Origin: Myxococcales bacterium
GTDB taxonomy: Bacteria; Myxococcota_A; Polyangia; Polyangiales; Ga0077539
Direction: 5' to 3'
DNA length: 64,000 bases
NCBI GenBank assembly: GCA_013298625.1
Contig: JAAFIF010000003.1
Span: 124,001 to 188,000, forward strand
Positions 1-64,000 of the stretch are shown here, piece after piece (the first letter of the stretch is position 1; each line of letters opens with the position of its first letter). Under the pieces are notes generated by a model. The model did no database searches. It was not told the DNA's origin and was given only the letters and a program-made list of their open reading frames with translations. A program made the position numbers and the translations under genes.

Positions 1-1
1 G

Positions 2-1042
2 CGGCGCGAGGGCGGTGATTTCTACACTGTCGCGGTCAACCGCCAGAACGTCCGGCCCGGCACGACCTTCTATGATCCCAACGGCCACGTGCTCGTCGTC
101 ACCTCGGTCGAGCCCGACGGATCGGTGTTCATGATGGACGGTCACCCCGACGGATCGCTCACCAGCAAACGCTTCGGCGCGGCCTTCGTCGCGGGTACGT
201 ACGACCTCGGCGGCGGCTTCAAGAACTTCAGGCCCGTTCGCTTGGAGGGTCGCCAGGTCACCATCGCGCGCAACGCCGACTGCCCTGGATGGGACGCGGC
301 GCAGCAGTACACGCGCGCCAACTTCATCGTGAACGGCGAGGCCGTGGGCTACAGCGAATACGCTCGCTCGTTGCTCGCAGACCCCAACGCGCAGCAAGAC
401 CCTGTGCACGAGGTCCGCGCGCAAATCACCGCGCTCTGCGGCGACATCACCGACCGCGTCGACGCTGTGAACTACGCGATCACCAACAACCTGCACCAGC
501 GCTCGCACCCCAACGAGCTCCCGAGCAACATCTACGGAACGGACGGCGACTGGGAGACCTACTCGACGCCCTCGCGTGACGCGCGGCTCAAGGCCGCCTT
601 TCGCGAGCTCGCGCACACGATTCAAGTCACGCTGCGCAGGGACCCTTCGCAGCTCGAAGCCGTGCGCGCCGCGTGGCGCGAAGAAGTCGCGCGACCCGCG
701 TGCCAGTTTCAGTACACCAACTCGCGCGCGACGGTGGTCAGCCTCTCGTTCGAGACCGTGCTCGATCGCTTGTTCGCGCTGTCGTTCGACCCGTATCACT
801 GCCCCGAGCTGCGCTGGGGCGCCGCCGCGGGCTCGCCCGAGCTCGCGACGTGCCCGGACAACGAGCTCAAGCGCATCTGGTATGCGCGCGAGCTTCGCCT
901 GCGCAATCGCATCGACCGCGAGTACGGCGCGCCGACGCCGGTGACGTTCGGCCCCGATCGCCCCGAAAACGTGGACCCGCGCCAGTGGCTCACCAACCCG
1001 CCCCCCGCGGATCCTCCGCGCGACGCGGGCGCGCGACGCTGA
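2..1042 (+). CDS. Hypothetical protein, 5' end cut by window edge
   Basis: The reading frame is open from base 2, well before the first possible internal start (GTG at 89), and the upstream residues (REGGDFYTVAVNRQNV) join smoothly to it, so this is the C-terminal part of a longer gene. I do not recognise the family. The N-terminal visible part has alternating hydrophobic strands with two His-containing segments (NGHVLVVT and MDGHPDG), faintly like the His side of an NlpC/CHAP-type fold, but no catalytic Cys is visible in this fragment. The C-terminal end is Pro/Arg-rich. Its TGA directly abuts the stop codon of the convergent kbl gene, with no spacer and no visible terminator. Confidence 0.7.
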   Translation, partial: RREGGDFYTVAVNRQNVRPGTTFYDPNGHVLVVTSVEPDGSVFMMDGHPDGSLTSKRFGAAFVAGTYDLGGGFKNFRPVRLEGRQVTIARNADCPGWDAAQQYTRANFIVNGEAVGYSEYARSLLADPNAQQDPVHEVRAQITALCGDITDRVDAVNYAITNNLHQRSHPNELPSNIYGTDGDWETYSTPSRDARLKAAFRELAHTIQVTLRRDPSQLEAVRAAWREEVARPACQFQYTNSRATVVSLSFETVLDRLFALSFDPYHCPELRWGAAAGSPELATCPDNELKRIWYARELRLRNRIDREYGAPTPVTFGPDRPENVDPRQWLTNPPPADPPRDAGARR

Positions 1043-2248
1043 CTACTTCAGCAGCCCGCGCTTGTGGCCGACCTTCGTAAACGCCGCGATCGCGTGGTCC
1101 ACCTGCGCGGTCGTGTGCTGCGCGCTGAGCTGCACGCGGATCCGCGCCTCGCCCTTCGGCACCACCGGAAACGAGAACCCGATCACGTACACGCCCTCGT
1201 CGAGCAGGTCGTCGGCCATCTCGCTCGCCATCCTCGCGTCGCCGAGCATCACCGGCACGATCGGGTGGATCCCCGGCTTGATGTTGAACCCCGCCGCGCT
1301 CATCCCCGCGCGAAAACGCTCGGCGTTGTTCATCACTCGGTCGCGCAGCTCCGTGCTCTTCTCGATCAAGTCCAGCACCGCGACGGACGCCCCCAAGATC
1401 GCCGGCGCCAGCGCGTTGGAGAAGAGATACGGCCGCGACCGCTGGCGCAACAGCTCGATGATCTCTCTGCGCCCGGTGGTGAATCCGCCCGACGCGCCGC
1501 CGAGCGCCTTGCCCAGCGTGCTGGTCATCACGTCCACCCGGGACTGAACGCGAAAGTGCTCTGGCGTCCCGCGGCCCGTCGCGCCGATGAAGCCCGATGC
1601 GTGCGAGTCGTCCACCATCACCATCGCGTCGTACTTGTCCGCGAGGTCGCAGATCTGATCGAGCTTGGCCAGGTAGCCGTCCATCGAGAAGACGCCGTCT
1701 GTGGCGATCATCCGCAGCCGCTTTCCCTGCGTCGCCTTCAGCGCCGCTTCGAGCGCCTCGAGGTCGCCGTTGGGATACCGATGCCGCTCGGCCTTGCAGA
1801 GCCGAATCCCGTCGATGATCGACGCGTGGTTGAGCGCGTCCGAAATGATCGCGTCCTCTTCGCCCAAGACGGTCTCGAAGAGCCCTCCGTTGGCGTCGAA
1901 ACACGACCCGTACAGAATCGTGTCCTCGGTGCCGAGCCACTGAGAGATCCGCTGCTCGAGGGTCTTGTGTAGGTCCTGCGTCCCGCAGATGAACCGCACC
2001 GATGACAGCCCGAACCCGTGCGTCCGAATCGCCTCGTGCGCCGCTTCGATCACGGTCGGGTCCGACGACAGCCCGAGGTAATTATTGGCACAGAAATTCA
2101 AGACCTTGCGCCGCCCGCGGGCGGGCAGCTCGACCTCGATCCCCGAGGACTGCGGCGAGATGATCACCCGCTCGGCTTTGAACAGACCCGCGTCGCGGAT
2201 CTCGCCGAGCGTTGCGTTGTAGACGTCCCGAGACTTTCCGACTGCCAT
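1043..2248 (-). CDS. kbl: Glycine C-acetyltransferase (2-amino-3-ketobutyrate CoA ligase)
   Basis: PLP enzyme of the alpha-oxoamine synthase family that joins acetyl-CoA and glycine to 2-amino-3-ketobutyrate, acting in reverse in threonine breakdown; cytosolic. The 401 aa match the usual length of Kbl (about 398). Seen: FCANNYLGL near 52-60, the His pair region [12 protein letters not shown] near 136-147, VDDSHASGF near 212-220 (Asp/His contacting PLP) and the Schiff-base lysine K247 in [10 protein letters not shown]. The start is ATG. No threonine dehydrogenase (tdh) gene is adjacent, so the usual tdh-kbl operon is absent here. Divergent from the homocysteine methyltransferase/MTHFR gene with a 117-bp spacer. 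Confidence 0.95.
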
Positions 2249-2365
2249 GGCGTGCGCTCCTGTGACGCAACCCCTACCCCGTCCGCCCCGCTCAGTGGAA
2301 GGGCCGCCGCAGCCTCGATCCCTTTGCGCGTCGCGTCGCAGAGGCGTATCAACGCGCCACTCGAC

Positions 2366-4255
2366 ATGACCGCTGGTTTTCTAGAGACCGTTCGCGACAC
2401 GCCCCTCGTCGCCGACGGCGCCATGGGCACGCAGCTCTACGCGAACGGCGTGCTCTTCACGACCAACTACGACGAGCTGTGCCTCTCTCGTCCCGAGCTC
2501 GTCAAGCGCATCCACGGCGAGTACCTCAAGTCCGGGGCGCAAATCATCGAGAGCAACACGTTCGGCGCGAACCGCTTTCGACTGCAGCGCTTCGGCTTCG
2601 CCGAGCGCGTGCGCGAGATCAACATCGCCGGGGTCTCGCTGGCGCATCAAGCGGTCAGCGAGGCCTCGCAGCGCGCGTTCGTCGCCGGCGCGATCGGCCC
2701 GACGGGGCTCAATTTGAAGAGCCTCCCGGCTGAAGAAAAGGACGCCATTCGCGCGGCGTTCGTCGAGCAAACCGAGGGGATGGTCGCCGGTCGACACAAG
2801 CCCGACGTGATCGCGATCGAGACCATGCGCCACCCGGACGAAGTGCAGCTCGCGATGAGCGCCGTTCGTTCGGTCACCGACCTGCCGCTGATGGTCATGG
2901 TCTCGTACGACGCGTTCGGGACGATGGCCGACGGGACCAGCCCCGAGCGCATGGCCGAGCTGCTGGCGCAGTGGGGCGCCGACGTGATCGGCGTCAACTG
3001 CGGCGACGGCCCTGCGGGCGTCTACGAAAACATCGACAAGATGCGGCACGTGGGGCTCCCGCTCGTCGCGATGCCCAACGCAGGGCTGCCGCGCAGGCTC
3101 GACGGGCGCATGGTCTACATGGCCACGCCCGAGTACTTCGGCGTCTACGCCAAGCGCTTGATCAAGCTCGGGGTCCGCGTCGTGGGCGGCTGCTGCGGGA
3201 CGACACCGGATCACATCCGCGAGCTCGTGGGCTCTGTGAAAATGCGGGCTGCGGCCGCGCAGACGAGCGAAGGCGAGGGGCCGTCGGACTCGATCGAGGG
3301 CGGCACGCCCGTGCCTCCGCCGGGCGTCGAGGTCGTCGCGCTCGCGCAGAAATCCCGGCTCGGATCGAAGCTCGGAAAGCGCTTCGTCACCAGCGTCGAG
3401 GTGAATCCTCCGTCGCACTTGTCGCTGACGCAGACGCTCGACCGGGTGCGAATGCTCAAGCGCTCGGGCATCGACGCGATCAACATCGCCGACGGGCCGC
3501 GGGCCAGCGCGCGCATGGGCAACCTCGCGATGGCCGTTCGCGTCGAGCAGAGCGTGGGGATCGAGACGATCCTGCACGTGTGCTGCCGCGATCGAAACAC
3601 CCTCGGCATGGTGGCGCACGTGCTCGGCGCGCACGAGCTCGGGATCCGCAACATGGTGGTGATCACTGGGGACCCGCCGAAGATGGGCGACTACCCAACG
3701 TGCACGCCCGTGTACGACATGGATTCAGTGGGCGCGCTTCGGATGATCCGCGGCTTCAACCACGGCCGCGACCCCGGTGGAAAAGCGTTTGGCGGCGCGA
3801 CGAGCTTTCTCCTCGCGACCGGCGCCGAGCCCGCGGCGATGGACTACGAGGGCGAGCTGGCCAAGCTGCGCCGCAAGGTTCAAGCGGGCGCCGAGCTGGT
3901 GATGACGCAGCCGGTGTACGAGCCGGCGGTGCTCGAGCGATTCCTCGACGACGTCGCGCCGCTCGGCGTCGCGGTGATGGTGGGCCTGTGCCCGCTGATC
4001 AGCTATCGCAACGCTGAGTTTCTGCACAACGAGGTCCCCGGAATGCAGATCCCCGAGGCGATTCGCGAGCGGATGCGCAAGGCAGGCACCGGCGAGCCCG
4101 CGCGTCGCGAGGGCGTTCGCGTCGCGAGAGAGATGCTCGAGGCGGTGCACAAGCGCGTCGCGGGCGCGTACATCATGCCGCAGCGCGAGTACTACGAGTC
4201 CGCGATCGAAGTGGTCGACGGGTACCTGTCCGACGAAGCGCTGCGCGGGGACTGA
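2366..4255 (+). CDS. Bifunctional homocysteine S-methyltransferase / 5,10-methylenetetrahydrofolate reductase
   Basis: 629 aa combining an N-terminal homocysteine S-methyltransferase (Zn type, about 1-300) and a C-terminal methylenetetrahydrofolate reductase (about 335-629), the arrangement of Bacillus YitJ. Seen: DGAMGTQL near 17-24; zinc ligands C212 in GVNCGDG and C276/C277 in [12 protein letters not shown]; in the reductase half [33 protein letters not shown] and MTQPVYEP. It would make 5-methyl-THF and use a methyl donor to make methionine. The open frame runs back to 2018 into the divergent kbl gene; ATG 2366 is chosen because [21 protein letters not shown] is the family's natural N-terminus. 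Confidence 0.93.
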
Positions 4256-4356
4256 GCGGCGCGACGAAGCAGAAAAGCAGGCGAGCGCGCCGCACAATAT
4301 CGGCCAAAACTCGCTTCGAGAGCGCGTCGAGCGCGCGCCGTACCTACAACTCACGG

Positions 4357-5727
4357 GTGATGAAGACACTCGTTGGCTCGCTGGTCCTCGGCGCGTGCGT
4401 CGCTGCTCTCTGTGGCTGTGCTCCCGGGGCGCCGTCGCGTTGCGATGTCCCGTCGGCGGTGATCATGCACAGCGGGACGATCTCGAGCAGCGAGCGCTGG
4501 ATCGCAGGTCACCACGTGGTCCCGAGCACGATCACGCTCGGGGACAACGTCGTGGTGACCATCGAGGGGTGCTCGGACATCAAGCTCGGCCCCGACGCCT
4601 CGATCCACGTGACCGGAACCAACTCGCAGCTCGTCGCAGAAGGCAGCCTGCCGCGCCCCGTTCACTTCTTGCGCAGCGGCGACGCCGCGTGGGGCAGGAT
4701 CCTCGCGCGCGGCGGCAGCGTGCGGCTCGCGCACACGACGCTCGAAGGGGGAGGCGGCACGACGCCCGCGATTTTGTCAGCGGATTTTCTGGGCGCGACG
4801 CTCGCTGCGCAGGGCACGGCCGAGTCGTTGCCGCAGTCGTTGCACGTCGACAACGTCTCCGTCATCAGCTCGACGGGCGTGGGCGTCGCGCTCGTCGCGA
4901 GCCGGTTCACCGCGGAGTCTACGCGGCTCACGGTGCGCTCGAGCGGGTCTCACCCGATGTACCTCGGCGCTGACGCGCTCAGCGAGCTTCCCGCTGGAGA
5001 GTACACGGGCAACGCGATCGACGAGATCTTGCTGCACGACGCGCAGGTCGCGGTGTACGGCAACGATCGCCCCATCGTGCGAGACACCGTCGCCCACGCG
5101 AGGGGCGTCCCGTACCGGGTGGGCATCAACGGGACGACCAACGCGATGATCCGCGTGGGCGATGGCCGCGAAGACGGCCCCGCGGCGGTGCTCTTCGAGA
5201 TCGAGCCTGGCGTCACGATGAAGTTCTCGCGCTCCGTCGCCAACAGCGGAATCCTCGTGCAAGGCCACATGGTGCGCGGCGTGTGGACGAGCCAGGGCGC
5301 CCTCCGCGCCGTGGGCAACTCGCGCACGGGCATCACGTTCACCTCGGCCGAGAGCGCGCCGATGGCGGGCGACTGGGTGGGGCTGTACTTCAAGAACGCG
5401 ATCGACCCGCGCACCCGCGTCGACTACGCGGTGATCGAATACGCGGGCAGCGACTGCGGCGCGCGCGGCGTGTGCGCCAGCAACGCAGGTGGCGACATCG
5501 ACGCCGACAGCGCGGTGGTCATCATGCTCGAGCCCATGCTCGCGCCCCCTGGACAGTTCGTCACGAACACCACCATTCGTCACAGCGCCAACGGCGGGGT
5601 GTACCGCTCGTGGCACGACACCGAAATTGATTTTACACCCACGAATTCATTCGAGTCCATCGCGGGCTGTCGCCAGAGCGGCGTCGCCCGCGCCATGGGC
5701 GGCTGCGCCTCGATGGGCTGCATGTGA
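4357..5727 (+). CDS. Lipoprotein with beta-helix-like repeats, unknown function
   Basis: 456 aa. It starts GTG-ATG (4357/4360), giving a signal peptide MKTLVGSLVLGACVAALCGC with a lipobox (ALCG-C). The mature protein is rich in Gly/Thr/Val and short turns (LGDNVVVTIEGCSDIKLG, GPAAVLFEIEPGVTMKFSRS, DYAVIEYAGSDCGARG), a pattern like right-handed parallel beta-helix surface lipoproteins common in myxobacteria. Function is not identifiable. It stands alone between the methyltransferase/MTHFR gene and a second lipoprotein, each separated by 60-100 bp. Confidence 0.8.
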   Translation: MMKTLVGSLVLGACVAALCGCAPGAPSRCDVPSAVIMHSGTISSSERWIAGHHVVPSTITLGDNVVVTIEGCSDIKLGPDASIHVTGTNSQLVAEGSLPRPVHFLRSGDAAWGRILARGGSVRLAHTTLEGGGGTTPAILSADFLGATLAAQGTAESLPQSLHVDNVSVISSTGVGVALVASRFTAESTRLTVRSSGSHPMYLGADALSELPAGEYTGNAIDEILLHDAQVAVYGNDRPIVRDTVAHARGVPYRVGINGTTNAMIRVGDGREDGPAAVLFEIEPGVTMKFSRSVANSGILVQGHMVRGVWTSQGALRAVGNSRTGITFTSAESAPMAGDWVGLYFKNAIDPRTRVDYAVIEYAGSDCGARGVCASNAGGDIDADSAVVIMLEPMLAPPGQFVTNTTIRHSANGGVYRSWHDTEIDFTPTNSFESIAGCRQSGVARAMGGCASMGCM

Positions 5728-5790
5728 GCTGAGAACCGTCTGGCGCCGAGTTGCCCGCAGCGCGCGCGGTTTGTTACACCGCTCGTCGTC

Positions 5791-6345
5791 GTGAACACCC
5801 GAAGCCTCTCTGCCCTCTGCCTCGTCTCTCTCTCTGCCCTCGCTGGCTGCGCGAGCGCTGGCCGCTACGGCTACGCCCGCGAGTACGTCTACCTCTCTGA
5901 AGAGCGCGCGTACGGCGATCGCGCGGACGAGAGCGCCGTCTACGACGAGGTGCGCCGCATGCCCGATCGCTACGGCGATCGCCTGCTCTCGTGGTGGGGC
6001 ATCGTGAGCGACGTCGAGACCGCCGCCAACGGCGCTGCGCGCGTCACGCTGCAGCTTCGCACGCACCAGGCGCGACACCTGTGCGAAGACGAGACGGACG
6101 CCTCGTGCAGGGTGACCATCAACGACCGCGACGGCGGCTCGTTCACTGCGGTGGTCACGCTGTCAGCCGACGATCAAGCAGGCGAAAACCGCGTCCAGCC
6201 CCTCTCGGTCATGCGCATCTACGGCACCGTCTTGCAGGGCGACTACAACCGCGAAGGCGGACCCATCCTGCGCGCGCAGTACTACCGCCACTGGCCGCGA
6301 GGTCAGTACGTGACGAGCAGCGCCGCGGGCGCGCTTAGGCGCTGA
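5791..6345 (+). CDS. Small lipoprotein, unknown function
   Basis: 184 aa from a GTG start; signal peptide NTRSLSALCLVSLSALAGC with lipobox LAGC. The mature part has a Tyr/Arg-rich segment, then a block of beta-strands (GIVSDVE...ARVTLQLRTHQARHLCED...CRVTIND) that could form an OB-like fold, and ends with a YYRHWPRGQYV segment. No family recognised. The last codons lie inside the first unit of a 27-bp tandem repeat, so the C-terminal ALRR and the stop codon are supplied by the repeat. Confidence 0.75.
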   Translation: MNTRSLSALCLVSLSALAGCASAGRYGYAREYVYLSEERAYGDRADESAVYDEVRRMPDRYGDRLLSWWGIVSDVETAANGAARVTLQLRTHQARHLCEDETDASCRVTINDRDGGSFTAVVTLSADDQAGENRVQPLSVMRIYGTVLQGDYNREGGPILRAQYYRHWPRGQYVTSSAAGALRR

Positions 6346-6409
6346 AGTCGCGAGGGCGCGCTTAGGCGCTGAAGTCGCGAGGGCGCGCTTAGGCGCTGAA
6401 GTCGCTAGG
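6329..6409. repeat. Three tandem 27-bp direct repeats spanning a stop codon
   Basis: Units at 6329-6355, 6356-6382 and 6383-6409. Units 1 and 2 are identical; unit 3 differs at one base (6406). The unit begins gcgcgcttaggcgctgaagt. Being a multiple of 3, each unit carries the same in-frame TGA, so the upstream lipoprotein would keep the same C-terminus if units were lost or gained. A degenerate partial fourth unit may follow. Confidence 0.93.
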
Positions 6410-6499
6410 GCGCTCGGGGGCTGAGCGGTTTGTCGCGAGCGCCGTTGATTCGGAGGCGTCGCGCTTGACCGCACACCCGTTTCACTGGGAAATTTGCGC

Positions 6500-7744
6500 A
6501 TGCCCTCGCACTTCTCGGGCGCGCTCCCGCGCTCGTCGCCCGCGCTCGCGCTCGTGTTGCTCGCTTGCAGCCCTCCAGCCGTGAGCAACGACGCGATGAA
6601 CAACGACGCGATGCTCGCGGCGGACGTCGTCGCGATGGACGCGGGCGAGGCGATGGACGCTGCGGTGATGGGCGGCGATGCGGCGAGCGACGGCGGGCGG
6701 TACACGTTTCCCGATGTGATTCCGTCGGTCGGTGACCCTGCGACGCTCGACCCGCGCGCGAAGGGGCCGTTTCGCACGGGATATCGCCTGCTCTCGGTCA
6801 CGTACACGCCGCCCGGAGCGAGCGCCCCGCGCACGATCCCCGTGCACGTCTGGTATCCGACGTGGGCGCTCAGCGGGCCGTCGGTGACCTACCTGCGCAT
6901 CGTGATGGACCGCGAGTCCTTTCGCGACGCGCCGCCGGCGCCGCCCGCGCACATGGGCGGCTACCCCGTGCACGTCTTCTCCCACGGCGACCGCGGCTTC
7001 GGCGGAACGACCGCGTTTCTCTCGCGCTATTTCGCCTCGCACGGCTGGATCACCGTCGCGCCCGAGCACGTCGGCAACACCCTCGGCGACACGCCCAACC
7101 CACGCCCGTACGCGCTCTATCACCTGCGCTCTCGCGACGTGACCGCCGCGCTCGACGCGATCGAACGCCTGCCCATGACCGACCCGCTGCGGCAGCTCGG
7201 CGCCATCGTCACCCGCCGCGCCGTGCTCTCGGGGCACTCGTTTGGGACGCACACCGTATGGACCACCGCGGGCGCCTCGTTCGACGTCGAGCGCATTCGC
7301 CCCAATTGCACCGCGGCCAACGCGTGCACGGCCGAAGACCTGGCAGCCTTCGCGATTTCCTATCGAGACCCGCGTGTCGTCGCGGGCATCCCCATGGCAG
7401 GCTCGATCAATCGGTCGCTCTTCGGACCGATGGGCCACTCGTCTGTGAGCAATTTTCCAATGCTCGCGATGAGCGGAAGCGCAGACCCCGTCGGCGCCGA
7501 TGGACAGTTCGACTCCACGGCTCCGATGCCCCTCTCGTGGATCGACATCCGCGGCGCGTGCCACCAGTTCTTCGCCCTCGGCGGCTGCGCAGAGATCCCC
7601 GACGCCGACCAAGATCGCATCGTCAGCGCCTGGGCCCTCGCCTTCTCGCGCAGGCACGTCCTCGACGAACGCTCGATGCTCGTACAATCCGTGATCGACG
7701 GCTCGATGCCGGTCTCTGATCGCGTCACCCTCCGAACGAGATAG
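6500..7744 (+). CDS. Alpha/beta hydrolase lipoprotein, platelet-activating-factor acetylhydrolase-like
   Basis: 414 aa with lipobox LLAC near residue 23 and a 40-residue Asp/Ala/Met-rich linker. The mature part has an alpha/beta-hydrolase core: VHVFSHGDRGFGGT near 157-170 (oxyanion region), nucleophile elbow GHSFGT at 245-250 (Ser247), and a late SGSADPVGAD acid region plus a His in GACHQFF. The order resembles PAF acetylhydrolase/dienelactone-hydrolase-type esterases. ATG 6500 is preferred to the TTG two codons upstream. It is followed after 6 bp by the DUF1592-family gene, suggesting the first gene of a four-gene operon of exported proteins. Confidence 0.85.
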   Translation: MPSHFSGALPRSSPALALVLLACSPPAVSNDAMNNDAMLAADVVAMDAGEAMDAAVMGGDAASDGGRYTFPDVIPSVGDPATLDPRAKGPFRTGYRLLSVTYTPPGASAPRTIPVHVWYPTWALSGPSVTYLRIVMDRESFRDAPPAPPAHMGGYPVHVFSHGDRGFGGTTAFLSRYFASHGWITVAPEHVGNTLGDTPNPRPYALYHLRSRDVTAALDAIERLPMTDPLRQLGAIVTRRAVLSGHSFGTHTVWTTAGASFDVERIRPNCTAANACTAEDLAAFAISYRDPRVVAGIPMAGSINRSLFGPMGHSSVSNFPMLAMSGSADPVGADGQFDSTAPMPLSWIDIRGACHQFFALGGCAEIPDADQDRIVSAWALAFSRRHVLDERSMLVQSVIDGSMPVSDRVTLRTR

Positions 7745-7750
7745 CCATCC

Positions 7751-9562
7751 ATGCGTCGCGCAATACACGCACCCGTTTTCATGTTCGCGCTCGCGGCGTG
7801 CTCTCCTCGCCCGATGCCCGACGCCTCCGTCGCCGACGCTGGGCCCGACGCCATCGACGACGTCGGCCCCGACGCGGTCAGCAGACCGGACGCGAACCCG
7901 CCGCGGCCCACCACCGCGTACGTGCCCAACGAGCCGCGCCTGCGCAGGCTCACGCAGCGGCAGTACACCAACACCGTGCGAGACATCCTCGGCGAGAGCC
8001 TGGTGGTGACTCGCTCGCTCGAACCCGACGTTCGCGCCGAAGGGTCGACCAGCATCGGCGGGACCAACAGCACGATTTCGCAGCGCGGGACCGAGCAGTT
8101 TCAAGACTCCGCCTACGACATCGCGCAGCAGGTCCTTCGCAGCGCCGAGCGCCGAGCGATGGTGCTCTCGTGCACGCCCGCCGCGGTGCGTGACGACGCG
8201 TGCGCAGAGAGCTTTCTGCGCGCGTACGGAAAGCGCCTGTGGCGACGCCCGCTCAGCGACAGCGAGCTCGCCACGCTGGTCACGATTTCGGGCCGCGCCG
8301 CTGATGCGCTGACCGACTTTCACCGCGGCCTCGAGTTCGGCCTCGCGGGGCTCTTGCAAGCGCCCGAGTTTCTCTTTCGCGCCGAGATCGGCACGATGCG
8401 CGGCGCCGAGCGTCGCTTCGAGCGCTTCGAGCTCGCCTCGCGCCTCGCCTACTTTCTCTGGAACGGCCCCCCCGACGACGCCCTGCTCTCGGCCGCCGAG
8501 AACAACCAGCTCGAAGACAGCGCGATGCTCGGCGCGCAGATCGATCGCATGCTCGCCTCGCCGAAGGCGCGCCGCGGCCTCGAGGCGTTCTTCACCGACT
8601 GGCTCCGCCTCGACGAGCTCGACTTCATCTCGCGCGACGCGACGCTCTACCCCGCGTTCGGCGCGGACTTCGGCCCGTCGGCGCGCGAAGAGGTCCTGCG
8701 CACGCTCGACTGGATCGCGCTCGACCGCGACGCGGATTTTCGCGACGCCCTCACGACGCGAGAGACCTTCGTCAACCGACGGCTCGCGTCGATCTACGGA
8801 GTGACCTTCCCCGTGCGCGGCGCGCCCGTCACGCAGTTCGAGCGCGTGGAGTTTCCTGCGTCGCAGCCGCGGCGAGGCATCCTCGGGATGGCCGCGTTTC
8901 TCGCGCTCGAAGCGCACCCGACGTCCACGTCCCCCACGCTGCGCGGCAAGTTCGTCCGAGAGATCCTCCTCTGCCAGACGATGCCCGCGCCCCCGGTGGG
9001 CGTAAACACCGCCGTCCCCGAGCCCTCGGCGACCGCGCGCACCCTGCGCGATCGACTGCAAGTGCACCAAGAAGTGCCCTCGTGCCGCGGCTGCCATCTG
9101 CTCATGGACAACATCGGCCTCGGCTTCGAAAACTTCGACGCCCTCGGCCGCTATCGCACCATCGAGAACGGCGTCCTCATCGACGCGAGCGGCACGCTCG
9201 ACGTGCTTCCCTTCGCCAACGCTGCAGAGCTCGCCAACACGCTGCGCGACGACCCTGCCTTTCCTCGCTGCATGGTCAACAGGCTCTACCGTCACGCGTG
9301 GGGCTTTCACGAAGAAGAGCCGCAGCGCGAAGAGGTCGAGCGGCTGCTCACGTCGTTCTCGACCAGCGGGTTCAAGCTCAAGGGGCTCTTGCGAACGATC
9401 GCGATCGGCGAGGCGTTTCGCAGGGCTTCTGTCATCGAGATCCCGCCGCTCCCGCCGTTGCCCGACGCCGGCGCCCCTGCCGATTCGAGCAGCGACGCGC
9501 GCGCTGACGTCACCACGGACGCGAGCGCGGGCACCGACGCAACCACGGAGGCCGACCGATGA
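7751..9562 (+). CDS. DUF1587-DUF1595-DUF1592-DUF1588-DUF1585 lipoprotein (planctomycete-cytochrome-like)
   Basis: 603 aa. Signal/lipobox ALAAC near residue 17 and an Asp/Pro linker, then the five domains that occur together in Planctomycetes and Myxococcota: DUF1587 (RRLTQRQYTNTVRDILG, 65-81), DUF1595 (FLRAYGKRLWRRPLSDSE, 155-172), DUF1592 (about 190-330), DUF1588 (about 370-470) and DUF1585 (about 475-555). A CRGCH motif at 445-449 fits a CXXCH covalent heme site in the DUF1588 part. Biochemical function of the family is unknown. The Asp/Ala-rich tail overlaps the DUF1552 gene by 4 nt (ATGA), the usual partner gene. Confidence 0.9.
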   Translation: MRRAIHAPVFMFALAACSPRPMPDASVADAGPDAIDDVGPDAVSRPDANPPRPTTAYVPNEPRLRRLTQRQYTNTVRDILGESLVVTRSLEPDVRAEGSTSIGGTNSTISQRGTEQFQDSAYDIAQQVLRSAERRAMVLSCTPAAVRDDACAESFLRAYGKRLWRRPLSDSELATLVTISGRAADALTDFHRGLEFGLAGLLQAPEFLFRAEIGTMRGAERRFERFELASRLAYFLWNGPPDDALLSAAENNQLEDSAMLGAQIDRMLASPKARRGLEAFFTDWLRLDELDFISRDATLYPAFGADFGPSAREEVLRTLDWIALDRDADFRDALTTRETFVNRRLASIYGVTFPVRGAPVTQFERVEFPASQPRRGILGMAAFLALEAHPTSTSPTLRGKFVREILLCQTMPAPPVGVNTAVPEPSATARTLRDRLQVHQEVPSCRGCHLLMDNIGLGFENFDALGRYRTIENGVLIDASGTLDVLPFANAAELANTLRDDPAFPRCMVNRLYRHAWGFHEEEPQREEVERLLTSFSTSGFKLKGLLRTIAIGEAFRRASVIEIPPLPPLPDAGAPADSSSDARADVTTDASAGTDATTEADR

Positions 9563-10881
9563 AGCCACTCTCTCGTAGGACAGCGCTGCGCGGCGCGATC
9601 GGCGGACTCGCGGTCTCCATCGCCTTGCCGTGGCTCGACGCGATGAGCGACCGCACCCGTCGCGCGCGGGCGGACAACGCGTTTCCCAAGCGATTCGGCG
9701 TGTGGTTCTTCGGCAACGGAGTGATCCCCGCCCAGTGGGTCCCCGCCACCGACGGCCCCATGTGGCAGCCCTCTCCCCTGCTCGCGCCGCTCGTCCCCAT
9801 TCGCGATCGCGTCACCATCGTCTCGGGCACGCGCATCAACACGCTCAACACCGTCCCGCACGGCTCGGGCCCCTCTGGGTTCTTCACCGGTGACTCGCTC
9901 GGCGGAAGCGAGTTCAACCAGGGCTCGACCTTTCGAAGCGCGACGTTCGATCAGCGAATCGCCGCTCAAATCGGCGGAGAAACGCGGTTTCGCTCGCTCG
10001 AGACCAGCGTGCAGAACACCCAGTACAGCATCGCCCACACCGGCGCGAACATGCGCTTGCCCAGCGAGAGCAACCCTCGCGCCCTGTTCAACCGCATCTT
10101 CGGCGAGGGCTTTCGCGCGCCCGGAGAAATGACCGCGCCCGACCCGCGCCTCGCCCTGCGCCGCTCGGTCCTCGACGCCGTCATGGGCCAGAGCCGCGCC
10201 CTCTCTGCGCGCGTCGGCGTCGAAGACCGTCGAAGGCTCGAGCAGCACCTCACGTCGGTGCGCGCGATCGAGCAGCAAATCGCCCGCCTCGAGAGCAATC
10301 CCCCCAGCCTCGCCGCGTGCATGCGCCCCGCTGAGCCGCCCGAGACCGTCGCCGACATCATGGGCCGCCCCGACATGCGAACCCGCTCGCGACTCATGAG
10401 CGAGCTGCTCGCGATGGCCATGGCCTGCGACGTCAGCCGCGTGTTCTTTCACATGTACAGCCAGCCCGTGAACAACACGCTGTTTCCGTCGGCGACCTCG
10501 GGCCACCACCAGCTCACCCACGACGAGGGCGGAGACCAGCCGCAAGTTGGGACCATCCTCCGCTACATCCTCGAGGACTTCGTCACCTTCACCAACGCGC
10601 TCTCTGCGATCCGCGAAGGCGACGAGACCCTGCTCGATCACACGCTGGTGCTGCTCACCTCGGACTGCTCCTTCGGCCGCACCCACTCGCTCGACGAGTA
10701 CCCCTTGGTCTTCGCCGGCGGAAAATCCCACGGCCTCCGCCAGGGAACGCACCTCCGCTCCCGCGGCGAAAACGCCACCAAGGTCAGCCTCTCGATCCAA
10801 CAAATGATGGGCCTGCGCCTCAGCGAGTTCGGCACCGGCCCCGGCATGGTGACCGAGCCGCTCGCGGGGTTGACCGTATGA
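9559..10881 (+). CDS. DUF1552 protein with twin-arginine signal
   Basis: 440 aa. The N-terminus has a Tat signal: SRRTALRG (5-12) followed by a hydrophobic stretch GGLAVSIALPWLDAM, so the protein is probably exported folded, perhaps with a bound metal. The mature part (FGVWFFGNGVIPAQWVP, then LLTSDCSFGRTHSLDEYPLVFAGG near the end) matches DUF1552, a family whose genes nearly always sit beside DUF1592-type proteins. Biochemical role unknown. It overlaps its neighbours by 4 nt on both sides (ATGA at 9559 and 10878), showing translational coupling. Confidence 0.9.
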   Translation: MKPLSRRTALRGAIGGLAVSIALPWLDAMSDRTRRARADNAFPKRFGVWFFGNGVIPAQWVPATDGPMWQPSPLLAPLVPIRDRVTIVSGTRINTLNTVPHGSGPSGFFTGDSLGGSEFNQGSTFRSATFDQRIAAQIGGETRFRSLETSVQNTQYSIAHTGANMRLPSESNPRALFNRIFGEGFRAPGEMTAPDPRLALRRSVLDAVMGQSRALSARVGVEDRRRLEQHLTSVRAIEQQIARLESNPPSLAACMRPAEPPETVADIMGRPDMRTRSRLMSELLAMAMACDVSRVFFHMYSQPVNNTLFPSATSGHHQLTHDEGGDQPQVGTILRYILEDFVTFTNALSAIREGDETLLDHTLVLLTSDCSFGRTHSLDEYPLVFAGGKSHGLRQGTHLRSRGENATKVSLSIQQMMGLRLSEFGTGPGMVTEPLAGLTV

Positions 10882-11816
10882 AATCCAGTCGATCCGCGAT
10901 CGCGCGCGCCCTCTCGGGCTGCTCGCTCTTCGCCGCGCTCGCCGCAGGATGTGGCCCCGTCGTCGGCCCCAACGACGGCGCGACCGGCGACGCAGCCGCG
11001 CCCGAAGGCAGCGCCCCAGACGCCCGCGTCGCGTGCCCGACCCGCAACTCCACGCAGAGCTTCGTCTTCGCGCGCATCGCCTTCGTGCGCGAAGAGATGG
11101 GCATGACCGACGTCGCCGACGGCTTCAACCTCGACAACCGAGTCAGCCGCCTCGGAGACACCCTCACGTGCCGCGCGGGCGACCTCACCTCGCCCACCGG
11201 TGAGACCGGCATCGACAACCAGCTCGCGCGCTTGATGCCCACGGTCGACCAGATGACCGGCGGCGCCGTCGACGGAGCGATTCAAGCCGCCATCAACAAC
11301 GGCCAGATGCTCGTCGCGATCACGGTCTCGGGCATCGAGGACGACTGCAACGACGACGGCGTCGACGTCACGCTCCAGCGCGTCGAGGGCATGCCCTTCG
11401 TCGGAAGCGACATGTCCGTCGACCCAGGGCAGACCTTCGATCGAATGCGAATGGTCCCCATCTCGCAGCTTCGCGGGCGGATCACGGACCGCACGCTGCT
11501 CACCGACCCCGCGATGCTTCCGCTGCCCGTCGCGATCTTGGACGAGCAATTTACGCTGCAGTTCTACAACGCGCGCATCCGGCTCGCGCTCTCGCCGAGC
11601 GGCGGAGACAGCCCTGGGATCATCGGCGGAGCGATCTCTCTCAGCGAGTTTGGCCAGGTGCTCGCGCAGATCGAGAACATCCCCGAGTCTCTGAAAATGC
11701 AGGTCAACGGCGGCCTCGCGCTGTTCGCGGACCTCGACCGCAACGCCATGGGCAAGTGCGAGAAGATCTCTGGCGCGCTGCGGATCATGGCGCGCCCCGC
11801 GTTCGTGCTCGAGTGA
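10878..11816 (+). CDS. Lipoprotein, last gene of the DUF1592/DUF1552 operon
   Basis: 312 aa; signal peptide with lipobox LAAGC near residue 25, Asp/Ala/Gly linker, then a mature domain with CPTRNSTQSFVFARIAFVREE, paired cysteines (DTLTCRAGD, EDDCNDDG, GKCEKIS) and no recognisable family. Coupling by a 4-nt overlap to the DUF1552 gene suggests a shared envelope complex. It ends 8 bp before the convergent MglA-like gene. Confidence 0.8.
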   Translation: MKSSRSAIARALSGCSLFAALAAGCGPVVGPNDGATGDAAAPEGSAPDARVACPTRNSTQSFVFARIAFVREEMGMTDVADGFNLDNRVSRLGDTLTCRAGDLTSPTGETGIDNQLARLMPTVDQMTGGAVDGAIQAAINNGQMLVAITVSGIEDDCNDDGVDVTLQRVEGMPFVGSDMSVDPGQTFDRMRMVPISQLRGRITDRTLLTDPAMLPLPVAILDEQFTLQFYNARIRLALSPSGGDSPGIIGGAISLSEFGQVLAQIENIPESLKMQVNGGLALFADLDRNAMGKCEKISGALRIMARPAFVLE

Positions 11817-11824
11817 TCGCCGCG

Positions 11825-13096
11825 CTACGAGCGCCCTGAAATCGCGTCCAACGCGATCTGCGCGCTCGACGCGAGCACGTACGCCTCGAGCACCTCGCGG
11901 CGCGACGCCGTGGTGCCGCGGCGGACGCGCTGCGCTGCGGCGCGCACGCGGGCGTAGCGCTCGGGGGCGATGCCGAGCGCCCACGCTGCTCCTTCGTGTT
12001 GCCCTTCGGCGCGGCCGAGGATGCGCGCGGTGCGGTCGAGCGTCCGAACGAGCAGCGCTTCGAGCAAGAGCAGCGCCCGCGCGTGCAGGCCCTCTTCGAT
12101 CGCGTCTTCGATGGTCCGCATGGACTCTTGCTCGTCCACGTCGAACAGCGGCGCGAGCGACGCAGAGCGCCTCGCGCTGGTCCGGGGCTCGAGCGTCTCT
12201 TGCACGAGCGCGCTCTCGATGCTGGGCGCGGTCGGGCGCGACGCCCACGCGGCGAGGCGCGCGCCGTCCGTCGTCGGCGCAGGGCGCACGGACTGATCGA
12301 CCGAGCCCACTGCAGAGCTGAGCGCGAGCTCGATCCCGTGCAACGGCGTCACGGTCGGCGGGACCACCGTGGGCGTGTTGATCGTGGGCGCGCCAGAGCC
12401 CGCGATGATGTGCGCGGGCTCGACGCTGACGCTCGGCGTGTCGGCTTGCACCGACGAGAGGCGCTGCGCCACGGTTCCGTCTTGGGGGACGACGACCTCG
12501 GGCGGCAGGACCTTGCGCTTGACCAGGTCTTCGAGGGCGCGTCGCACGATGGCGTCGAGCGGCTCGAAGACGCCTTCGCCGCGCGCCGCAGAGGTGCCGA
12601 GCGAGGGGTAGCCCTTCGGGTTGAGCGCGCGGTCGAGCTCGCTCACCGTGAGCACGTCGTCGAGGTCCCGCTTGTTGTACGAGAACACCAGCGGAACATC
12701 GTCGAGCCCCTTGCCGAGCTCCCTGAGGTTGTCCCGCAAATTGTCGAGCGACTCGGTGTTGGCGTCGAGCCGCGCGCTCTGCGAGTCCGCGACGAAGATC
12801 ACGCCGTCCGCGCCGGTCAGCACCAGCTTGCGCGTGGCGTTGAAGTACACCTGACCGGGCACCGTGAAGAGCTGCAAGCGAATCTGCAGCTCTCCCACGC
12901 TCGGCAAGCGCACCGGCAAGAAGTCGAAGTAGAGCGTGCGGTCCACCGGCGTCGCGAGCGAGATCATTCGCCCGCGATGCTCGGGGCGAACCGCTGCGTG
13001 CAGCGCCTTCAACGATGTCGTCTTACCCCCGAGACCAGGACCGTAATAAACGATCTTGAGGACCAGCTCTCGGGTGGCCGCAGAGAACGTAGCCAC
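11825..13096 (-). CDS. MglA-like small GTPase with long C-terminal extension
   Basis: 423 aa from a GTG start. Residues 1-200 are an MglA-family Ras-like GTPase: P-loop GPGLGGKTT (19-27), VDRTLYFDFLP (51-61), TVPGQ (78-82; the family's G3), FVADSQ (101-106) and NKRD (141-144). MglA is about 195 aa; here a further 220 residues follow, first a Pro/Thr/Ser-rich linker and then a helical segment (SMRTIEDAIEEGLHARALLLLEALL) ending at the C-terminus. No MglB/roadblock gene is adjacent. Last gene of a yacG-MFS-GTPase run (18-bp gap). The extension may recruit a partner; that is inference. Confidence 0.88.
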   Translation of the reverse strand: MATFSAATRELVLKIVYYGPGLGGKTTSLKALHAAVRPEHRGRMISLATPVDRTLYFDFLPVRLPSVGELQIRLQLFTVPGQVYFNATRKLVLTGADGVIFVADSQSARLDANTESLDNLRDNLRELGKGLDDVPLVFSYNKRDLDDVLTVSELDRALNPKGYPSLGTSAARGEGVFEPLDAIVRRALEDLVKRKVLPPEVVVPQDGTVAQRLSSVQADTPSVSVEPAHIIAGSGAPTINTPTVVPPTVTPLHGIELALSSAVGSVDQSVRPAPTTDGARLAAWASRPTAPSIESALVQETLEPRTSARRSASLAPLFDVDEQESMRTIEDAIEEGLHARALLLLEALLVRTLDRTARILGRAEGQHEGAAWALGIAPERYARVRAAAQRVRRGTTASRREVLEAYVLASSAQIALDAISGRS

Positions 13097-13114
13097 GGAG
13101 CGACCGTACCACGC

Positions 13115-14443
13115 TCACTTCGCCGCTGGGATCCTTCCCACGAGCAGCGCGGCGATCGCGGTGCCGACCGCGGCCAGGGCCATCGGCGCCGAGGCTCCCA
13201 GGTGATCGAACGCGAGCCCCGCGGTGATCGGCCCGATCACGCGCGCGAGGGCGCCCGCGGATTGCTGCACGCCCAGCGTCCCGCCTTGCTTGTCGGCGCT
13301 TCCGCGCTTCGACGTCGCCGCGCTGAGCGAAGGGTTGATCAGCGCTTGCCCAAACGACGAAAACGGCAAGATCAACCACATGGGCAGCGCGCGCCGCGCA
13401 AATTCAGCGGGGGTGCTCGGCACGCTGTCGTACAGCGCAGAGCGGCCAGGGATGAGCATCAACAGCAGCATCGCCACCGAGGTCACCAGCATCCCCGCGC
13501 GCGCGAGGTTGAGCTCCGAGTGCTTGCGCGACAGCCGCCCGTAGATCCCTCCCTGCACGATCACCACGACCAGGCCCACGTAGCCGAAGAGAAAGCCGGT
13601 CTCGCGCGAGCCGAAGTTGAACCGCTGCTGCGCGAAGAGCGCGAAGGTCGACTCGAAGTTCGTAAACGCAAACGCCTGCAAGAAGAACACGGTCACGAGC
13701 ATCGCGATCGCCGGGTTGGCCATCGCTTCGCGCAGCGGCTTCAGCGTCGCTTGCCGCAAGAGCACGCGGCCGATCACCTTCGCGCCGAACGGCTCGGGCT
13801 GCGCCTCGACCTCGATCGGCCCGTCGCGGTACCCGGGCGCATCGCTCGGCTCGATCACCTTCTTGCGAAGGTGCAGCGACTCGGGGAGGTTGCGCAGCGC
13901 GAGCCCGAAGTTGAGCAGCGCCAACGCCGCCGCCGCGAGCCCAGGCGCACGAAACGAGTACGCCGCGAGCACGCCGCCGAAGAAGGGCCCGAGGATGAAC
14001 CCGAGCCCGAACGCCGCGCCGATCATCCCCATCGCGCGCCCACGGTCCTCGGGCTTGGTCACGTCGGCGATGTAGGCCTGCAGGGTGGCCAGGTTGGCTG
14101 TCATGATTCCCTGCAAAATGCGCGAGAGAAGCAGCAGCGGATAGCTGTCGGCCACCGCGAGCAGCGCCATCGAGAACGCCGTCGCCAGGATGCTCGTCAG
14201 CAGCACCGGCCGCCGCCCCACGCGGTCGCTCAGCTCGCCCCACACAGGGACGAACAGAAACCCCATCGCAGAGAAGCTCGCGAACAACAGCGAGACCTGC
14301 AGCGCGCTCGCGCCGTACCGCTGCGCGTAGAAGGGCAGCAGCGGGATCGTGAGACCGAAGCCCAACAGATCGATAAACGCCGTGAGAAACAGGGTCGGAA
14401 GGGGCGATCGCGCCGGGCGCTCCGCGGTGCTCTCGGCGCTCAT
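13115..14443 (-). CDS. MFS transporter, drug-efflux (TetA-like) type
   Basis: 442 aa with about 12 hydrophobic segments. Typical MFS marks: the loop 2-3 motif GELSDRVGRRPVL, motif near TM5 GAAFGLGFILGPFFGG, and a central cytoplasmic loop (residues about 190-230) rich in charged residues. Resembles tetracycline/multidrug proton antiporters; substrate cannot be told. The open frame extends upstream through yacG in another frame; ATG 14443 is chosen because MSAESTAERP leads directly into TM1 and it overlaps the yacG stop by 4 nt. Confidence 0.9.
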   Translation of the reverse strand: MSAESTAERPARSPLPTLFLTAFIDLLGFGLTIPLLPFYAQRYGASALQVSLLFASFSAMGFLFVPVWGELSDRVGRRPVLLTSILATAFSMALLAVADSYPLLLLSRILQGIMTANLATLQAYIADVTKPEDRGRAMGMIGAAFGLGFILGPFFGGVLAAYSFRAPGLAAAALALLNFGLALRNLPESLHLRKKVIEPSDAPGYRDGPIEVEAQPEPFGAKVIGRVLLRQATLKPLREAMANPAIAMLVTVFFLQAFAFTNFESTFALFAQQRFNFGSRETGFLFGYVGLVVVIVQGGIYGRLSRKHSELNLARAGMLVTSVAMLLLMLIPGRSALYDSVPSTPAEFARRALPMWLILPFSSFGQALINPSLSAATSKRGSADKQGGTLGVQQSAGALARVIGPITAGLAFDHLGASAPMALAAVGTAIAALLVGRIPAAK

Positions 14444-14643
14444 CGCGTGCGGTCGCCTGGACCGTTGCTCACCGGCGGCGCCTCGTCCTCTTCGTCGTCT
14501 TCGACCGCCGGGATGCGATAGCTCTCGTCGAGCCATCGCCCGAGGTCGATCGTCCTGCATCGCTTCGAACAAAAGGGAGCAAACTCGTTCTGCGCACGCT
14601 CTGCGACTGCATCGCGCTTGCAGATGGGACAGGGCTTCACCAT
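14440..14643 (-). CDS. yacG: DNA gyrase inhibitor YacG (zinc-binding)
   Basis: 67 aa. The four-Cys zinc knuckle (CPIC at 5-8 and C25...C29 in FAPFCSKRCR) followed by DLGRWLDESYRIP is the signature of YacG, which in E. coli binds and inhibits GyrB. The acidic C-terminal tail (VEDDEEDEAPP) is typical. It sits at the end of a long artificial open frame; the start is ATG 14643. Overlap of 4 nt with the MFS gene suggests co-expression, a pairing with no obvious functional reason. Confidence 0.92.
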   Translation of the reverse strand: MVKPCPICKRDAVAERAQNEFAPFCSKRCRTIDLGRWLDESYRIPAVEDDEEDEAPPVSNGPGDRTR

Positions 14644-14759
14644 CGCGGCGCAGCATATCGCGGCGCACCCGAGATGCAGCGCTCGAGTCACCACTTGCGA
14701 CGGCAGTTCGGTGACGCGCACGGCGCGCGCAGAGCGCTGTCCGCGCGAGCACTCCCCTC

Positions 14760-15869
14760 TCAGAACGTCCCGGACACGCCCGCCGCGGCGCCGCCTGCAG
14801 AGGGCGCGAGCCAGCCGGTCCACTGCGGCTGCGCGGTCCTGCGGGCTTGCGCGCGCGCTTCGGTCTCGGGGACGAGCCGCTCGCGAGCGCCTCCGACGAT
14901 GATCATCACGGTTCCGGTGACGAGGGCCACGCCGCCGCCGATGAGCCCGATGTTGGCGATGGTCTGAAACATCTCGCCCTGATCGATCTGGCTTCCGAGC
15001 ATGAGGTCTGGCGGGCAGGCGCTCTCGTTGCACGCTTGCCGCAGCTGCGTGTGACGGCTGAGCGCCGAGCTTCCGAAGCCGATGAACGCGCCGATCCCGC
15101 CCACGCCCACTGCCGCCACGACGAAGCCGCCCACGCGCACGCCGCCGCCTTCGCTGATGCGCACCATGCGCGGGGGAGGCGGGGTCGCGCTGTCTGGGTC
15201 TCGCCCGTTGTTTTGATTGTTGGTGTTGGTATTCGAGTTGGCGTTGGTCGCCGCGGGGACGTAGTTGGGGTCCACGCGCAGCTCGATGGTGAGCTCGGTG
15301 GTGGCGCTCGCGCGCACCGTCGCTTGCTGGCGGTACGCGATGCGACCCTGCGCAGTGGCGGTCACTTCGATGGCCCCTGGCGTCGTGGGCACCGGCACAT
15401 CGAACATCGCTGACGGAACGACCGCTCCCCCCACGCGCACCTCGAGCCCCTCGGGCGCGTGCGGCGCGTGCAGGGTGAGGTTTCCGATCTGCGGGCGCAG
15501 GGCGTCCATCTCTTGCCGGGCGGCGTCGCGCGAGGCTGCGTAGCGCGGCTCGTTGACCGAGCGATCCGCGGCCTCTGCAGCGGCGCGCTGAAACTCGATG
15601 TACGCCTCGCCGAGGCGGTTGAGCCCGCGCAGGCACCGCGCGATGTACAGCCGGGTGTTGGGCGAGCCGACGAGCTGATTGGCCGCGCGAAACTCCGTCA
15701 ACGCGCCGTTGAAGTCATTGGCGACGAACAGGTCTCGCCCGCGTTGAAAGCGCATCTGCGCGGCTGCTTCGTTCGCGGCCTGCGCGGATGCCTCGCGGGC
15801 GGTGAAGGTCGCGGCGCCAGCGAGCGCCAGCGCCACCAGGGCGAAGCCTCTCGATCGTCTCTCGCTCAT
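14760..15869 (-). CDS. Secreted/membrane TPR-type protein paired with a Ser/Thr kinase
   Basis: 369 aa. Signal peptide about 1-29 (FALVALALAGAATFTAREASAQA), helical TPR-like repeats about 30-130 (QRGRDLFVANDFNGALTEFRAAN, RLYIARCLRGLNRLGEAYIEFQ), then a beta domain (EGLEVRVGGAVVPSAMFDVPV; PEGA-like), an Asn-rich linker (near 215-228), and two C-terminal hydrophobic segments (VGGFVVAAVGVGGIGAFIGF; IANIGLIGGGVALVTGTVMI). This architecture is frequent next to myxobacterial Ser/Thr kinases. It lies 35 bp downstream of the kinase, so the two are probably co-transcribed. Confidence 0.82.
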   Translation of the reverse strand: MSERRSRGFALVALALAGAATFTAREASAQAANEAAAQMRFQRGRDLFVANDFNGALTEFRAANQLVGSPNTRLYIARCLRGLNRLGEAYIEFQRAAAEAADRSVNEPRYAASRDAARQEMDALRPQIGNLTLHAPHAPEGLEVRVGGAVVPSAMFDVPVPTTPGAIEVTATAQGRIAYRQQATVRASATTELTIELRVDPNYVPAATNANSNTNTNNQNNGRDPDSATPPPPRMVRISEGGGVRVGGFVVAAVGVGGIGAFIGFGSSALSRHTQLRQACNESACPPDLMLGSQIDQGEMFQTIANIGLIGGGVALVTGTVMIIVGGARERLVPETEARAQARRTAQPQWTGWLAPSAGGAAAGVSGTF

Positions 15870-15904
15870 CGCTGAGGGTTATACCGCAACCCTCTCGCGA
15901 GCGA

Positions 15905-17551
15905 TCACATCGCTTCAGGATTGAACGGCTGCGTCCCGTGCCCGTTCGACGGCGGCGTGGTCGAGGGCGTGCTGGTGCTGTTCGCGTTGCCCGCGGTCGA
16001 AGCGCCGCCGTTGCCGCGGTTGTTGCGGGGGCGGTTGTTGCGCGACGGCCGACCCGAGGGCTCGTTCGCGCCGTTGTTGTCGGCGACGACGGGCTCGCTC
16101 GCGCCCGCGTCTTCGCCGGAGCTCTGCGCGGCGACCGCGGCGTCCGCAGCGGCTCCAGCGCCGGCGGCGAGCGCGCCTTCATGGGGCTGAACGACTGGGT
16201 TTTGCGCGGCGACTTGATTCTGTGTGCCTGTCGTCTGCGCCGGGTTGGTCACCGTCACGCGCGGGCCGCCCTCGGCGTCGCGCGCGCGCAGAAAGAGCAC
16301 GACCGCGCCGGCGCCGAGCAGCGCGAACACGCCGACGAGCGCGAGCAACACGTACAAGAGCGCGTTGCTCTGCTTGGGCTGAACGATGGGCAGAGAGCTC
16401 ATGGTCGAGCTCATCGTGGCGCCGCCCGGGGGGATGCTGGCCGCGCCTGGCGGCAGCTCCATCGGCTTGACGGGCTCGTCGCGCACCGCGGTGCGCTCGG
16501 GGTCCGTGGGGAGCTTGGTGCGCGTGACGGGACGGATCGCGCTGGTGCCTCCGTCGCCGCCCGCGGCGCGCGCCGCTGCGTGCAGGGCCTCGATGCGAGG
16601 GCCCGCGAACTCTTTGACGAACATCCCGACGGCGCGCGCGCTGGCGATACCAACGGAGCCGCCCGCTTCTTCGAGGGCGTCGGCCATGTGCCCCGCGGTC
16701 GCGTAGCGCTCGTCGGGGTCGCGCGCGAGGCACTTCATCACCGCGGCGTCGAGCGCCTCGGGGATCTCGGGGACGAGGTCCTTCAAGCGCGGAATCGGGT
16801 GGACGAGCAGGTTGCGCAGGACCTCTCCGTCGTTTTGCCCGAAGAAGAGCCTGCGACCCGCGAGGCACTCCCACAGCACGACGCCGAGCGACCAGAGGTC
16901 TGCGCGGCGATCGACGGGGTTGCCCGAGGTTTGCTCGGGGGCCATGTACGCGATCTTGCCTTTGATCTGGCCGTCGCGCGTGACGCTCAAGCGCTCTTCG
17001 GCGCGCGCGATTCCGAAGTCGGTGATGCGCGCGATGCCATCGACTCCGACCAGGATATTGTGTGGCGAAACGTCGCGATGGACGAGCCGCAGCGGCTCTC
17101 CGCTCTGCCCCGTGAGCTCGTGCGCCGCGTGCAGCCCCGCGCACACGTCCAGCACGATCCGCAACGCGATCGGCACCGGAACGCGCTTTCGATCCTTGAA
17201 CACCCCCCGCAACAGCCCGAGCAGCCCCTCGCCGTCGACGAACTCCATCACCAGAAAGAGCCCGTCGTCCCCGTTCTCGAGGTCGAGCGTGGGCACCACG
17301 TTCGGGTGACGAATCCGCGCCGCGAGCCGCGCTTCGTCCATGAACATCCCGACGAAGTCTTCGTCCTTCGCCACGTGCGGGTGGAGGCACTTGACCGCGA
17401 CGAGCCGCTGAAACCCAGCCGCTCCGAGGGCGCGGCCGAGAAAGACCGTAGCCATCCCGCCCGAAGCGATCTCCGTGATCACTTCGTACCGTCCGAACCG
17501 CGTCCCTGGGGGGATCGACAGGCGCATCGACCCGGTCTGTTGGCCGGCCAT
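15905..17551 (-). CDS. Membrane-bound serine/threonine protein kinase
   Basis: 548 aa. Hanks-type kinase domain about 20-300: IASGGMATVF glycine loop (28-37), K54 in VAVKCL, HRDVSPHN catalytic loop (158-165), DFG 178-180, APEQ (204-207) and a DLWSLGV helix. Then a Pro/Thr-rich juxtamembrane part, one transmembrane segment (NALLYVLLALVGVFALLGAG, about 383-405) and an extracytoplasmic tail rich in Asn/Gly/Ala/Pro with no fold seen. All catalytic residues are intact. First gene of a kinase-TPR pair; substrate unknown. Confidence 0.95.
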   Translation of the reverse strand: MAGQQTGSMRLSIPPGTRFGRYEVITEIASGGMATVFLGRALGAAGFQRLVAVKCLHPHVAKDEDFVGMFMDEARLAARIRHPNVVPTLDLENGDDGLFLVMEFVDGEGLLGLLRGVFKDRKRVPVPIALRIVLDVCAGLHAAHELTGQSGEPLRLVHRDVSPHNILVGVDGIARITDFGIARAEERLSVTRDGQIKGKIAYMAPEQTSGNPVDRRADLWSLGVVLWECLAGRRLFFGQNDGEVLRNLLVHPIPRLKDLVPEIPEALDAAVMKCLARDPDERYATAGHMADALEEAGGSVGIASARAVGMFVKEFAGPRIEALHAAARAAGGDGGTSAIRPVTRTKLPTDPERTAVRDEPVKPMELPPGAASIPPGGATMSSTMSSLPIVQPKQSNALLYVLLALVGVFALLGAGAVVLFLRARDAEGGPRVTVTNPAQTTGTQNQVAAQNPVVQPHEGALAAGAGAAADAAVAAQSSGEDAGASEPVVADNNGANEPSGRPSRNNRPRNNRGNGGASTAGNANSTSTPSTTPPSNGHGTQPFNPEAM

Positions 17552-17764
17552 TGACTGAAGACTCTAGCACCCTCGCGCGCCGCGTCGAAATCACCGCCCG
17601 CGACGATTTGCGACAATTCGCGCGATTGTCACCGCGTTGCCCGCGCGCGCTCGACCCCCCGACACACTCGATGGTCGAGCAGCACCCAGGTCATCGGTCC
17701 CCAAAGAACCTGTGGGCTCGCTCGACGGCCGCGCGTCCCCGAAGCCCCCCCTCTCCGTTCTGGC

Positions 17765-22805
<5,041 letters not shown>

Positions 22806-22986
22806 CGCCCCAACATAGCGCGCGCGCTCACCGTCGCGACAAGCGTGATTTCTTCCCGTCGAGCGCGTGCAAAATCTTCGTGTTCACCGCTCCGTTCGTT
22901 GCTGCATCGTCCGCAGCACCACGCACGCAACGTTGCACTGTCCATCTGTCGACGACCTGCTCCACGGCCCGTGAACCGCTGCTTGA

Positions 22987-24117
22987 TTATCCCCCGAACA
23001 GCCGCGCAAACGAGCGCACGATGCGAAGCTGATCGCCGAGCGACGGCGTTCGCTCGACGCCCACGTGCCGAATCGCAGGCGTGAGCAGCAACGTCACGTC
23101 GGCCTCTCCGCGCAGCTCGCGCTCGCAGTCCTCCGCTTCCGTCGGCGGAACCACGTCGTCCTCCGCCCCGTGAAGAATCGAGATGCTGCGCCCGTGCAGC
23201 GCCGTCGCGCGCCCCACGGGCGAGAGCGAGCGCACGCGCCGCTGCTCTTCTTCGCCCCGAAGCACGTCGAGGACCTTCTCGCGCACCGCGGATTTGTCCC
23301 CGGCGAGGATGCGCTCCATCAGCGCGCGCGCCGGCGGCGAGAGCAGCCGCGCCGTGTGCCGCGCTTGATCGCCCGCCATGTGCAGCTGCAAGCGCAGGCA
23401 GTCGCGAAAGATCGCCACTTCGTCGGGCCCCGCGAAGCGCTCGGCGTACATGTACACGAACACCACGAGCCCGTAGTCGTGCGCGCGCATCGTGCGAGTG
23501 CCGCTCGGCGTCTCGACGGTGTCCGTCGCGAGAAAACGCAGGACCTTTCGCAGGTCGTGGTGCGCGCCCATCACCGCCACGCGGTCGACGTACGCGTGCG
23601 AGCGCGGGTCCGCCGCGGCCACGAGCGAGAGCCCGCCCGCGAACGAGAGTCCGAAGACGCCCACGCGCTCTCGCTCGGCCATCCCGCTCTGCGCGAGGTA
23701 GCGCGAGGCCTCGATGATCTCGTCCACGCTCGACTGATCCACGCGATAGTCCGCCAGCGCCATCAGCTCGGGCGTGAGCACCACCATCCCCGCCCTCGCC
23801 AGATTGCGCGCAAACGGAACGAGCCTCGGCTCGTCCACCCCCAGGTAGTGCACCCCGTGCGCGACGATCACCGCCGGCCGCGGCTGCGTCGTGAGCGGCC
23901 GATAGATCCTCGCCCGAAACGGCCCCCATCGAGTCCGCAGCAGCACGTTCTCGACCACGATCCGCTCGTCGTACATCCGCGCGATCGCGTTGGTCGCCCC
24001 GGACGAGCGCGACAACACCGCCGCGGCGCGGACGTGCGCGCGCGCCGTCGGACACGACCCCACGGCGATCGGCGCCACCATCAGCGCCGTCAGCGCCACG
24101 ATCTGTCGCAGTGACAT
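22987..24117 (-). CDS. Alpha/beta hydrolase with signal peptide
   Basis: 376 aa. Secretion signal about 1-27 (LRQIVALTALMVAPIAVGSC). Hydrolase core: VIVAHGVHYLG near 83-93 (oxyanion HG), nucleophile GLSFAGG at 156-162 (Ser158), acid in HGAEDDVVPP, and His in TPAIRHVGVE. Similar to dienelactone hydrolase/acetyl xylan esterase-type proteins; substrate unknown. ATG 24117 is preferred over the in-frame TTG 24123. Its 5' region is the nested inverted repeat shared with the divergent oxygenase gene. Confidence 0.85.
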   Translation of the reverse strand: MSLRQIVALTALMVAPIAVGSCPTARAHVRAAAVLSRSSGATNAIARMYDERIVVENVLLRTRWGPFRARIYRPLTTQPRPAVIVAHGVHYLGVDEPRLVPFARNLARAGMVVLTPELMALADYRVDQSSVDEIIEASRYLAQSGMAERERVGVFGLSFAGGLSLVAAADPRSHAYVDRVAVMGAHHDLRKVLRFLATDTVETPSGTRTMRAHDYGLVVFVYMYAERFAGPDEVAIFRDCLRLQLHMAGDQARHTARLLSPPARALMERILAGDKSAVREKVLDVLRGEEEQRRVRSLSPVGRATALHGRSISILHGAEDDVVPPTEAEDCERELRGEADVTLLLTPAIRHVGVERTPSLGDQLRIVRSFARLFGG

Positions 24118-24131
24118 CAGCAAACCGCATC

Positions 24132-24359
24132 CTAAACCACGACCGCGACGGGGGTCGTAGGTTTCCCTGCGCGCGGCAGTGGTTTGCCTTGATTGCAGCC
24201 GCGCAGATCCGCTCTATACCGCGCCCGCGACGGGCATCGAAGATGCCCAAGCGGATCAGCGCGATTGAAATCAAGTCAAACCAAGACCGCGAACAGAGAA
24301 AACTACGACGACCGTCGCGGTATTGGTTTAGTCATCTTCGATGCCCGTCGCGGGCGCGG
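24132..24359. repeat. Nested inverted repeat, about 200-bp imperfect palindrome plus 27-bp loop/flank repeat
   Basis: This 340-bp gap without a gene is filled by a structured element. Arms 24132-24213 and 24250-24331 are inverted copies centred on 24231/24232, matching at about 66 of 82 positions by hand alignment (best blocks 24132-24169 with 24294-24331, and 24181-24213 with 24250-24282). The 36-base centre contains 24219-24245, whose exact reverse complement follows the right arm at 24333-24359 (27 of 27). The centre also holds a small hairpin, GGGCAT at 24232-24237 pairing with ATGCCC at 24243-24248. It separates two divergent genes. Confidence 0.92.
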
Positions 24360-24459
24360 CATCGCCCATCGCGCACGCAACCCAACGCGCGCAATCACCG
24401 TCGCTCTGCCTCGGTCTGTCCTGGCAACCGCTGTACTCTCGCCGGTCTCTGCCACCCCC

Positions 24460-25287
24460 ATGACCCTGCTCGGCTTGCACGGACTGCCCTGGATCCCGCT
24501 CGAATCGCTGCTCGACCTCTCGTCGCTCGACGCGGTTCACGAAGAGGTCTGCCTCGCCCTCGCGCAGGTCCCCACGGAGTACACCGGCGGCTCGCACCGC
24601 TCGATGGGCATCATGCCCGAAGAGCTCGCGCACACCGCGATCACGGACTACGTCGAGGTGATCCGGGGCCTCGACGACACACAGTTTCAAGTGTTTCGCT
24701 CGCTGTCCGACGACCCCGCGTCGATCGACCCGAGCCTCCGCGCGTCGCTCGAGTTCGGCGAAGAGCGCGCGATCCCCCTGTCGCGCCGGCAGATGCTCTG
24801 GCTCGAGTACCGCCACGGCGTGTACTTTCCCTGGAAGGTCTTCTACGAGCTCATCCCCAACCGCTGGTGGACCGAGAAGCACCGCGCCGACGGAAAGCGC
24901 TTCACCCGCACCGCCGAAGCGCTGCTGCCCAAGACCGTCGCGCTCGCGAAATCCCTACCGTTTGTGAGCATCGGCCGCTGCAACATCATGGGCCTGCGCG
25001 CGCACGACTACGCCACGGTCCACCGCGACGGACACCCCGAAGAGCAGTCGCAGCCCGACGAGTTCATCACGCTGTGCCCCGCCAACAACAAGACGCTCTT
25101 TCTCTACGACCGCCAGACAAAAGAGAAGCTCCCGCTCTCGGGGCGCGCGTACTGGTTCAACGACTTCGATGACCACGGCGTCGAAGCCGAGCCCCATTTT
25201 CGCTACTCGATCCGCGTCGACGGAGTCTTCCGCGACGACTTTCGCCAGCGCGTCCTGGCCCTCGCCGAATCCATGAAGTCGCGCTGA
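24460..25287 (+). CDS. Predicted 2-oxoglutarate/Fe(II)-dependent oxygenase, Asp/Asn-hydroxylase-like
   Basis: 275 aa. The C-terminal half has the double-stranded beta-helix metal triad: H188-x-D190 in ATVHRDG, H239 in DFDDHGV and an Arg (R248 or R252) in HFRYSIRVDG that would bind 2-oxoglutarate. The spacing resembles aspartyl/asparaginyl beta-hydroxylase-like enzymes. The N-terminal half (ESLLDLSSLDAVHEEVCLAL) is not recognised. The frame extends back to 24193 through the inverted repeat; ATG 24460 is chosen because residues before it are repeat-encoded. Followed after 51 bp by the 448-aa unknown gene. Substrate unknown. Confidence 0.75.
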   Translation: MTLLGLHGLPWIPLESLLDLSSLDAVHEEVCLALAQVPTEYTGGSHRSMGIMPEELAHTAITDYVEVIRGLDDTQFQVFRSLSDDPASIDPSLRASLEFGEERAIPLSRRQMLWLEYRHGVYFPWKVFYELIPNRWWTEKHRADGKRFTRTAEALLPKTVALAKSLPFVSIGRCNIMGLRAHDYATVHRDGHPEEQSQPDEFITLCPANNKTLFLYDRQTKEKLPLSGRAYWFNDFDDHGVEAEPHFRYSIRVDGVFRDDFRQRVLALAESMKSR

Positions 25288-25338
25288 AAGCAGCCCCTCT
25301 CTCTCTGCGAGGGCTTTGCTACACTCGCGCGACAAACA

Positions 25339-26685
25339 GTGAGCGCCCAAGGCCAGACTCCTCCGTTCGAACGCGACGAGCTGCTCGACACCCAAGGCAT
25401 CGTCGGTGCCCGCTGGTGGAACCGCGAGCTCAAAGACGAAGAGCGCAAACAGTCCCGCCGCGCCGCGCTGACAACGCTCGTCGCCGTCAGCGTCGGCGTC
25501 GCTGCTGTGGGCGGCTTCGTCGCGGCCGTCGCGCAGCCCGACTACGAGTACCAACGCATGCCGTCGCTCGCGCTGCAGAAGCGCTTCGGGTGGTCCTTCG
25601 GCGCGCACGGAGAGAACATCACGTTCGACGGCCGACGCGTGCTCCCGTTCGACCCGTCCAAGCTGCGTTCGCTGCGGCAAGACTGCGTCGGAAGCGCGTA
25701 CGCCACGCAGCAGAGCGCCGCGATCTTCGACGCGATCTTTCACCGTCCCACCGAGACCCCCGGCGAGACCTCGGGGATCTTTCAGCCGCTCGACTCGTAC
25801 CTCGTCCCCGTCGTCACCAACACGATGGGCTTCGCGTACCGCATGGGCCAGTCGCTCGCCCGCGTGCTCTCTCGCTCGCCGCGCCGCGCCGCCATCATCG
25901 TGGACCTCGTGGGGACCGACGCGGTCGCCCTCGCCGCTGGCCTCGCAGAAGCCTTCGCCCCCGTGTGGAAGCTCGACCACTGGCCGCACCCCCGCGGCGT
26001 CGTCCCCGCGCACATGACCCTCGCGAGCGCCGCGTTTTTTCAGCCGCGCTTCGTCGACGCCGCCGCGCGCAGGCCCGCGGACGCCCCCCCGGTCTTCATC
26101 TTGGACCGACATCGTCTGCGCCCGTACTCCGACGCGAGCACCCTCTTCGACAACCGCTACGCCCCCACGCTGGCCTCGGTCGCCGCCCTCGAAGGCGAGG
26201 CGCGCGCCCGCGACGTGATCTACATCGCGCCCGCGGACGCCGCTCTCTTCGACCCCGATGACCTCAACCCCGCGCTGGTGACGTACCGCACCCGCGGCTT
26301 GTCCGTCCGCGCCCTCACGGGCCAGTCGTTCTTCTCGTCGACCTACGAGGCGCCCGCGCCGAGCGAAGACCCGATCGAGAACCTCTTGCAGCAAGCGAAG
26401 CTCTATTACGGCGGGGACATGGCGCACGAAACCGCGTTCGTTCAGCACTATTTCGAAGATCGCAGCGCCGTCGACCTCTCGCAGTTGCCCGACGTTCGCG
26501 CGTTCAACTGGGAGCCCTCCGCGCGCCCAGCGCCTGTCGTCGGCGCGATGAGCGCCGCTGGCGTCTTCGCTGCGATCGGCACGACCGAGGTCGTCCTTCG
26601 AGGCGCCTCTCTCCTCGGCCTCCGCTCGGACCGCAACGGCTCGTGGAACCGCGTCTCTTCTTCGTCCTCGAGCTGGGGAGGCTGA
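25339..26685 (+). CDS. Unknown membrane-anchored protein
   Basis: 448 aa from a GTG start. One N-terminal transmembrane segment (about 44-65, ALTTLVAVSVGVAAVGGFVA) preceded by a charged cytoplasmic part (GARWWNRELKDEERKQSRR). The large outer part has no family I know; it contains AAIIVDLVGTDAVALAAGLAEAF and PVFILDRHRLRPYSD, and a C-terminal segment (GAMSAAGVFAAIGTTEVVLRGASLLG) that may be a second membrane pass before a Ser-rich end. It lies between a 2OG oxygenase gene and a small unknown gene, 3 bp apart from the latter. Confidence 0.75.
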   Translation: MSAQGQTPPFERDELLDTQGIVGARWWNRELKDEERKQSRRAALTTLVAVSVGVAAVGGFVAAVAQPDYEYQRMPSLALQKRFGWSFGAHGENITFDGRRVLPFDPSKLRSLRQDCVGSAYATQQSAAIFDAIFHRPTETPGETSGIFQPLDSYLVPVVTNTMGFAYRMGQSLARVLSRSPRRAAIIVDLVGTDAVALAAGLAEAFAPVWKLDHWPHPRGVVPAHMTLASAAFFQPRFVDAAARRPADAPPVFILDRHRLRPYSDASTLFDNRYAPTLASVAALEGEARARDVIYIAPADAALFDPDDLNPALVTYRTRGLSVRALTGQSFFSSTYEAPAPSEDPIENLLQQAKLYYGGDMAHETAFVQHYFEDRSAVDLSQLPDVRAFNWEPSARPAPVVGAMSAAGVFAAIGTTEVVLRGASLLGLRSDRNGSWNRVSSSSSSWGG

Positions 26686-26688
26686 TCG

Positions 26689-27282
26689 ATGGCCATTCAA
26701 CACGCCATCTTCGCGATGGAGCTGTGCTTTCCGCTGCAGCCGTCGAGCCCCATGCACGCGAACCTCGTGCGGCTCTTTCGCGAGCACCGCGAGCAGTGCA
26801 CCGCTGAAGAGAAATGGCGCTTCTACGAGCGGGTCCGACAGATCCTCGTGTACGAGCTACCCCACGCTCGCTCGGGGTGCTGGGACTTCTTCAACGACGA
26901 CGATCGCGCCAAGAACGACTACGACATGTGGTGCAACGGGATGCTCACCAAAGAGGGCGCCCGCACCAGTCCGTCGGGCCGTCCCCAGGGCGATCCGTTT
27001 CGCGGCGGCGAGCAAGCGCGCTTCATGACCGTCACGCTCGCGTGGCTCATGGTGCAGGGACTGCCGAGCACCGTGGACCTCTCGACCACCTGCAACATCC
27101 CCGAAAACGTCCTGTGGCACCGTCAGTCTTTCTTGCGGATCCTCGAGCGCCTCGGCCGCGTGCAGTTCTCTGCGGTCAAGAGCGACGTCTTCTACGTGAT
27201 CCCCGGCAGCGATGACTGGGGCCTGACCGAGCAAGACCTGCTGCAGCCGAAGTTTCACTATCTCCGGCCGCTCAACGCGTAG
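26689..27282 (+). CDS. Unknown soluble protein, coupled to the preceding membrane protein gene
   Basis: 197 aa; ATG lies 3 nt after the stop of the upstream gene, so the pair is translationally coupled. Trp/Phe/Arg-rich, mostly helical (NLVRLFREHREQCTAEEKWRFYERVRQIL). It has four scattered Cys and no known motif. It ends 3 bp before the convergent second 2OG-oxygenase gene. Confidence 0.78.
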   Translation: MAIQHAIFAMELCFPLQPSSPMHANLVRLFREHREQCTAEEKWRFYERVRQILVYELPHARSGCWDFFNDDDRAKNDYDMWCNGMLTKEGARTSPSGRPQGDPFRGGEQARFMTVTLAWLMVQGLPSTVDLSTTCNIPENVLWHRQSFLRILERLGRVQFSAVKSDVFYVIPGSDDWGLTEQDLLQPKFHYLRPLNA

Positions 27283-27285
27283 ACG

Positions 27286-28044
27286 CTAAAACCAGCTCTC
27301 CCAGCGCGCTCGGTCGAGGTGCACCCCGTGCAGCGTGATCGAGACGCGGTCGAGCTCTCCGTCGAACGCTTCGATCTGGTGCAGTCGATAGCTGTCCATC
27401 ACCACCACATCGCCAGCTCCGTAGCGCACCACCGAAGGCTCTTCGTCCCCGGGGTCGTCCACAGGAAACACAGGGCTCCACACGCGAAGCCCCCCTCCCG
27501 CTCGCGGCGGCTGCAGCATCGCGACGAGCGTCACCGCGCGCGCCCTTCGCTCGACGTGGTGCTGAGTCAGCCCCTCGACGTCGAAGTGCACCACGCCCCC
27601 CTCGCGGGCCACTTTCTCTCCCGCAGGAAACACATGCACCGCCGCCCCGCAGAACCCCCTGCGCTGCTGCGCGACCCCGCCCACGATCCGCCCGTACAGC
27701 TCCCGCATCCGCTGCTGCATCCCCGGAAGCACCCGCTCGACGCGCGCGTCCGAGCCCTTCGTGTCCGCGAAATACTCCGCCGCTCGACCGCTCTCGACGT
27801 GCGTATAAAACGCTCTCCCGAGGGCGAACTGCTCTCCGCCGAAGTCCTCGACCCACTCGGCTCGGGCCTCCATCACCGCGCGCACCCAACGCGCGCAGTC
27901 GTCTGGTGAAAGCAGCCCTCGAAGCACCACCGCGAGCGATCCGTCGAGCTCCGTGAGCAGCGCGGGTCGCTCGGCCGCCTCCCAGTCGCGCGCAGCGATC
28001 TCCGTGATTCGTCCCTGAATTGTCTGCTCGTCCGCGTCGCTCAC
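27286..28044 (-). CDS. Predicted 2-oxoglutarate/Fe(II)-dependent oxygenase
   Basis: 252 aa. Metal/cosubstrate triad H153-x-D155 (GVVHFDVEG), H222 (DSYRLHQIEAF) and R233 (LDRVSITLHG), with the strand pattern of prolyl-4-hydroxylase-like Fe2OG domains (AAVHVFPAGEKV, VTLVAMLQPP). The open frame runs on to 28881, but the GTG at 28044 has a strong ribosome site (GGGGAGAG, 6 nt spacer) and gives a proper N-terminus. Divergent from the CC-motif peptide/ECF sigma operon with a 66-bp spacer. Substrate unknown. Confidence 0.85.
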   Translation of the reverse strand: MSDADEQTIQGRITEIAARDWEAAERPALLTELDGSLAVVLRGLLSPDDCARWVRAVMEARAEWVEDFGGEQFALGRAFYTHVESGRAAEYFADTKGSDARVERVLPGMQQRMRELYGRIVGGVAQQRRGFCGAAVHVFPAGEKVAREGGVVHFDVEGLTQHHVERRARAVTLVAMLQPPRAGGGLRVWSPVFPVDDPGDEEPSVVRYGAGDVVVMDSYRLHQIEAFDGELDRVSITLHGVHLDRARWESWF

Positions 28045-28110
28045 AAAAATCTCTCCCCGGTCTGTCACGCTCGACCGCCGGTCCGCTAGTGCCTTCGCGA
28101 GAGGTTCACA

Positions 28111-28296
28111 ATGAAGGCTGTGATGGATGCTCGTTGGTTTCGTGTCGCCATGTTCGCGCTCGTCGGAGCGCTCGTCGGAGGCGGCAGCTTCGCCGCATAT
28201 CGCTACACCAACGCGTCCGACGACTGCTGCTACGAAGGATCGCCCTGCTGCCAGCCCGGCGCGCCCTGCTGCCAGCGCTCGGGCCACCGTCGCTGA
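28111..28296 (+). CDS. Small membrane peptide with three CC pairs
   Basis: 61 aa; ribosome site GAGAGG lies 6 nt before the ATG. One transmembrane helix (about 10-31, FRVAMFALVGALVGGGSFAAY) and a tail with CC pairs at 39-40, 46-47 and 53-54, exactly 7 residues apart (DDCCYEGSPCCQPGAPCCQ). This could bind soft metals or heme-like ligands, or form disulfides; inference only. It precedes an ECF sigma factor by 30 bp, with another CC-motif membrane protein downstream of that. Confidence 0.72.
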   Translation: MKAVMDARWFRVAMFALVGALVGGGSFAAYRYTNASDDCCYEGSPCCQPGAPCCQRSGHRR

Positions 28297-28326
28297 CGGA
28301 CCTCTTGGGGTACAGTCACCAGCGCG

Positions 28327-28878
28327 ATGCACACACGGGCGCCGAACGAAGCCGAGCTCGACGCGCTGATGGCGCGGCTCTCGGACGGAGATCGAACCGC
28401 GTTCGACCCGTTGTTCTCCGCCTTGCACCCTCGGGCGGTGCGCGTCGCTCGGCTCCGCGTGGACCCGCAGCGCGCGCAAGACGTCGCGCAAACCGCGCTG
28501 CTCAAGGTGTTCTCTCGCGCGTCCGAGTTCGAAGCGGGCCGCCCCGTGCTCCCGTGGTTCTACGCGATCGTGGCCAACGAAGTGCGCGCCGTCACCCGCG
28601 GCGCGATGGTCCGCGCGCAGGTTCCGCTCGAGCCCGACGGAGCGCCTCGGGACATCGTGGACACCCGTGAAGACCCCGAAGCACGCGCGACCGAGCGAGA
28701 GCTCGAGCTCGCCGTCGAGCGCGCGATCGAGACCCTCGATCCGGCCTCGGCCGACGCCATCTACGCAGTCCTCGGTCGCGCCGACCGCCCTGCGATCGAA
28801 TCCGCCACGTTTCGCAAGCGCGTGTCCCGCGCGTACGCCCGCCTGCGCGTAGCCCTGGGAGTGTTCGATGGACGCTGA
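28327..28878 (+). CDS. ECF-family RNA polymerase sigma factor
   Basis: 183 aa. Region sigma2: FDPLFSALHPRAVRVARLRVDPQRAQDVAQTALLKVFSRA, with the PWFYAIVANEVR segment typical of region 2.4. Region sigma4 (about 120-175) is AVERAIETLDPASADAIYAVLGRADRPAIESATFRKRVSRAYARLR, poorer in the usual HTH consensus but correct in place and length. No Cys in the protein, unlike CorE-type metal-sensing ECFs. No recognised anti-sigma domain nearby; the next gene, overlapping by 11 nt, is a Cys-rich membrane protein that could fill this role (inference). Confidence 0.85.
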   Translation: MHTRAPNEAELDALMARLSDGDRTAFDPLFSALHPRAVRVARLRVDPQRAQDVAQTALLKVFSRASEFEAGRPVLPWFYAIVANEVRAVTRGAMVRAQVPLEPDGAPRDIVDTREDPEARATERELELAVERAIETLDPASADAIYAVLGRADRPAIESATFRKRVSRAYARLRVALGVFDGR

Positions 28879-29431
28879 CAACCTGCTCTACGCGCGCGCT
28901 CGTCGCGCTTACGAAATGGGCCGCGTTCGAACCGCGTCGATGTACGCGCTCGCGCTCTCGGTCCTCGTGGCGGTGGCCGCGTACTTCGCCGTGGGCCCGC
29001 AAGCGCTGCCGTGGGCGCTCTGGACCTTCGCCGTGTGGGTCGCCGCAGGATGGCGAGGCGGAGCGATGCTCGCTGGCGCGCGTCGCGGCCTGTACGCAGG
29101 GGCGGCGACGTTTCTGCTTCCGCTCTCGATCCTGCGACCGTGCTGCAAGCCCGGCATGGTGATGACGACCGACTGCTGCACGCGCCCCGAGCTGTGCATC
29201 CTCGCTGGGGCGGGCATCGGCCTGGTTCTGGCGGCATTTCTTCCCCGCGCCAAAGCTGCAAAACGCTGGGAAACCGCAGGTGGAATGGTCCTCGGCGTCC
29301 TCTCTGTCGCCGTCTTGAAGTGCGCCAAGCTGTTCATGGGCGAGGCCCTCGGGCTGCTCGGCGGACTGGCGGTCGGAGTGCTCGTGGTGTCGTCCGTGGG
29401 CGCGCTGCGCGACGCTCGCTCGGCGGCTTGA
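28868..29431 (+). CDS. Polytopic membrane protein with CC motifs, overlapping the ECF sigma gene
   Basis: 187 aa with about five hydrophobic segments (27-43, 46-62, 76-89, 110-126, 138-155, 160-178). Between the middle segments lies a Cys cluster, C92-C93 (RPCCKPG), C103-C104 (TTDCCTRPELC) and C110, and C152 falls in a later segment. CC motifs in small membrane proteins recall MerT-type metal transporters, though the order is different. Starts within the last codons of the ECF gene (11-nt overlap). Possible anti-sigma or sensor; unproven. Confidence 0.8.
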   Translation: MDADNLLYARARRAYEMGRVRTASMYALALSVLVAVAAYFAVGPQALPWALWTFAVWVAAGWRGGAMLAGARRGLYAGAATFLLPLSILRPCCKPGMVMTTDCCTRPELCILAGAGIGLVLAAFLPRAKAAKRWETAGGMVLGVLSVAVLKCAKLFMGEALGLLGGLAVGVLVVSSVGALRDARSAA

Positions 29432-29441
29432 TCTCCGCGCC

Positions 29442-30383
29442 TCAGGGCAGGGTGACAAACGTGCTGTGCCGCTCGCTGTGCGAGCGCATGTCGAGCGCGA
29501 TCGTGGCGCCGCGAACGACTCCGTCGCCCCTCGCGGTCGAGTCCATCGAGCTCTCGCTCAGCACCGGTGGCGCATCGGGGCTTTGCACGGGCAACAGCGA
29601 GCGCATGCGCATCTGCAGGTCCAGCGTCATCGACGTGAACCCCTCGGGAACCTGCCGAAGCCTGGCCCGCGCGACGGTGGCCTCTCCGCGCACGTCGAGC
29701 AGCGGCTGCCCTGGCTCGCGCTCGACGACGCCGAACAGCGTGACGGACGCGGTCATCCCGTCCGCGGGGATCTCCAGCGCGCCCTCGCCCATCTGTTGCC
29801 TGAGCGGCTCGATGTTGGCAGCCCACATCGCACCAACAGCGCGTGGCCGCGCGGTCCCGAAGACCGAGTCGTCGGTCTGCTGGCTCACCGTGAGGTTGAT
29901 CACCGCCTCGAGCGCCTTGCGCACGGGCTCGCTGACGGCGACCCCCGCGACGGTGATGGTGGTCGCCGACGACTCCTCAGCGAGCGAGACCTCGACCACG
30001 GTGCCTGGCTCGAGCGAAGCGGTCTGCTCCTGCCCTGCGGTGGCTTCGAACCGCTCGACCGTGTAGCGCAGCCGGGTGGGCTTCGAGACCTCGTTGAGCG
30101 CGAGCACCTCCGAGACTGCTTCGAGCGCGACGCGGGTGCTGCTCTCCTCCGCTGGCGAGTCGACGCCGTTGATCCTGCTCTGCCGGCGCTCGTTCGAGTG
30201 GCCGACGTGGACCTCGCGTCGACGCATCCCAACGCGAGCAGGGCGGTGCAGCGTGACGGTGTACGTGCGCTGGGAGGCGCCGCTCGATCCTGCGTTGCCC
30301 TGAGAATTCTCAGTCGAACCGCGACACGCCCCGAGGCCGACCCCGACGACGAGCGCTCCGAGCAAACGCGCTGTTGTGTTCAT
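29442..30383 (-). CDS. Lipoprotein, unknown function
   Basis: 313 aa. Signal peptide TTARLLGALVVGVGLGAC with lipobox LGAC. The mature protein has long beta strands (LRYTVERFEATAG, TVVEVSLAEESSATTITVAG, EATVARARLRQVPEGFTSMTLDLQMRMRS) with no recognised family. The open frame reaches back to 30578, but ATG 30383 is the start that yields the lipoprotein signal. Divergent from the ribosomal superoperon; it occupies the place where rpsS would normally lie upstream of rplV. Confidence 0.82.
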   Translation of the reverse strand: MNTTARLLGALVVGVGLGACRGSTENSQGNAGSSGASQRTYTVTLHRPARVGMRRREVHVGHSNERRQSRINGVDSPAEESSTRVALEAVSEVLALNEVSKPTRLRYTVERFEATAGQEQTASLEPGTVVEVSLAEESSATTITVAGVAVSEPVRKALEAVINLTVSQQTDDSVFGTARPRAVGAMWAANIEPLRQQMGEGALEIPADGMTASVTLFGVVEREPGQPLLDVRGEATVARARLRQVPEGFTSMTLDLQMRMRSLLPVQSPDAPPVLSESSMDSTARGDGVVRGATIALDMRSHSERHSTFVTLP

Positions 30384-30471
30384 CGCGCGAAGATGGCACA
30401 GGAGACCGTCGCGGTGCGCACCGGTGAAACGCAGCGAAAACGACAATCGGTACGATTGTTCGCGGGTCTGC

Positions 30472-30500
30472 TTGACACCCCCATAACCCTCCGGTAAACA
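30472..30500 (+). promoter_or_regulatory. Sigma70-type promoter for the rplV superoperon and structured leader
   Basis: TTGACA at 30472-30477, a 17-bp spacer, then TAAACA at 30495-30500 (weak -10). Start of transcription would be near 30507, leaving a leader of about 190 nt before rplV. This 316-bp gap has no gene. The leader holds inverted repeats CTGG/CCAG around 30513-30526, GGCAGC/GCTGCC at 30550-30570, and GCACT/AGTGC around 30575-30595, which could be an autoregulatory mRNA fold. Confidence 0.6.
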
Positions 30501-30699
30501 CCGCGGCCCTCGCTGGTAACGCCAGTGAGAAAAGTGATTCAGTGGCTGCGGCAGCGCAAAAAGTGCTGCCGGACGCACTGGTGATCGAACGAGTGCCTCG
30601 CGCTAACGGGCGGAGGCTTCGATCGAGGCCCAGTGTGTCCCTCAGGCGGAACCGCTGATGGTCCCGAACGAAGAACTGTCCCGAGTAGAGAGCACAGCG

Positions 30700-31158
30700 A
30701 TGGCGATCGAAAGCAAGGCTGCGCTGCGGTTCGCACGGATCTCGCCCCGTAAGGCGCGCGTGATCGTGAACCTTGTCCGCGGCAAGAAGGTTTCGCAGGC
30801 GCTCGACGAGTTGGCCTTCACGCCGAAGTCCGGCGCGCCGATCGTGAAGAAGTTGATCGAGTCGGCCCTGAGCAATGCGAAGCAGGCGGACGGATCGGTC
30901 AACGTGGACACGCTGTACGTGTCCACCGCGACGGTCGACAAGGGACCGAACCGCAACATGCGTCGTTGGCGTCCGCGGGCCCAGGGCCGCGCGACGCCGA
31001 TCGTGAAGGGCGTGAGCCACATCGCGCTCGTGTTGACGGACACGGCTCCGGCGCCGAGCGGTCGCAAGGCGTTCGTCGCCGACCGCCAGGCGAAGCGCGC
31101 GGCTGCGAAGGCCGCGAAGGGCACCCCCGCGAAGGCCGACGAAGCCAAGAGCGAGTGA
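30700..31158 (+). CDS. rplV: 50S ribosomal protein L22
   Basis: 152 aa. MAIESKAALRFARISPRKARVIVNLVRGK and RRWRPRAQGRATPIVKGVSHI are the L22 globular domain and exit-tunnel hairpin. The Lys/Ala-rich C-terminal tail (AKRAAAKAAKGTPAK) is an extension beyond the usual 110 aa. ATG 30700 (GAGAG 8 nt upstream) is preferred to ATG 30658, which gives 14 non-conserved residues. It is the first ribosomal gene in this cluster; S10, L3, L4, L23, L2 and S19 are not upstream. Confidence 0.95.
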   Translation: MAIESKAALRFARISPRKARVIVNLVRGKKVSQALDELAFTPKSGAPIVKKLIESALSNAKQADGSVNVDTLYVSTATVDKGPNRNMRRWRPRAQGRATPIVKGVSHIALVLTDTAPAPSGRKAFVADRQAKRAAAKAAKGTPAKADEAKSE

Positions 31159-31207
31159 TCGCCGAGGGCGACCGAAACTTTTCTCAGATCGAAGATAGAG
31201 AGAGACG

Positions 31208-31906
31208 ATGGGTCAGAAGGTTCATCCTCACGGGTTTCGCCTCGGCGTCATCAAGACGTGGAACTCGAAGTGGTTCGAGAGCAAGAACTACGCGTCTTGG
31301 CTCCACGAAGACCTCACGCTGAAGCGTGTGGTGAAGGAGCACCTGGCGAACGCGGGCATCGCGGGCGTCGAGATCGAGCGCGCTGCGGCCAAGGTCCGGA
31401 TCATCATCTACACGGCTCGTCCGGGTATCGTGATCGGCAAGGGCGGCAAGGGCGTGGACGAGCTGAAGAAGGGCGACGGAAAGAAGTTCGCCGGTCTCTG
31501 CAAGTACACGAACGCCTCTCCGGACGACATCGTCATCGACGTGCAGGAGGTCCGCAAGCCGGACACCAACGCGCAGCTCGTGGCTGAGAGCGTCTGCATG
31601 CAGCTCGAGCGTCGCGTGGCCTTCCGCCGCGCGATGAAGAAGGCTGTCGGCGCGGCGATGAAGCTCGGCGCGCGTGGCATTCGTATCCGCTGCGCGGGTC
31701 GCTTGGGCGGCGCCGAAATGGCGCGCGTCGAAGTGTACCGCGAGGGACGCGTCCCGCTGCACACGCTGCGCGCGGACATCGAGTTTGGTCAGGCTGAAGC
31801 GCACACGACCTACGGGTCGATCGGCGCGAAGGTCTGGATCTGCAAGGGTGAAGTCCTCCCGCCGAAGAAGCGTCGCCCGGGCACTGCGCCCGCGACCCGC
31901 GGCTGA
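31208..31906 (+). CDS. rpsC: 30S ribosomal protein S3
   Basis: 232 aa. [21 protein letters not shown] at the N-terminus, the KH domain [16 protein letters not shown] and C-terminal [28 protein letters not shown] are diagnostic. Start ATG 31208 follows AGAGAGAG 4 nt upstream. The 49-nt gap after rplV holds a small TCGCC/GGCGA hairpin followed by a short T run, a weak attenuator at most. Confidence 0.97.
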
Positions 31907-31937
31907 TGGGCCTTTAAGGAACTGACGGAGACAAGCC

Positions 31938-32357
31938 ATGCTTTCCCCGAAGAGGACGAAGTTTCGCAAAGCGATGAAGGGCAACATGAAGGGTGTTGCC
32001 TGGACGGGTTCGGACGTCTCGTTCGGAGATTTCGCGCTGCAAGCGACGGAGTCCGGCAAGGTGTCCGCCCGACAGATCGAAGCCGCTCGTATGGCGATTC
32101 AGCGCCACGTGAAGCGCGCGGGCAAGCTCTGGATCCGGATTTTTCCGGACAAGCCCATCACGAAGAAGCCCCTCGAGACCCGCATGGGTCACGGTAAGGG
32201 AGCGGTTGAAGAGTGGGTTGCCGTGATTCAGCCGGGCCGTGTGATGTACGAGCTCGGCGGACTCCCCGAGGACGTGGCGCGCGAGGCGTTTCGTCTCGCC
32301 GCGCACAAGCTCCCCGTGGGCGTGCGCATCTTGACCCGCGGCATCGAGTCTCTGTGA
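31938..32357 (+). CDS. rplP: 50S ribosomal protein L16
   Basis: 139 aa, normal length. [19 protein letters not shown], then [21 protein letters not shown] and [21 protein letters not shown] are the conserved L16 segments. Position between rpsC and rpmC is canonical. Confidence 0.97.
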
Positions 32358-32370
32358 AGGATTGACGGAC

Positions 32371-32598
32371 ATGGCCAAGGCAGCGAACGCCGCAGATCTT
32401 CGCGGCAAGACGGACGCCGAGCTCTCTGAGCAGCTGAAGACCGCGCAGAACGCGCTCTTCACCGCGCGCTTCGAGAACTTCACCAACAAGTTGGATGACA
32501 CGGCCAAGATGCGCCGACTCCGCCGTGAGATCGCGCAGCTCAAGACCGTGCAGGGCGAGCGCTCGCGCTCGGCCGTCGCGAAGAAGGCAGAGGGTTGA
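32371..32598 (+). CDS. rpmC: 50S ribosomal protein L29
   Basis: 75 aa. Two helices with LRGKTDAELSEQLKTAQNALF and KMRRLRREIAQLKTVQGER, the L29 signature. ATG 32371 is taken, with AAGGA 9 nt before it, rather than the TTG at 32362. The C-terminal tail SAVAKKAEG is slightly longer than usual. Confidence 0.95.
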   Translation: MAKAANAADLRGKTDAELSEQLKTAQNALFTARFENFTNKLDDTAKMRRLRREIAQLKTVQGERSRSAVAKKAEG

Positions 32599-32601
32599 TC
32601 G

Positions 32602-32892
32602 ATGGCAACCGACAACAACACGAGCGCCACTGAGCGCTTCGGCGGAAAGCGCGTCCTCACGGGCCGCGTGAAGAGCGCGAAGATGGCCAAGACCGTGGTG
32701 GTCGAAGTCGTCCGCTCGGTCCGTCACCCGGTGTACGGCAAGTTCGTCCGCGTTCGTAAGCGCTACAAGGCTCACGACGAGAAGGGCCTGTATCGCGAGG
32801 GCGACATCGTCGAGATCCGCGAGCACAGCCCGATCTCGAAGGACAAGCACTTCGTCGTGATCCGCCTGGTCGAGCGACCGGCGGATACCTGA
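32602..32892 (+). CDS. rpsQ: 30S ribosomal protein S17
   Basis: 96 aa. [28 protein letters not shown] and [25 protein letters not shown] mark S17. A short N-terminal extension ([16 protein letters not shown]) precedes the OB-fold. The 3-nt gap to rpmC suggests coupling. Confidence 0.97.
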
Positions 32893-32925
32893 TTCTTCTT
32901 CGAAAGCGATAGGAGTGCATTCACC

Positions 32926-33294
32926 ATGATCCAGATGCGTAGCATCCTCGACGTGGCCGACAATTCTGGCGCGCGTCGAGTCCAGTGCATCAAGGTGCTC
33001 GGCGGCTCGCGTCGTAAGTACGCCGGCCTCGGTGACGTGATCGTCGTCGCCGTCAAAGAAGCCTTGCCGAACATGAAGGTGAAGAAGGGACAGACTGCGC
33101 GCGCTGTGGTGGTTCGCACCCGTCGCGAGTACCTTCGTCCCGACGGCTCGTACGTGAAGTTCGATGGAAACAGCGCTGTTCTCATCGACAAGGAAGGCGC
33201 CCCGATCGGGACGCGCATCTTCGGCCCGGTCGCGCGCGAGCTCCGTGGCAAGAACTTCATGAAGATCATCTCGCTCGCGCCGGAGGTCATCTAA
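32926..33294 (+). CDS. rplN: 50S ribosomal protein L14
   Basis: 122 aa, exactly the common length. [38 protein letters not shown] and [24 protein letters not shown] are diagnostic. Preceded by AGGAG 9 nt before ATG. Confidence 0.98.
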
Positions 33295-33297
33295 TCC

Positions 33298-33639
33298 ATG
33301 GCGCTCGCAAGGATTCGTACTGGCGACACCGTCGTGGTGATCTCTGGTAAGGACAAAGGCAAGACGGGCAAAGTTCTTCGCATCTGGGCGGAGGACGAGA
33401 AGGTGCTCGTCGAGAAGATCAACGTCGTCAAGAAGCACGCGAAGCCCACGCAGGTGAGCGAAGGCGGCATTGTCGAGCGCGAGGCTCCCCTGCACATCTC
33501 CAAGGTGATGCCGGTGGACCCCGAGACCGGCAAGGGAACGCGCGTGAAGACCCGCGTCGAGAGCGATGGCTCGAAGACGCGCGTCGCGGTGAAGTCCGGC
33601 AAGGACATCCCCGAGCCCAAGCGTGAGCGCTCTGCCTGA
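33298..33639 (+). CDS. rplX: 50S ribosomal protein L24
   Basis: 113 aa. KOW domain at the N-terminus ([21 protein letters not shown]) followed by [22 protein letters not shown]. Starts 3 nt after rplN. A 95-nt gap with a hairpin follows before rplE. Confidence 0.97.
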
Positions 33640-33680
33640 GCGCCGTTGATCAACCACCCAGAACAATGAAACTCCCGCGG

Positions 33681-33706
33681 CCCTCACGGCGCTGAGCGCA
33701 TGAGGG
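33681..33706 (+). other. RNA hairpin between rplX and rplE
   Basis: CCCTCA (33681-33686) pairs with TGAGGG (33701-33706), with an inner GCGC/GCGC stem (33689-33692 and 33696-33699) closing a TGA loop. No T run follows, so a simple intrinsic terminator is unlikely; it may be a processing or stability element. Confidence 0.6.
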
Positions 33707-33734
33707 AAGAGTAAACCGGGAAGCGAGACGAACG

Positions 33735-34403
33735 ATGGCTGAGAACGAGAAGAAGCCGAAAGGCGCAGGCGCTCCGACGGGCGAAAAGAAGCCCAAGGGC
33801 AAGAAGGGTGGCGGCAAGGTCGAGCTGGCCAAGCCCACCACTTCGCTTGCTCAGGATCGCGTCGAGCCACGCGCGAAGAAGAAGTACGACAGCGAGGTGA
33901 TCCCTGCGCTCATGCGTCAGTTCAACTACAAGAACAAGATGCAGGTGCCGCGGATCCTCAAGGTCACCGTCAACATGGGCTTGGGTGAAGCGACCCAGAA
34001 CCAGAAGCTCATCGAGTCGGGCCTGCTCGAGGTCACCGCGCTCACCGGCCAGAAGCCGGTGGTGACGCGCGCTCGCAAGTCCATCGCAACGTTCAAGCTC
34101 CGCACCGGTCAGCCGATCGGCGTGATGGTCACGCTCCGTCGCGACCGCATGTGGGAGTTTCTCGACCGCCTCATCACCTTCGCGCTCCCGCGCGTTCGTG
34201 ACTTCAAGGGTGTGAGCCCGAAGGCGTTCGACGGTCAGGGCAACTACACGCTCGGACTGAAAGAGCAGATCATCTTCCCCGAGATCGACTACGACAAGGT
34301 CGACAAGATCAAGGGGTTGAACATCTCGATCGTGACGACGGCGAAGAACGATGAGGAAGGCCGGGCTTTGCTCCAGCACCTCGGGATGCCGTTTCGTCAG
34401 TGA
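33735..34403 (+). CDS. rplE: 50S ribosomal protein L5 with basic N-terminal extension
   Basis: 222 aa versus about 180 in most bacteria. The conserved part begins near residue 49 ([75 protein letters not shown]). The first 45 residues are Lys/Gly/Pro-rich low-complexity sequence ([20 protein letters not shown]). ATG 33735 follows an AAGCGAGA purine run; no later ATG or GTG lies before the conserved part, so the extension is probably translated. Confidence 0.95.
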
Positions 34404-34451
34404 GCTCAATGAGCCAGGTTTTTATCGGATAGAGACACCAGGGAGATCGTC

Positions 34452-34637
34452 GTGGCACGTGCCTGCAGTTTCGCAAAGCTGAACGACCCGCCGAAGTTTG
34501 CCGTGCGGCATCGCAATCGCTGCCGTCGGTGCGGCCGAGCGCGCGGCTACTATCGCAAGTTCGAGCTGTGCCGGCTTTGCCTGCGCGAGCTCGCCCTCAA
34601 GGGCGAGATCCCCGGCGTGATCAAGGCGAGCTGGTAA
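34452..34637 (+). CDS. rpsN: 30S ribosomal protein S14, zinc-binding type
   Basis: 61 aa from a GTG start. The CxxC...CxxC zinc ribbon is present ([21 protein letters not shown]), which marks the short C+ form of S14 rather than the 100-aa Zn-free form. Ends in IPGVIKASW, as is typical. Confidence 0.97.
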
Positions 34638-34652
34638 GAGAGGGCTTTTGTC

Positions 34653-35051
34653 ATGCTGACCGATCCGATCGCAGACATGCTGGCAAGGATTCGCAACGCG
34701 GTGATGGCTCGCCATGACCGGGTTGTGATCCCTGCCTCGAAGTTGAAGGGCACGATCGCCGACGTCCTCAAGAGTGAGGGCTACGTGGCGGACGTCGCAC
34801 GTGACACGGAAGAGAGCGGACTCGAAGTGCTCTCGATCACCCTCAAGTACGGCAAGGACAAGTCTCCTGCCATCGAGGGTATCGAGCGCGTGTCGAAGCC
34901 GGGCCGCCGGGTGTATGTGCGTGCGCAGGACATTCCGAAGGTTCGCTCGGGGCTCGGCATCGCCGTGCTCTCGACCTCCCGCGGAATCATGAGCGATCGT
35001 CAGGCGCGCAAGGTTGGCGTCGGTGGCGAGCTGCTCTGCCAGATCTGGTGA
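34653..35051 (+). CDS. rpsH: 30S ribosomal protein S8
   Basis: 132 aa. MLTDPIADMLARIRNAVMARH, GIERVSKPGRRVYV and the C-terminal LSTSRGIMSDRQARKVGVGGE are diagnostic. Confidence 0.98.
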   Translation: MLTDPIADMLARIRNAVMARHDRVVIPASKLKGTIADVLKSEGYVADVARDTEESGLEVLSITLKYGKDKSPAIEGIERVSKPGRRVYVRAQDIPKVRSGLGIAVLSTSRGIMSDRQARKVGVGGELLCQIW

Positions 35052-35062
35052 CGGAGACGACC

Positions 35063-35656
35063 ATGTCGAAGATTGGCAAGCGACCGATCGAACTGCCGAA
35101 GGGCGTGACCGTGACCGTCAAAGACGGCCAGGTCGAAATCAAGGGCGCCAAGGGCGTCTTGACGCGTCCCTTCCCCTCGTACCTCACCCTCGAAGTGAAG
35201 GGCACTGAAGTACAGCTTGGCATCAAGGCCGACGTTGCATCGTCGGACGCGACCAAGATGTACGGCACGGCTCGCGCTCACATCGCCAACGCGATCAAGG
35301 GTGTCTCTTCGGGCTACAGCGCGAAGCTTCTTCTGCTCGGAACCGGCTACAAGGCCGAGCAGAAGGGACAGGTTTTGAACCTGTCTTTGGGCCTCTCGCA
35401 CCAGGTCGTCTACACCTTGCCGGCGACGGTGAAGGTGAAGGAGATCAACCAGAAGGGCACCATGGCCGTCTCTGGCAAGAACGAGCAGGGCGTGACGATC
35501 GAGCTCGAGTCGCACGACAAGGATGCGCTCGGACAGACGGTCGCCAACATCCAGAAGCACCGCAAGCCCGAGCCCTACAAGGGCAAGGGCGTGAACGTCC
35601 TCGGCCAGACGATTATCCGCAAGGCGGGTAAGGCTGGCGGCAAGGGCGGCAAGTGA
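35063..35656 (+). CDS. rplF: 50S ribosomal protein L6
   Basis: 197 aa. MSKIGKRPIELPKGVTVTV, then LLLLGTGYKAEQKGQVLNLSLG and the C-terminal RKPEPYKGKGVNVLGQTIIRKAGK are L6 hallmarks. ATG 35063 with GGAG 7 nt upstream is preferred to GTG 35048, which overlaps rpsH. Confidence 0.97.
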   Translation: MSKIGKRPIELPKGVTVTVKDGQVEIKGAKGVLTRPFPSYLTLEVKGTEVQLGIKADVASSDATKMYGTARAHIANAIKGVSSGYSAKLLLLGTGYKAEQKGQVLNLSLGLSHQVVYTLPATVKVKEINQKGTMAVSGKNEQGVTIELESHDKDALGQTVANIQKHRKPEPYKGKGVNVLGQTIIRKAGKAGGKGGK

Positions 35657-35662
35657 TGAACC

Positions 35663-35706
35663 GAGCCCTGGTTGCAGCTTCGAGAGCGAAGCGGTAACTG
35701 GGGCTT
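35663..35706 (+). other. Long RNA hairpin between rplF and rplR
   Basis: Just after the rplF stop, 35663-35682 can pair with 35687-35706 over about 20 positions (one A/G mismatch and several G-U pairs), with an inner perfect stem GCTTCG/CGAAGC and an AGAG tetraloop at 35683-35686. No T run follows. It lies in an unusual 224-nt gap inside the spc part of the operon, where spacing is otherwise only a few nt. Confidence 0.75.
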
Positions 35707-35880
35707 CGGCGCATACAGAGCGAAGACAGTCCGCGCGAACGGCGGGCGGTGGAACACAACACGTCGCAGCGCGCAGAGGCCTCAGGTCAGACCTCGGACT
35801 CTCCCAGCGCAGCGACGGTTGCTTCTGCCGAACACCCACCGACCGAGCGAGAGTGTGCTTCGCGAAGGGAGAGTCGAACG

Positions 35881-36249
35881 ATGGGACAGCAGAAGAAAAT
35901 CGAAGAGCGCTTCGAGCGTCGCGTGCGCCGCACGCGCGCCGGGCTTCACGGAACGGCGGAGCGTCCGCGTCTGAGCGTGTTTCGCTCGTCGCAGCACATC
36001 TACGCGCAGGTGATCGACGACGACGCGGGCAAGACGCTCGCGACGATCAGCACCCTGAGCAAGGACGTGAAGGGCACCGCGACCGAGGCGAAGAAGACCG
36101 ATGCCGCGAAGCTTGTGGGCAAGGCGATCGCCAAGCTCTGCAAGGACAAGGGCATCTCGAAGGTCGTCTTCGACCGCGGCGGCTACCAGTACCACGGGCG
36201 CGTGAGCGCGCTGGCGGATGCGGCTCGTGAGGCCGGTCTCGAGTTCTGA
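35881..36249 (+). CDS. rplR: 50S ribosomal protein L18
   Basis: 122 aa. [41 protein letters not shown] and [25 protein letters not shown] are diagnostic. The frame is open back to 35749 but ATG 35881, with GGGAGAG nearby, is the conserved start. Confidence 0.97.
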
Positions 36250-36261
36250 GGAGAGCACACG

Positions 36262-36759
36262 ATGTCGATGGATGGCGAGCAGAATGAGCTCAAGGAGCGC
36301 GTGGTTCACATCAACCGCGTCGCGAAGGTCGTGAAGGGCGGACGCCGCTTCAGCTTCAGCGCGTTGGTGGTTGTGGGCGACGGCAACGGTCGCGTCGGTG
36401 TGGGCCTCGGCAAGGCGAACGAGGTTCCCGAGGCTATTCGCAAGGGAAACGAGCAGGCTCGCAAGAACTTGTTCGAGATCCCGCTCATCGGAAAGTCGAT
36501 CCCTCACGACGTGATGGGTCACTTCGGAGCGGGCTACGTGATGCTTCGTCCGGCTGGCGCCGGAACGGGCGTCATCGCCGGCGGCGCCGTTCGCGCTGTC
36601 GTCGAGAGCGCTGGCATCGCGGACATCTTGTCGAAGTCCTACGGCTCGCGTAACCCGCACAACGCGGTGAAGGCGACGATCGCTGCGCTCAAGCAGCTCC
36701 GCAGCGCGGCGGCGACCGCGCACAAGCGTGGTCTTCGTCCCGAAGACCTGCACGGTTGA
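36262..36759 (+). CDS. rpsE: 30S ribosomal protein S5
   Basis: 165 aa. [42 protein letters not shown] and [19 protein letters not shown] mark S5. ATG 36262 or 36268 is possible. Its stop overlaps the region carrying the rpmD ribosome site. Confidence 0.97.
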
Positions 36760-36770
36760 TGGAGGTTGCG

Positions 36771-36962
36771 ATGACTAAGTCGAAGCTTCGCGTCAAGCAA
36801 CTGCGTGGATTTGCCGGCAAGAAGCCGGAGCAAGTGAAGGTCCTCAAGGGGCTTGGCCTCCGTGGACCGCACACTGAAGTCGTGGTGGACAACAGCCCCG
36901 CGTTTCGCGGAATGGTGAAGAAGGTCCTCCACCTCGTGACTGTCGAGGAATGCGATGGCTGA
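36771..36962 (+). CDS. rpmD: 50S ribosomal protein L30
   Basis: 63 aa. KSKLRVKQLRGFAGKKPEQVKVLKGLGL and NSPAFRGMVKKVLHLVTVEE are L30. ATG 36771 has GGAGG 5 nt upstream and is preferred to the TTG/ATG at 36756/36759. It overlaps the rplO start by 8 nt. Confidence 0.95.
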   Translation: MTKSKLRVKQLRGFAGKKPEQVKVLKGLGLRGPHTEVVVDNSPAFRGMVKKVLHLVTVEECDG

Positions 36963-37440
36963 TTACTTGAGCAAGCTCCGCGCGCCCGCAGGCGCCAACA
37001 CCAAGCCGCTCCGCAAGGGTCGCGGTCTGGGTTCGGGTCTCGGAAAGACCGCGGGTAAGGGCATGAAGGGCCAGAAGGCCCGCCACCCGGGTAACTTCGG
37101 AAAGCTCGCGTTCCAAGGTGGACAGACGCCGATCCAGCGTCGTCTGCCGAAGCGCGGCTTCCGTCGTCCCTTCGTCGAAGCTGTCGCGACGGTCAACGTC
37201 GCGCAGCTCGAGAACAAGTTCGACGCGGGCGCCACGGTCGACCTGACGCAGCTCATCGAGAAGGGCCTCGTCAAGGCGAAGTTCCTCAAGGTGAAGGTGC
37301 TCGGCGACGGTGAGCTCACCAAGAAGCTGGTCGTCAAGGTCAGCGCGGTGAGCGCCAGCGCCAAAGAAAAGATCGAAAAGGCCGGAGGCAGCGTCGAGTT
37401 GCCTGCGGCGAAGGAAGCCTCAGAGCCAAAGGCGGGTTGA
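36955..37440 (+). CDS. rplO: 50S ribosomal protein L15
   Basis: 161 aa. GRGLGSGLGKTAGKGMKGQKAR and FEGG-type GKLAFQGGQTPIQRRLPKRGF are the L15 signature. Followed by a 151-nt gap before secY with a hairpin and a possible weak promoter. Confidence 0.97.
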   Translation: MADYLSKLRAPAGANTKPLRKGRGLGSGLGKTAGKGMKGQKARHPGNFGKLAFQGGQTPIQRRLPKRGFRRPFVEAVATVNVAQLENKFDAGATVDLTQLIEKGLVKAKFLKVKVLGDGELTKKLVVKVSAVSASAKEKIEKAGGSVELPAAKEASEPKAG

Positions 37441-37488
37441 GCCACTAACGCTCGATCTTCGATCCAACGGGTCGCGTGTCAGGTCTCT

Positions 37489-37532
37489 CTTCTCTCTTCT
37501 GTGACGGGTTCGTCACAGCGGAGGAAGAGAGC
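37489..37532 (+). other. RNA hairpin between rplO and secY
   Basis: Perfect stem CTGTGACG/CGTCACAG (37499-37506 and 37511-37518) with a GGTT loop, extendable by CTCTCTTC pairing with GAAGAGAG across a small bulge (to about 37489-37532). A TATAAC at 37557-37562 lies downstream, but its -35 is poor, so an internal secY promoter is only possible. Confidence 0.65.
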
Positions 37533-37591
37533 TCTGTGCATGGCGGCCTGTTGGGCTATAACGCCCCCGACTCTCGCAGAAGGACGAACAG

Positions 37592-38917
37592 ATGCTCGCA
37601 GTGCTCGCCAACATCGTGAAGATCCCCGAACTACGGCGGAGGATCCTGTTCACGCTCGGCATGATCGCGATCTACCGCTTGGGCGTGTACGTGTCCGTCC
37701 CGGGCGCGAACGTGAAGGTGATCCGCGAAGTGGTTGGCGGCGCCGGCGGCGACGGATCGCTGCTCGGGCTCTTCAATCTGTTCTCGGGCGGGGCGCTCGA
37801 GCAGGCTTCGATCTTCGCGCTCGGCATCACGCCGTACGTCTCGGCGTCGATCGTGATCCAGCTTCTCTCATCGATCTTCAAGCCGCTCGAAGAGCTGCGC
37901 AAAGAGGGTGAGATCGGTCAGCGCAAGATCAACCAGTACACTCGCTACGGCGCGGTCGGCCTGGCGCTCGTGCAGGGCTTCTACACGTCGGTTTGGCTCG
38001 AGGGCCTGAAGAACGGCGACGGCATCGCTGCGATCGCGAGCCCCGGCTGGGGCTTCCGCATCATGACCGTGCTCACGCTCATGACGGGCACGGCGTTCAT
38101 CATGTGGATCGGCGAGCAAATCACCGAGCGCGGCATCGGCAACGGCATCTCGCTCTTGATCTTCGCGGGCATCGTCGCGGACTTCCCGTCGTTCATCGGC
38201 CAGACCGCACAGTTCGCGAAGTCTGGCCAGGTGCAGCCGACGGCCATCCTGATCGCTGTTACCGTGATCGTGGCCTCTGTCGCGGTGATCGTGTTCTTCG
38301 AGCGCGGTCAGCGACGGATCCCGATCGAGTACGCTCGGCGGATTGTCGGGCGAAAGATGTACGGCGGCCAGCGCACGCACTTGCCTCTGCGCGTCAACAG
38401 CGCCGGCGTGATCCCGCCGCTCTTCGCCAGCACGGTGCTCATGTTTCCGAGCACGCTGCAGCGCTTCAAGGTGCCGTACGCGGACAACATCGCCGGCGCG
38501 CTCTCGCGCGGCGACTGGATCTACAACTCGTCCTTCATCGTGCTGACGGTCTTCTTCGCGTACTTCTACACGGCGATCACGTTTCCGCCTGTGGACGTCG
38601 CGGACAACCTGAAGAAGCAGGGCGCGTTCATCCCCAACAAGCGTCCCGGCAAGCAGACGGCCGAGTACATCGAGTACGTGCTCACGCGCATCACCTTCGG
38701 CGGCGCGCTGTACCTCGCGATCGTGTGCATCGTGCCGGACATCATGCGGCAGTACCTTCGCATCCCGTTTCCCTTTGGCGGGACGAGCTTGATGATCGTG
38801 GTCGGTGTGGCGCTCGACACGGTGAACCAGATCGAGTCGCACCTGATCACCCGGCACTATGAGGGCTTCGCGGGACCGACGGGACCGCAGCTCCGCGGCA
38901 GGAGGGCAGCGACGTGA
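37592..38917 (+). CDS. secY: Preprotein translocase subunit SecY
   Basis: 441 aa with ten hydrophobic segments. FTLGMIAIYRLGVYVSVPG at TM1, GNLFSGG-like FNLFSGGALEQASIFALGITPYVSASIVIQLL (plug/TM2 region), ERGIGNGISLLIFAGI, and FKVPYADNIAGALS-type periplasmic loop are typical. Core of the Sec channel in the inner membrane. Overlaps adk by 4 nt. Confidence 0.97.
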   Translation: MLAVLANIVKIPELRRRILFTLGMIAIYRLGVYVSVPGANVKVIREVVGGAGGDGSLLGLFNLFSGGALEQASIFALGITPYVSASIVIQLLSSIFKPLEELRKEGEIGQRKINQYTRYGAVGLALVQGFYTSVWLEGLKNGDGIAAIASPGWGFRIMTVLTLMTGTAFIMWIGEQITERGIGNGISLLIFAGIVADFPSFIGQTAQFAKSGQVQPTAILIAVTVIVASVAVIVFFERGQRRIPIEYARRIVGRKMYGGQRTHLPLRVNSAGVIPPLFASTVLMFPSTLQRFKVPYADNIAGALSRGDWIYNSSFIVLTVFFAYFYTAITFPPVDVADNLKKQGAFIPNKRPGKQTAEYIEYVLTRITFGGALYLAIVCIVPDIMRQYLRIPFPFGGTSLMIVVGVALDTVNQIESHLITRHYEGFAGPTGPQLRGRRAAT

Positions 38918-39564
38918 GCGCGAACGATCTGATCTTCATTGGGCCGCCTGGCGCCGGCAAGGGCACGCAGGCGAAGCGACTGTGCGGCAAGCTCGGCGCG
39001 CCACAGGTATCCACCGGTGACATGCTGCGCGAGGCGAAGACCGCGGGCACCGAGCTCGGGCTCAAGGTCGCGGACATCATGGCGAAGGGCCAGCTCGTGT
39101 CCGACGAGATCGTGATCGGCCTCGTCGAAGAGCGCTTGTCGCGACCCGACGCGCGGACGGGCTTCGTGCTCGACGGATTTCCGCGGACCATCCCCCAGGC
39201 GGAGGCGCTCGACAAGCTGCTTCTGAAGATGGGGCGCACGCTCAAGCACGTGGTTTTGTTGGAGGTTCCGGACGCGCTGATCGTCGAGCGCATCACCGGT
39301 CGAAGGACCGGAGAAAACACTGGACGAATCTACCATCTCAAGTATGATCCGCCGCCCTTTGCCGACCGTGGCGAAGGTGGAGAGCGACTTCTCCAGCGGC
39401 CGGACGACACCGAAGAGGTGGTCGGCCCGCGGCTCGCGGCGTACGCCGCGCAGACTGCACCGCTGGTCGCGTACTACGCGGACAAAGGTTTGCTCCGAAG
39501 GGTCGACGGCGTCGGCTCTCTCGATGAAGTAAGCGCGCGGCTCTTCGCCGCGGTGGGTGTCTGA
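38914..39564 (+). CDS. adk: Adenylate kinase
   Basis: 216 aa from a GTG start overlapping the secY stop (GTGA). P-loop [10 protein letters not shown] near 9-18, [15 protein letters not shown] and the LID segment [12 protein letters not shown] (near 130-141). The LID lacks the four Cys of zinc-type Adk. Converts ATP + AMP to 2 ADP. The usual map gene between adk and infA is absent. Confidence 0.96.
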
Positions 39565-39620
39565 CCGAGTTCGGTCAGCGCTCTAGGCAGACGAAGAAGC
39601 ACGGGTTGGATCAAAGCAGG

Positions 39621-39878
39621 ATGGCAAGACGGAACCGATCGTTCGAGCAGCCCGACGAGTCGAGCGAGAAAGACAAGCTGACGTTCGAGGGCGTCGTGAC
39701 CGAAGCGCTTCCCAACGCGATGTTTCGCGTGGACTGCGACAACGGTCTGAAGGTCCTCGCGACGATCTCCGGTCGCATGCGCAGGTTCTACATCCGCATC
39801 CTCCCCGGAGACCGGGTCACTGTTGAAGTGAGCCCGTACGACCCGACGAAGGGTCGAGTCACGTACCGACACAAGTGA
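39621..39878 (+). CDS. infA: Translation initiation factor IF-1 with N-terminal extension
   Basis: 85 aa; the core [53 protein letters not shown] is IF-1, normally about 72 aa. A charged N-terminal tail ([18 protein letters not shown]) makes it longer. ATG 39621 is chosen; TTG 39606 in frame would add five residues. Neither has a strong ribosome site. Confidence 0.95.
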
Positions 39879-39885
39879 AGTACCG

Positions 39886-39914
39886 CCTGTGGGTCACGCC
39901 GGTGACGCCACAGG
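39886..39914 (+). other. RNA hairpin between infA and rpmJ
   Basis: Arms 39886-39897 and 39902-39914 form a 12-bp stem with one bulged G and a GCCG tetraloop (CCTGTGG...CCACAGG at the base). It starts 7 nt after the infA stop and is not followed by a T run. Confidence 0.75.
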
Positions 39915-39989
39915 GATTACGGCCGGTAAGCTCTGACGAAGGGCCCAACGGTGCAGGCGGCGCGAGCCGCACAGATGGTTGAGACAGCG

Positions 39990-40103
39990 ATGAAGGTCAG
40001 GCCCTCGGTCAAGAAGATCTGCGACAAGTGCAAGGTCGTGCGGCGCAAGGGTGTCGTCCGCATTATCTGCGAGAATCCGCGTCACAAGCAGCGGCAAGGG
40101 TGA
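39990..40103 (+). CDS. rpmJ: 50S ribosomal protein L36
   Basis: 37 aa: [19 protein letters not shown], then [18 protein letters not shown], complete with the Zn-binding C11, C14, C27 and H32 typical of C+ L36. It falls between infA and rpsM where rpmJ is expected, 6 nt before rpsM. Confidence 0.97.
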
Positions 40104-40109
40104 TTCAAG

Positions 40110-40493
40110 ATGGCTCGTATTGCTGGCATCGACCTTCCGGGTCGTAAGCACATTCACATCGCCCTCCGCTACCTGTACGGGATCGGACCGGCCAACTCGA
40201 TCGAGATCTGCAACCGCGCGGGCATCCCGCTCGACAAGAAGGCTCAGGACCTGACGGACGCTGACGTCCGCAAGCTCCGTGAAGTCATCGAAGCGGATTA
40301 CAAGGTCGAGGGTGACCTCAAGCGCGAAGTTCAGATGAACATCAAGCGCCTGATGGACCTCGGCTGCTACCGCGGCTTGCGTCACCGCAAGAACCTCCCG
40401 GTGCACGGACAGAGGACGCACACGAATGCGCGCACCCGCAAGGGCCCGCGCAAGGGTTTGGCGGTCGCGCGTCCCGCGCCCGTGAAGAAGTGA
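40110..40493 (+). CDS. rpsM: 30S ribosomal protein S13
   Basis: 127 aa. [52 protein letters not shown] are diagnostic. Confidence 0.98.
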
Positions 40494-40512
40494 TCAGGCG
40501 AGGTAGTTGACG

Positions 40513-40920
40513 ATGGCTCAGGCGAAGGCTGCTGGCGGCAAGGCCGCAAAGGTCAAGAAGAAGGTCAAGAAGAACGTGCCGAAAGGCGTCGTTCACATCC
40601 AGGCGACCTTCAACAACACGATCGTGACCGTGTCGGACGTGTACGGCAACGCGATCTCCAACTCGAGCTCCGGCGCGCGTGGCTTCAAGGGCTCGCGCAA
40701 GAGCACGCCGTTCGCCGCGCAGATGGCGGCGGAAGACGCGTCGCGCAAGGCGATGGAGCACGGCATGCGTGAGGTCGCGGTGTTCATCCGCGGGCCGGGC
40801 GCTGGTCGTGAGAGCGCGCTGCGCGCGCTTCAGCAGGCGGGCTTGCGCATCACGCTGATCCGTGATGTGACGCCGATCCCGCACAATGGCTGCCGGCCGC
40901 CGAAGCGCCGCCGCGTTTGA
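40513..40920 (+). CDS. rpsK: 30S ribosomal protein S11
   Basis: 135 aa. [41 protein letters not shown] and the end [19 protein letters not shown] are S11. A Lys/Ala-rich N-terminal tail precedes the core. ATG 40513 is preferred to TTG 40507. Confidence 0.97.
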
Positions 40921-40958
40921 TGCTTCTGACTGTTTGCGCGTAAGGACTCGAGGAATCC

Positions 40959-41585
40959 ATGGCTCGTTACATCGGACCGGTTTGCAAGCTCTGCCGTCGT
41001 GAAGGCGCGAAGCTCTTTCTCAAGGGCGACCGCTGCTACTCGGAGAAGTGCTCGTACGAGCGCAGCCCCTTTCCGCCTGGCCAGCACGGACAGGCTCGCG
41101 TGAAGTTCAGCGAGTACGGCCTTCGTCTTCGCGAGAAGCAGAAGGTGCGTCGCGTGTACGGCGTGCTCGAGCGCCAGTTCCGCAAGTACTTTGCGGAGGC
41201 GGATCGCATGAAGGGCGTGACGGGCGAGAGCCTGCTCGCGCTGCTCGAGCGCCGCTTGGACAACGTGGTGTACCGCCTGGGCTTCGCGTCGACGCGCAAT
41301 GAAGCGCGTCAGCTCGTCCTGCACCAGCACATCACGGTGAACGGCAAGCGCGTGAACGTCCCCAGCTTCCTCGTGAAGCCGGGCGACAAGGTCTCGGTCC
41401 GTGAGAAGAGCCGCCAGATCGCTCGCATCAACGAGTCGATCGCGGGCAGCGCTCGCCGCGGCGAGATCACGTGGCTCGAGCTCGAGAAGGAGAGCTTCAC
41501 GGGTACGGTGAAGTCGCTCCCGGTGCGTTCCGAGGTCTCCGGCGAGATCAAGGAGCAGTACATCGTCGAGTACTACTCGCGCTGA
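40959..41585 (+). CDS. rpsD: 30S ribosomal protein S4
   Basis: 208 aa. Full-length: [21 protein letters not shown] with Cys pairs (C9/C12 and a later C26/C31 set in [11 protein letters not shown]), the S4 domain [20 protein letters not shown] and [21 protein letters not shown]. The Cys pattern fits the zinc-binding form. Confidence 0.97.
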
Positions 41586-41613
41586 TTGCAGCTTCGACGC
41601 TTCAATCGCGTTC

Positions 41614-41654
41614 GCGGAGGGCAAGGACCATCAGGTGGTGTCCTTGTCCTCCGC
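41614..41654 (+). terminator. Strong hairpin and T-rich stem-loop after rpsD
   Basis: 41614-41628 pairs with 41640-41654 over 15 bp (GCGGAGG.CAAGGAC with its complement, one G-U), loop of 11 nt, followed by a second stem CCCC/GGGG at 41666-41680 with a TGTTTTT loop. The T run sits inside the second loop rather than after a stem, so it may act as an attenuator or processing site rather than a full terminator. It lies upstream of the rpoA promoter in a 333-nt gap without a gene. Confidence 0.65.
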
Positions 41655-41732
41655 AGTCATTTGGGCCCCTGTTTTTGGGGTGAACTCCTGTGCAGTCCGT
41701 GGCGAGCGCAAGAAAAATCGTCACGGAGGGCT

Positions 41733-41761
41733 TTGACAGGACCTCTGGATTTCGCTATGGG
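41733..41761 (+). promoter_or_regulatory. Sigma70-type promoter for rpoA-rplQ
   Basis: Perfect TTGACA at 41733-41738, 17-bp spacer, TATGGG at 41756-41761. Predicted transcript start near 41768, giving a 150-nt leader to the rpoA ATG. Placed directly after the rpsD hairpins, it should let RNA polymerase alpha be expressed apart from the upstream ribosomal genes. Confidence 0.7.
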
Positions 41762-41918
41762 CCCCGCACGCCCCGTGCCAAAGCCCAGAACCACCACCGG
41801 CGGCGATAGTTTTTAGACGACCCGGGCGGCGACCCTCGACACAACGTGACCGCGCAACGAGCGCGGCACGAACGGAAGAGTGTCGCCTCCCCTCAAAGGC
41901 ACTACGGAGAGTCATCGC

Positions 41919-42944
<1,026 letters not shown>

Positions 42945-43026
42945 GCGCGATGCTCTGCGCTCGTGACGCTGTGAAGCGCGAGCGCTGAGCGACAACGCTG
43001 ATTCGATTCGAATGACACTGAGCGCT

Positions 43027-43193
43027 GACCCTCACCCGCGATGTTGCGGGGCGCGAGGGTCGATTTCGTTCCGGAGGCCGGAGCGGGTCGGAGACTGAAC
43101 CGAAGACCCGAGCGCTCCCTCCGTTGGCTGGGCCGGTGAGCTTGCTCACCCATCGCAGCTAGAAGCCTGACAAACCGCGGGACCGGCCCGCGG
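43027..43193 (+). other. Hairpin cluster between rpoA and rplQ
   Basis: The 270-nt gap between rpoA and rplQ holds no gene but several stems: GACCCTC/GAGGGTC (43027-43033 with 43055-43061) enclosing CCCGC/GCGGG; GGTGAG/CTCACC (43135-43140 with 43145-43150); CCGCGGG/CCCGCGG (43175-43181 with 43187-43193). None has a following T run. Probably mRNA folding or processing elements ahead of rplQ. Confidence 0.6.
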
Positions 43194-43214
43194 GGGCACT
43201 GAAGAGAGAATCCA

Positions 43215-43721
43215 ATGCGTCACCTCAATATCGGCCGAAAGTTTGATCGCAACGCCTCGAATCGCCGCGCGATGTTCAAGAACCTCGTCGCGAACCTGCT
43301 CTCGCACGGGCAGATCGAGACGACCGTCGCCAAGGCGAAGGAAGTCCGCCGGATCACCGAGCGCGTCATCACCAAGGCCAAGCGCCTCGGCGCCAACGCC
43401 AACGCCGCGGAGCTCGACGCCGCTGCGGGCCGCCGCCGCCTGTCGGTCAAGCGCGACATCGGCAAGTTTCTTCCGAAGCTCGGCGAGCGCACGGTCGACG
43501 GCGAAGTGCAGACCCTCGACATGGTCGAGCACTTGTTTCGCGAAGTCGCGCCCAAGTACATCGACCGTCCCGGCGGCTACACCCGCATCATCAAGACCCG
43601 CAACCGCCGTGGCGACAACGCGCCGCTCGCGATCATTCAGCTCCTCGGCTTCGAGAAGGTGAAGCGCGCTGGCGCCGAGCCGCTCGCGGTCAAGGCCCCC
43701 AAGGTCAAGGAAGAGGGTTGA
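43215..43721 (+). CDS. rplQ: 50S ribosomal protein L17
   Basis: 168 aa. [29 protein letters not shown] and [27 protein letters not shown] are L17; the C-terminal tail ([16 protein letters not shown]) is a short extension. The stop overlaps the TTG start of the aminotransferase gene. Confidence 0.97.
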
Positions 43722-45082
43722 TCGCAGACGGCGCGCTGCGGGGGGACGAGCTTCCGTCGGTGGGGACGGAGGTTCCGGGGCCGCGCGCACGGCGGTGGGT
43801 CGAGCGCCTCGCGCAAAGCGAGTGTCCTGCGCTCACCGCGAGACGAAGGCGCCGCGCCGAGCTCTCGGGCACCGAGCACGACCCGATCGTGTGGACCGAG
43901 GCCCGGGGCGCGTGCGTGCGCGACGCTGATGACAATATCTACGTGGACTTTACCGCGGGATTCGGCGTCGCGATGCTCGGGCACAGCCGCCCGTCGGTGA
44001 TCGCTGCGATCCAGCGGCAGAGCGGACGGATGGTGCACGCGCTCGGCGACGTGTTTCCCAGCGATCGAAAGATCGAGCTCGAAGAGCGCTTGAGCGCGGC
44101 TGCTCCGTGGCCCAACGCGAAGGTGATCCTGGGCCTGTCGGGCGCGGACGGGATCGAGGCAGCGCTCAAGAGCGCGGTGCTCGCGACCCGGCGCGCCGGC
44201 GTGATCGCGTTCGAAGGCGGCTACCACGGCCTCGCGCACGGGCCGCTCGCGGCGTGCGGGTACAGCGCGCGGTTTCGGCAGCCCTTCGCAGGGCAGCTCA
44301 ACGCCGACGTGGCGTTCGTGAGCTATCCCGCGAAAGGGGATCGAGCCGCGATCGAAGCGTCGCGCCAAGGGGTCGCCAGGGCGCTCGCGACGGGGCGAAT
44401 GGGAACCGTGCTGGTCGAGCCGGTCCTCGGCCGTGGAGGGGTCGTGGAGGGCGACGGCGAGGCGCTCGGTCGAATCGTGCAGATGGCGCACGCCGCGGGA
44501 GCCGTCGTGATCGCGGACGAGATCTACACCGGGAGCTTTCGCTGCGCGGACGGCTGGTGCCTCTCGGGCCTCTCGTGGAGCGAGCTCCCGGACATCGTGG
44601 TGTTGGGCAAGGCGCTCGGCGGCGGGCTTCCGATCAGCGCTTGTTTGCTGCGGGACGAAGTGGCGGTGGCGTGGGGTGATCCCGACGGAGAGGCCGTTCA
44701 CACGAGCACGTTCTTGGGCAACCCGCTCGCGTGCAGCGCTGCGTTGGCGGTGATGGACGAGCTCGAGGACCCGACGGTGCGGGCGTCGGTCCGCGCGCAG
44801 GCGGAGGCGTTTTGGTCGGACGTGATCGAGCCGGTCGCGGGCGATGACCGCTGTGGAGTGCTCGGCGTCGGAGGGCGGGGTTTGCTCGTCGGGCTTCGTC
44901 TCGACGGTGGGCTGCGGCGCGTGCTCGCGGTGATGCGGGCGATGCTCGAGCGCGGGTACGTGGTGCTGCCGGGAGGGGTGAAGGGCGACCAGCTCACGTT
45001 TACGCCGCCCGCGGTGCTGACGGACGCGCAGCGCGCGCACGGGCGAGAGACGCTGCGAGCAGTGCTCTGCGAAGTGCGCTAG
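43718..45082 (+). CDS. Class III PLP-dependent aminotransferase
   Basis: 454 aa. Fold-type I class III features: VPGPRARRW near 19-27, YVDFTAGFGVAMLGHSRPSV (75-94), EGGYHG (166-171), ADEIYTG with PLP-binding D267, and Schiff-base K298 in VLGKALGGGLP. Closest in feel to GABA/omega-amino-acid transaminases that act on aldehydes; the substrate cannot be read off. The start is TTG at 43718, overlapping the rplQ stop by 4 nt, which implies translational coupling and a permissive high-expression context. Downstream are LuxE- and LuxC-like genes (22-bp gap to the untrimmed frame), suggesting a shared route. Confidence 0.88.
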   Translation: MIADGALRGDELPSVGTEVPGPRARRWVERLAQSECPALTARRRRRAELSGTEHDPIVWTEARGACVRDADDNIYVDFTAGFGVAMLGHSRPSVIAAIQRQSGRMVHALGDVFPSDRKIELEERLSAAAPWPNAKVILGLSGADGIEAALKSAVLATRRAGVIAFEGGYHGLAHGPLAACGYSARFRQPFAGQLNADVAFVSYPAKGDRAAIEASRQGVARALATGRMGTVLVEPVLGRGGVVEGDGEALGRIVQMAHAAGAVVIADEIYTGSFRCADGWCLSGLSWSELPDIVVLGKALGGGLPISACLLRDEVAVAWGDPDGEAVHTSTFLGNPLACSAALAVMDELEDPTVRASVRAQAEAFWSDVIEPVAGDDRCGVLGVGGRGLLVGLRLDGGLRRVLAVMRAMLERGYVVLPGGVKGDQLTFTPPAVLTDAQRAHGRETLRAVLCEVR

Positions 45083-45128
45083 CGTTTGGTGATTCACTGG
45101 TGTCTTGATTGTGTGTGTGGATGGTGCG

Positions 45129-46208
45129 ATGAGCAGAGCCGTCGAGATCGAGGCCAGGGCGCGCGCGATGCTGAGCCGCGGGGCGCGCGGGGCGGTGACC
45201 CGTGACGAGTTCGAGCGGCTGACGCTCGACGCGCTCGCGTGGCAGCGGGCCGAGTGTTCGGCGCTCGATCGGGCGTTGGTGGCGGCAGGAGCGGGGACGC
45301 TCGGGCCCGGGCTCGACGGCGTCGTGGGCGTTCCGACGGACGCGTTCAAGATGGCGCGGATCGCGACGTTCGCCCCCGCGCTCGAGCAGCGCGTGTTCTT
45401 CACGAGCGGAACGACGCGCGACGTCCGAGGGCGCCACGCGTTTGCGACGATGGCCCTCTACGAGCAGGCGGCGATCAGCGCGGCCGAGCGGTGGTTGTTG
45501 CCAATGCGCGACTGTCGCTTCGTGTTCTTCGCCGAGCGCGAGGCGGACAACCCGCACAGCTCGCTCAGCGCGATGCTCTCGATGTTTTCGCGGGCGCGGG
45601 GCGCGCGCGACGAGGACGTGTTCTTCGTGAGGGACGGCGCGCTCGAGGTCGCAGCAGCGCAGCGGGCGATCGAGCAGGCGTGCCGCGAGGGCGCGCCCGT
45701 CGCGCTGCTCGGGGCGACGTTTGCGTTTGTTCACTTCGCCGACGCGGTTGGTGACTGGCAGTGCGCGCTCGGCGAGGGCTCGGTCGTGATGCCCACCGGC
45801 GGATTCAAGGGGCGGTCGCGAGAGCTCGCCACCGATGAATTGATGGCCGAGATTCAAGATCGCTACGGCGTTCGGCGCTCGCAGGTGGTGCAAGAGTACG
45901 GGATGACCGAGCTCAGCTCGCAGGCGTACGAAGCGCACGCAGAGGGCGTCGCGCCGGGGCGCTATCGGTGTCCTCCGTGGATGATGGTCGACGCGGTGGA
46001 CCCCGAGACGCTCGCGGTGCTTCCTGTGGGCGAAGAAGGCATCCTGCGGGTGATCGACCTGGCCAACCTGGGGTCGTGCGTGGCGATTCAGACCGCGGAT
46101 CTCGGCGTCGTGCGAGAGGACGGCTTCGAGGTGCGCGGGCGCATGCCGGGCGCGGCGCCGCGCGGGTGCGCGAGGGCGATGGACGCGCTGCTCTCGGGCG
46201 AGCGGTGA
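45129..46208 (+). CDS. LuxE-like acyl-protein synthetase
   Basis: 359 aa. ANL-superfamily marks of LuxE: FFTSGTT (ATP loop), MPTGGFKGRSRE and QEYGMTELSSQAYE. LuxE activates fatty acids with ATP and passes the acyl group to the LuxC reductase. ATG 45129 is used; TTG 45105 would add eight residues. The stop overlaps the GTG start of the LuxC-like gene. No luxAB (luciferase) or luxD is present, so light production is not implied. Confidence 0.85.
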   Translation: MSRAVEIEARARAMLSRGARGAVTRDEFERLTLDALAWQRAECSALDRALVAAGAGTLGPGLDGVVGVPTDAFKMARIATFAPALEQRVFFTSGTTRDVRGRHAFATMALYEQAAISAAERWLLPMRDCRFVFFAEREADNPHSSLSAMLSMFSRARGARDEDVFFVRDGALEVAAAQRAIEQACREGAPVALLGATFAFVHFADAVGDWQCALGEGSVVMPTGGFKGRSRELATDELMAEIQDRYGVRRSQVVQEYGMTELSSQAYEAHAEGVAPGRYRCPPWMMVDAVDPETLAVLPVGEEGILRVIDLANLGSCVAIQTADLGVVREDGFEVRGRMPGAAPRGCARAMDALLSGER

Positions 46209-47293
46209 GCGCGGTCGCGCAGGGCATCCTCGGCGCGATCGAGCGGCTGCTCGGGGCCGAGAGAGAGAGGGCGATCGACGCGATCGTGGCGGACGGCGGG
46301 TACAGCCGCGCGATGGCCGAGTGGGGGCTCGAGGCAGCAGCGACGGTGTTCGACCGCGAGGCGATCGAGCGAACCGTCGGGCGGATGGGCGGCGATCTCG
46401 AAGGCGAGACCGTGGCGCTCTCGCTCGCCAAGAGCGTGGCGACCGCGCCGCTTCGGTCCATGGCGCTCCCGTTGCTGCGCGGGGCGAGGGCGCTGAAGGT
46501 GCGCGCTCCGCGGGAGCAGCGGGCGTTCGGGCGCATCGTCGGCGAGGCGCTCTGCGCCGAGGGGCTCGCGGTCGAGTTCGATGAGTCTCAGTGGGACGGC
46601 GCGCGGTGGTGCGAAGGCGTCTTGAATACTGGTGCGTCGGTGCTCGTCTCGTTCGGCGGCGACGCTGCGGTCGAGCGCGGTCGGGCGTTGGCGTCGGCGA
46701 CTGGCGCGCGGTTCGAGGGGCACGGCCACGGGGCGGGCGCGTCGTGGGTCGATGTCGCGGTGAGCGACGAGGATGTGCTGCAAATCGCCTGGGATTTCTG
46801 CGCGTACGACGGCAGCGGATGCTTGTCTCCGTCGGTGTTGTGGGTGACGGGCTCGCTGGACGAAGCCGTCGCGATGGGCGCTCGCGTGGCGCAGGGCATG
46901 GCGCGATGGGAGACCGAGCGTCCGCGGGGAGCACCATCGCGCGAGTGGGCCGCGCACGAGCGGTCGTGGCGGGCCGGCGCGGCGGCGACGGCGACGAGCT
47001 TCGAGGGGGGACGAGGGTTCTGCGTGGTGGTGTTTGCGCCGGGCGAAGGCGAGGCGGTCCGCGCGATCGGCGCGCGCAACGTGGTCGTTCGCTGCGCGGG
47101 GCCGAGCGGCGAGGGCGCCGAGCGGTGGATCGCTGCGAACGCTCGGTGGCTCACGACCGTGGGCGGCGACGGGTCGGCGCGCGCGCGGGTGTCTGCGCTG
47201 GGGCTCGCTGCGTTTCGTGGGCGGTTGGCGGCGTTTGGTTCGATGCAGCGGCCTCCGCTCGACGGCGAGGCGGACCCGCGGGGCGAGCGTTGA
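46205..47293 (+). CDS. LuxC-like acyl-CoA/fatty-acid reductase
   Basis: 362 aa from a GTG start overlapping the LuxE-like stop by 4 nt. Similar to the LuxC/aldehyde-dehydrogenase-like family: N-terminal helices, a nucleotide-binding half (SVLVSFGGDAAVERGRALASATGARFEGHGHG) and the acyl-carrying Cys in AYDGSGCLSPSVLWV (C206). It would reduce acyl thioesters to aldehydes with NADPH. The long open frame starting at 45968 is not the real start. Shorter than Vibrio LuxC (about 480 aa), mainly at the N-terminus. Partner of the preceding LuxE-like protein and possibly the aminotransferase. Confidence 0.82.
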   Translation: MSAVAQGILGAIERLLGAERERAIDAIVADGGYSRAMAEWGLEAAATVFDREAIERTVGRMGGDLEGETVALSLAKSVATAPLRSMALPLLRGARALKVRAPREQRAFGRIVGEALCAEGLAVEFDESQWDGARWCEGVLNTGASVLVSFGGDAAVERGRALASATGARFEGHGHGAGASWVDVAVSDEDVLQIAWDFCAYDGSGCLSPSVLWVTGSLDEAVAMGARVAQGMARWETERPRGAPSREWAAHERSWRAGAAATATSFEGGRGFCVVVFAPGEGEAVRAIGARNVVVRCAGPSGEGAERWIAANARWLTTVGGDGSARARVSALGLAAFRGRLAAFGSMQRPPLDGEADPRGER

Positions 47294-47335
47294 AAAGCGC
47301 GCGGTGATGATCGCGGGATGGCTCGTCGACGCGGC

Positions 47336-47566
47336 TCAGGCCGTCTGCGACCGCTGCGCGGATTCGAGGAGAATCAGCGCGCGGCGCGCGGCGTGCGCGA
47401 TCGTGAGCACGCACGGCTCGCACGACGATCCGCAGCAGCGCGGCCACTCGTCTTCGTCTTGCTCGATGTACGCGTGCACGCTGGCGATGAACTGCGAGTC
47501 GAGGTCGCTCTCGGCGCACGCTCGCTCGACGGCGTCGCGGATTTGCTCGGGTGTCGGGCCATTCAT
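47336..47566 (-). CDS. Small Cys-rich protein, unknown
   Basis: 76 aa. Helical N-terminus (TPEQIRDAVERACAESDLDSQFIASVHAYIEQ), then a Cys cluster RCCGSSCEPC (C44, C45, C49, C52) and a helix HAARRALILLES. Likely a metal-binding or small regulatory protein; no family recognised. It is the C-terminal part of an open frame running to 48103, but ATG 47566 is the natural start. Divergent from the zinc-ribbon protein gene. Confidence 0.68.
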   Translation of the reverse strand: MNGPTPEQIRDAVERACAESDLDSQFIASVHAYIEQDEDEWPRCCGSSCEPCVLTIAHAARRALILLESAQRSQTA

Positions 47567-47611
47567 CGCGCGGCAGGCTATCATCCTGGCTAGCAGATCG
47601 AAGCGGCCGCG

Positions 47612-48022
47612 ATGGCGATGAAGAAGCTCAGCAAGCTCAGCTCGGACGACGAGCAGCGAAGGACGATCAACGCGCTCGCGCAGAAGGTCGCGGAGCTCGA
47701 GGCCGTGCAGTCGATGCTCGTCTCGATGTTGGTCGAGCTCGGGGCGCTCGACGAGGACGAGATGCGGGCGAAGCTCAACGAGGCGCTGGCTCCAGTGCGG
47801 GGCGTGCTCGGGACGATGACGCCGCCGACGGTGGCCAGGGAGGCTTCTCCCATGGACGCGGGGAGGGGAGGGCCCTACCGGGCGTCGCTGGTCGACCTCG
47901 CTCCGAGGCTGGTCATCTGCGATTCGTGCGGCGAGACGATGGTCGCGGACCACACGCTCTACGACGATTTCGGCGGGTGCGTCTGCGAGGACTGCTTCAA
48001 CGCCGCGCGGCTCGGGCGATAG
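47612..48022 (+). CDS. Small zinc-ribbon protein with coiled coil
   Basis: 136 aa. N-terminal coiled-coil helix about 12-60 (EQRRTINALAQKVAELEAVQSML) and a C-terminal zinc ribbon: C103-x2-C106 (CDSCGETM) and C125-x2-C128 (CEDC). ATG 47612 or 47618 is possible. No family known. Divergent from another Cys-rich small protein, with a 45-bp spacer. Confidence 0.75.
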   Translation: MAMKKLSKLSSDDEQRRTINALAQKVAELEAVQSMLVSMLVELGALDEDEMRAKLNEALAPVRGVLGTMTPPTVAREASPMDAGRGGPYRASLVDLAPRLVICDSCGETMVADHTLYDDFGGCVCEDCFNAARLGR

Positions 48023-48156
48023 CCGCGACGGGTGAGGAGAAAGGACGAAATCGGGAGAGTTCCGTCCGCAGGCTTGTCCTGAGGGGGTTCGGTTCGGCAT
48101 CATCCCCGCCCCTTAGCTCCGGACCGGCGGTTCGGATTGCGAGGAGAGGATCACCG

Positions 48157-49185
48157 GTGACTGACGCTACGACTGCAAATTCTCCCACCAACGAGCTCTC
48201 GGACGACGAGGTTCGCAAGCTGTTGGATTGGTGCCGCGAGCACGCCGCAGAGGCCGACGCCCTCACCACGCTCAACGACATGGGCCCGACGCTCTTGCGC
48301 CCGTCGGTGGCCAAGGACGCGATCGCGGTCGTCAACGCGATCCTCGACGAGCTCGCGAAGGACGCGGCTCCGTCCGCGCATGTGCACGCGCACATGATGA
48401 TCCTTCTCTCGACGCTGCTCGATCACCGCACGCAGCGCGACGCGGTCGACGCGATCTTGCTGCGTTGGATGCGGCACCCGACCTCCTTCGGCCCCGCGCG
48501 CGCCACGCCGCCCGAGCTGCAGAAGGACGGCTTCGTGCAGCGCATCGCCGACGCGCTCGGCTGGGGATCGCTCTCGCTCGACGCGGACAAGGACGCGATC
48601 GCGCGGCTCTTGTCGTGGGTCGACACGTGGGCGCCCAAGCAGAAGGCGTCGGCGGGGCGGATCGTGGCGATGATGCGACGCAACTTTCCGCAGGGCGGAG
48701 AGGTGTGGAAGCTGGTTCGCGTCGAGTTCAACCGCGATCGCGAGCGGGACAAGAATCACCGCGGCAACGACCGTGGGCGCGATCGCGATCGTGATCGCCG
48801 CAACAACAAAGAGCGCGGCCCCAAAGCCGAGGCGACCAAGCCCGCAGAGGGCGCTGCCGCGGTCGAGGGCGCGGTGGTCGAAGGCGCTGCTGCGGTCGAA
48901 GGCGCGGCGGTGAGCGCCGAGGGCGTCGCGGCGGTGGCCGGAGCGACTGCAGACGGCGCAAAGAAGAAGCGTCGTCGTCGCCGTCGCAAGCGCAAGCCCG
49001 GTGACGGCACGGCGGCCAACGTGGCCGGCGCTGCTGGCGCAGAGGGCGCAGAGGGCGCTGCGGACGAAGGTGGCGACGACGGTGACGACGGCGACGACGG
49101 CGCAGAGGGCGACGCTCCTGCGGCGAGCGAGTCTGCTGCGCCGGCGAGCGAGTCGCCTGCGGCCGCGCCCGAGGGTACGGGCTGA
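48157..49185 (+). CDS. Unknown protein with basic tract and low-complexity acidic tail
   Basis: 342 aa from a GTG start (GGAGAGG, about 6 nt spacer). N-terminal 190 residues are helical (ELSDDEVRKLLDWCREHAAEADAL, HAHMMILLSTLLDHRTQRDAVDAILLRW), maybe an armadillo-like fold. Then NRDRERDKNHRGNDRGRDRDRDRR (basic/RNA-binding-like), Ala/Glu/Val-rich repeats of AAVEGA type, KKKRRRRRRKRK, and an acidic Asp/Gly-rich end. May bind nucleic acids; inference. Coding bias of the repeats is consistent with real translation. Confidence 0.72.
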   Translation: MTDATTANSPTNELSDDEVRKLLDWCREHAAEADALTTLNDMGPTLLRPSVAKDAIAVVNAILDELAKDAAPSAHVHAHMMILLSTLLDHRTQRDAVDAILLRWMRHPTSFGPARATPPELQKDGFVQRIADALGWGSLSLDADKDAIARLLSWVDTWAPKQKASAGRIVAMMRRNFPQGGEVWKLVRVEFNRDRERDKNHRGNDRGRDRDRDRRNNKERGPKAEATKPAEGAAAVEGAVVEGAAAVEGAAVSAEGVAAVAGATADGAKKKRRRRRRKRKPGDGTAANVAGAAGAEGAEGAADEGGDDGDDGDDGAEGDAPAASESAAPASESPAAAPEGTG

Positions 49186-49190
49186 GCGCG

Positions 49191-49901
49191 TTATCTCCGG
49201 CGAAACGCGTGTGCGTCTTCGCCGGAGACGTGCTCGAGAAACGCGTCGAGCGTGCGGCCGGGCTCTGAGGAGAACACGTCGAGGGGGACGATGTTCTTCA
49301 CGCGCTCGACGGCGAAGACGCGAAAGCCGTCGCGCAGCTCGCACCACGCGCCGAGCGTCCATTTGGCGCCCCAGAACGCGAGCGAGAGCGGGCGCACGAC
49401 GCGCTCGGTCGCTGCGGCGTTGACGTCGGTGTAGTCGAAGCGCAGCCGATGGTGGCTGCGGATCGCCTGGCGAACGACGGCGAGCGCGTCCGCGAATCCC
49501 GCGCTGGGCACGTGGTGGCCGGGGGCGAAGACCGCGCTCTGCTCGACGCGTTGGCGCAGGGCGGGAGGCAAGACGGCTTCGATTTTCGCGAGGGCGCGCG
49601 AGGCGCCTTCTGCGAGGGCGCTGTCTCCCCACGCGCGCACGACGCGCAGTCCGAGCGCGAGGGCCTCGAGCTCATCTGCGTCGAACATCACCGGTGGAAG
49701 GTCGAAGCCCGCTCCGAGCGCGTAGCCCACGCCCGCTTCGCCGACGATGGGGACGCCCGAGGACACGAGCGCTTGGACGTCGCGGTAGACGGTGCGCTCG
49801 CTGACCTCGAGGGTCTCGGCGATGGCGCGCGCGGTCAGCTTGCGGCGCTTTGCGCGGCGGAGGAGCTCGACGATGCGAAAGAGTCGGTCGGCGCGGCGCA
49901 T
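49191..49901 (-). CDS. WYL-domain (YafY-type) transcription regulator
   Basis: 236 aa. N-terminal helix-turn-helix MRRADRLFRIVELLRRAKRRKLTARAIAETLEVSERTVYRDV (HTH_11), then a linker and a WYL-type domain (FDYTDVNAAATERVVRPLSLAFWGAKWTLGAWCELRDGFRVFAVERV). WYL proteins bind ligands or nucleic acids and control transcription. ATG 49901; the frame runs further upstream to 50177 without conserved sequence. Overlaps the 3' end of the GST gene by 67 nt on the same strand. Confidence 0.88.
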   Translation of the reverse strand: MRRADRLFRIVELLRRAKRRKLTARAIAETLEVSERTVYRDVQALVSSGVPIVGEAGVGYALGAGFDLPPVMFDADELEALALGLRVVRAWGDSALAEGASRALAKIEAVLPPALRQRVEQSAVFAPGHHVPSAGFADALAVVRQAIRSHHRLRFDYTDVNAAATERVVRPLSLAFWGAKWTLGAWCELRDGFRVFAVERVKNIVPLDVFSSEPGRTLDAFLEHVSGEDAHAFRRR

Positions 49902-50656
49902 GGTGCGGTCTCTCTCTGCGAGGGTACGCGAGCGTCGGGGGCCGCTGTGCGTGCGTGAACGCGATCGAGCCACGCAGAGAGGGCGGGGCGTTCGGCGAGG
50001 CGCTCGCGCTGCCAGGGCGTGAGATCGGTGCGCAGCGAGTGGAGCTGGCCGAAGAGGGCGAAATCCGCGGCGGTGAGCGTGTCGGCGATCCAGAAGCCGT
50101 CGGACGGGGCGCGCGCTTCGAGTTGGTCGAGCAGGCGTTGAAAGCGGGACCAACACGCGTCGGGGCCCGCGCGCCATACGTCTCGCGCGACGAGGTTGCG
50201 GACGACCCCAGCGCGGAGGCGAGCTGGGATGATGGCCTTGATGAGCGAGGGCATCGTGTGAAAGTACGCGTCGCGGGTGCGGGGCCAGTTGCGCTCGTCG
50301 GCCCAGCGCGCGGCGACGAGAAATCCGTTGATGGCGGTGTCGGCGAGCTCTTCGTAGAGCCAGGACTCTGCGCGCTGTCGGTCGGTCGAGCCCGAGAGGC
50401 TGTTGCCCGAGAGGCGCTCGATCTCGAGGAGGATCGCGGTGGAGTCAGGGACGGGGCGCTCGTCGACGAGCAGGACTGGGACTTGCGCGGCGGGGTTGAA
50501 GCGCTTCCACGCGTCGGGGCGAGGACCCGCGCGGCGCGTGTAGGGGAGGCCCGATTGGCGCAGGGCGCGGTTGGCTTTGAGGCAGAAGGGCGAGTAGCTC
50601 TCGTGCGCGGGCAGGGAGAGCAGCTCGATCTCGAGGAGCGTGAGCGTCGGCGTCAT
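49835..50656 (-). CDS. Glutathione S-transferase family protein
   Basis: 273 aa. Thioredoxin-like N-terminal half (LLEIELLSLPAHESYSPFCLKANRAL; NPAAQVPVLLVDERPVPDSTAILLEIERL) and a helical C-terminal half with SDGFWIADTLTAADFALFGQLHSL (conserved Asp of GST helix 6). GST enzymes bind glutathione; target unknown. ATG 50656 preferred over GTG 50665. The last 22 residues (TAPCAAPTDSFASSSSSAAQ) lie over the WYL regulator start and are non-conserved. Confidence 0.85.
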   Translation of the reverse strand: MTPTLTLLEIELLSLPAHESYSPFCLKANRALRQSGLPYTRRAGPRPDAWKRFNPAAQVPVLLVDERPVPDSTAILLEIERLSGNSLSGSTDRQRAESWLYEELADTAINGFLVAARWADERNWPRTRDAYFHTMPSLIKAIIPARLRAGVVRNLVARDVWRAGPDACWSRFQRLLDQLEARAPSDGFWIADTLTAADFALFGQLHSLRTDLTPWQRERLAERPALSAWLDRVHARTAAPDARVPSQRETAPCAAPTDSFASSSSSAAQSAAS

Positions 50657-50743
50657 GGGAGACACCGTACGAGGGGGCTCCTGACAGCGTGCTGTCAGCA
50701 GTGATCGAGCGCTGTCAATCTGCTGGCGACTTGAATAGATGGG

Positions 50744-53700
50744 TCACTCGAACTCGAGGCGAAAGCGCCAGTCGATGCCGCCGTTGACCTGGCCCGAGCG
50801 GTTCTGCGCGCCGGTCTGGCCGTAGTTGTCGACGCCGACCTGGATGCTGTGCTGGCGGTTGATGTCGTAGTCGATGGTCCCGCGGACCTCGCGCTGCTCG
50901 GTGATGTTGACGGTGGCGCCGGCGCGGACGCCGGTGGCGATCGGGACGCGGACGCTGACTTGGGGGACAGTGCGGCCCTGCGTGGGCGAGTAGCCGCTGG
51001 TGATGTTGAAGTCCGAGATGATCGGGACGTTGCGGCGCACGATGCGGTCGATGCCAGTGAGGTTGGAGAGGGCTTCGACGGCGAGGATCTGGCCGAGGTC
51101 CGTGGTTCCGAGCTGGTCGAGCTCGGCGCGGGTCATGCGAAAGGCGAGCATGAGGGCGATGTCTTCGCGAGAGAGCGAGGGCTCTGCGCTCATGTCGAGG
51201 GCGAAGCGCTCGCGGGTGCCGTACGCGTGCAGGTCGATGCGCCACTGGTTGCGGGCGCCTGCGCTCTCGCTCGAGCGGCGGATGTCCGTGGTGGCGAGCA
51301 CGTCGAAGGTGGGCGAGATGCGCTCGGGGTTGTCGAACTCGATGCGCGAGCGGCGGACCTCGAACTCGTTGCCGCGAAAGAAGACTCGGCCGCGCGGGAT
51401 GGTGAGCAGCCCGAGGACGCTCGGGCGCTGGTCGGTCCCGACGATGCGAAACGGCGTGGACGGCGAGAGGGCGATGTCCGCGTCGATGAGGTTGTTGCGG
51501 ATGCGAACGGGCTCTCGCGAGCGCAGCTCGAGCGCGAGCTGGACGCGGTCGCGGGTCGGGTCGTAGGGCTCTTCGGGCGCGGCGAGGCTGGTGCTGCCGC
51601 TGTCCGAGATGAGGGCCATGTCGATCGGTCGGGTGTAGCGGGCGCGGTTGAGCGTGACGTGGCCCGTAAAGGTCGGGAGCGGGTCGCCTTCGGCGAAGGA
51701 CAAGCGGGTGTCGGCGTCGAGGGCGATCTCGATTCCGCTGCTCGGGCTGAGCGCGAGGTTGCGCACGACGAGCGGAACATCGACGCGCTCGAGGTCGCGG
51801 CCGCGAAAGCGCACGACGCCGCCGGACAGGTCGATGGAGCTCGAGCCGAAGCGAGCGCGGGCGCGTTCGAGGGAGACCTGCGTTCCTTCGAGGCGGATCG
51901 TCAGGTCGAGGTCGTCCACGGACTGCGGCAGCGCGGCGGCGCGCAAGCTGCCCGAGTCGAGCTCGACCAGCCCGCGCAGCTCGGGCGAGTCGGTGTTGCC
52001 GCCCACTGCGACGCGAAAGTGCGCGGTCCCGCGGGCCTCTTGCACGAGCGCAGGAAACCGCCGCGCCAGCTGCGCGAGGTCCGCTTCGCCCGAGAGCGTG
52101 AGCGCGAGCGTTCCGTCCGTGGTGGCGCCGCCAGCGATGGCCAGCGTGACGCCGTCGGGGCCGAGGATCGGCGAGACCGGCAGCGCCGCAGCCGCCGTCT
52201 GCGCCGTCCGCGTGAACAGCCCCCGCGGCGCGGCCGCGCACGGCGCGCTCGATCGCGCGGCGGCCGGGTCGATCCAGAGCCTCCCGTCGTTGGCGCACAC
52301 CGCCAGCGGCGCGTTGGACGGGAGCGCCACGCGCACGCCCATCGCGCGCAAGTCCAACGCGTCGAGGGCGACCCGTGCACGCGCATGCATGGGATCTCTC
52401 AACGACAGCTCTTCGACGTGAATGCGCGCGGCCGCCCTCGCGAGCGGCGCGTCTCCGAGGCGCGCCACGAGCCGCGCGGGCATCCACGGCAGCAGGTCGA
52501 TCGCGGCGCTCGTACCTGTGGCGTTCGGATGCGACAGCTCGACGGAGCCCTGCATGACCGCGTCCCGCCACGAGCGCCCGAAATCGCGCTGCCAATTGCC
52601 GTCCGCGTCGCGCCACGGCTCTTGCACAAACGGAACGAGCAGGCTCCCGTCGATGCGCACCGAGCCGTCGACCGCGTCGGCCACGAGCGACCATCGCTGC
52701 GGGTCTGGAAGGGGCGCCGCAGCGACCTGCGGCCTGTGCTCGGCGCTGCGCGCGATGCGCTCGTTGACGGACTCTTGCGTGAGGCGCCCGGTCGGGTCCG
52801 GCGTCGAGCGCAAGCGCAAGCGCACGCTGCCGAACTCGCGCTGCGCCGCGCTCAGGTCGCGCACGTCCGCGTCGATGGACCATCGCTGCGACTCCGCGGT
52901 GCCTTCGAGCACGCCCGTCCCGTCGACGATCCCGCGGAGGTTCATCCCATCGGTGAGCGTGAGGCGCCCGAGGTCTGCTCCGCGCACGGAGCCTGTGATG
53001 TGCATGCGAGCGCCAAGGTCGACGGAGCCGCCGGCCTCGAGGGTCCCGTTGGCGACGCGTCCGCGCGCGTACTCGATGCCGAGCCGCGAGCCGCGAAATC
53101 CCCGGTTGCGGATGAGCCAATCGTACGTGGCGTGCAGGTCCGCGTGCTGGATCGTCTCGCCGAACGCGTGCACCGCGAGGTCCCACCCGCGCACGTCCGC
53201 GTGCAGGACTCCCTTGGGATCGTCGCCCGGTCGACCGAGCACGTACTCGACGTCGGCGCGCACGAAGCCGTGCCTCGGTCGCGCGTTCGCAGGGCGCTCT
53301 TCGCCGCGCCGCGATCGGGGTCGCGCGCTCTCGCTCACCCAGCACTCGCTGCGCGGCAGCGCGCGGTCGTGCGACGCGAGCCCGCAGTCTTGCATCGTCC
53401 CGCCCGTGTACGGCTCGAAGACCGGGTCTCCTTCGAACTCGAACATGTGATAGTAGTCCGCGAGCTGAGCGTCCGACGACTCGACGCGCGCGGCTGCAAC
53501 CAACGTATACCTGGAGAAATCCAGGATCGCGTCGCGCGCGCTGAACACGCTGCGACCCTGGCGCACGATGAGCTCGGGGCCGCGCAGGGTGATCCCGCGC
53601 AGCTGCCACGGCTTGCCCGGCGCGGTCTCGAGGTCGCCGATCGGCAGGCCCGCGAACTGAAACCCACGCACGCGCGTGGTGCCCGACACGATGATGTCCG

Positions 53701-55477
53701 AGAACGGTCCTCCGCCGTTGACCACGGCTTCGGCGTGGCCGGCGATGGGGATTCCGGCGATGGTGCCGACGTCCGAGAGGTCGATCGCCGTGCTGCGAAT
53801 GTTGCGCACGACCATGTCGGGCCTGCTCGGGTCGTGCACGGTCCGCACTTCGACCTCGTCGCCGACGATGTGCGTGTGGCCGAAGTCCGCGCGCATGTCG
53901 CTGAAGCGCACGAACAGCGAGTCTAGGTCGAGGTCGAGCGCGACGCGCCCGCGCGGGATCGAGATGATGGGCTCGTGCGGCGGACCCCAGCGATGAAAGT
54001 CCTTCACGATCGCAAAATCGCGGGTGTCCGCGTCGATCTCGAGGTGCATCCCAGGGCGCGCGCGGTCCGGCGGCTGCCCGAAGCGCTCGGGGATCAGGGT
54101 GATCTCCGCGAGCGCGTCGATGGACCACAGGACCTTGGCGAAGTCCGTGACGGACACCTCGCGCATGAGTTGCTCGAAGCGGAGCCCCTGCGTCTCGAAG
54201 AAGCCATCGAGCCGCACGGTGGGCGTGAGCGAGAAGACCAGCGGTCGATCGGGCCTGCGCGGAGAGGGCGAGAGCACCCTTCCTCCGCCGTAGCGGGCGT
54301 CGAGTCGATCGACGATGAGCGCGCGGTGCGTCCCGTGAAAATCCAGCTCGATCGACTGTCCTCCGCCGAACGTCCCGTTGCGGCCGAGGGGCCGGGTGTC
54401 CATCAGCGTGATGGTGACCGCGCGCGCGCTGGCGTGCCCCCGCACCTCGGCGGACATCGACGCGGGGTTGAACGTGGCGCTCGCCTCGACGCTCACGTCG
54501 CCGCGCAACAACGGGGCGGTTCGAGGCAGCGGGCAGGTGGCCACGGACAGCGGAACCCTCGCGCGCACGCTCGCGCGGATCGCCTCGCGGAGGTTCAGCG
54601 GCACGAGCGCGTCGCTGACGTGCGCCTCTGCGTCGAGGGCCTCGATGTGCGCGGCGCCCACGCGGAGCACGGCGAAATCACGGAGCTCGGCGCGCGCTTC
54701 GATTCTGCGAATGGGGCCGTCGAAGCACTTGAGCCCCGTGTGCTGGCTGGTGATGGGGCTGCTCAGCGAGCCGCCGCGCGAGAGCAGGCCGACGAGCAGT
54801 CGTTGATTGTTGTCGTTGCGCACGTCGAGGTCGACGGACTCGAGCGTGATCGACCCGATCTGGTCGTGCTCGACGCGCACGCGCACGTCGGACACTGCGA
54901 TGTCACGAAAGGGCAGCTGCGGCGGTCCTGGGGGCGGAGCTGGGCCGGGCTTGACCACGGGGCCGTTGGCGAGGCGCCCGTTCTTGAACACCACGCGCAC
55001 TTCGCCGCCGTCGATTTCGATCGCCGAAATCTGCGGCGCGCCGCGCAGCAACGAGCGCAGCGAAGGGCGCAGGTCTGCCCACTCGACGCGCGCGAGGAGG
55101 CCCTCGGTGGGGTGCCGGACTTCGACGGATTCGGCGTGGATGGCCATGCGTCGCCAGGACCAGCCGGCGCGACCGATGGAGAGCTCGAGGCCCGTGGCTG
55201 CGCGCACCTGCTGCGAGATCGTCGTGATGGTCTTGCGCGCGGCCCACTCGGTGCGTGCGACGAGCGTGACGACGGCGACGAGCGCGAGCAGGACGAACGA
55301 TGCGACCGTGCGACGACCGCTGCGACGTGGCTTCTTCTTGTCGGTCGACGGAGAAGAATCTCTGGGCGCGGTCGAGACCGAATCGGGGTCGCCCTGCTCG
55401 AGCGCAGACGATGGCGATGGCGCTTGCTCGGGCGCCTCCGTCGTCGGTGCGTCGGTCTCGTGGGCGTTGTCGGTCAT
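50744..55477 (-). CDS. TamB-like translocation/assembly protein
   Basis: 1577 aa. Short cytoplasmic N-terminus with basic tract KKKPRRSGRR, one transmembrane helix (about 57-73, ASFVLLALVAVVTLVA), then a very long beta-rich periplasmic part (many repeats such as RGHASARAVTITLMDTR, SVDLGARMHITGSVRGADLG), ending with the conserved C-terminal DUF490/TamB block (SPTFDVLATTDIRRSS, SREDIALMLAFRMTRAEL, GVDNYGQTG...GIDWRFRLEFE). TamB bridges inner and outer membranes in outer-membrane protein or lipid transport. TamA is not adjacent. Confidence 0.92.
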   Translation of the reverse strand: MTDNAHETDAPTTEAPEQAPSPSSALEQGDPDSVSTAPRDSSPSTDKKKPRRSGRRTVASFVLLALVAVVTLVARTEWAARKTITTISQQVRAATGLELSIGRAGWSWRRMAIHAESVEVRHPTEGLLARVEWADLRPSLRSLLRGAPQISAIEIDGGEVRVVFKNGRLANGPVVKPGPAPPPGPPQLPFRDIAVSDVRVRVEHDQIGSITLESVDLDVRNDNNQRLLVGLLSRGGSLSSPITSQHTGLKCFDGPIRRIEARAELRDFAVLRVGAAHIEALDAEAHVSDALVPLNLREAIRASVRARVPLSVATCPLPRTAPLLRGDVSVEASATFNPASMSAEVRGHASARAVTITLMDTRPLGRNGTFGGGQSIELDFHGTHRALIVDRLDARYGGGRVLSPSPRRPDRPLVFSLTPTVRLDGFFETQGLRFEQLMREVSVTDFAKVLWSIDALAEITLIPERFGQPPDRARPGMHLEIDADTRDFAIVKDFHRWGPPHEPIISIPRGRVALDLDLDSLFVRFSDMRADFGHTHIVGDEVEVRTVHDPSRPDMVVRNIRSTAIDLSDVGTIAGIPIAGHAEAVVNGGGPFSDIIVSGTTRVRGFQFAGLPIGDLETAPGKPWQLRGITLRGPELIVRQGRSVFSARDAILDFSRYTLVAAARVESSDAQLADYYHMFEFEGDPVFEPYTGGTMQDCGLASHDRALPRSECWVSESARPRSRRGEERPANARPRHGFVRADVEYVLGRPGDDPKGVLHADVRGWDLAVHAFGETIQHADLHATYDWLIRNRGFRGSRLGIEYARGRVANGTLEAGGSVDLGARMHITGSVRGADLGRLTLTDGMNLRGIVDGTGVLEGTAESQRWSIDADVRDLSAAQREFGSVRLRLRSTPDPTGRLTQESVNERIARSAEHRPQVAAAPLPDPQRWSLVADAVDGSVRIDGSLLVPFVQEPWRDADGNWQRDFGRSWRDAVMQGSVELSHPNATGTSAAIDLLPWMPARLVARLGDAPLARAAARIHVEELSLRDPMHARARVALDALDLRAMGVRVALPSNAPLAVCANDGRLWIDPAAARSSAPCAAAPRGLFTRTAQTAAAALPVSPILGPDGVTLAIAGGATTDGTLALTLSGEADLAQLARRFPALVQEARGTAHFRVAVGGNTDSPELRGLVELDSGSLRAAALPQSVDDLDLTIRLEGTQVSLERARARFGSSSIDLSGGVVRFRGRDLERVDVPLVVRNLALSPSSGIEIALDADTRLSFAEGDPLPTFTGHVTLNRARYTRPIDMALISDSGSTSLAAPEEPYDPTRDRVQLALELRSREPVRIRNNLIDADIALSPSTPFRIVGTDQRPSVLGLLTIPRGRVFFRGNEFEVRRSRIEFDNPERISPTFDVLATTDIRRSSESAGARNQWRIDLHAYGTRERFALDMSAEPSLSREDIALMLAFRMTRAELDQLGTTDLGQILAVEALSNLTGIDRIVRRNVPIISDFNITSGYSPTQGRTVPQVSVRVPIATGVRAGATVNITEQREVRGTIDYDINRQHSIQVGVDNYGQTGAQNRSGQVNGGIDWRFRLEFE

Positions 55478-55722
55478 GAGGGAGGGCGCGTTCGAGAAGG
55501 GCTCGTTGCGAGCGTGATACGCCCGGGTGACAAGCTAGCACCCCTGCGGAGGCGACCTCGGTGTTTCGCTGTAAAATTGCACGGAGAAGTGAGCGACGCC
55601 CCCGTGCGACGCGGCCTACGCGGGTTGACGGTCGGGAGATGTACCACTAATGCCAGCGCGCGATGGACGCAGGCGTGTCCTCCGGCATTCGCCGCGAGCG
55701 CGTGTGAACATCGACGACGACC

Positions 55723-56370
55723 ATGACTTCTGCGCTGACGTTCGGGCTGGGGGCATTTACTTCGATCTTCGCGATTGTGGATCCGTTTGCGGCGCTGCCG
55801 GTGTTTCTGGCGCTGACGGGGCACGAGACCGACGTGAGGCGCAGGCAGATCGCTTGGCGCGCGGCGGTGACGGTGTTCGCGGTGCTCGCGGTGTTCGCGA
55901 CGTGCGGGCAGCTGTTGTTTCGCTTCTTCGGGATCTCGGTCGCGGGCTTCAAGATCGCGGGGGGAATTCTCTTGATGGGCGTCGCGCTGGACATGATGGG
56001 CGCGAAGCACTCGGCGACGAAGACGACGCCGGGCGAAGAAGAAGAGGCGACGACGAAGGCGGACGTGGGGTTGGTTCCGGTGGGGATTCCGCTGTTGAGC
56101 GGGCCTGGGGCGATCGCGTCGGCGATGTTGTTGGCGGCGCGCGCGGGCACGATCCCCGAGAAGGGCGCGCTCTACGTGGCGCTGCTCGTGGTGGCGCTGC
56201 TGTGCTTCTTGGTCTTGCGCAGCGCGACGGTGATCGGGCGCTTCTTGGGCCGCACGGGGATGAACGTGATCAACCGCGTGATGGGGCTGATCCTCGCGGC
56301 CGTGGCGGTGGAGTTCTTCTTGGACGGCGTGAAGCTGGCGCTGCCTGGGCTCGCGCGCGTGGGGCGATAA
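55723..56370 (+). CDS. MarC family integral membrane protein
   Basis: 215 aa with six hydrophobic segments. ALTFGLGAFTSIFAIVDPFAALPVFLALT at the N-terminus, GFKIAGGILLMGVALDMM, PVGIPLLSGPGAIASAML and GMNVINRVMGLILAAVAVEFFLDGVK are characteristic of MarC/UPF0056. Function of the family is not firmly known. Lies opposite TamB across a 245-bp spacer. Confidence 0.93.
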   Translation: MTSALTFGLGAFTSIFAIVDPFAALPVFLALTGHETDVRRRQIAWRAAVTVFAVLAVFATCGQLLFRFFGISVAGFKIAGGILLMGVALDMMGAKHSATKTTPGEEEEATTKADVGLVPVGIPLLSGPGAIASAMLLAARAGTIPEKGALYVALLVVALLCFLVLRSATVIGRFLGRTGMNVINRVMGLILAAVAVEFFLDGVKLALPGLARVGR

Positions 56371-56373
56371 CTC

Positions 56374-57114
56374 TCAGGCGAAGAGGCGCTTGGCCTTGGC
56401 GAGCACCGAGCGAAAGCGGCTCGGGTGCTTCTCGCTGAGCACGCGGCCCCACGTGCCGTCGATGATCACGTGAAACTCTTCGGCGAGGCCGGGGACCGCT
56501 TCGCCGTCGTAGCGATAGCGCATGACCCAGAGGGGGACGTGCACGAGGGCGATCGAGCGGACGTCGGCTTCGGCGCGGGCGTAGATCGCGTTGGCGGGGC
56601 GCATCGCGGCGCGGACGCGGTGGGCGCACTCTTGCTCGGCGAGCTCTTTGGGCACGTCGGGCTCGGCGACCAGGCCGTCGAGCGTCGCGTGCGCGAGCGG
56701 GACGAGCTTGTCCTGCGGAACGACGATGAACGGCGAGACCTCGTACGAGAAGAACCTGCGCGCGGACGTGACGACGACCACGTCGCGGTTGTCGGTCCCG
56801 CCCGTGGGTACAGGCAGCGGAACGTGCCGGTTTTTTGCAGACGGAATGCTCACCGTCGAGATCCCGATGTGAAAGCCCTCTGCGTGCACGTTGGCGCGCC
56901 ACACCGGCAGGTGGACGAGGACAGGCTTCTCGAAGAAGGCTGAGTGATCGAGGTCTGCGGGGCGCGCGAAGCGGTCGCGCGCGCGGGCGTCGAGCAGCCG
57001 CCGGGCCATTGTCTCGTCAATGGCGGTGGGCATCGCGAAGCGCAGGTCGGGGTCGACCAGGACGGGCTTCTCGAGGCGAGTGACCAGCGGCGCGAACGGA
57101 GCGCGTGAAACCAT
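56374..57114 (-). CDS. Unknown protein
   Basis: 246 aa, mostly soluble, with beta-strand patterns (LVHLPVWRANVHAEGFHIGIST, IALVHVPLWVMRYRYDGEAVP). One Cys, few conserved motifs, and a basic C-terminus (RSVLAKAKRLFA). Not recognised. ATG 57114 preferred to the open extension. Ends 3 bp after the convergent MarC stop. Confidence 0.75.
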   Translation of the reverse strand: MVSRAPFAPLVTRLEKPVLVDPDLRFAMPTAIDETMARRLLDARARDRFARPADLDHSAFFEKPVLVHLPVWRANVHAEGFHIGISTVSIPSAKNRHVPLPVPTGGTDNRDVVVVTSARRFFSYEVSPFIVVPQDKLVPLAHATLDGLVAEPDVPKELAEQECAHRVRAAMRPANAIYARAEADVRSIALVHVPLWVMRYRYDGEAVPGLAEEFHVIIDGTWGRVLSEKHPSRFRSVLAKAKRLFA

Positions 57115-57170
57115 CGTGTGAAACGTACCTGCACTCGGGGCGCGGCGCACTCACGCAGCGCCGAGGCGGG

Positions 57171-58442
57171 TCAGGCGCTCGGCGGATTCCACCCTTCGAG
57201 CGCGCGTTCGACGAGCGAGAGGCGGTCTTGTCCCCAGAAGAGCGCGTCGCCGACGCGAAACGTGGGGACTCCGAAGGCGCCGGCGTCCATGGCGGACTGC
57301 GTTCGATCGATGAGCGATTGCTTGACGGCGGGGTCGCTCGCGCGATCGATGAGGGCGCGGTCGAGCTCGCTCGCGCGAAGGCAACGGGCGAGCGTCTCGT
57401 CGGCGTCGGGGTCCTCGTCGCGCTCCCACACCGAGCGAAAGACCTCGGTCGAGAAGCGCTCGACGGGGCCGAAGTCACCGCCGTCCTCCACGGGGCAGAG
57501 CGCCGCGGCGATGCGCTGGGCGCGCAGGGTGCGCACGGGAAACTGGCTGTTCCATCGGTACGGCGCGCCCCAGAGGCGGGCCCATCGCTCGAGGTCTTCG
57601 GTGACGAACCGCTGCTTGTTCTCGGAGAAAGTCTCGAGCGGCACCGTCGGGCCGCCGAGCGCCTTGAACAGCCCGCCCAACAAGATCGGCCGCCAGATGA
57701 TCCGCGCTCCGCTGCGGGCGGCGAGCGCCTTCACACCGTACGACCCCAGGTACGCGAAGGGCGACGAAGGGTCGTAGAAGAACTCGATCGTCGACGGTCT
57801 TGAATCCGTGCGCACAAATCGACCCGCGCCGGGTTCAATGGGCTCTCCTCCGAGTGCGCGCTCGAGCATGGCGAGCCTGTCTTGCCCGAAGTACAGCTCG
57901 TCGCCGACGAACATCGCTGGCGCGCCGAAGGCTCCCCTGCGCGCGGCCTCGTCGGTGCTCGATTGCAGCGCAGCTTTGGTGCGTTGGTCGATGCCGGCGA
58001 TCACCATGGACCCGTCGACGCCCGCTTCGTCGAGGACGGTGCGCAAGATCGCAGGGTCGCCGATGTCACGATGGGTCACCCAGTGCGCGCGGTACAAGTG
58101 ATGGATCACCGCGCTCGCGGCGGCGGGCTGCCGCGCGAGCACGACCAGCGTCGCGCGCAGCGCCTCGACCGAGCGCGCATAGCCGCCAGGCCGCGGAACG
58201 CTCAGCGGTACGCCCCACAAATCCGCCCACCGACGCTGATCCGCGACGAGCATCCGCGCCTTGGTCGGGTGCAGCGTCGCGGCGAGGTTGGTCGCTGTCC
58301 CGATCGAGCGAAACAGTCCGCCGAGCAGCATCGGGCGCCACACGAGCGCGCTCTTGGTCCGCGCGCACAGCGCTTCGATCTGCGTCGACGCCAGGTACGC
58401 GTAGGGGCAGGTGTAGTCGAAGAAGAACTCGACGGTCTTCAC
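57171..58442 (-). CDS. Tandem DsbA/HCCA-isomerase-like (kappa-GST) protein
   Basis: 423 aa made of two consecutive DsbA-fold domains of the 2-hydroxychromene-2-carboxylate isomerase type. Domain 1 (about 1-205): VKTVEFFFDYTCPYAYLA at the start, LVWRPMLLGGLFRS, and AFGAPAMFVGDELYFGQDRL near the end. Domain 2 (about 210-423): STIEFFYDPSSPFAYLGS, IIWRPILLGGLFKA, and GAFGVPTFRVGDALFWGQDRL. The catalytic position is Cys in domain 1 (TCPYAY) and Ser in domain 2 (SSPFAY). Start GTG 58442 gives the family N-terminus; GTG 58460 is also open. Confidence 0.88.
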   Translation of the reverse strand: MKTVEFFFDYTCPYAYLASTQIEALCARTKSALVWRPMLLGGLFRSIGTATNLAATLHPTKARMLVADQRRWADLWGVPLSVPRPGGYARSVEALRATLVVLARQPAAASAVIHHLYRAHWVTHRDIGDPAILRTVLDEAGVDGSMVIAGIDQRTKAALQSSTDEAARRGAFGAPAMFVGDELYFGQDRLAMLERALGGEPIEPGAGRFVRTDSRPSTIEFFYDPSSPFAYLGSYGVKALAARSGARIIWRPILLGGLFKALGGPTVPLETFSENKQRFVTEDLERWARLWGAPYRWNSQFPVRTLRAQRIAAALCPVEDGGDFGPVERFSTEVFRSVWERDEDPDADETLARCLRASELDRALIDRASDPAVKQSLIDRTQSAMDAGAFGVPTFRVGDALFWGQDRLSLVERALEGWNPPSA

Positions 58443-58477
58443 GGTGCGAGCGTGCCACACTCGCGTCGCCCGCGACC

Positions 58478-59626
58478 ATGCCCTCCGCTCGTCCGCTCTC
58501 GATCGCCCTCGCGCTCTGCCTGTGCGCGGCGGCTGTCGAAGCGCAGGCGCAAACCGACGCCGCGACGGACGCGCGCTTCGAGCGTGACGCGCTCGCGGCG
58601 CTTCGGGGAAGGCTCGAGCGCGACGCGATTTCGACGGAAGAATTGCAGTCTATCGTCGTTGATGCCCGCGCGCTCGCCGCCCGATCGTCCGACGCCCGCG
58701 CCCGCGCCGAGGCGCTGTTTTACGGAGCGGACGCCGCGGACCGCGCGCGCTCGTTCTCCGCTTCGCTCGCGCTGTACCGCGCCTCGCTCGAGGCGGCGCC
58801 GGGCGCGCGCTTCGCAGGACGCGCGCGAGCGAGGGCGGCGACGCTCGCTCCCAACGAGGCCGATGGCTTCGCGGGGCTCAGCGAGCTCGAGCGATTTCGA
58901 CTGCGAATCTCCTCGGTAAGCGCCGAAGAGCTCCGCGCGTTCGCCGCGCGCGCCGCGACGTGGAGCGCGACCCCCGCCCGCGTGCAGGCTCGGCTCTTGG
59001 CCGCCTCGGGCCTCGCGCGACTCGGGGCCGACGACGACGCGGTGGCCATCTTTCGCGCGATCGCCACGGACGCGACGAGCTCATCGGACGATCGAACGCT
59101 GGCCCTGCACGAGCTCTCGCGGGTCCGCGTCGCGCAAGGTTCTCCCTCGGTCGCGCGCGACGAGCTGCGCGCGCTCAGCGCAGATCGCAGCGAGGTGGCT
59201 CACGCCTCGCGCCTCGCGCGAAGGGCGACGCTGCGTCGCGCCGCGTGGGTGCTGCTCGTCGCGCAGTGGGTGTACGGCCTCGCGTCGGTCGCGCGCGCGT
59301 GGAGGGCGGGCCTGCTCGCGCGGGTCTGGCGAGGGTGGCGTCGGCCGCTTCCGCTCGTGCACATCGGGGTGCTCACCGTCGGAGGCGCGCTGCTCACGCG
59401 CTCGTACGACCACCACGACGCCTCGCACGTCTGGGCCTTCGGCGCGGCGGTGGTCACGGTGTATCTCAGCGCGACCGCGGCGAGCGCCGTCGCGCACGGC
59501 GAGGCAGTTCGGTCGCGCGCGCGGACGGCGGGGCGTGTGATGCTCGCGGTCACCGCGGTGCTCGCGGCGAGCTTTCTCGCGATGCACCGCTTCGACGCAG
59601 GGATGCTCGATGGAATCTCACTCTGA
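58478..59626 (+). CDS. Membrane protein with exported helical-repeat domain, first gene of the rSAM operon
   Basis: 382 aa. Signal-like hydrophobic N-terminus (LSIALALCLCAAAVEAQA), then about 200 residues of Ala/Arg-rich TPR-like helices (AEALFYGADAADRARSFSASLALYRASLEA, ARLLAASGLARLGADDDAVAIFRAIA), then four transmembrane segments in the last 120 residues (AWVLLVAQWVYGLASVA; LVHIGVLTVGGALL; VWAFGAAVVTVYLSATAAS; MLAVTAVLAASFLAM). ATG 58478. Overlaps the 65-aa peptide gene by 17 nt, so it is translationally coupled to the radical-SAM operon. Confidence 0.82.
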   Translation: MPSARPLSIALALCLCAAAVEAQAQTDAATDARFERDALAALRGRLERDAISTEELQSIVVDARALAARSSDARARAEALFYGADAADRARSFSASLALYRASLEAAPGARFAGRARARAATLAPNEADGFAGLSELERFRLRISSVSAEELRAFAARAATWSATPARVQARLLAASGLARLGADDDAVAIFRAIATDATSSSDDRTLALHELSRVRVAQGSPSVARDELRALSADRSEVAHASRLARRATLRRAAWVLLVAQWVYGLASVARAWRAGLLARVWRGWRRPLPLVHIGVLTVGGALLTRSYDHHDASHVWAFGAAVVTVYLSATAASAVAHGEAVRSRARTAGRVMLAVTAVLAASFLAMHRFDAGMLDGISL

Positions 59627-59807
59627 TCAAAGCGCATCGGACCACACGGACGACGACATCCTCGTCGTGCGAAGGGGCCCTGGCGCCAACTGCTCGTCCA
59701 TCGGCAGCGCGGTCGAGATGCTCTTTCTCTCGGCGACGCTCGGCGCCGCGGTGCTCGCGGCGATCGCGGCGGCGCTCGACCCCGCCGAGCGCGAAGAGGA
59801 CCCGTGA
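59610..59807 (+). CDS. 65-aa peptide, possible substrate of the adjacent radical SAM enzyme
   Basis: An acidic/Ser-rich leader (ESHSDQSASDHTDDDILVV), a short RRGPGANCSSIGS segment (21-33, with the only Cys, C28), then one hydrophobic helix (36-57) and an acidic tail. Overlaps the upstream gene by 17 nt and its TGA overlaps the GTG start of the radical SAM gene. Position just before a SPASM radical SAM gene is typical of a ribosomally made, modified peptide precursor, but a small membrane protein with another role fits too. Homologous family not recalled. Confidence 0.72.
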   Translation: MESHSDQSASDHTDDDILVVRRGPGANCSSIGSAVEMLFLSATLGAAVLAAIAAALDPAEREEDP

Positions 59808-60949
59808 AGAGCCGACTCGAACGCTTCGGCGCGTGGGTGCAGCTCGACCCGAGCACGCTCGTCGCCGTCGGCCGCGGTCGCGCCCGCGCGCTGGGGCTCG
59901 AGGGCGGTCCGCTGTGGGACGACAGCGCAGAGACGGCGCACCCGATGCCGATCGAAGCGCACGTGAGCGTGACCGCGCGCTGTCCAGTTGAATGTGTGGG
60001 ATGTTATCAAGACGCGACCTCCGACGGCGAGCACGTCGCGCTCGACTCGCTGCGGGCGACGTTCGACGCGCTGGCGGCGGCTGGGGTGTTCACCGTGGCG
60101 CTGGGCGGAGGAGAGCCGCTGGCGCGCGCGGACCTCGGGCAGGTGGCGCGCGAGGCGAAGGCGCGCGGGCTCGCGTGCGTGCTCACCACGAGCGGCCTCG
60201 GGCTACGCGAAGAGAACATCGACGATCTGCGTGCGTTTTCGCAGGTTAACGTGAGCCACGACGGGGTGGGCGGCGCGTACCGCGCGCTGCGAGGCTTCGA
60301 CGGAGCGACCGTGGCCGAGCGCGCGATCGCGCTGCTCGCGTCCAGCGGGATCCCTGTCGGGGTCAACCTGGTGCTCTCGCGCGAGACGTTCGCGCACGTC
60401 GAGGCGACGGCCGAGCGGGTGCGGGCGCTCGGTGCGACCGAGCTGCAACTGCTGCGCTACAAGCCTGCGGGGCGCGCCGCGTCGCTCGACTACCTCGCGC
60501 GCAGGCTCACGCGGGCGCAGGTGTCCGAGCTGTGGCCGACGCTCGAGCGGCTCACGCGCGCGCACGGCGAGGCGCTGAGCGTGCGGATCGACTGCGCGAT
60601 GGTCCCGTTTCTGGTTGAGCACGTGCGAGACCCGAGGGCGCTCTCGCGCTGGGGGATCTTCGGCTGCGAGGCGGGGCGGCACCTCGCGGCGGTCGACCGC
60701 GAGGGGCTCGTGCTCGGGTGCAGCTTCGAGCGCGATCGGGTCGGAGCGCCGTTGGCAGACTGGCAGCGAGACGCGGGGCTCGAGGCGTTTCGGGCGTTCG
60801 CGGGCGACCCGCCCGAGCCGTGCCGGTCGTGCGATCTTCGCGCTGCGTGCCGCGGGGGGTGCAAGGTCGTCTCGATGTTCGTCTCTCGCACGTTCTCGAG
60901 TGACCCCGAGTGTCCTCGGGTGATCGCACACCGCGAGGCCCAGCGATGA
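59804..60949 (+). CDS. Radical SAM/SPASM peptide-modifying enzyme
   Basis: 381 aa from a GTG start. Radical SAM cluster motif C60-x3-C64-x2-C67 (ARCPVECVGCYQD), GGGEP at 101-105, and a SPASM-type C-terminal Cys set: C264, C288, C306, C340, C343, C349, C353, C370 (as in EPCRSCDLRAACRGGC). Such enzymes make C-C, C-S or other cross-links or epimerise residues in small peptides, using auxiliary Fe-S clusters. No separate RRE gene is visible; the first 50 residues (LERFGAWVQLDPSTLVAVGRGRARALG) may serve recognition. Overlaps neighbours by 4 nt on both sides. Confidence 0.92.
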   Translation: MKSRLERFGAWVQLDPSTLVAVGRGRARALGLEGGPLWDDSAETAHPMPIEAHVSVTARCPVECVGCYQDATSDGEHVALDSLRATFDALAAAGVFTVALGGGEPLARADLGQVAREAKARGLACVLTTSGLGLREENIDDLRAFSQVNVSHDGVGGAYRALRGFDGATVAERAIALLASSGIPVGVNLVLSRETFAHVEATAERVRALGATELQLLRYKPAGRAASLDYLARRLTRAQVSELWPTLERLTRAHGEALSVRIDCAMVPFLVEHVRDPRALSRWGIFGCEAGRHLAAVDREGLVLGCSFERDRVGAPLADWQRDAGLEAFRAFAGDPPEPCRSCDLRAACRGGCKVVSMFVSRTFSSDPECPRVIAHREAQR

Positions 60950-61248
60950 AGCCCCGATCCCTCGTCGACGGAGCTGCGCTCGCAGCGGCGCTCGCACCGT
61001 TGGTGTACGCCGCGCTGCGCGTCGGGGCGCGGCTGCTCGGCCCCGAGCCCGACCCCGCGGCGATGTTGTGGACCGAGCGATCATCGACGCTCGACCGGCT
61101 CTCGCTCACGCTGTACGCGACGGCGCTGACGGGCTCTGCGTGCGTCGCGATTGCTAGAAAATTTGCAGACAGAATGGACTCGATCGTCCTCGCCGCCTGC
61201 GCCGTCTCGGCGACGGCGCTCTTCGCGCAGGGGGCGCTGGCGCCGTGA
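60946..61248 (+). CDS. Small membrane protein in the rSAM operon
   Basis: 100 aa with three hydrophobic segments (AALAAALAPLVYAALRVGARLL; SLTLYATALTGSACVAIA; SIVLAACAVSATALFAQGAL). ATG 60946 overlaps the radical SAM stop by 4 nt (ATGA). No family recognised. May take part in export or membrane placing of the modified peptide. Confidence 0.78.
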   Translation: MKPRSLVDGAALAAALAPLVYAALRVGARLLGPEPDPAAMLWTERSSTLDRLSLTLYATALTGSACVAIARKFADRMDSIVLAACAVSATALFAQGALAP

Positions 61249-61652
61249 GCGTGACGGGCGCCCTGCACATCGCGCTCGCGTCGGTGTCTGCGCTCTGCGC
61301 GCTCGTCGTCGCGCTGCGCCCCGAGCACGCGCGCGAGTCGTGGGCGCGGCGGCTGGCGGGGCTCACCGCGGCGCTCTCTCTCGTGCTCGGGGTGGTGGGC
61401 CAGCGTGCGTTCGAGGCGGGGCGGCTGCGGGCGGTGTACGGGCAGTCGCGCAGCGCGGGGGCGTGGCTCGAGCGGCACGAGCACTTCGGCTTCGCGGCGC
61501 TGTGCTTCGCGGTCGCGTTGGCGCTGCTGTCGAGCGAGCGATCCGCGCGCGTTCGTCGGTCGGTCGCGGCGCTGACGGTGTTGTTTGCTGCGGCTGCGTT
61601 GTGCTGCGACGCGCTGGTGCACGCGATGGTGCCCTCAGCGCTGATCGAGTGA
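61245..61652 (+). CDS. Small membrane protein, last gene of the rSAM operon
   Basis: 135 aa from a GTG start that overlaps the previous stop (GTGA). About four hydrophobic segments (ALHIALASVSALCALVVAL; LAGLTAALSLVLGVVGQ; HFGFAALCFAVALALLS; SVAALTVLFAAAALCCDAL). Its stop abuts the stop of the convergent metallophosphoesterase gene. Confidence 0.78.
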   Translation: MSVTGALHIALASVSALCALVVALRPEHARESWARRLAGLTAALSLVLGVVGQRAFEAGRLRAVYGQSRSAGAWLERHEHFGFAALCFAVALALLSSERSARVRRSVAALTVLFAAAALCCDALVHAMVPSALIE

Positions 61653-62390
61653 CTACACGCCGATGAACAGTCGGTGCGCGAAGTTGCGCTCGAGCTGCGC
61701 GCTGAAGATCTTCTGCGCGGCCGTCTCGATGTCGTACTCGACGCGCTTGAACTCGAACACGCGCGAGACGGTGTCGTAGATCACGTAGCTGGCGCGGTTG
61801 TCGTAGTCCCGCGGCTGCCCGGTCGAGCCGACGGACACGATGTACTTGCGGTCCGTGCGCAGCGTGAACTTGCGCGCGGGCAGCTCGTCGACCTCGTCCT
61901 CGGTGAGCTCGAAGACCTTGCACAGGTGCGAGTGGCCGATGAGCGTGAGGTTGTTGAGATCGTCGAAGTACGGCAGGCACTCGCGCGCTTGCTCTGGGGC
62001 GAAGATGTAGTCGAACTCTTCGATGCGCACGGGGGAGCCGTGGCAGAGCGTGACTCCCGTGCCGTCGAGCTCGTGCTTGTAGGGGAGCGAGCGCAGCCAG
62101 GCCATGTTCTCTTGCGAGAGCGTGGTGGCGTGCAGGTCGAGCGCGCGTCGGGCGGCCTCGTAGTAGTACGAGTAGTCCATGCGCCCGGCGACCGCTGCGT
62201 CGTGGTTGCCGAGGATGGTGACCTTCGCGAAGCGTCGGACGATCTCGGCGCACTCGTTGGGCGAGGCGCCGTAGCCCACGACGTCGCCGAGGCAATACTG
62301 AACGTCGACGCGCTCGCGCTTGATCGCCTCGACGACCGCAGAGAGAGCCTCGAGATTCGCGTGAACGTCGCTGAAGACACCAATCCGCAT
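61653..62390 (-). CDS. Calcineurin-like metallophosphoesterase (YfcE/diadenosine-tetraphosphatase-like)
   Basis: 245 aa. The dinuclear metal motifs are all present: D-x-H (FSDVHANLEAL, near 7-17), GDVVGYG, GNHD and GHSH, with a further VTLCHGSP. Likely hydrolyses a small phosphodiester; substrate not known. ATG 62390 chosen (MRIGVFSDVHAN). Followed upstream by a 162-bp gap with no gene. Confidence 0.93.
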   Translation of the reverse strand: MRIGVFSDVHANLEALSAVVEAIKRERVDVQYCLGDVVGYGASPNECAEIVRRFAKVTILGNHDAAVAGRMDYSYYYEAARRALDLHATTLSQENMAWLRSLPYKHELDGTGVTLCHGSPVRIEEFDYIFAPEQARECLPYFDDLNNLTLIGHSHLCKVFELTEDEVDELPARKFTLRTDRKYIVSVGSTGQPRDYDNRASYVIYDTVSRVFEFKRVEYDIETAAQKIFSAQLERNFAHRLFIGV

Positions 62391-62552
62391 CGTTAGATTC
62401 GCGAAGCTCTCGAAGGCTCGTTCGGACACTCGTAGGGGAGACCTACCGTCGTGAACGAGTCGTCAGAGTTTGCGTTCCCAATCGGTCGCAGATGCTAGCC
62501 GCGCGCGGGTTGCGCTGTCTACAGCCGATGTTGCCCGTGATCCGCGTCGCGC

Positions 62553-64000
62553 TCACAAGATCGCGAGAAACGCTGTAGCCGCTCGCTCGCCGGGGGTCAG
62601 CCCTTTGCCTTCGCGCAGCGATCGGTCGTAGTCGCGCGCGTCGTCCACGGCGCCCACCCCCATCGTCGCCGCTTGTGCCAGCGGCCCTTCTTCTCCAGTG
62701 CGAACGCGCTCGACCTCGCGGCCTCCTCCCGCGCGAACCACGTGGGCCAACACCCACGCGCCGCGCTCGACCGCCTCTCCTTCGACCATCGACGAGGTCA
62801 TCGCCCGCAGCGCGCCCGCGCCGAACTCGCCCGCGGCCCAGCCAAACAGCTGCGATTCGGTCGTCCCCGGCGTGAGCGCGCGCTGCAAGACCGAGAGCAG
62901 CCCGCGACGTAGCTTGATCTTCGCGATCGCCACTGCGCCCGCCGCCGCTGCCACGGGCTTGCGCGAGGAGGCCAGCTCGACCCACGTGTCCGCGAGCTCG
63001 TCCCCCGACGGAAGCATCGCAGCCAACACTGGCGCCGCGCCGCCCGCGTCCAAGCTCTTGAGCGCGCGCGCGAGCGCCGCGCCGTTGGACCGCGCGTCCT
63101 TTTTCGCGAGCCGCAGCGCCGCCGCCGCGCGAGCCTTGGGGTGCGCGCACCAGCGTGCCAGCTCTGCGGCGTCCATCACGGTCATCTCGGCCTCTGAAGG
63201 GATGGGCCTCGGGTCCTCGAACTCGGGGCCGTCGATCGCCTCTGGGTCGTACAGCTTCGCGAGGGCCTCGATCGCGCTGTTGGGCAGCGGGCTCACGCCG
63301 ACAGCGTGCGCCCACGAAATCAAGCTCGAGAGCGCCTCGTACGCGCCCTTCGCCTCGAGCCCCACGGTGCTCGGCCCCGCGTCGCACGTGCGTGCGAAGG
63401 TCGTGACGGCCTTGGTCGCCAGGGCCTTCTCGTCGGACGCGACCGAGAGCTGAATCGCGCTGGCGATCACCGTGGCCGAGGGCCGCACGCCCACGCGAAG
63501 CATCGCGAAGAGCGCCCGCTTCTCGCTCGCCTCGAGCCGCGCCGCCGGGACGCCCCGCGCGAGCTGCCAGCGCTCTTTCGCCGCTGGATCGTTGATCGCC
63601 TCGATCACCTGCAGCGCCTTGGCCACGCCTTGCGCCGTCGCGAGCTGCTGCTCGTCGAAGAGCGCGCGCTCGCTGGCTTCGTCGACGCCGCCGCTGTAGG
63701 CGATTCCTTCGCGCGCGACGCGGTCTGCTTCGACCCGTCGCGCGAGCGCGTCGCCGGTGGGGCGCGCCGCGAGCACCGCGCCGATGTGCCGGGCGTGCTC
63801 TTCTCCGCCGCGCGCCGAGACCGCGTGCGCGTCGAGCGAGCGCCCGTCGCGCGAGACGACCTCGACGCGGACGTGAAAGTCACGGGCCAGCGCGTCGATC
63901 ACCGCGCGGTCCTCGGCGGCGGTGAGGTCGAGGGAGGCTCTTCCGAAGCGCGTCGCGCCGTCGTTCGAGAGCACCGATAGCAGCGCGAGCGGCAGCGTGG
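62553..64000 (-). CDS. Helical-repeat protein, 5' end cut by window edge
   Basis: The reading frame is open to the window end (residues TLPLALLSVLSNDGATRF precede the GTG at 63974), so the gene starts beyond this window. At least 480 aa are visible, Ala/Glu/Leu-rich helices (ARALKSLDAGGAAPVLAAML, AAAAGAVAIAKIKLRRGLLSVL) that look like HEAT/armadillo-type repeats, with no enzyme motif. Function unknown. Confidence 0.75.
   Translation of the reverse strand, partial: TLPLALLSVLSNDGATRFGRASLDLTAAEDRAVIDALARDFHVRVEVVSRDGRSLDAHAVSARGGEEHARHIGAVLAARPTGDALARRVEADRVAREGIAYSGGVDEASERALFDEQQLATAQGVAKALQVIEAINDPAAKERWQLARGVPAARLEASEKRALFAMLRVGVRPSATVIASAIQLSVASDEKALATKAVTTFARTCDAGPSTVGLEAKGAYEALSSLISWAHAVGVSPLPNSAIEALAKLYDPEAIDGPEFEDPRPIPSEAEMTVMDAAELARWCAHPKARAAAALRLAKKDARSNGAALARALKSLDAGGAAPVLAAMLPSGDELADTWVELASSRKPVAAAAGAVAIAKIKLRRGLLSVLQRALTPGTTESQLFGWAAGEFGAGALRAMTSSMVEGEAVERGAWVLAHVVRAGGGREVERVRTGEEGPLAQAATMGVGAVDDARDYDRSLREGKGLTPGERAATAFLAIL

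Follow-up and report, generated by a model that had tools for sequence, protein, structure and literature searches.

To our knowledge, the peptide systems known for radical SAM (rSAM)/SPASM enzymes yield secreted RiPPs, diffusible cofactors (PQQ and mycofactocin), or active-site residues (in sulfatases). The cores of PqqA and MftA are defined by Glu/Tyr and by a C-terminal Val-Tyr, respectively, anSME have a catalytic Asp directly after the second SPASM Cys, and sulfatase motifs end in Arg. It has been reported that anSME accept Cys or Ser as the target residue in sulfatases (PMC5682303) and that CteB binds the leader as a strand against its RRE (PMC8326336).

Here we analysed a five-gene locus within a 64,000-nucleotide stretch of DNA (the window) and its relatives across Myxococcota. 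The locus encodes an apparently undescribed peptide that is carried by many myxobacteria, nearly always together with one rSAM enzyme, and on our best reading it works like a RiPP system whose nearest counterparts are those of PqqE, MftC, SkfB, and SuiB. The results suggest that it is a membrane component of a new kind that becomes chemically modified, and not an antibiotic that the cell secretes. In open-licence papers, which were searched for the motifs and for fusions between rSAM enzymes and their peptides, we found no description of the system, and no family model for it was found either.

Organization of the operon

Five overlapping frames are present on the + strand at positions 58478-61652 of the window, with successive overlaps of 17, 4, 4, and 4 nt, which confirms the operon that had been proposed in an earlier note on this DNA. 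The first gene, P0001 (58478..59626), codes for a 382-aa protein with a signal peptide, TPR-like helical repeats, and hydrophobic C-terminal segments. It is followed by P0002 (59610..59807), encoding a 65-aa membrane peptide and putative precursor or substrate, and by P0003 (59804..60949), encoding a radical SAM/SPASM enzyme of 381 aa from a GTG start. The last two genes code for a small membrane protein of 100 aa, whose relatives conserve a PDP...WR pattern (P0004, 60946..61248), and for a four-helix membrane protein of 135 aa with a GTG start (P0005, 61245..61652). The unit is flanked upstream by a divergent DsbA-like gene (57171-58460, minus strand) and downstream by a convergent metallophosphoesterase gene (61653-62429, minus strand), and so looks like a self-contained operon. 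Within this operon, no gene for an ABC transporter, a peptidase, or immunity was detected, though a peptidase may be encoded at a distance from it.

The peptide and its three forms

Homologues of P0002 were first found in relatives and then phylum-wide, across families and classes and at both linked and unlinked loci. In most close pairs, dN/dS over the 42-codon core of the peptide is approximately 0.02-0.3, and the core is thus under strong purifying selection. That the 65-aa frame overlaps both of its neighbours by a few bases and reaches the cut-off of no family in NCBIfam or Pfam might have pointed to a spurious ORF or an overlap artefact. However, such an explanation is already refuted by the phylum-wide conservation, the purifying selection, the fusions described below, and the unlinked copies, leaving it with practically no probability. 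A pattern search of viral contigs gave 79 matches, but no relatives were among them.

All forms of the peptide share the motif [AP]N[CS]S[SA]xG, located just before a single hydrophobic helix that is universal among them. In the window peptide, the motif reads ANCSSIG (residues 26-32, 59685..59705), which is the proposed modification site, and the helix comprises residues 38-56 (59721..59777; hydropathy 2.26) and also appears in the structure model of a fused homologue. Numbered as in the window peptide, S29 and G32 are invariant in the peptide alignment (A4), and N27 is nearly so. The longer segment RRGPGANCSS, previously suggested as the invariant core, turned out to be too long and too centred on Cys, given that RR, GPG, and even Cys vary among homologues and that a whole enzyme clade has NPNSSSLG. 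Since the three peptide forms include this Cys-less version, Cys is dispensable in the shared motif. Upstream of the motif, the putative recognition strand ILVVRRG (residues 17-23, 59658..59678) was assigned from the consensus of alignments A1 and A4, and its predicted equivalent is the ILAVRR strand of the fused homologue.

The discrete Cys form, to which the window peptide belongs, follows [IV]LxVRxGxGANCSSxGSxxDxLF. In the fused form, a single frame contains LRVRRGRAPNCSSxGSVVG, then the helix, a linker, and the enzyme, such that in two clades the enzyme begins with the peptide. The Ser form (ILAVKWGxNPNSSSLGVDVTFLL) lacks Cys and is encoded either directly upstream of the enzyme or at an unlinked position. 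Two further loci (L082 and L093) hold short-linker fusions, in which peptide and enzyme form one frame with almost no linker; the enzyme region of L093 carries further in-frame stops. In a tree of 65 enzymes, the Ser clade and the Cys clades lie on opposite sides of one supported branch (96/84), with which the switch between Cys and Ser coincides. In sactipeptides, Cys residues of the core form Cys-S to C-alpha bridges; here, the core has a Cys in the Cys clades and a Ser at the equivalent position in the Ser clade. The fused forms make up two groups that branch before the discrete Cys group, a polarity that is not proven because the tree is rooted at its midpoint.

The enzyme and its N-terminal domain

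The assignment of P0003 in the earlier note, an rSAM/SPASM enzyme with a full Cys set, was borne out. It matches the radical SAM family (Pfam PF04055, E 4e-17) and contains both the rSAM motif CX3CX2C and the SPASM pattern CX9-15GX4C ... CX2CX5CX3C ... C that define the superfamily, the latter in the form C288-x12-G-x4-C306 ... C340-x2-C343-x5-C349-x3-C353-x16-C370. Among 18 diverse orthologues, C60, C64, and C67 of the rSAM motif and C288, G301, C306, C340, C343, C349, C353, and C370 of the SPASM region are invariant, as are one extra Cys (C264) and a Ser (S307) that follows the second SPASM Cys. The nearest NCBIfam models are mycofact_rSAM (9.5e-26) and PQQ_syn_pqqE (6.1e-25), and the solved structure nearest by profile is PqqE (PDB, E 1e-33). 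The similarity to viperin returned by PADLOC is the generic one of the rSAM fold and nothing more.

An AlphaFold model was obtained for a fused homologue (430 aa, pLDDT 90.7). In this model, a beta strand at residues 3-8 (ILAVRR, pLDDT 86) lies ahead of the motif, the core is floppy and of low confidence (pLDDT 53-59), a helix spans residues 24-43, and the strands of an N-terminal domain (55-60, 63-69, and 72-77) lead into the barrel. The best fold matches are SkfB (residues 53..420 aligned to 12..391, Z 27.6) and SuiB (49..426 aligned to 1..439, Z 27.4), and anSME are also among the matches (Z 24). In the structural alignment, the N-terminal beta domain overlaps the leader-binding (RRE) region of SuiB and SkfB. 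When compared with the canonical definition of an RRE (PMC12710340), the model has the strands but lacks the three helices that should precede the rSAM barrel. The absence of an RRE noted earlier therefore stands as far as a separate RRE gene is concerned, whereas the enzyme itself has an N-terminal beta domain in the place of the SuiB/SkfB RRE, though without the three canonical helices. In the window enzyme, this short domain would correspond to about residues 1-48 of P0003 (+ strand) and may bind the peptide, and we infer from the model that ILxVRxG may be the recognition strand of the peptide.

Co-occurrence of peptide, enzyme, and membrane proteins

We surveyed 379 Myxococcota genomes with a profile of the enzyme, which left a clear gap between orthologues (at least 260 bits) and other SPASM enzymes (at most 168 bits). 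An enzyme orthologue was detected in 84 genomes, 81 of which also have the peptide (Fisher p = 7e-75 over the 379 genomes, a figure that is not a tally of independent events because the genomes are related). Three genomes have the enzyme without the peptide, and in two of them the enzyme gene begins at a contig end. Peptide matches without the enzyme were found in three of the remaining 295 genomes, all of which proved to be chance matches on inspection. Two enzymes were found in five genomes, each of which also has two peptides. A precursor that is gene-encoded and dedicated to its enzyme, as expected for a RiPP, is thus evident from the co-occurrence, the paired duplications, and the natural fusions, all of which strongly support the RiPP-like pairing claimed in the earlier note.

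The peptide does not always adjoin the enzyme. The two lie on separate contigs in nine genomes, in one of which (G049) they may still be adjacent because both are near contig ends, and one enzyme copy is located apart from any peptide in Polyangium and Minicystis. Where the enzyme stands apart, the peptide is nearly always present elsewhere in the genome, and the 65-aa frame is conserved. Neither of the outcomes that the earlier note gave as refuting its reading, a frame without conservation in related genomes or an rSAM gene occurring alone there, was thus borne out.

Around loci of each of the three peptide forms, homologues of P0001, P0004, and P0005 are found repeatedly. Those of P0001 lie immediately upstream of the peptide, or of the enzyme where the two are fused, at 24 of 31 discrete, 9 of 9 fused, and 7 of 9 Ser-form loci, and downstream of the enzyme those of P0004 (27/34 discrete, 6/8 fused, and 5/9 Ser-form loci) and of P0005 (15/34, 4/8, and 5/9, respectively) were observed. 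No Pfam or NCBIfam family scored above cut-off for any of the three proteins. Relatives of P0005 share conserved motifs, some of which bear His (HGH, LHP, YPxYRxxVK, and FExKEHLA); the window protein is divergent and has lost several of these residues. The fold of these relatives was modelled confidently as four helices (pLDDT 94.8) with no confident structural match, the best Foldseek hit being cytochrome bo3 subunit III (E 0.04) and the VIA rows lying near the helical-bundle background. Weak COX15-CtaA matches were seen in seven members of the P0005 family, and a haem-binding role for this protein would be only a guess.

Possible function of the system

We propose that the operon is probably a RiPP-like maturation system, in which the enzyme docks on the peptide and modifies it and the product stays in a membrane complex. 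The short N-terminal beta domain of P0003 would bind the strand segment [IV]LxV[RHK]xG of the peptide, and 5'-deoxyadenosyl-radical chemistry would then modify [AP]N[C/S]S[S/A]xG beside the hydrophobic helix. Considering that one position holds Cys or Ser depending on the clade of the enzyme, the reaction common to all forms most likely hits the Cys/Ser side chain or the neighbouring S29, G32, or N27. A thioether that requires Cys is unlikely to be the product in all of them, as one clade has Ser in place of that Cys. The mature peptide might then join P0001, with its TPR-like repeats, and the small membrane proteins P0004 and P0005 in a membrane complex. The universal helix, the membrane-protein partners, the fusions, and the lack of an export or protease gene in the operon imply that the product probably remains in the membrane. 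The modified membrane peptide suggested by the first reading of this DNA fits the conserved helix, the recurring membrane neighbours, and the fused forms without an obvious release step. More tentatively, the peptide might never be released and might instead remain for good in a membrane complex as a small subunit with a covalent alteration, for example a redox or catalytic group built in at N[C/S]SSxG; in two lineages, the enzyme would carry its own substrate as its N-terminus. With regard to topology, the flank on the motif side is the more positive one in 26 of 29 discrete Cys peptides, suggesting that the motif is inside. In the fused forms, however, the enzyme lies across the helix from the motif and must be cytosolic, and a spanning helix would place the motif outside. 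Either the fused helix does not span the membrane, or modification precedes insertion, or the forms differ. This contradiction, the lack of the canonical RRE helices in the N-terminal domain, and the enzyme copies of Polyangium and Minicystis that lie apart from any peptide count against the proposal.

Several of the same observations could be read in other ways. The peptide could be only an anchor or adaptor that keeps the rSAM enzyme at the membrane, where the true substrate would be P0001 or P0004/P0005, or else a lipid or small molecule. This would also fit with a hydrophobic helix present in all forms, with membrane proteins as recurring neighbours, and with fused forms that resemble a membrane-anchored enzyme without a release site. 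We regard this as rather unlikely, since conservation peaks at the polar N[CS]S[SA]xG and the preceding strand instead of the helix, and an anchor needs neither a Cys/Ser identity tied to the enzyme clade nor existence as an unlinked separate gene. An ordinary RiPP that is secreted as an antibiotic or signal, with its protease and exporter genes at another place in the genome, would account for the peptide-before-SPASM layout and for a fold closest to the RiPP maturases SkfB and SuiB. It would hardly explain why the operon has a recurring five-gene membrane set in place of a transporter, peptidase, or immunity gene, why the precursor is fused to the enzyme in two clades, or why the core sequence is nearly fixed across the phylum instead of variable, and appears very improbable.

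If the peptide is modified and retained in the membrane, a formylglycine-type oxidation of the motif Cys/Ser to an aldehyde, as performed by anSME, is an attractive specific chemistry because anSME accept either residue; exchange of Cys and Ser at one position is the published behaviour of their targets (PMC5682303; PMC8326336). The [C/S]-S-[S/A] spacing and the presence of anSME among the fold matches point in the same direction. On the other hand, the enzyme is nearest in sequence to PqqE and the mycofactocin enzymes, the second SPASM Cys is followed by the invariant S307 and not by Asp, and the peptide motif does not end in Arg, which make this particular chemistry improbable.

If the proposed system is real, a phylum-wide membrane-bound peptide that is sometimes fused to its maturase would put rSAM chemistry to a new use and would be a natural example of a radical enzyme that modifies itself. 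The existence of both Cys and Ser clades amounts to a ready-made experiment for telling which atom is attacked; strains in culture are available (Polyangium fumosum DSM 14668 and Minicystis rosea).

Comparison with known systems

By sequence, the nearest enzymes are PqqE and MftC, which likewise pair a SPASM enzyme with a dedicated and nearly invariant small peptide (PqqA and MftA). However, the window enzyme falls far below the curated NCBIfam cut-offs for PqqE (TIGR02109; 87.9 vs 381 bits) and MftC (TIGR03962; 90.8 vs 265 bits), its operon has no PqqD or MftB gene but membrane-protein partners, and its peptide contains a membrane helix and lacks the conserved Glu/Tyr or C-terminal Val-Tyr core. 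By fold, including the N-terminal region, SkfB (sporulation killing factor) and SuiB/SuiA (streptide) are closest, and like them the present system has a putative N-terminal recognition domain and a peptide with a strand and a core. In contrast to these systems, the myxobacterial core lacks a Lys-Trp pair and does not require Cys, as the Ser clade shows, the helical part of the RRE is absent from the enzyme, and the precursor either bears a hydrophobic helix or forms one protein with the enzyme. anSME are also SPASM enzymes whose target residue may be Cys or Ser (PMC5682303), but the proposed target here is a membrane peptide instead of a sulfatase, and anSME are not the closest enzymes in sequence. 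Borosins resemble the present system in that some lineages have the precursor and the enzyme that modifies it in one protein and others have them split (PMC8429565), whereas here the enzyme is a radical SAM protein and not an N-methyltransferase, the peptide is N-terminal, and a hydrophobic helix lies between core and enzyme.

Distribution and genomic context of the peptide and enzyme genes

Orthologues of the 65-aa putative membrane precursor (P0002) and of the radical SAM/SPASM enzyme (P0003) were both absent from each of the two congeners of the window genome (G001 and G002), and this joint absence implies that the system is patchy even inside one genus. In the window, the divergent neighbour of the operon (57171-58460, minus strand) encodes a single protein in which two DsbA-like thioredoxin domains are arranged in tandem, and an AsmA/TamB-like protein of 1577 aa is encoded at 50744-55477, also on the minus strand.

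Two peptide genes, one at approximately 8850-9137 of locus L098 (G088:C3) and one at approximately 9249-9530 of locus L095 (G074:C26), are distant from every enzyme copy; they are flanked by carB (or a carB neighbour) and a gene for a large secreted TPR/DUF3857/transglutaminase-like protein, and a helical-repeat protein is again encoded immediately 5' of the peptide. Enzyme copies from Polyangium, Byssovorax, and Minicystis (L129, L132, L133, L139, L149, and L154) have no adjoining peptide, helical-repeat protein (P0001), or small membrane protein P0004, and downstream of each of the six lies a distinct protein resembling P0005, the other small membrane protein, with the motifs LHAxGSIVLxGASTHHALxMRH ... 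FDVKEVYA.

A single distant enzyme relative from outside Myxococcota (L183, Planctomycetota MAG S40-2) forms a long branch within the Ser clade, whose peptides carry NPNSSSLG, and no peptide was seen in its vicinity. A contig labelled as a Bifidobacterium breve MAG (L193, CALQBK020000061.1) carries a Myxococcota-type copy of this enzyme and a P0004 homologue, and is probably mis-binned or mislabelled.
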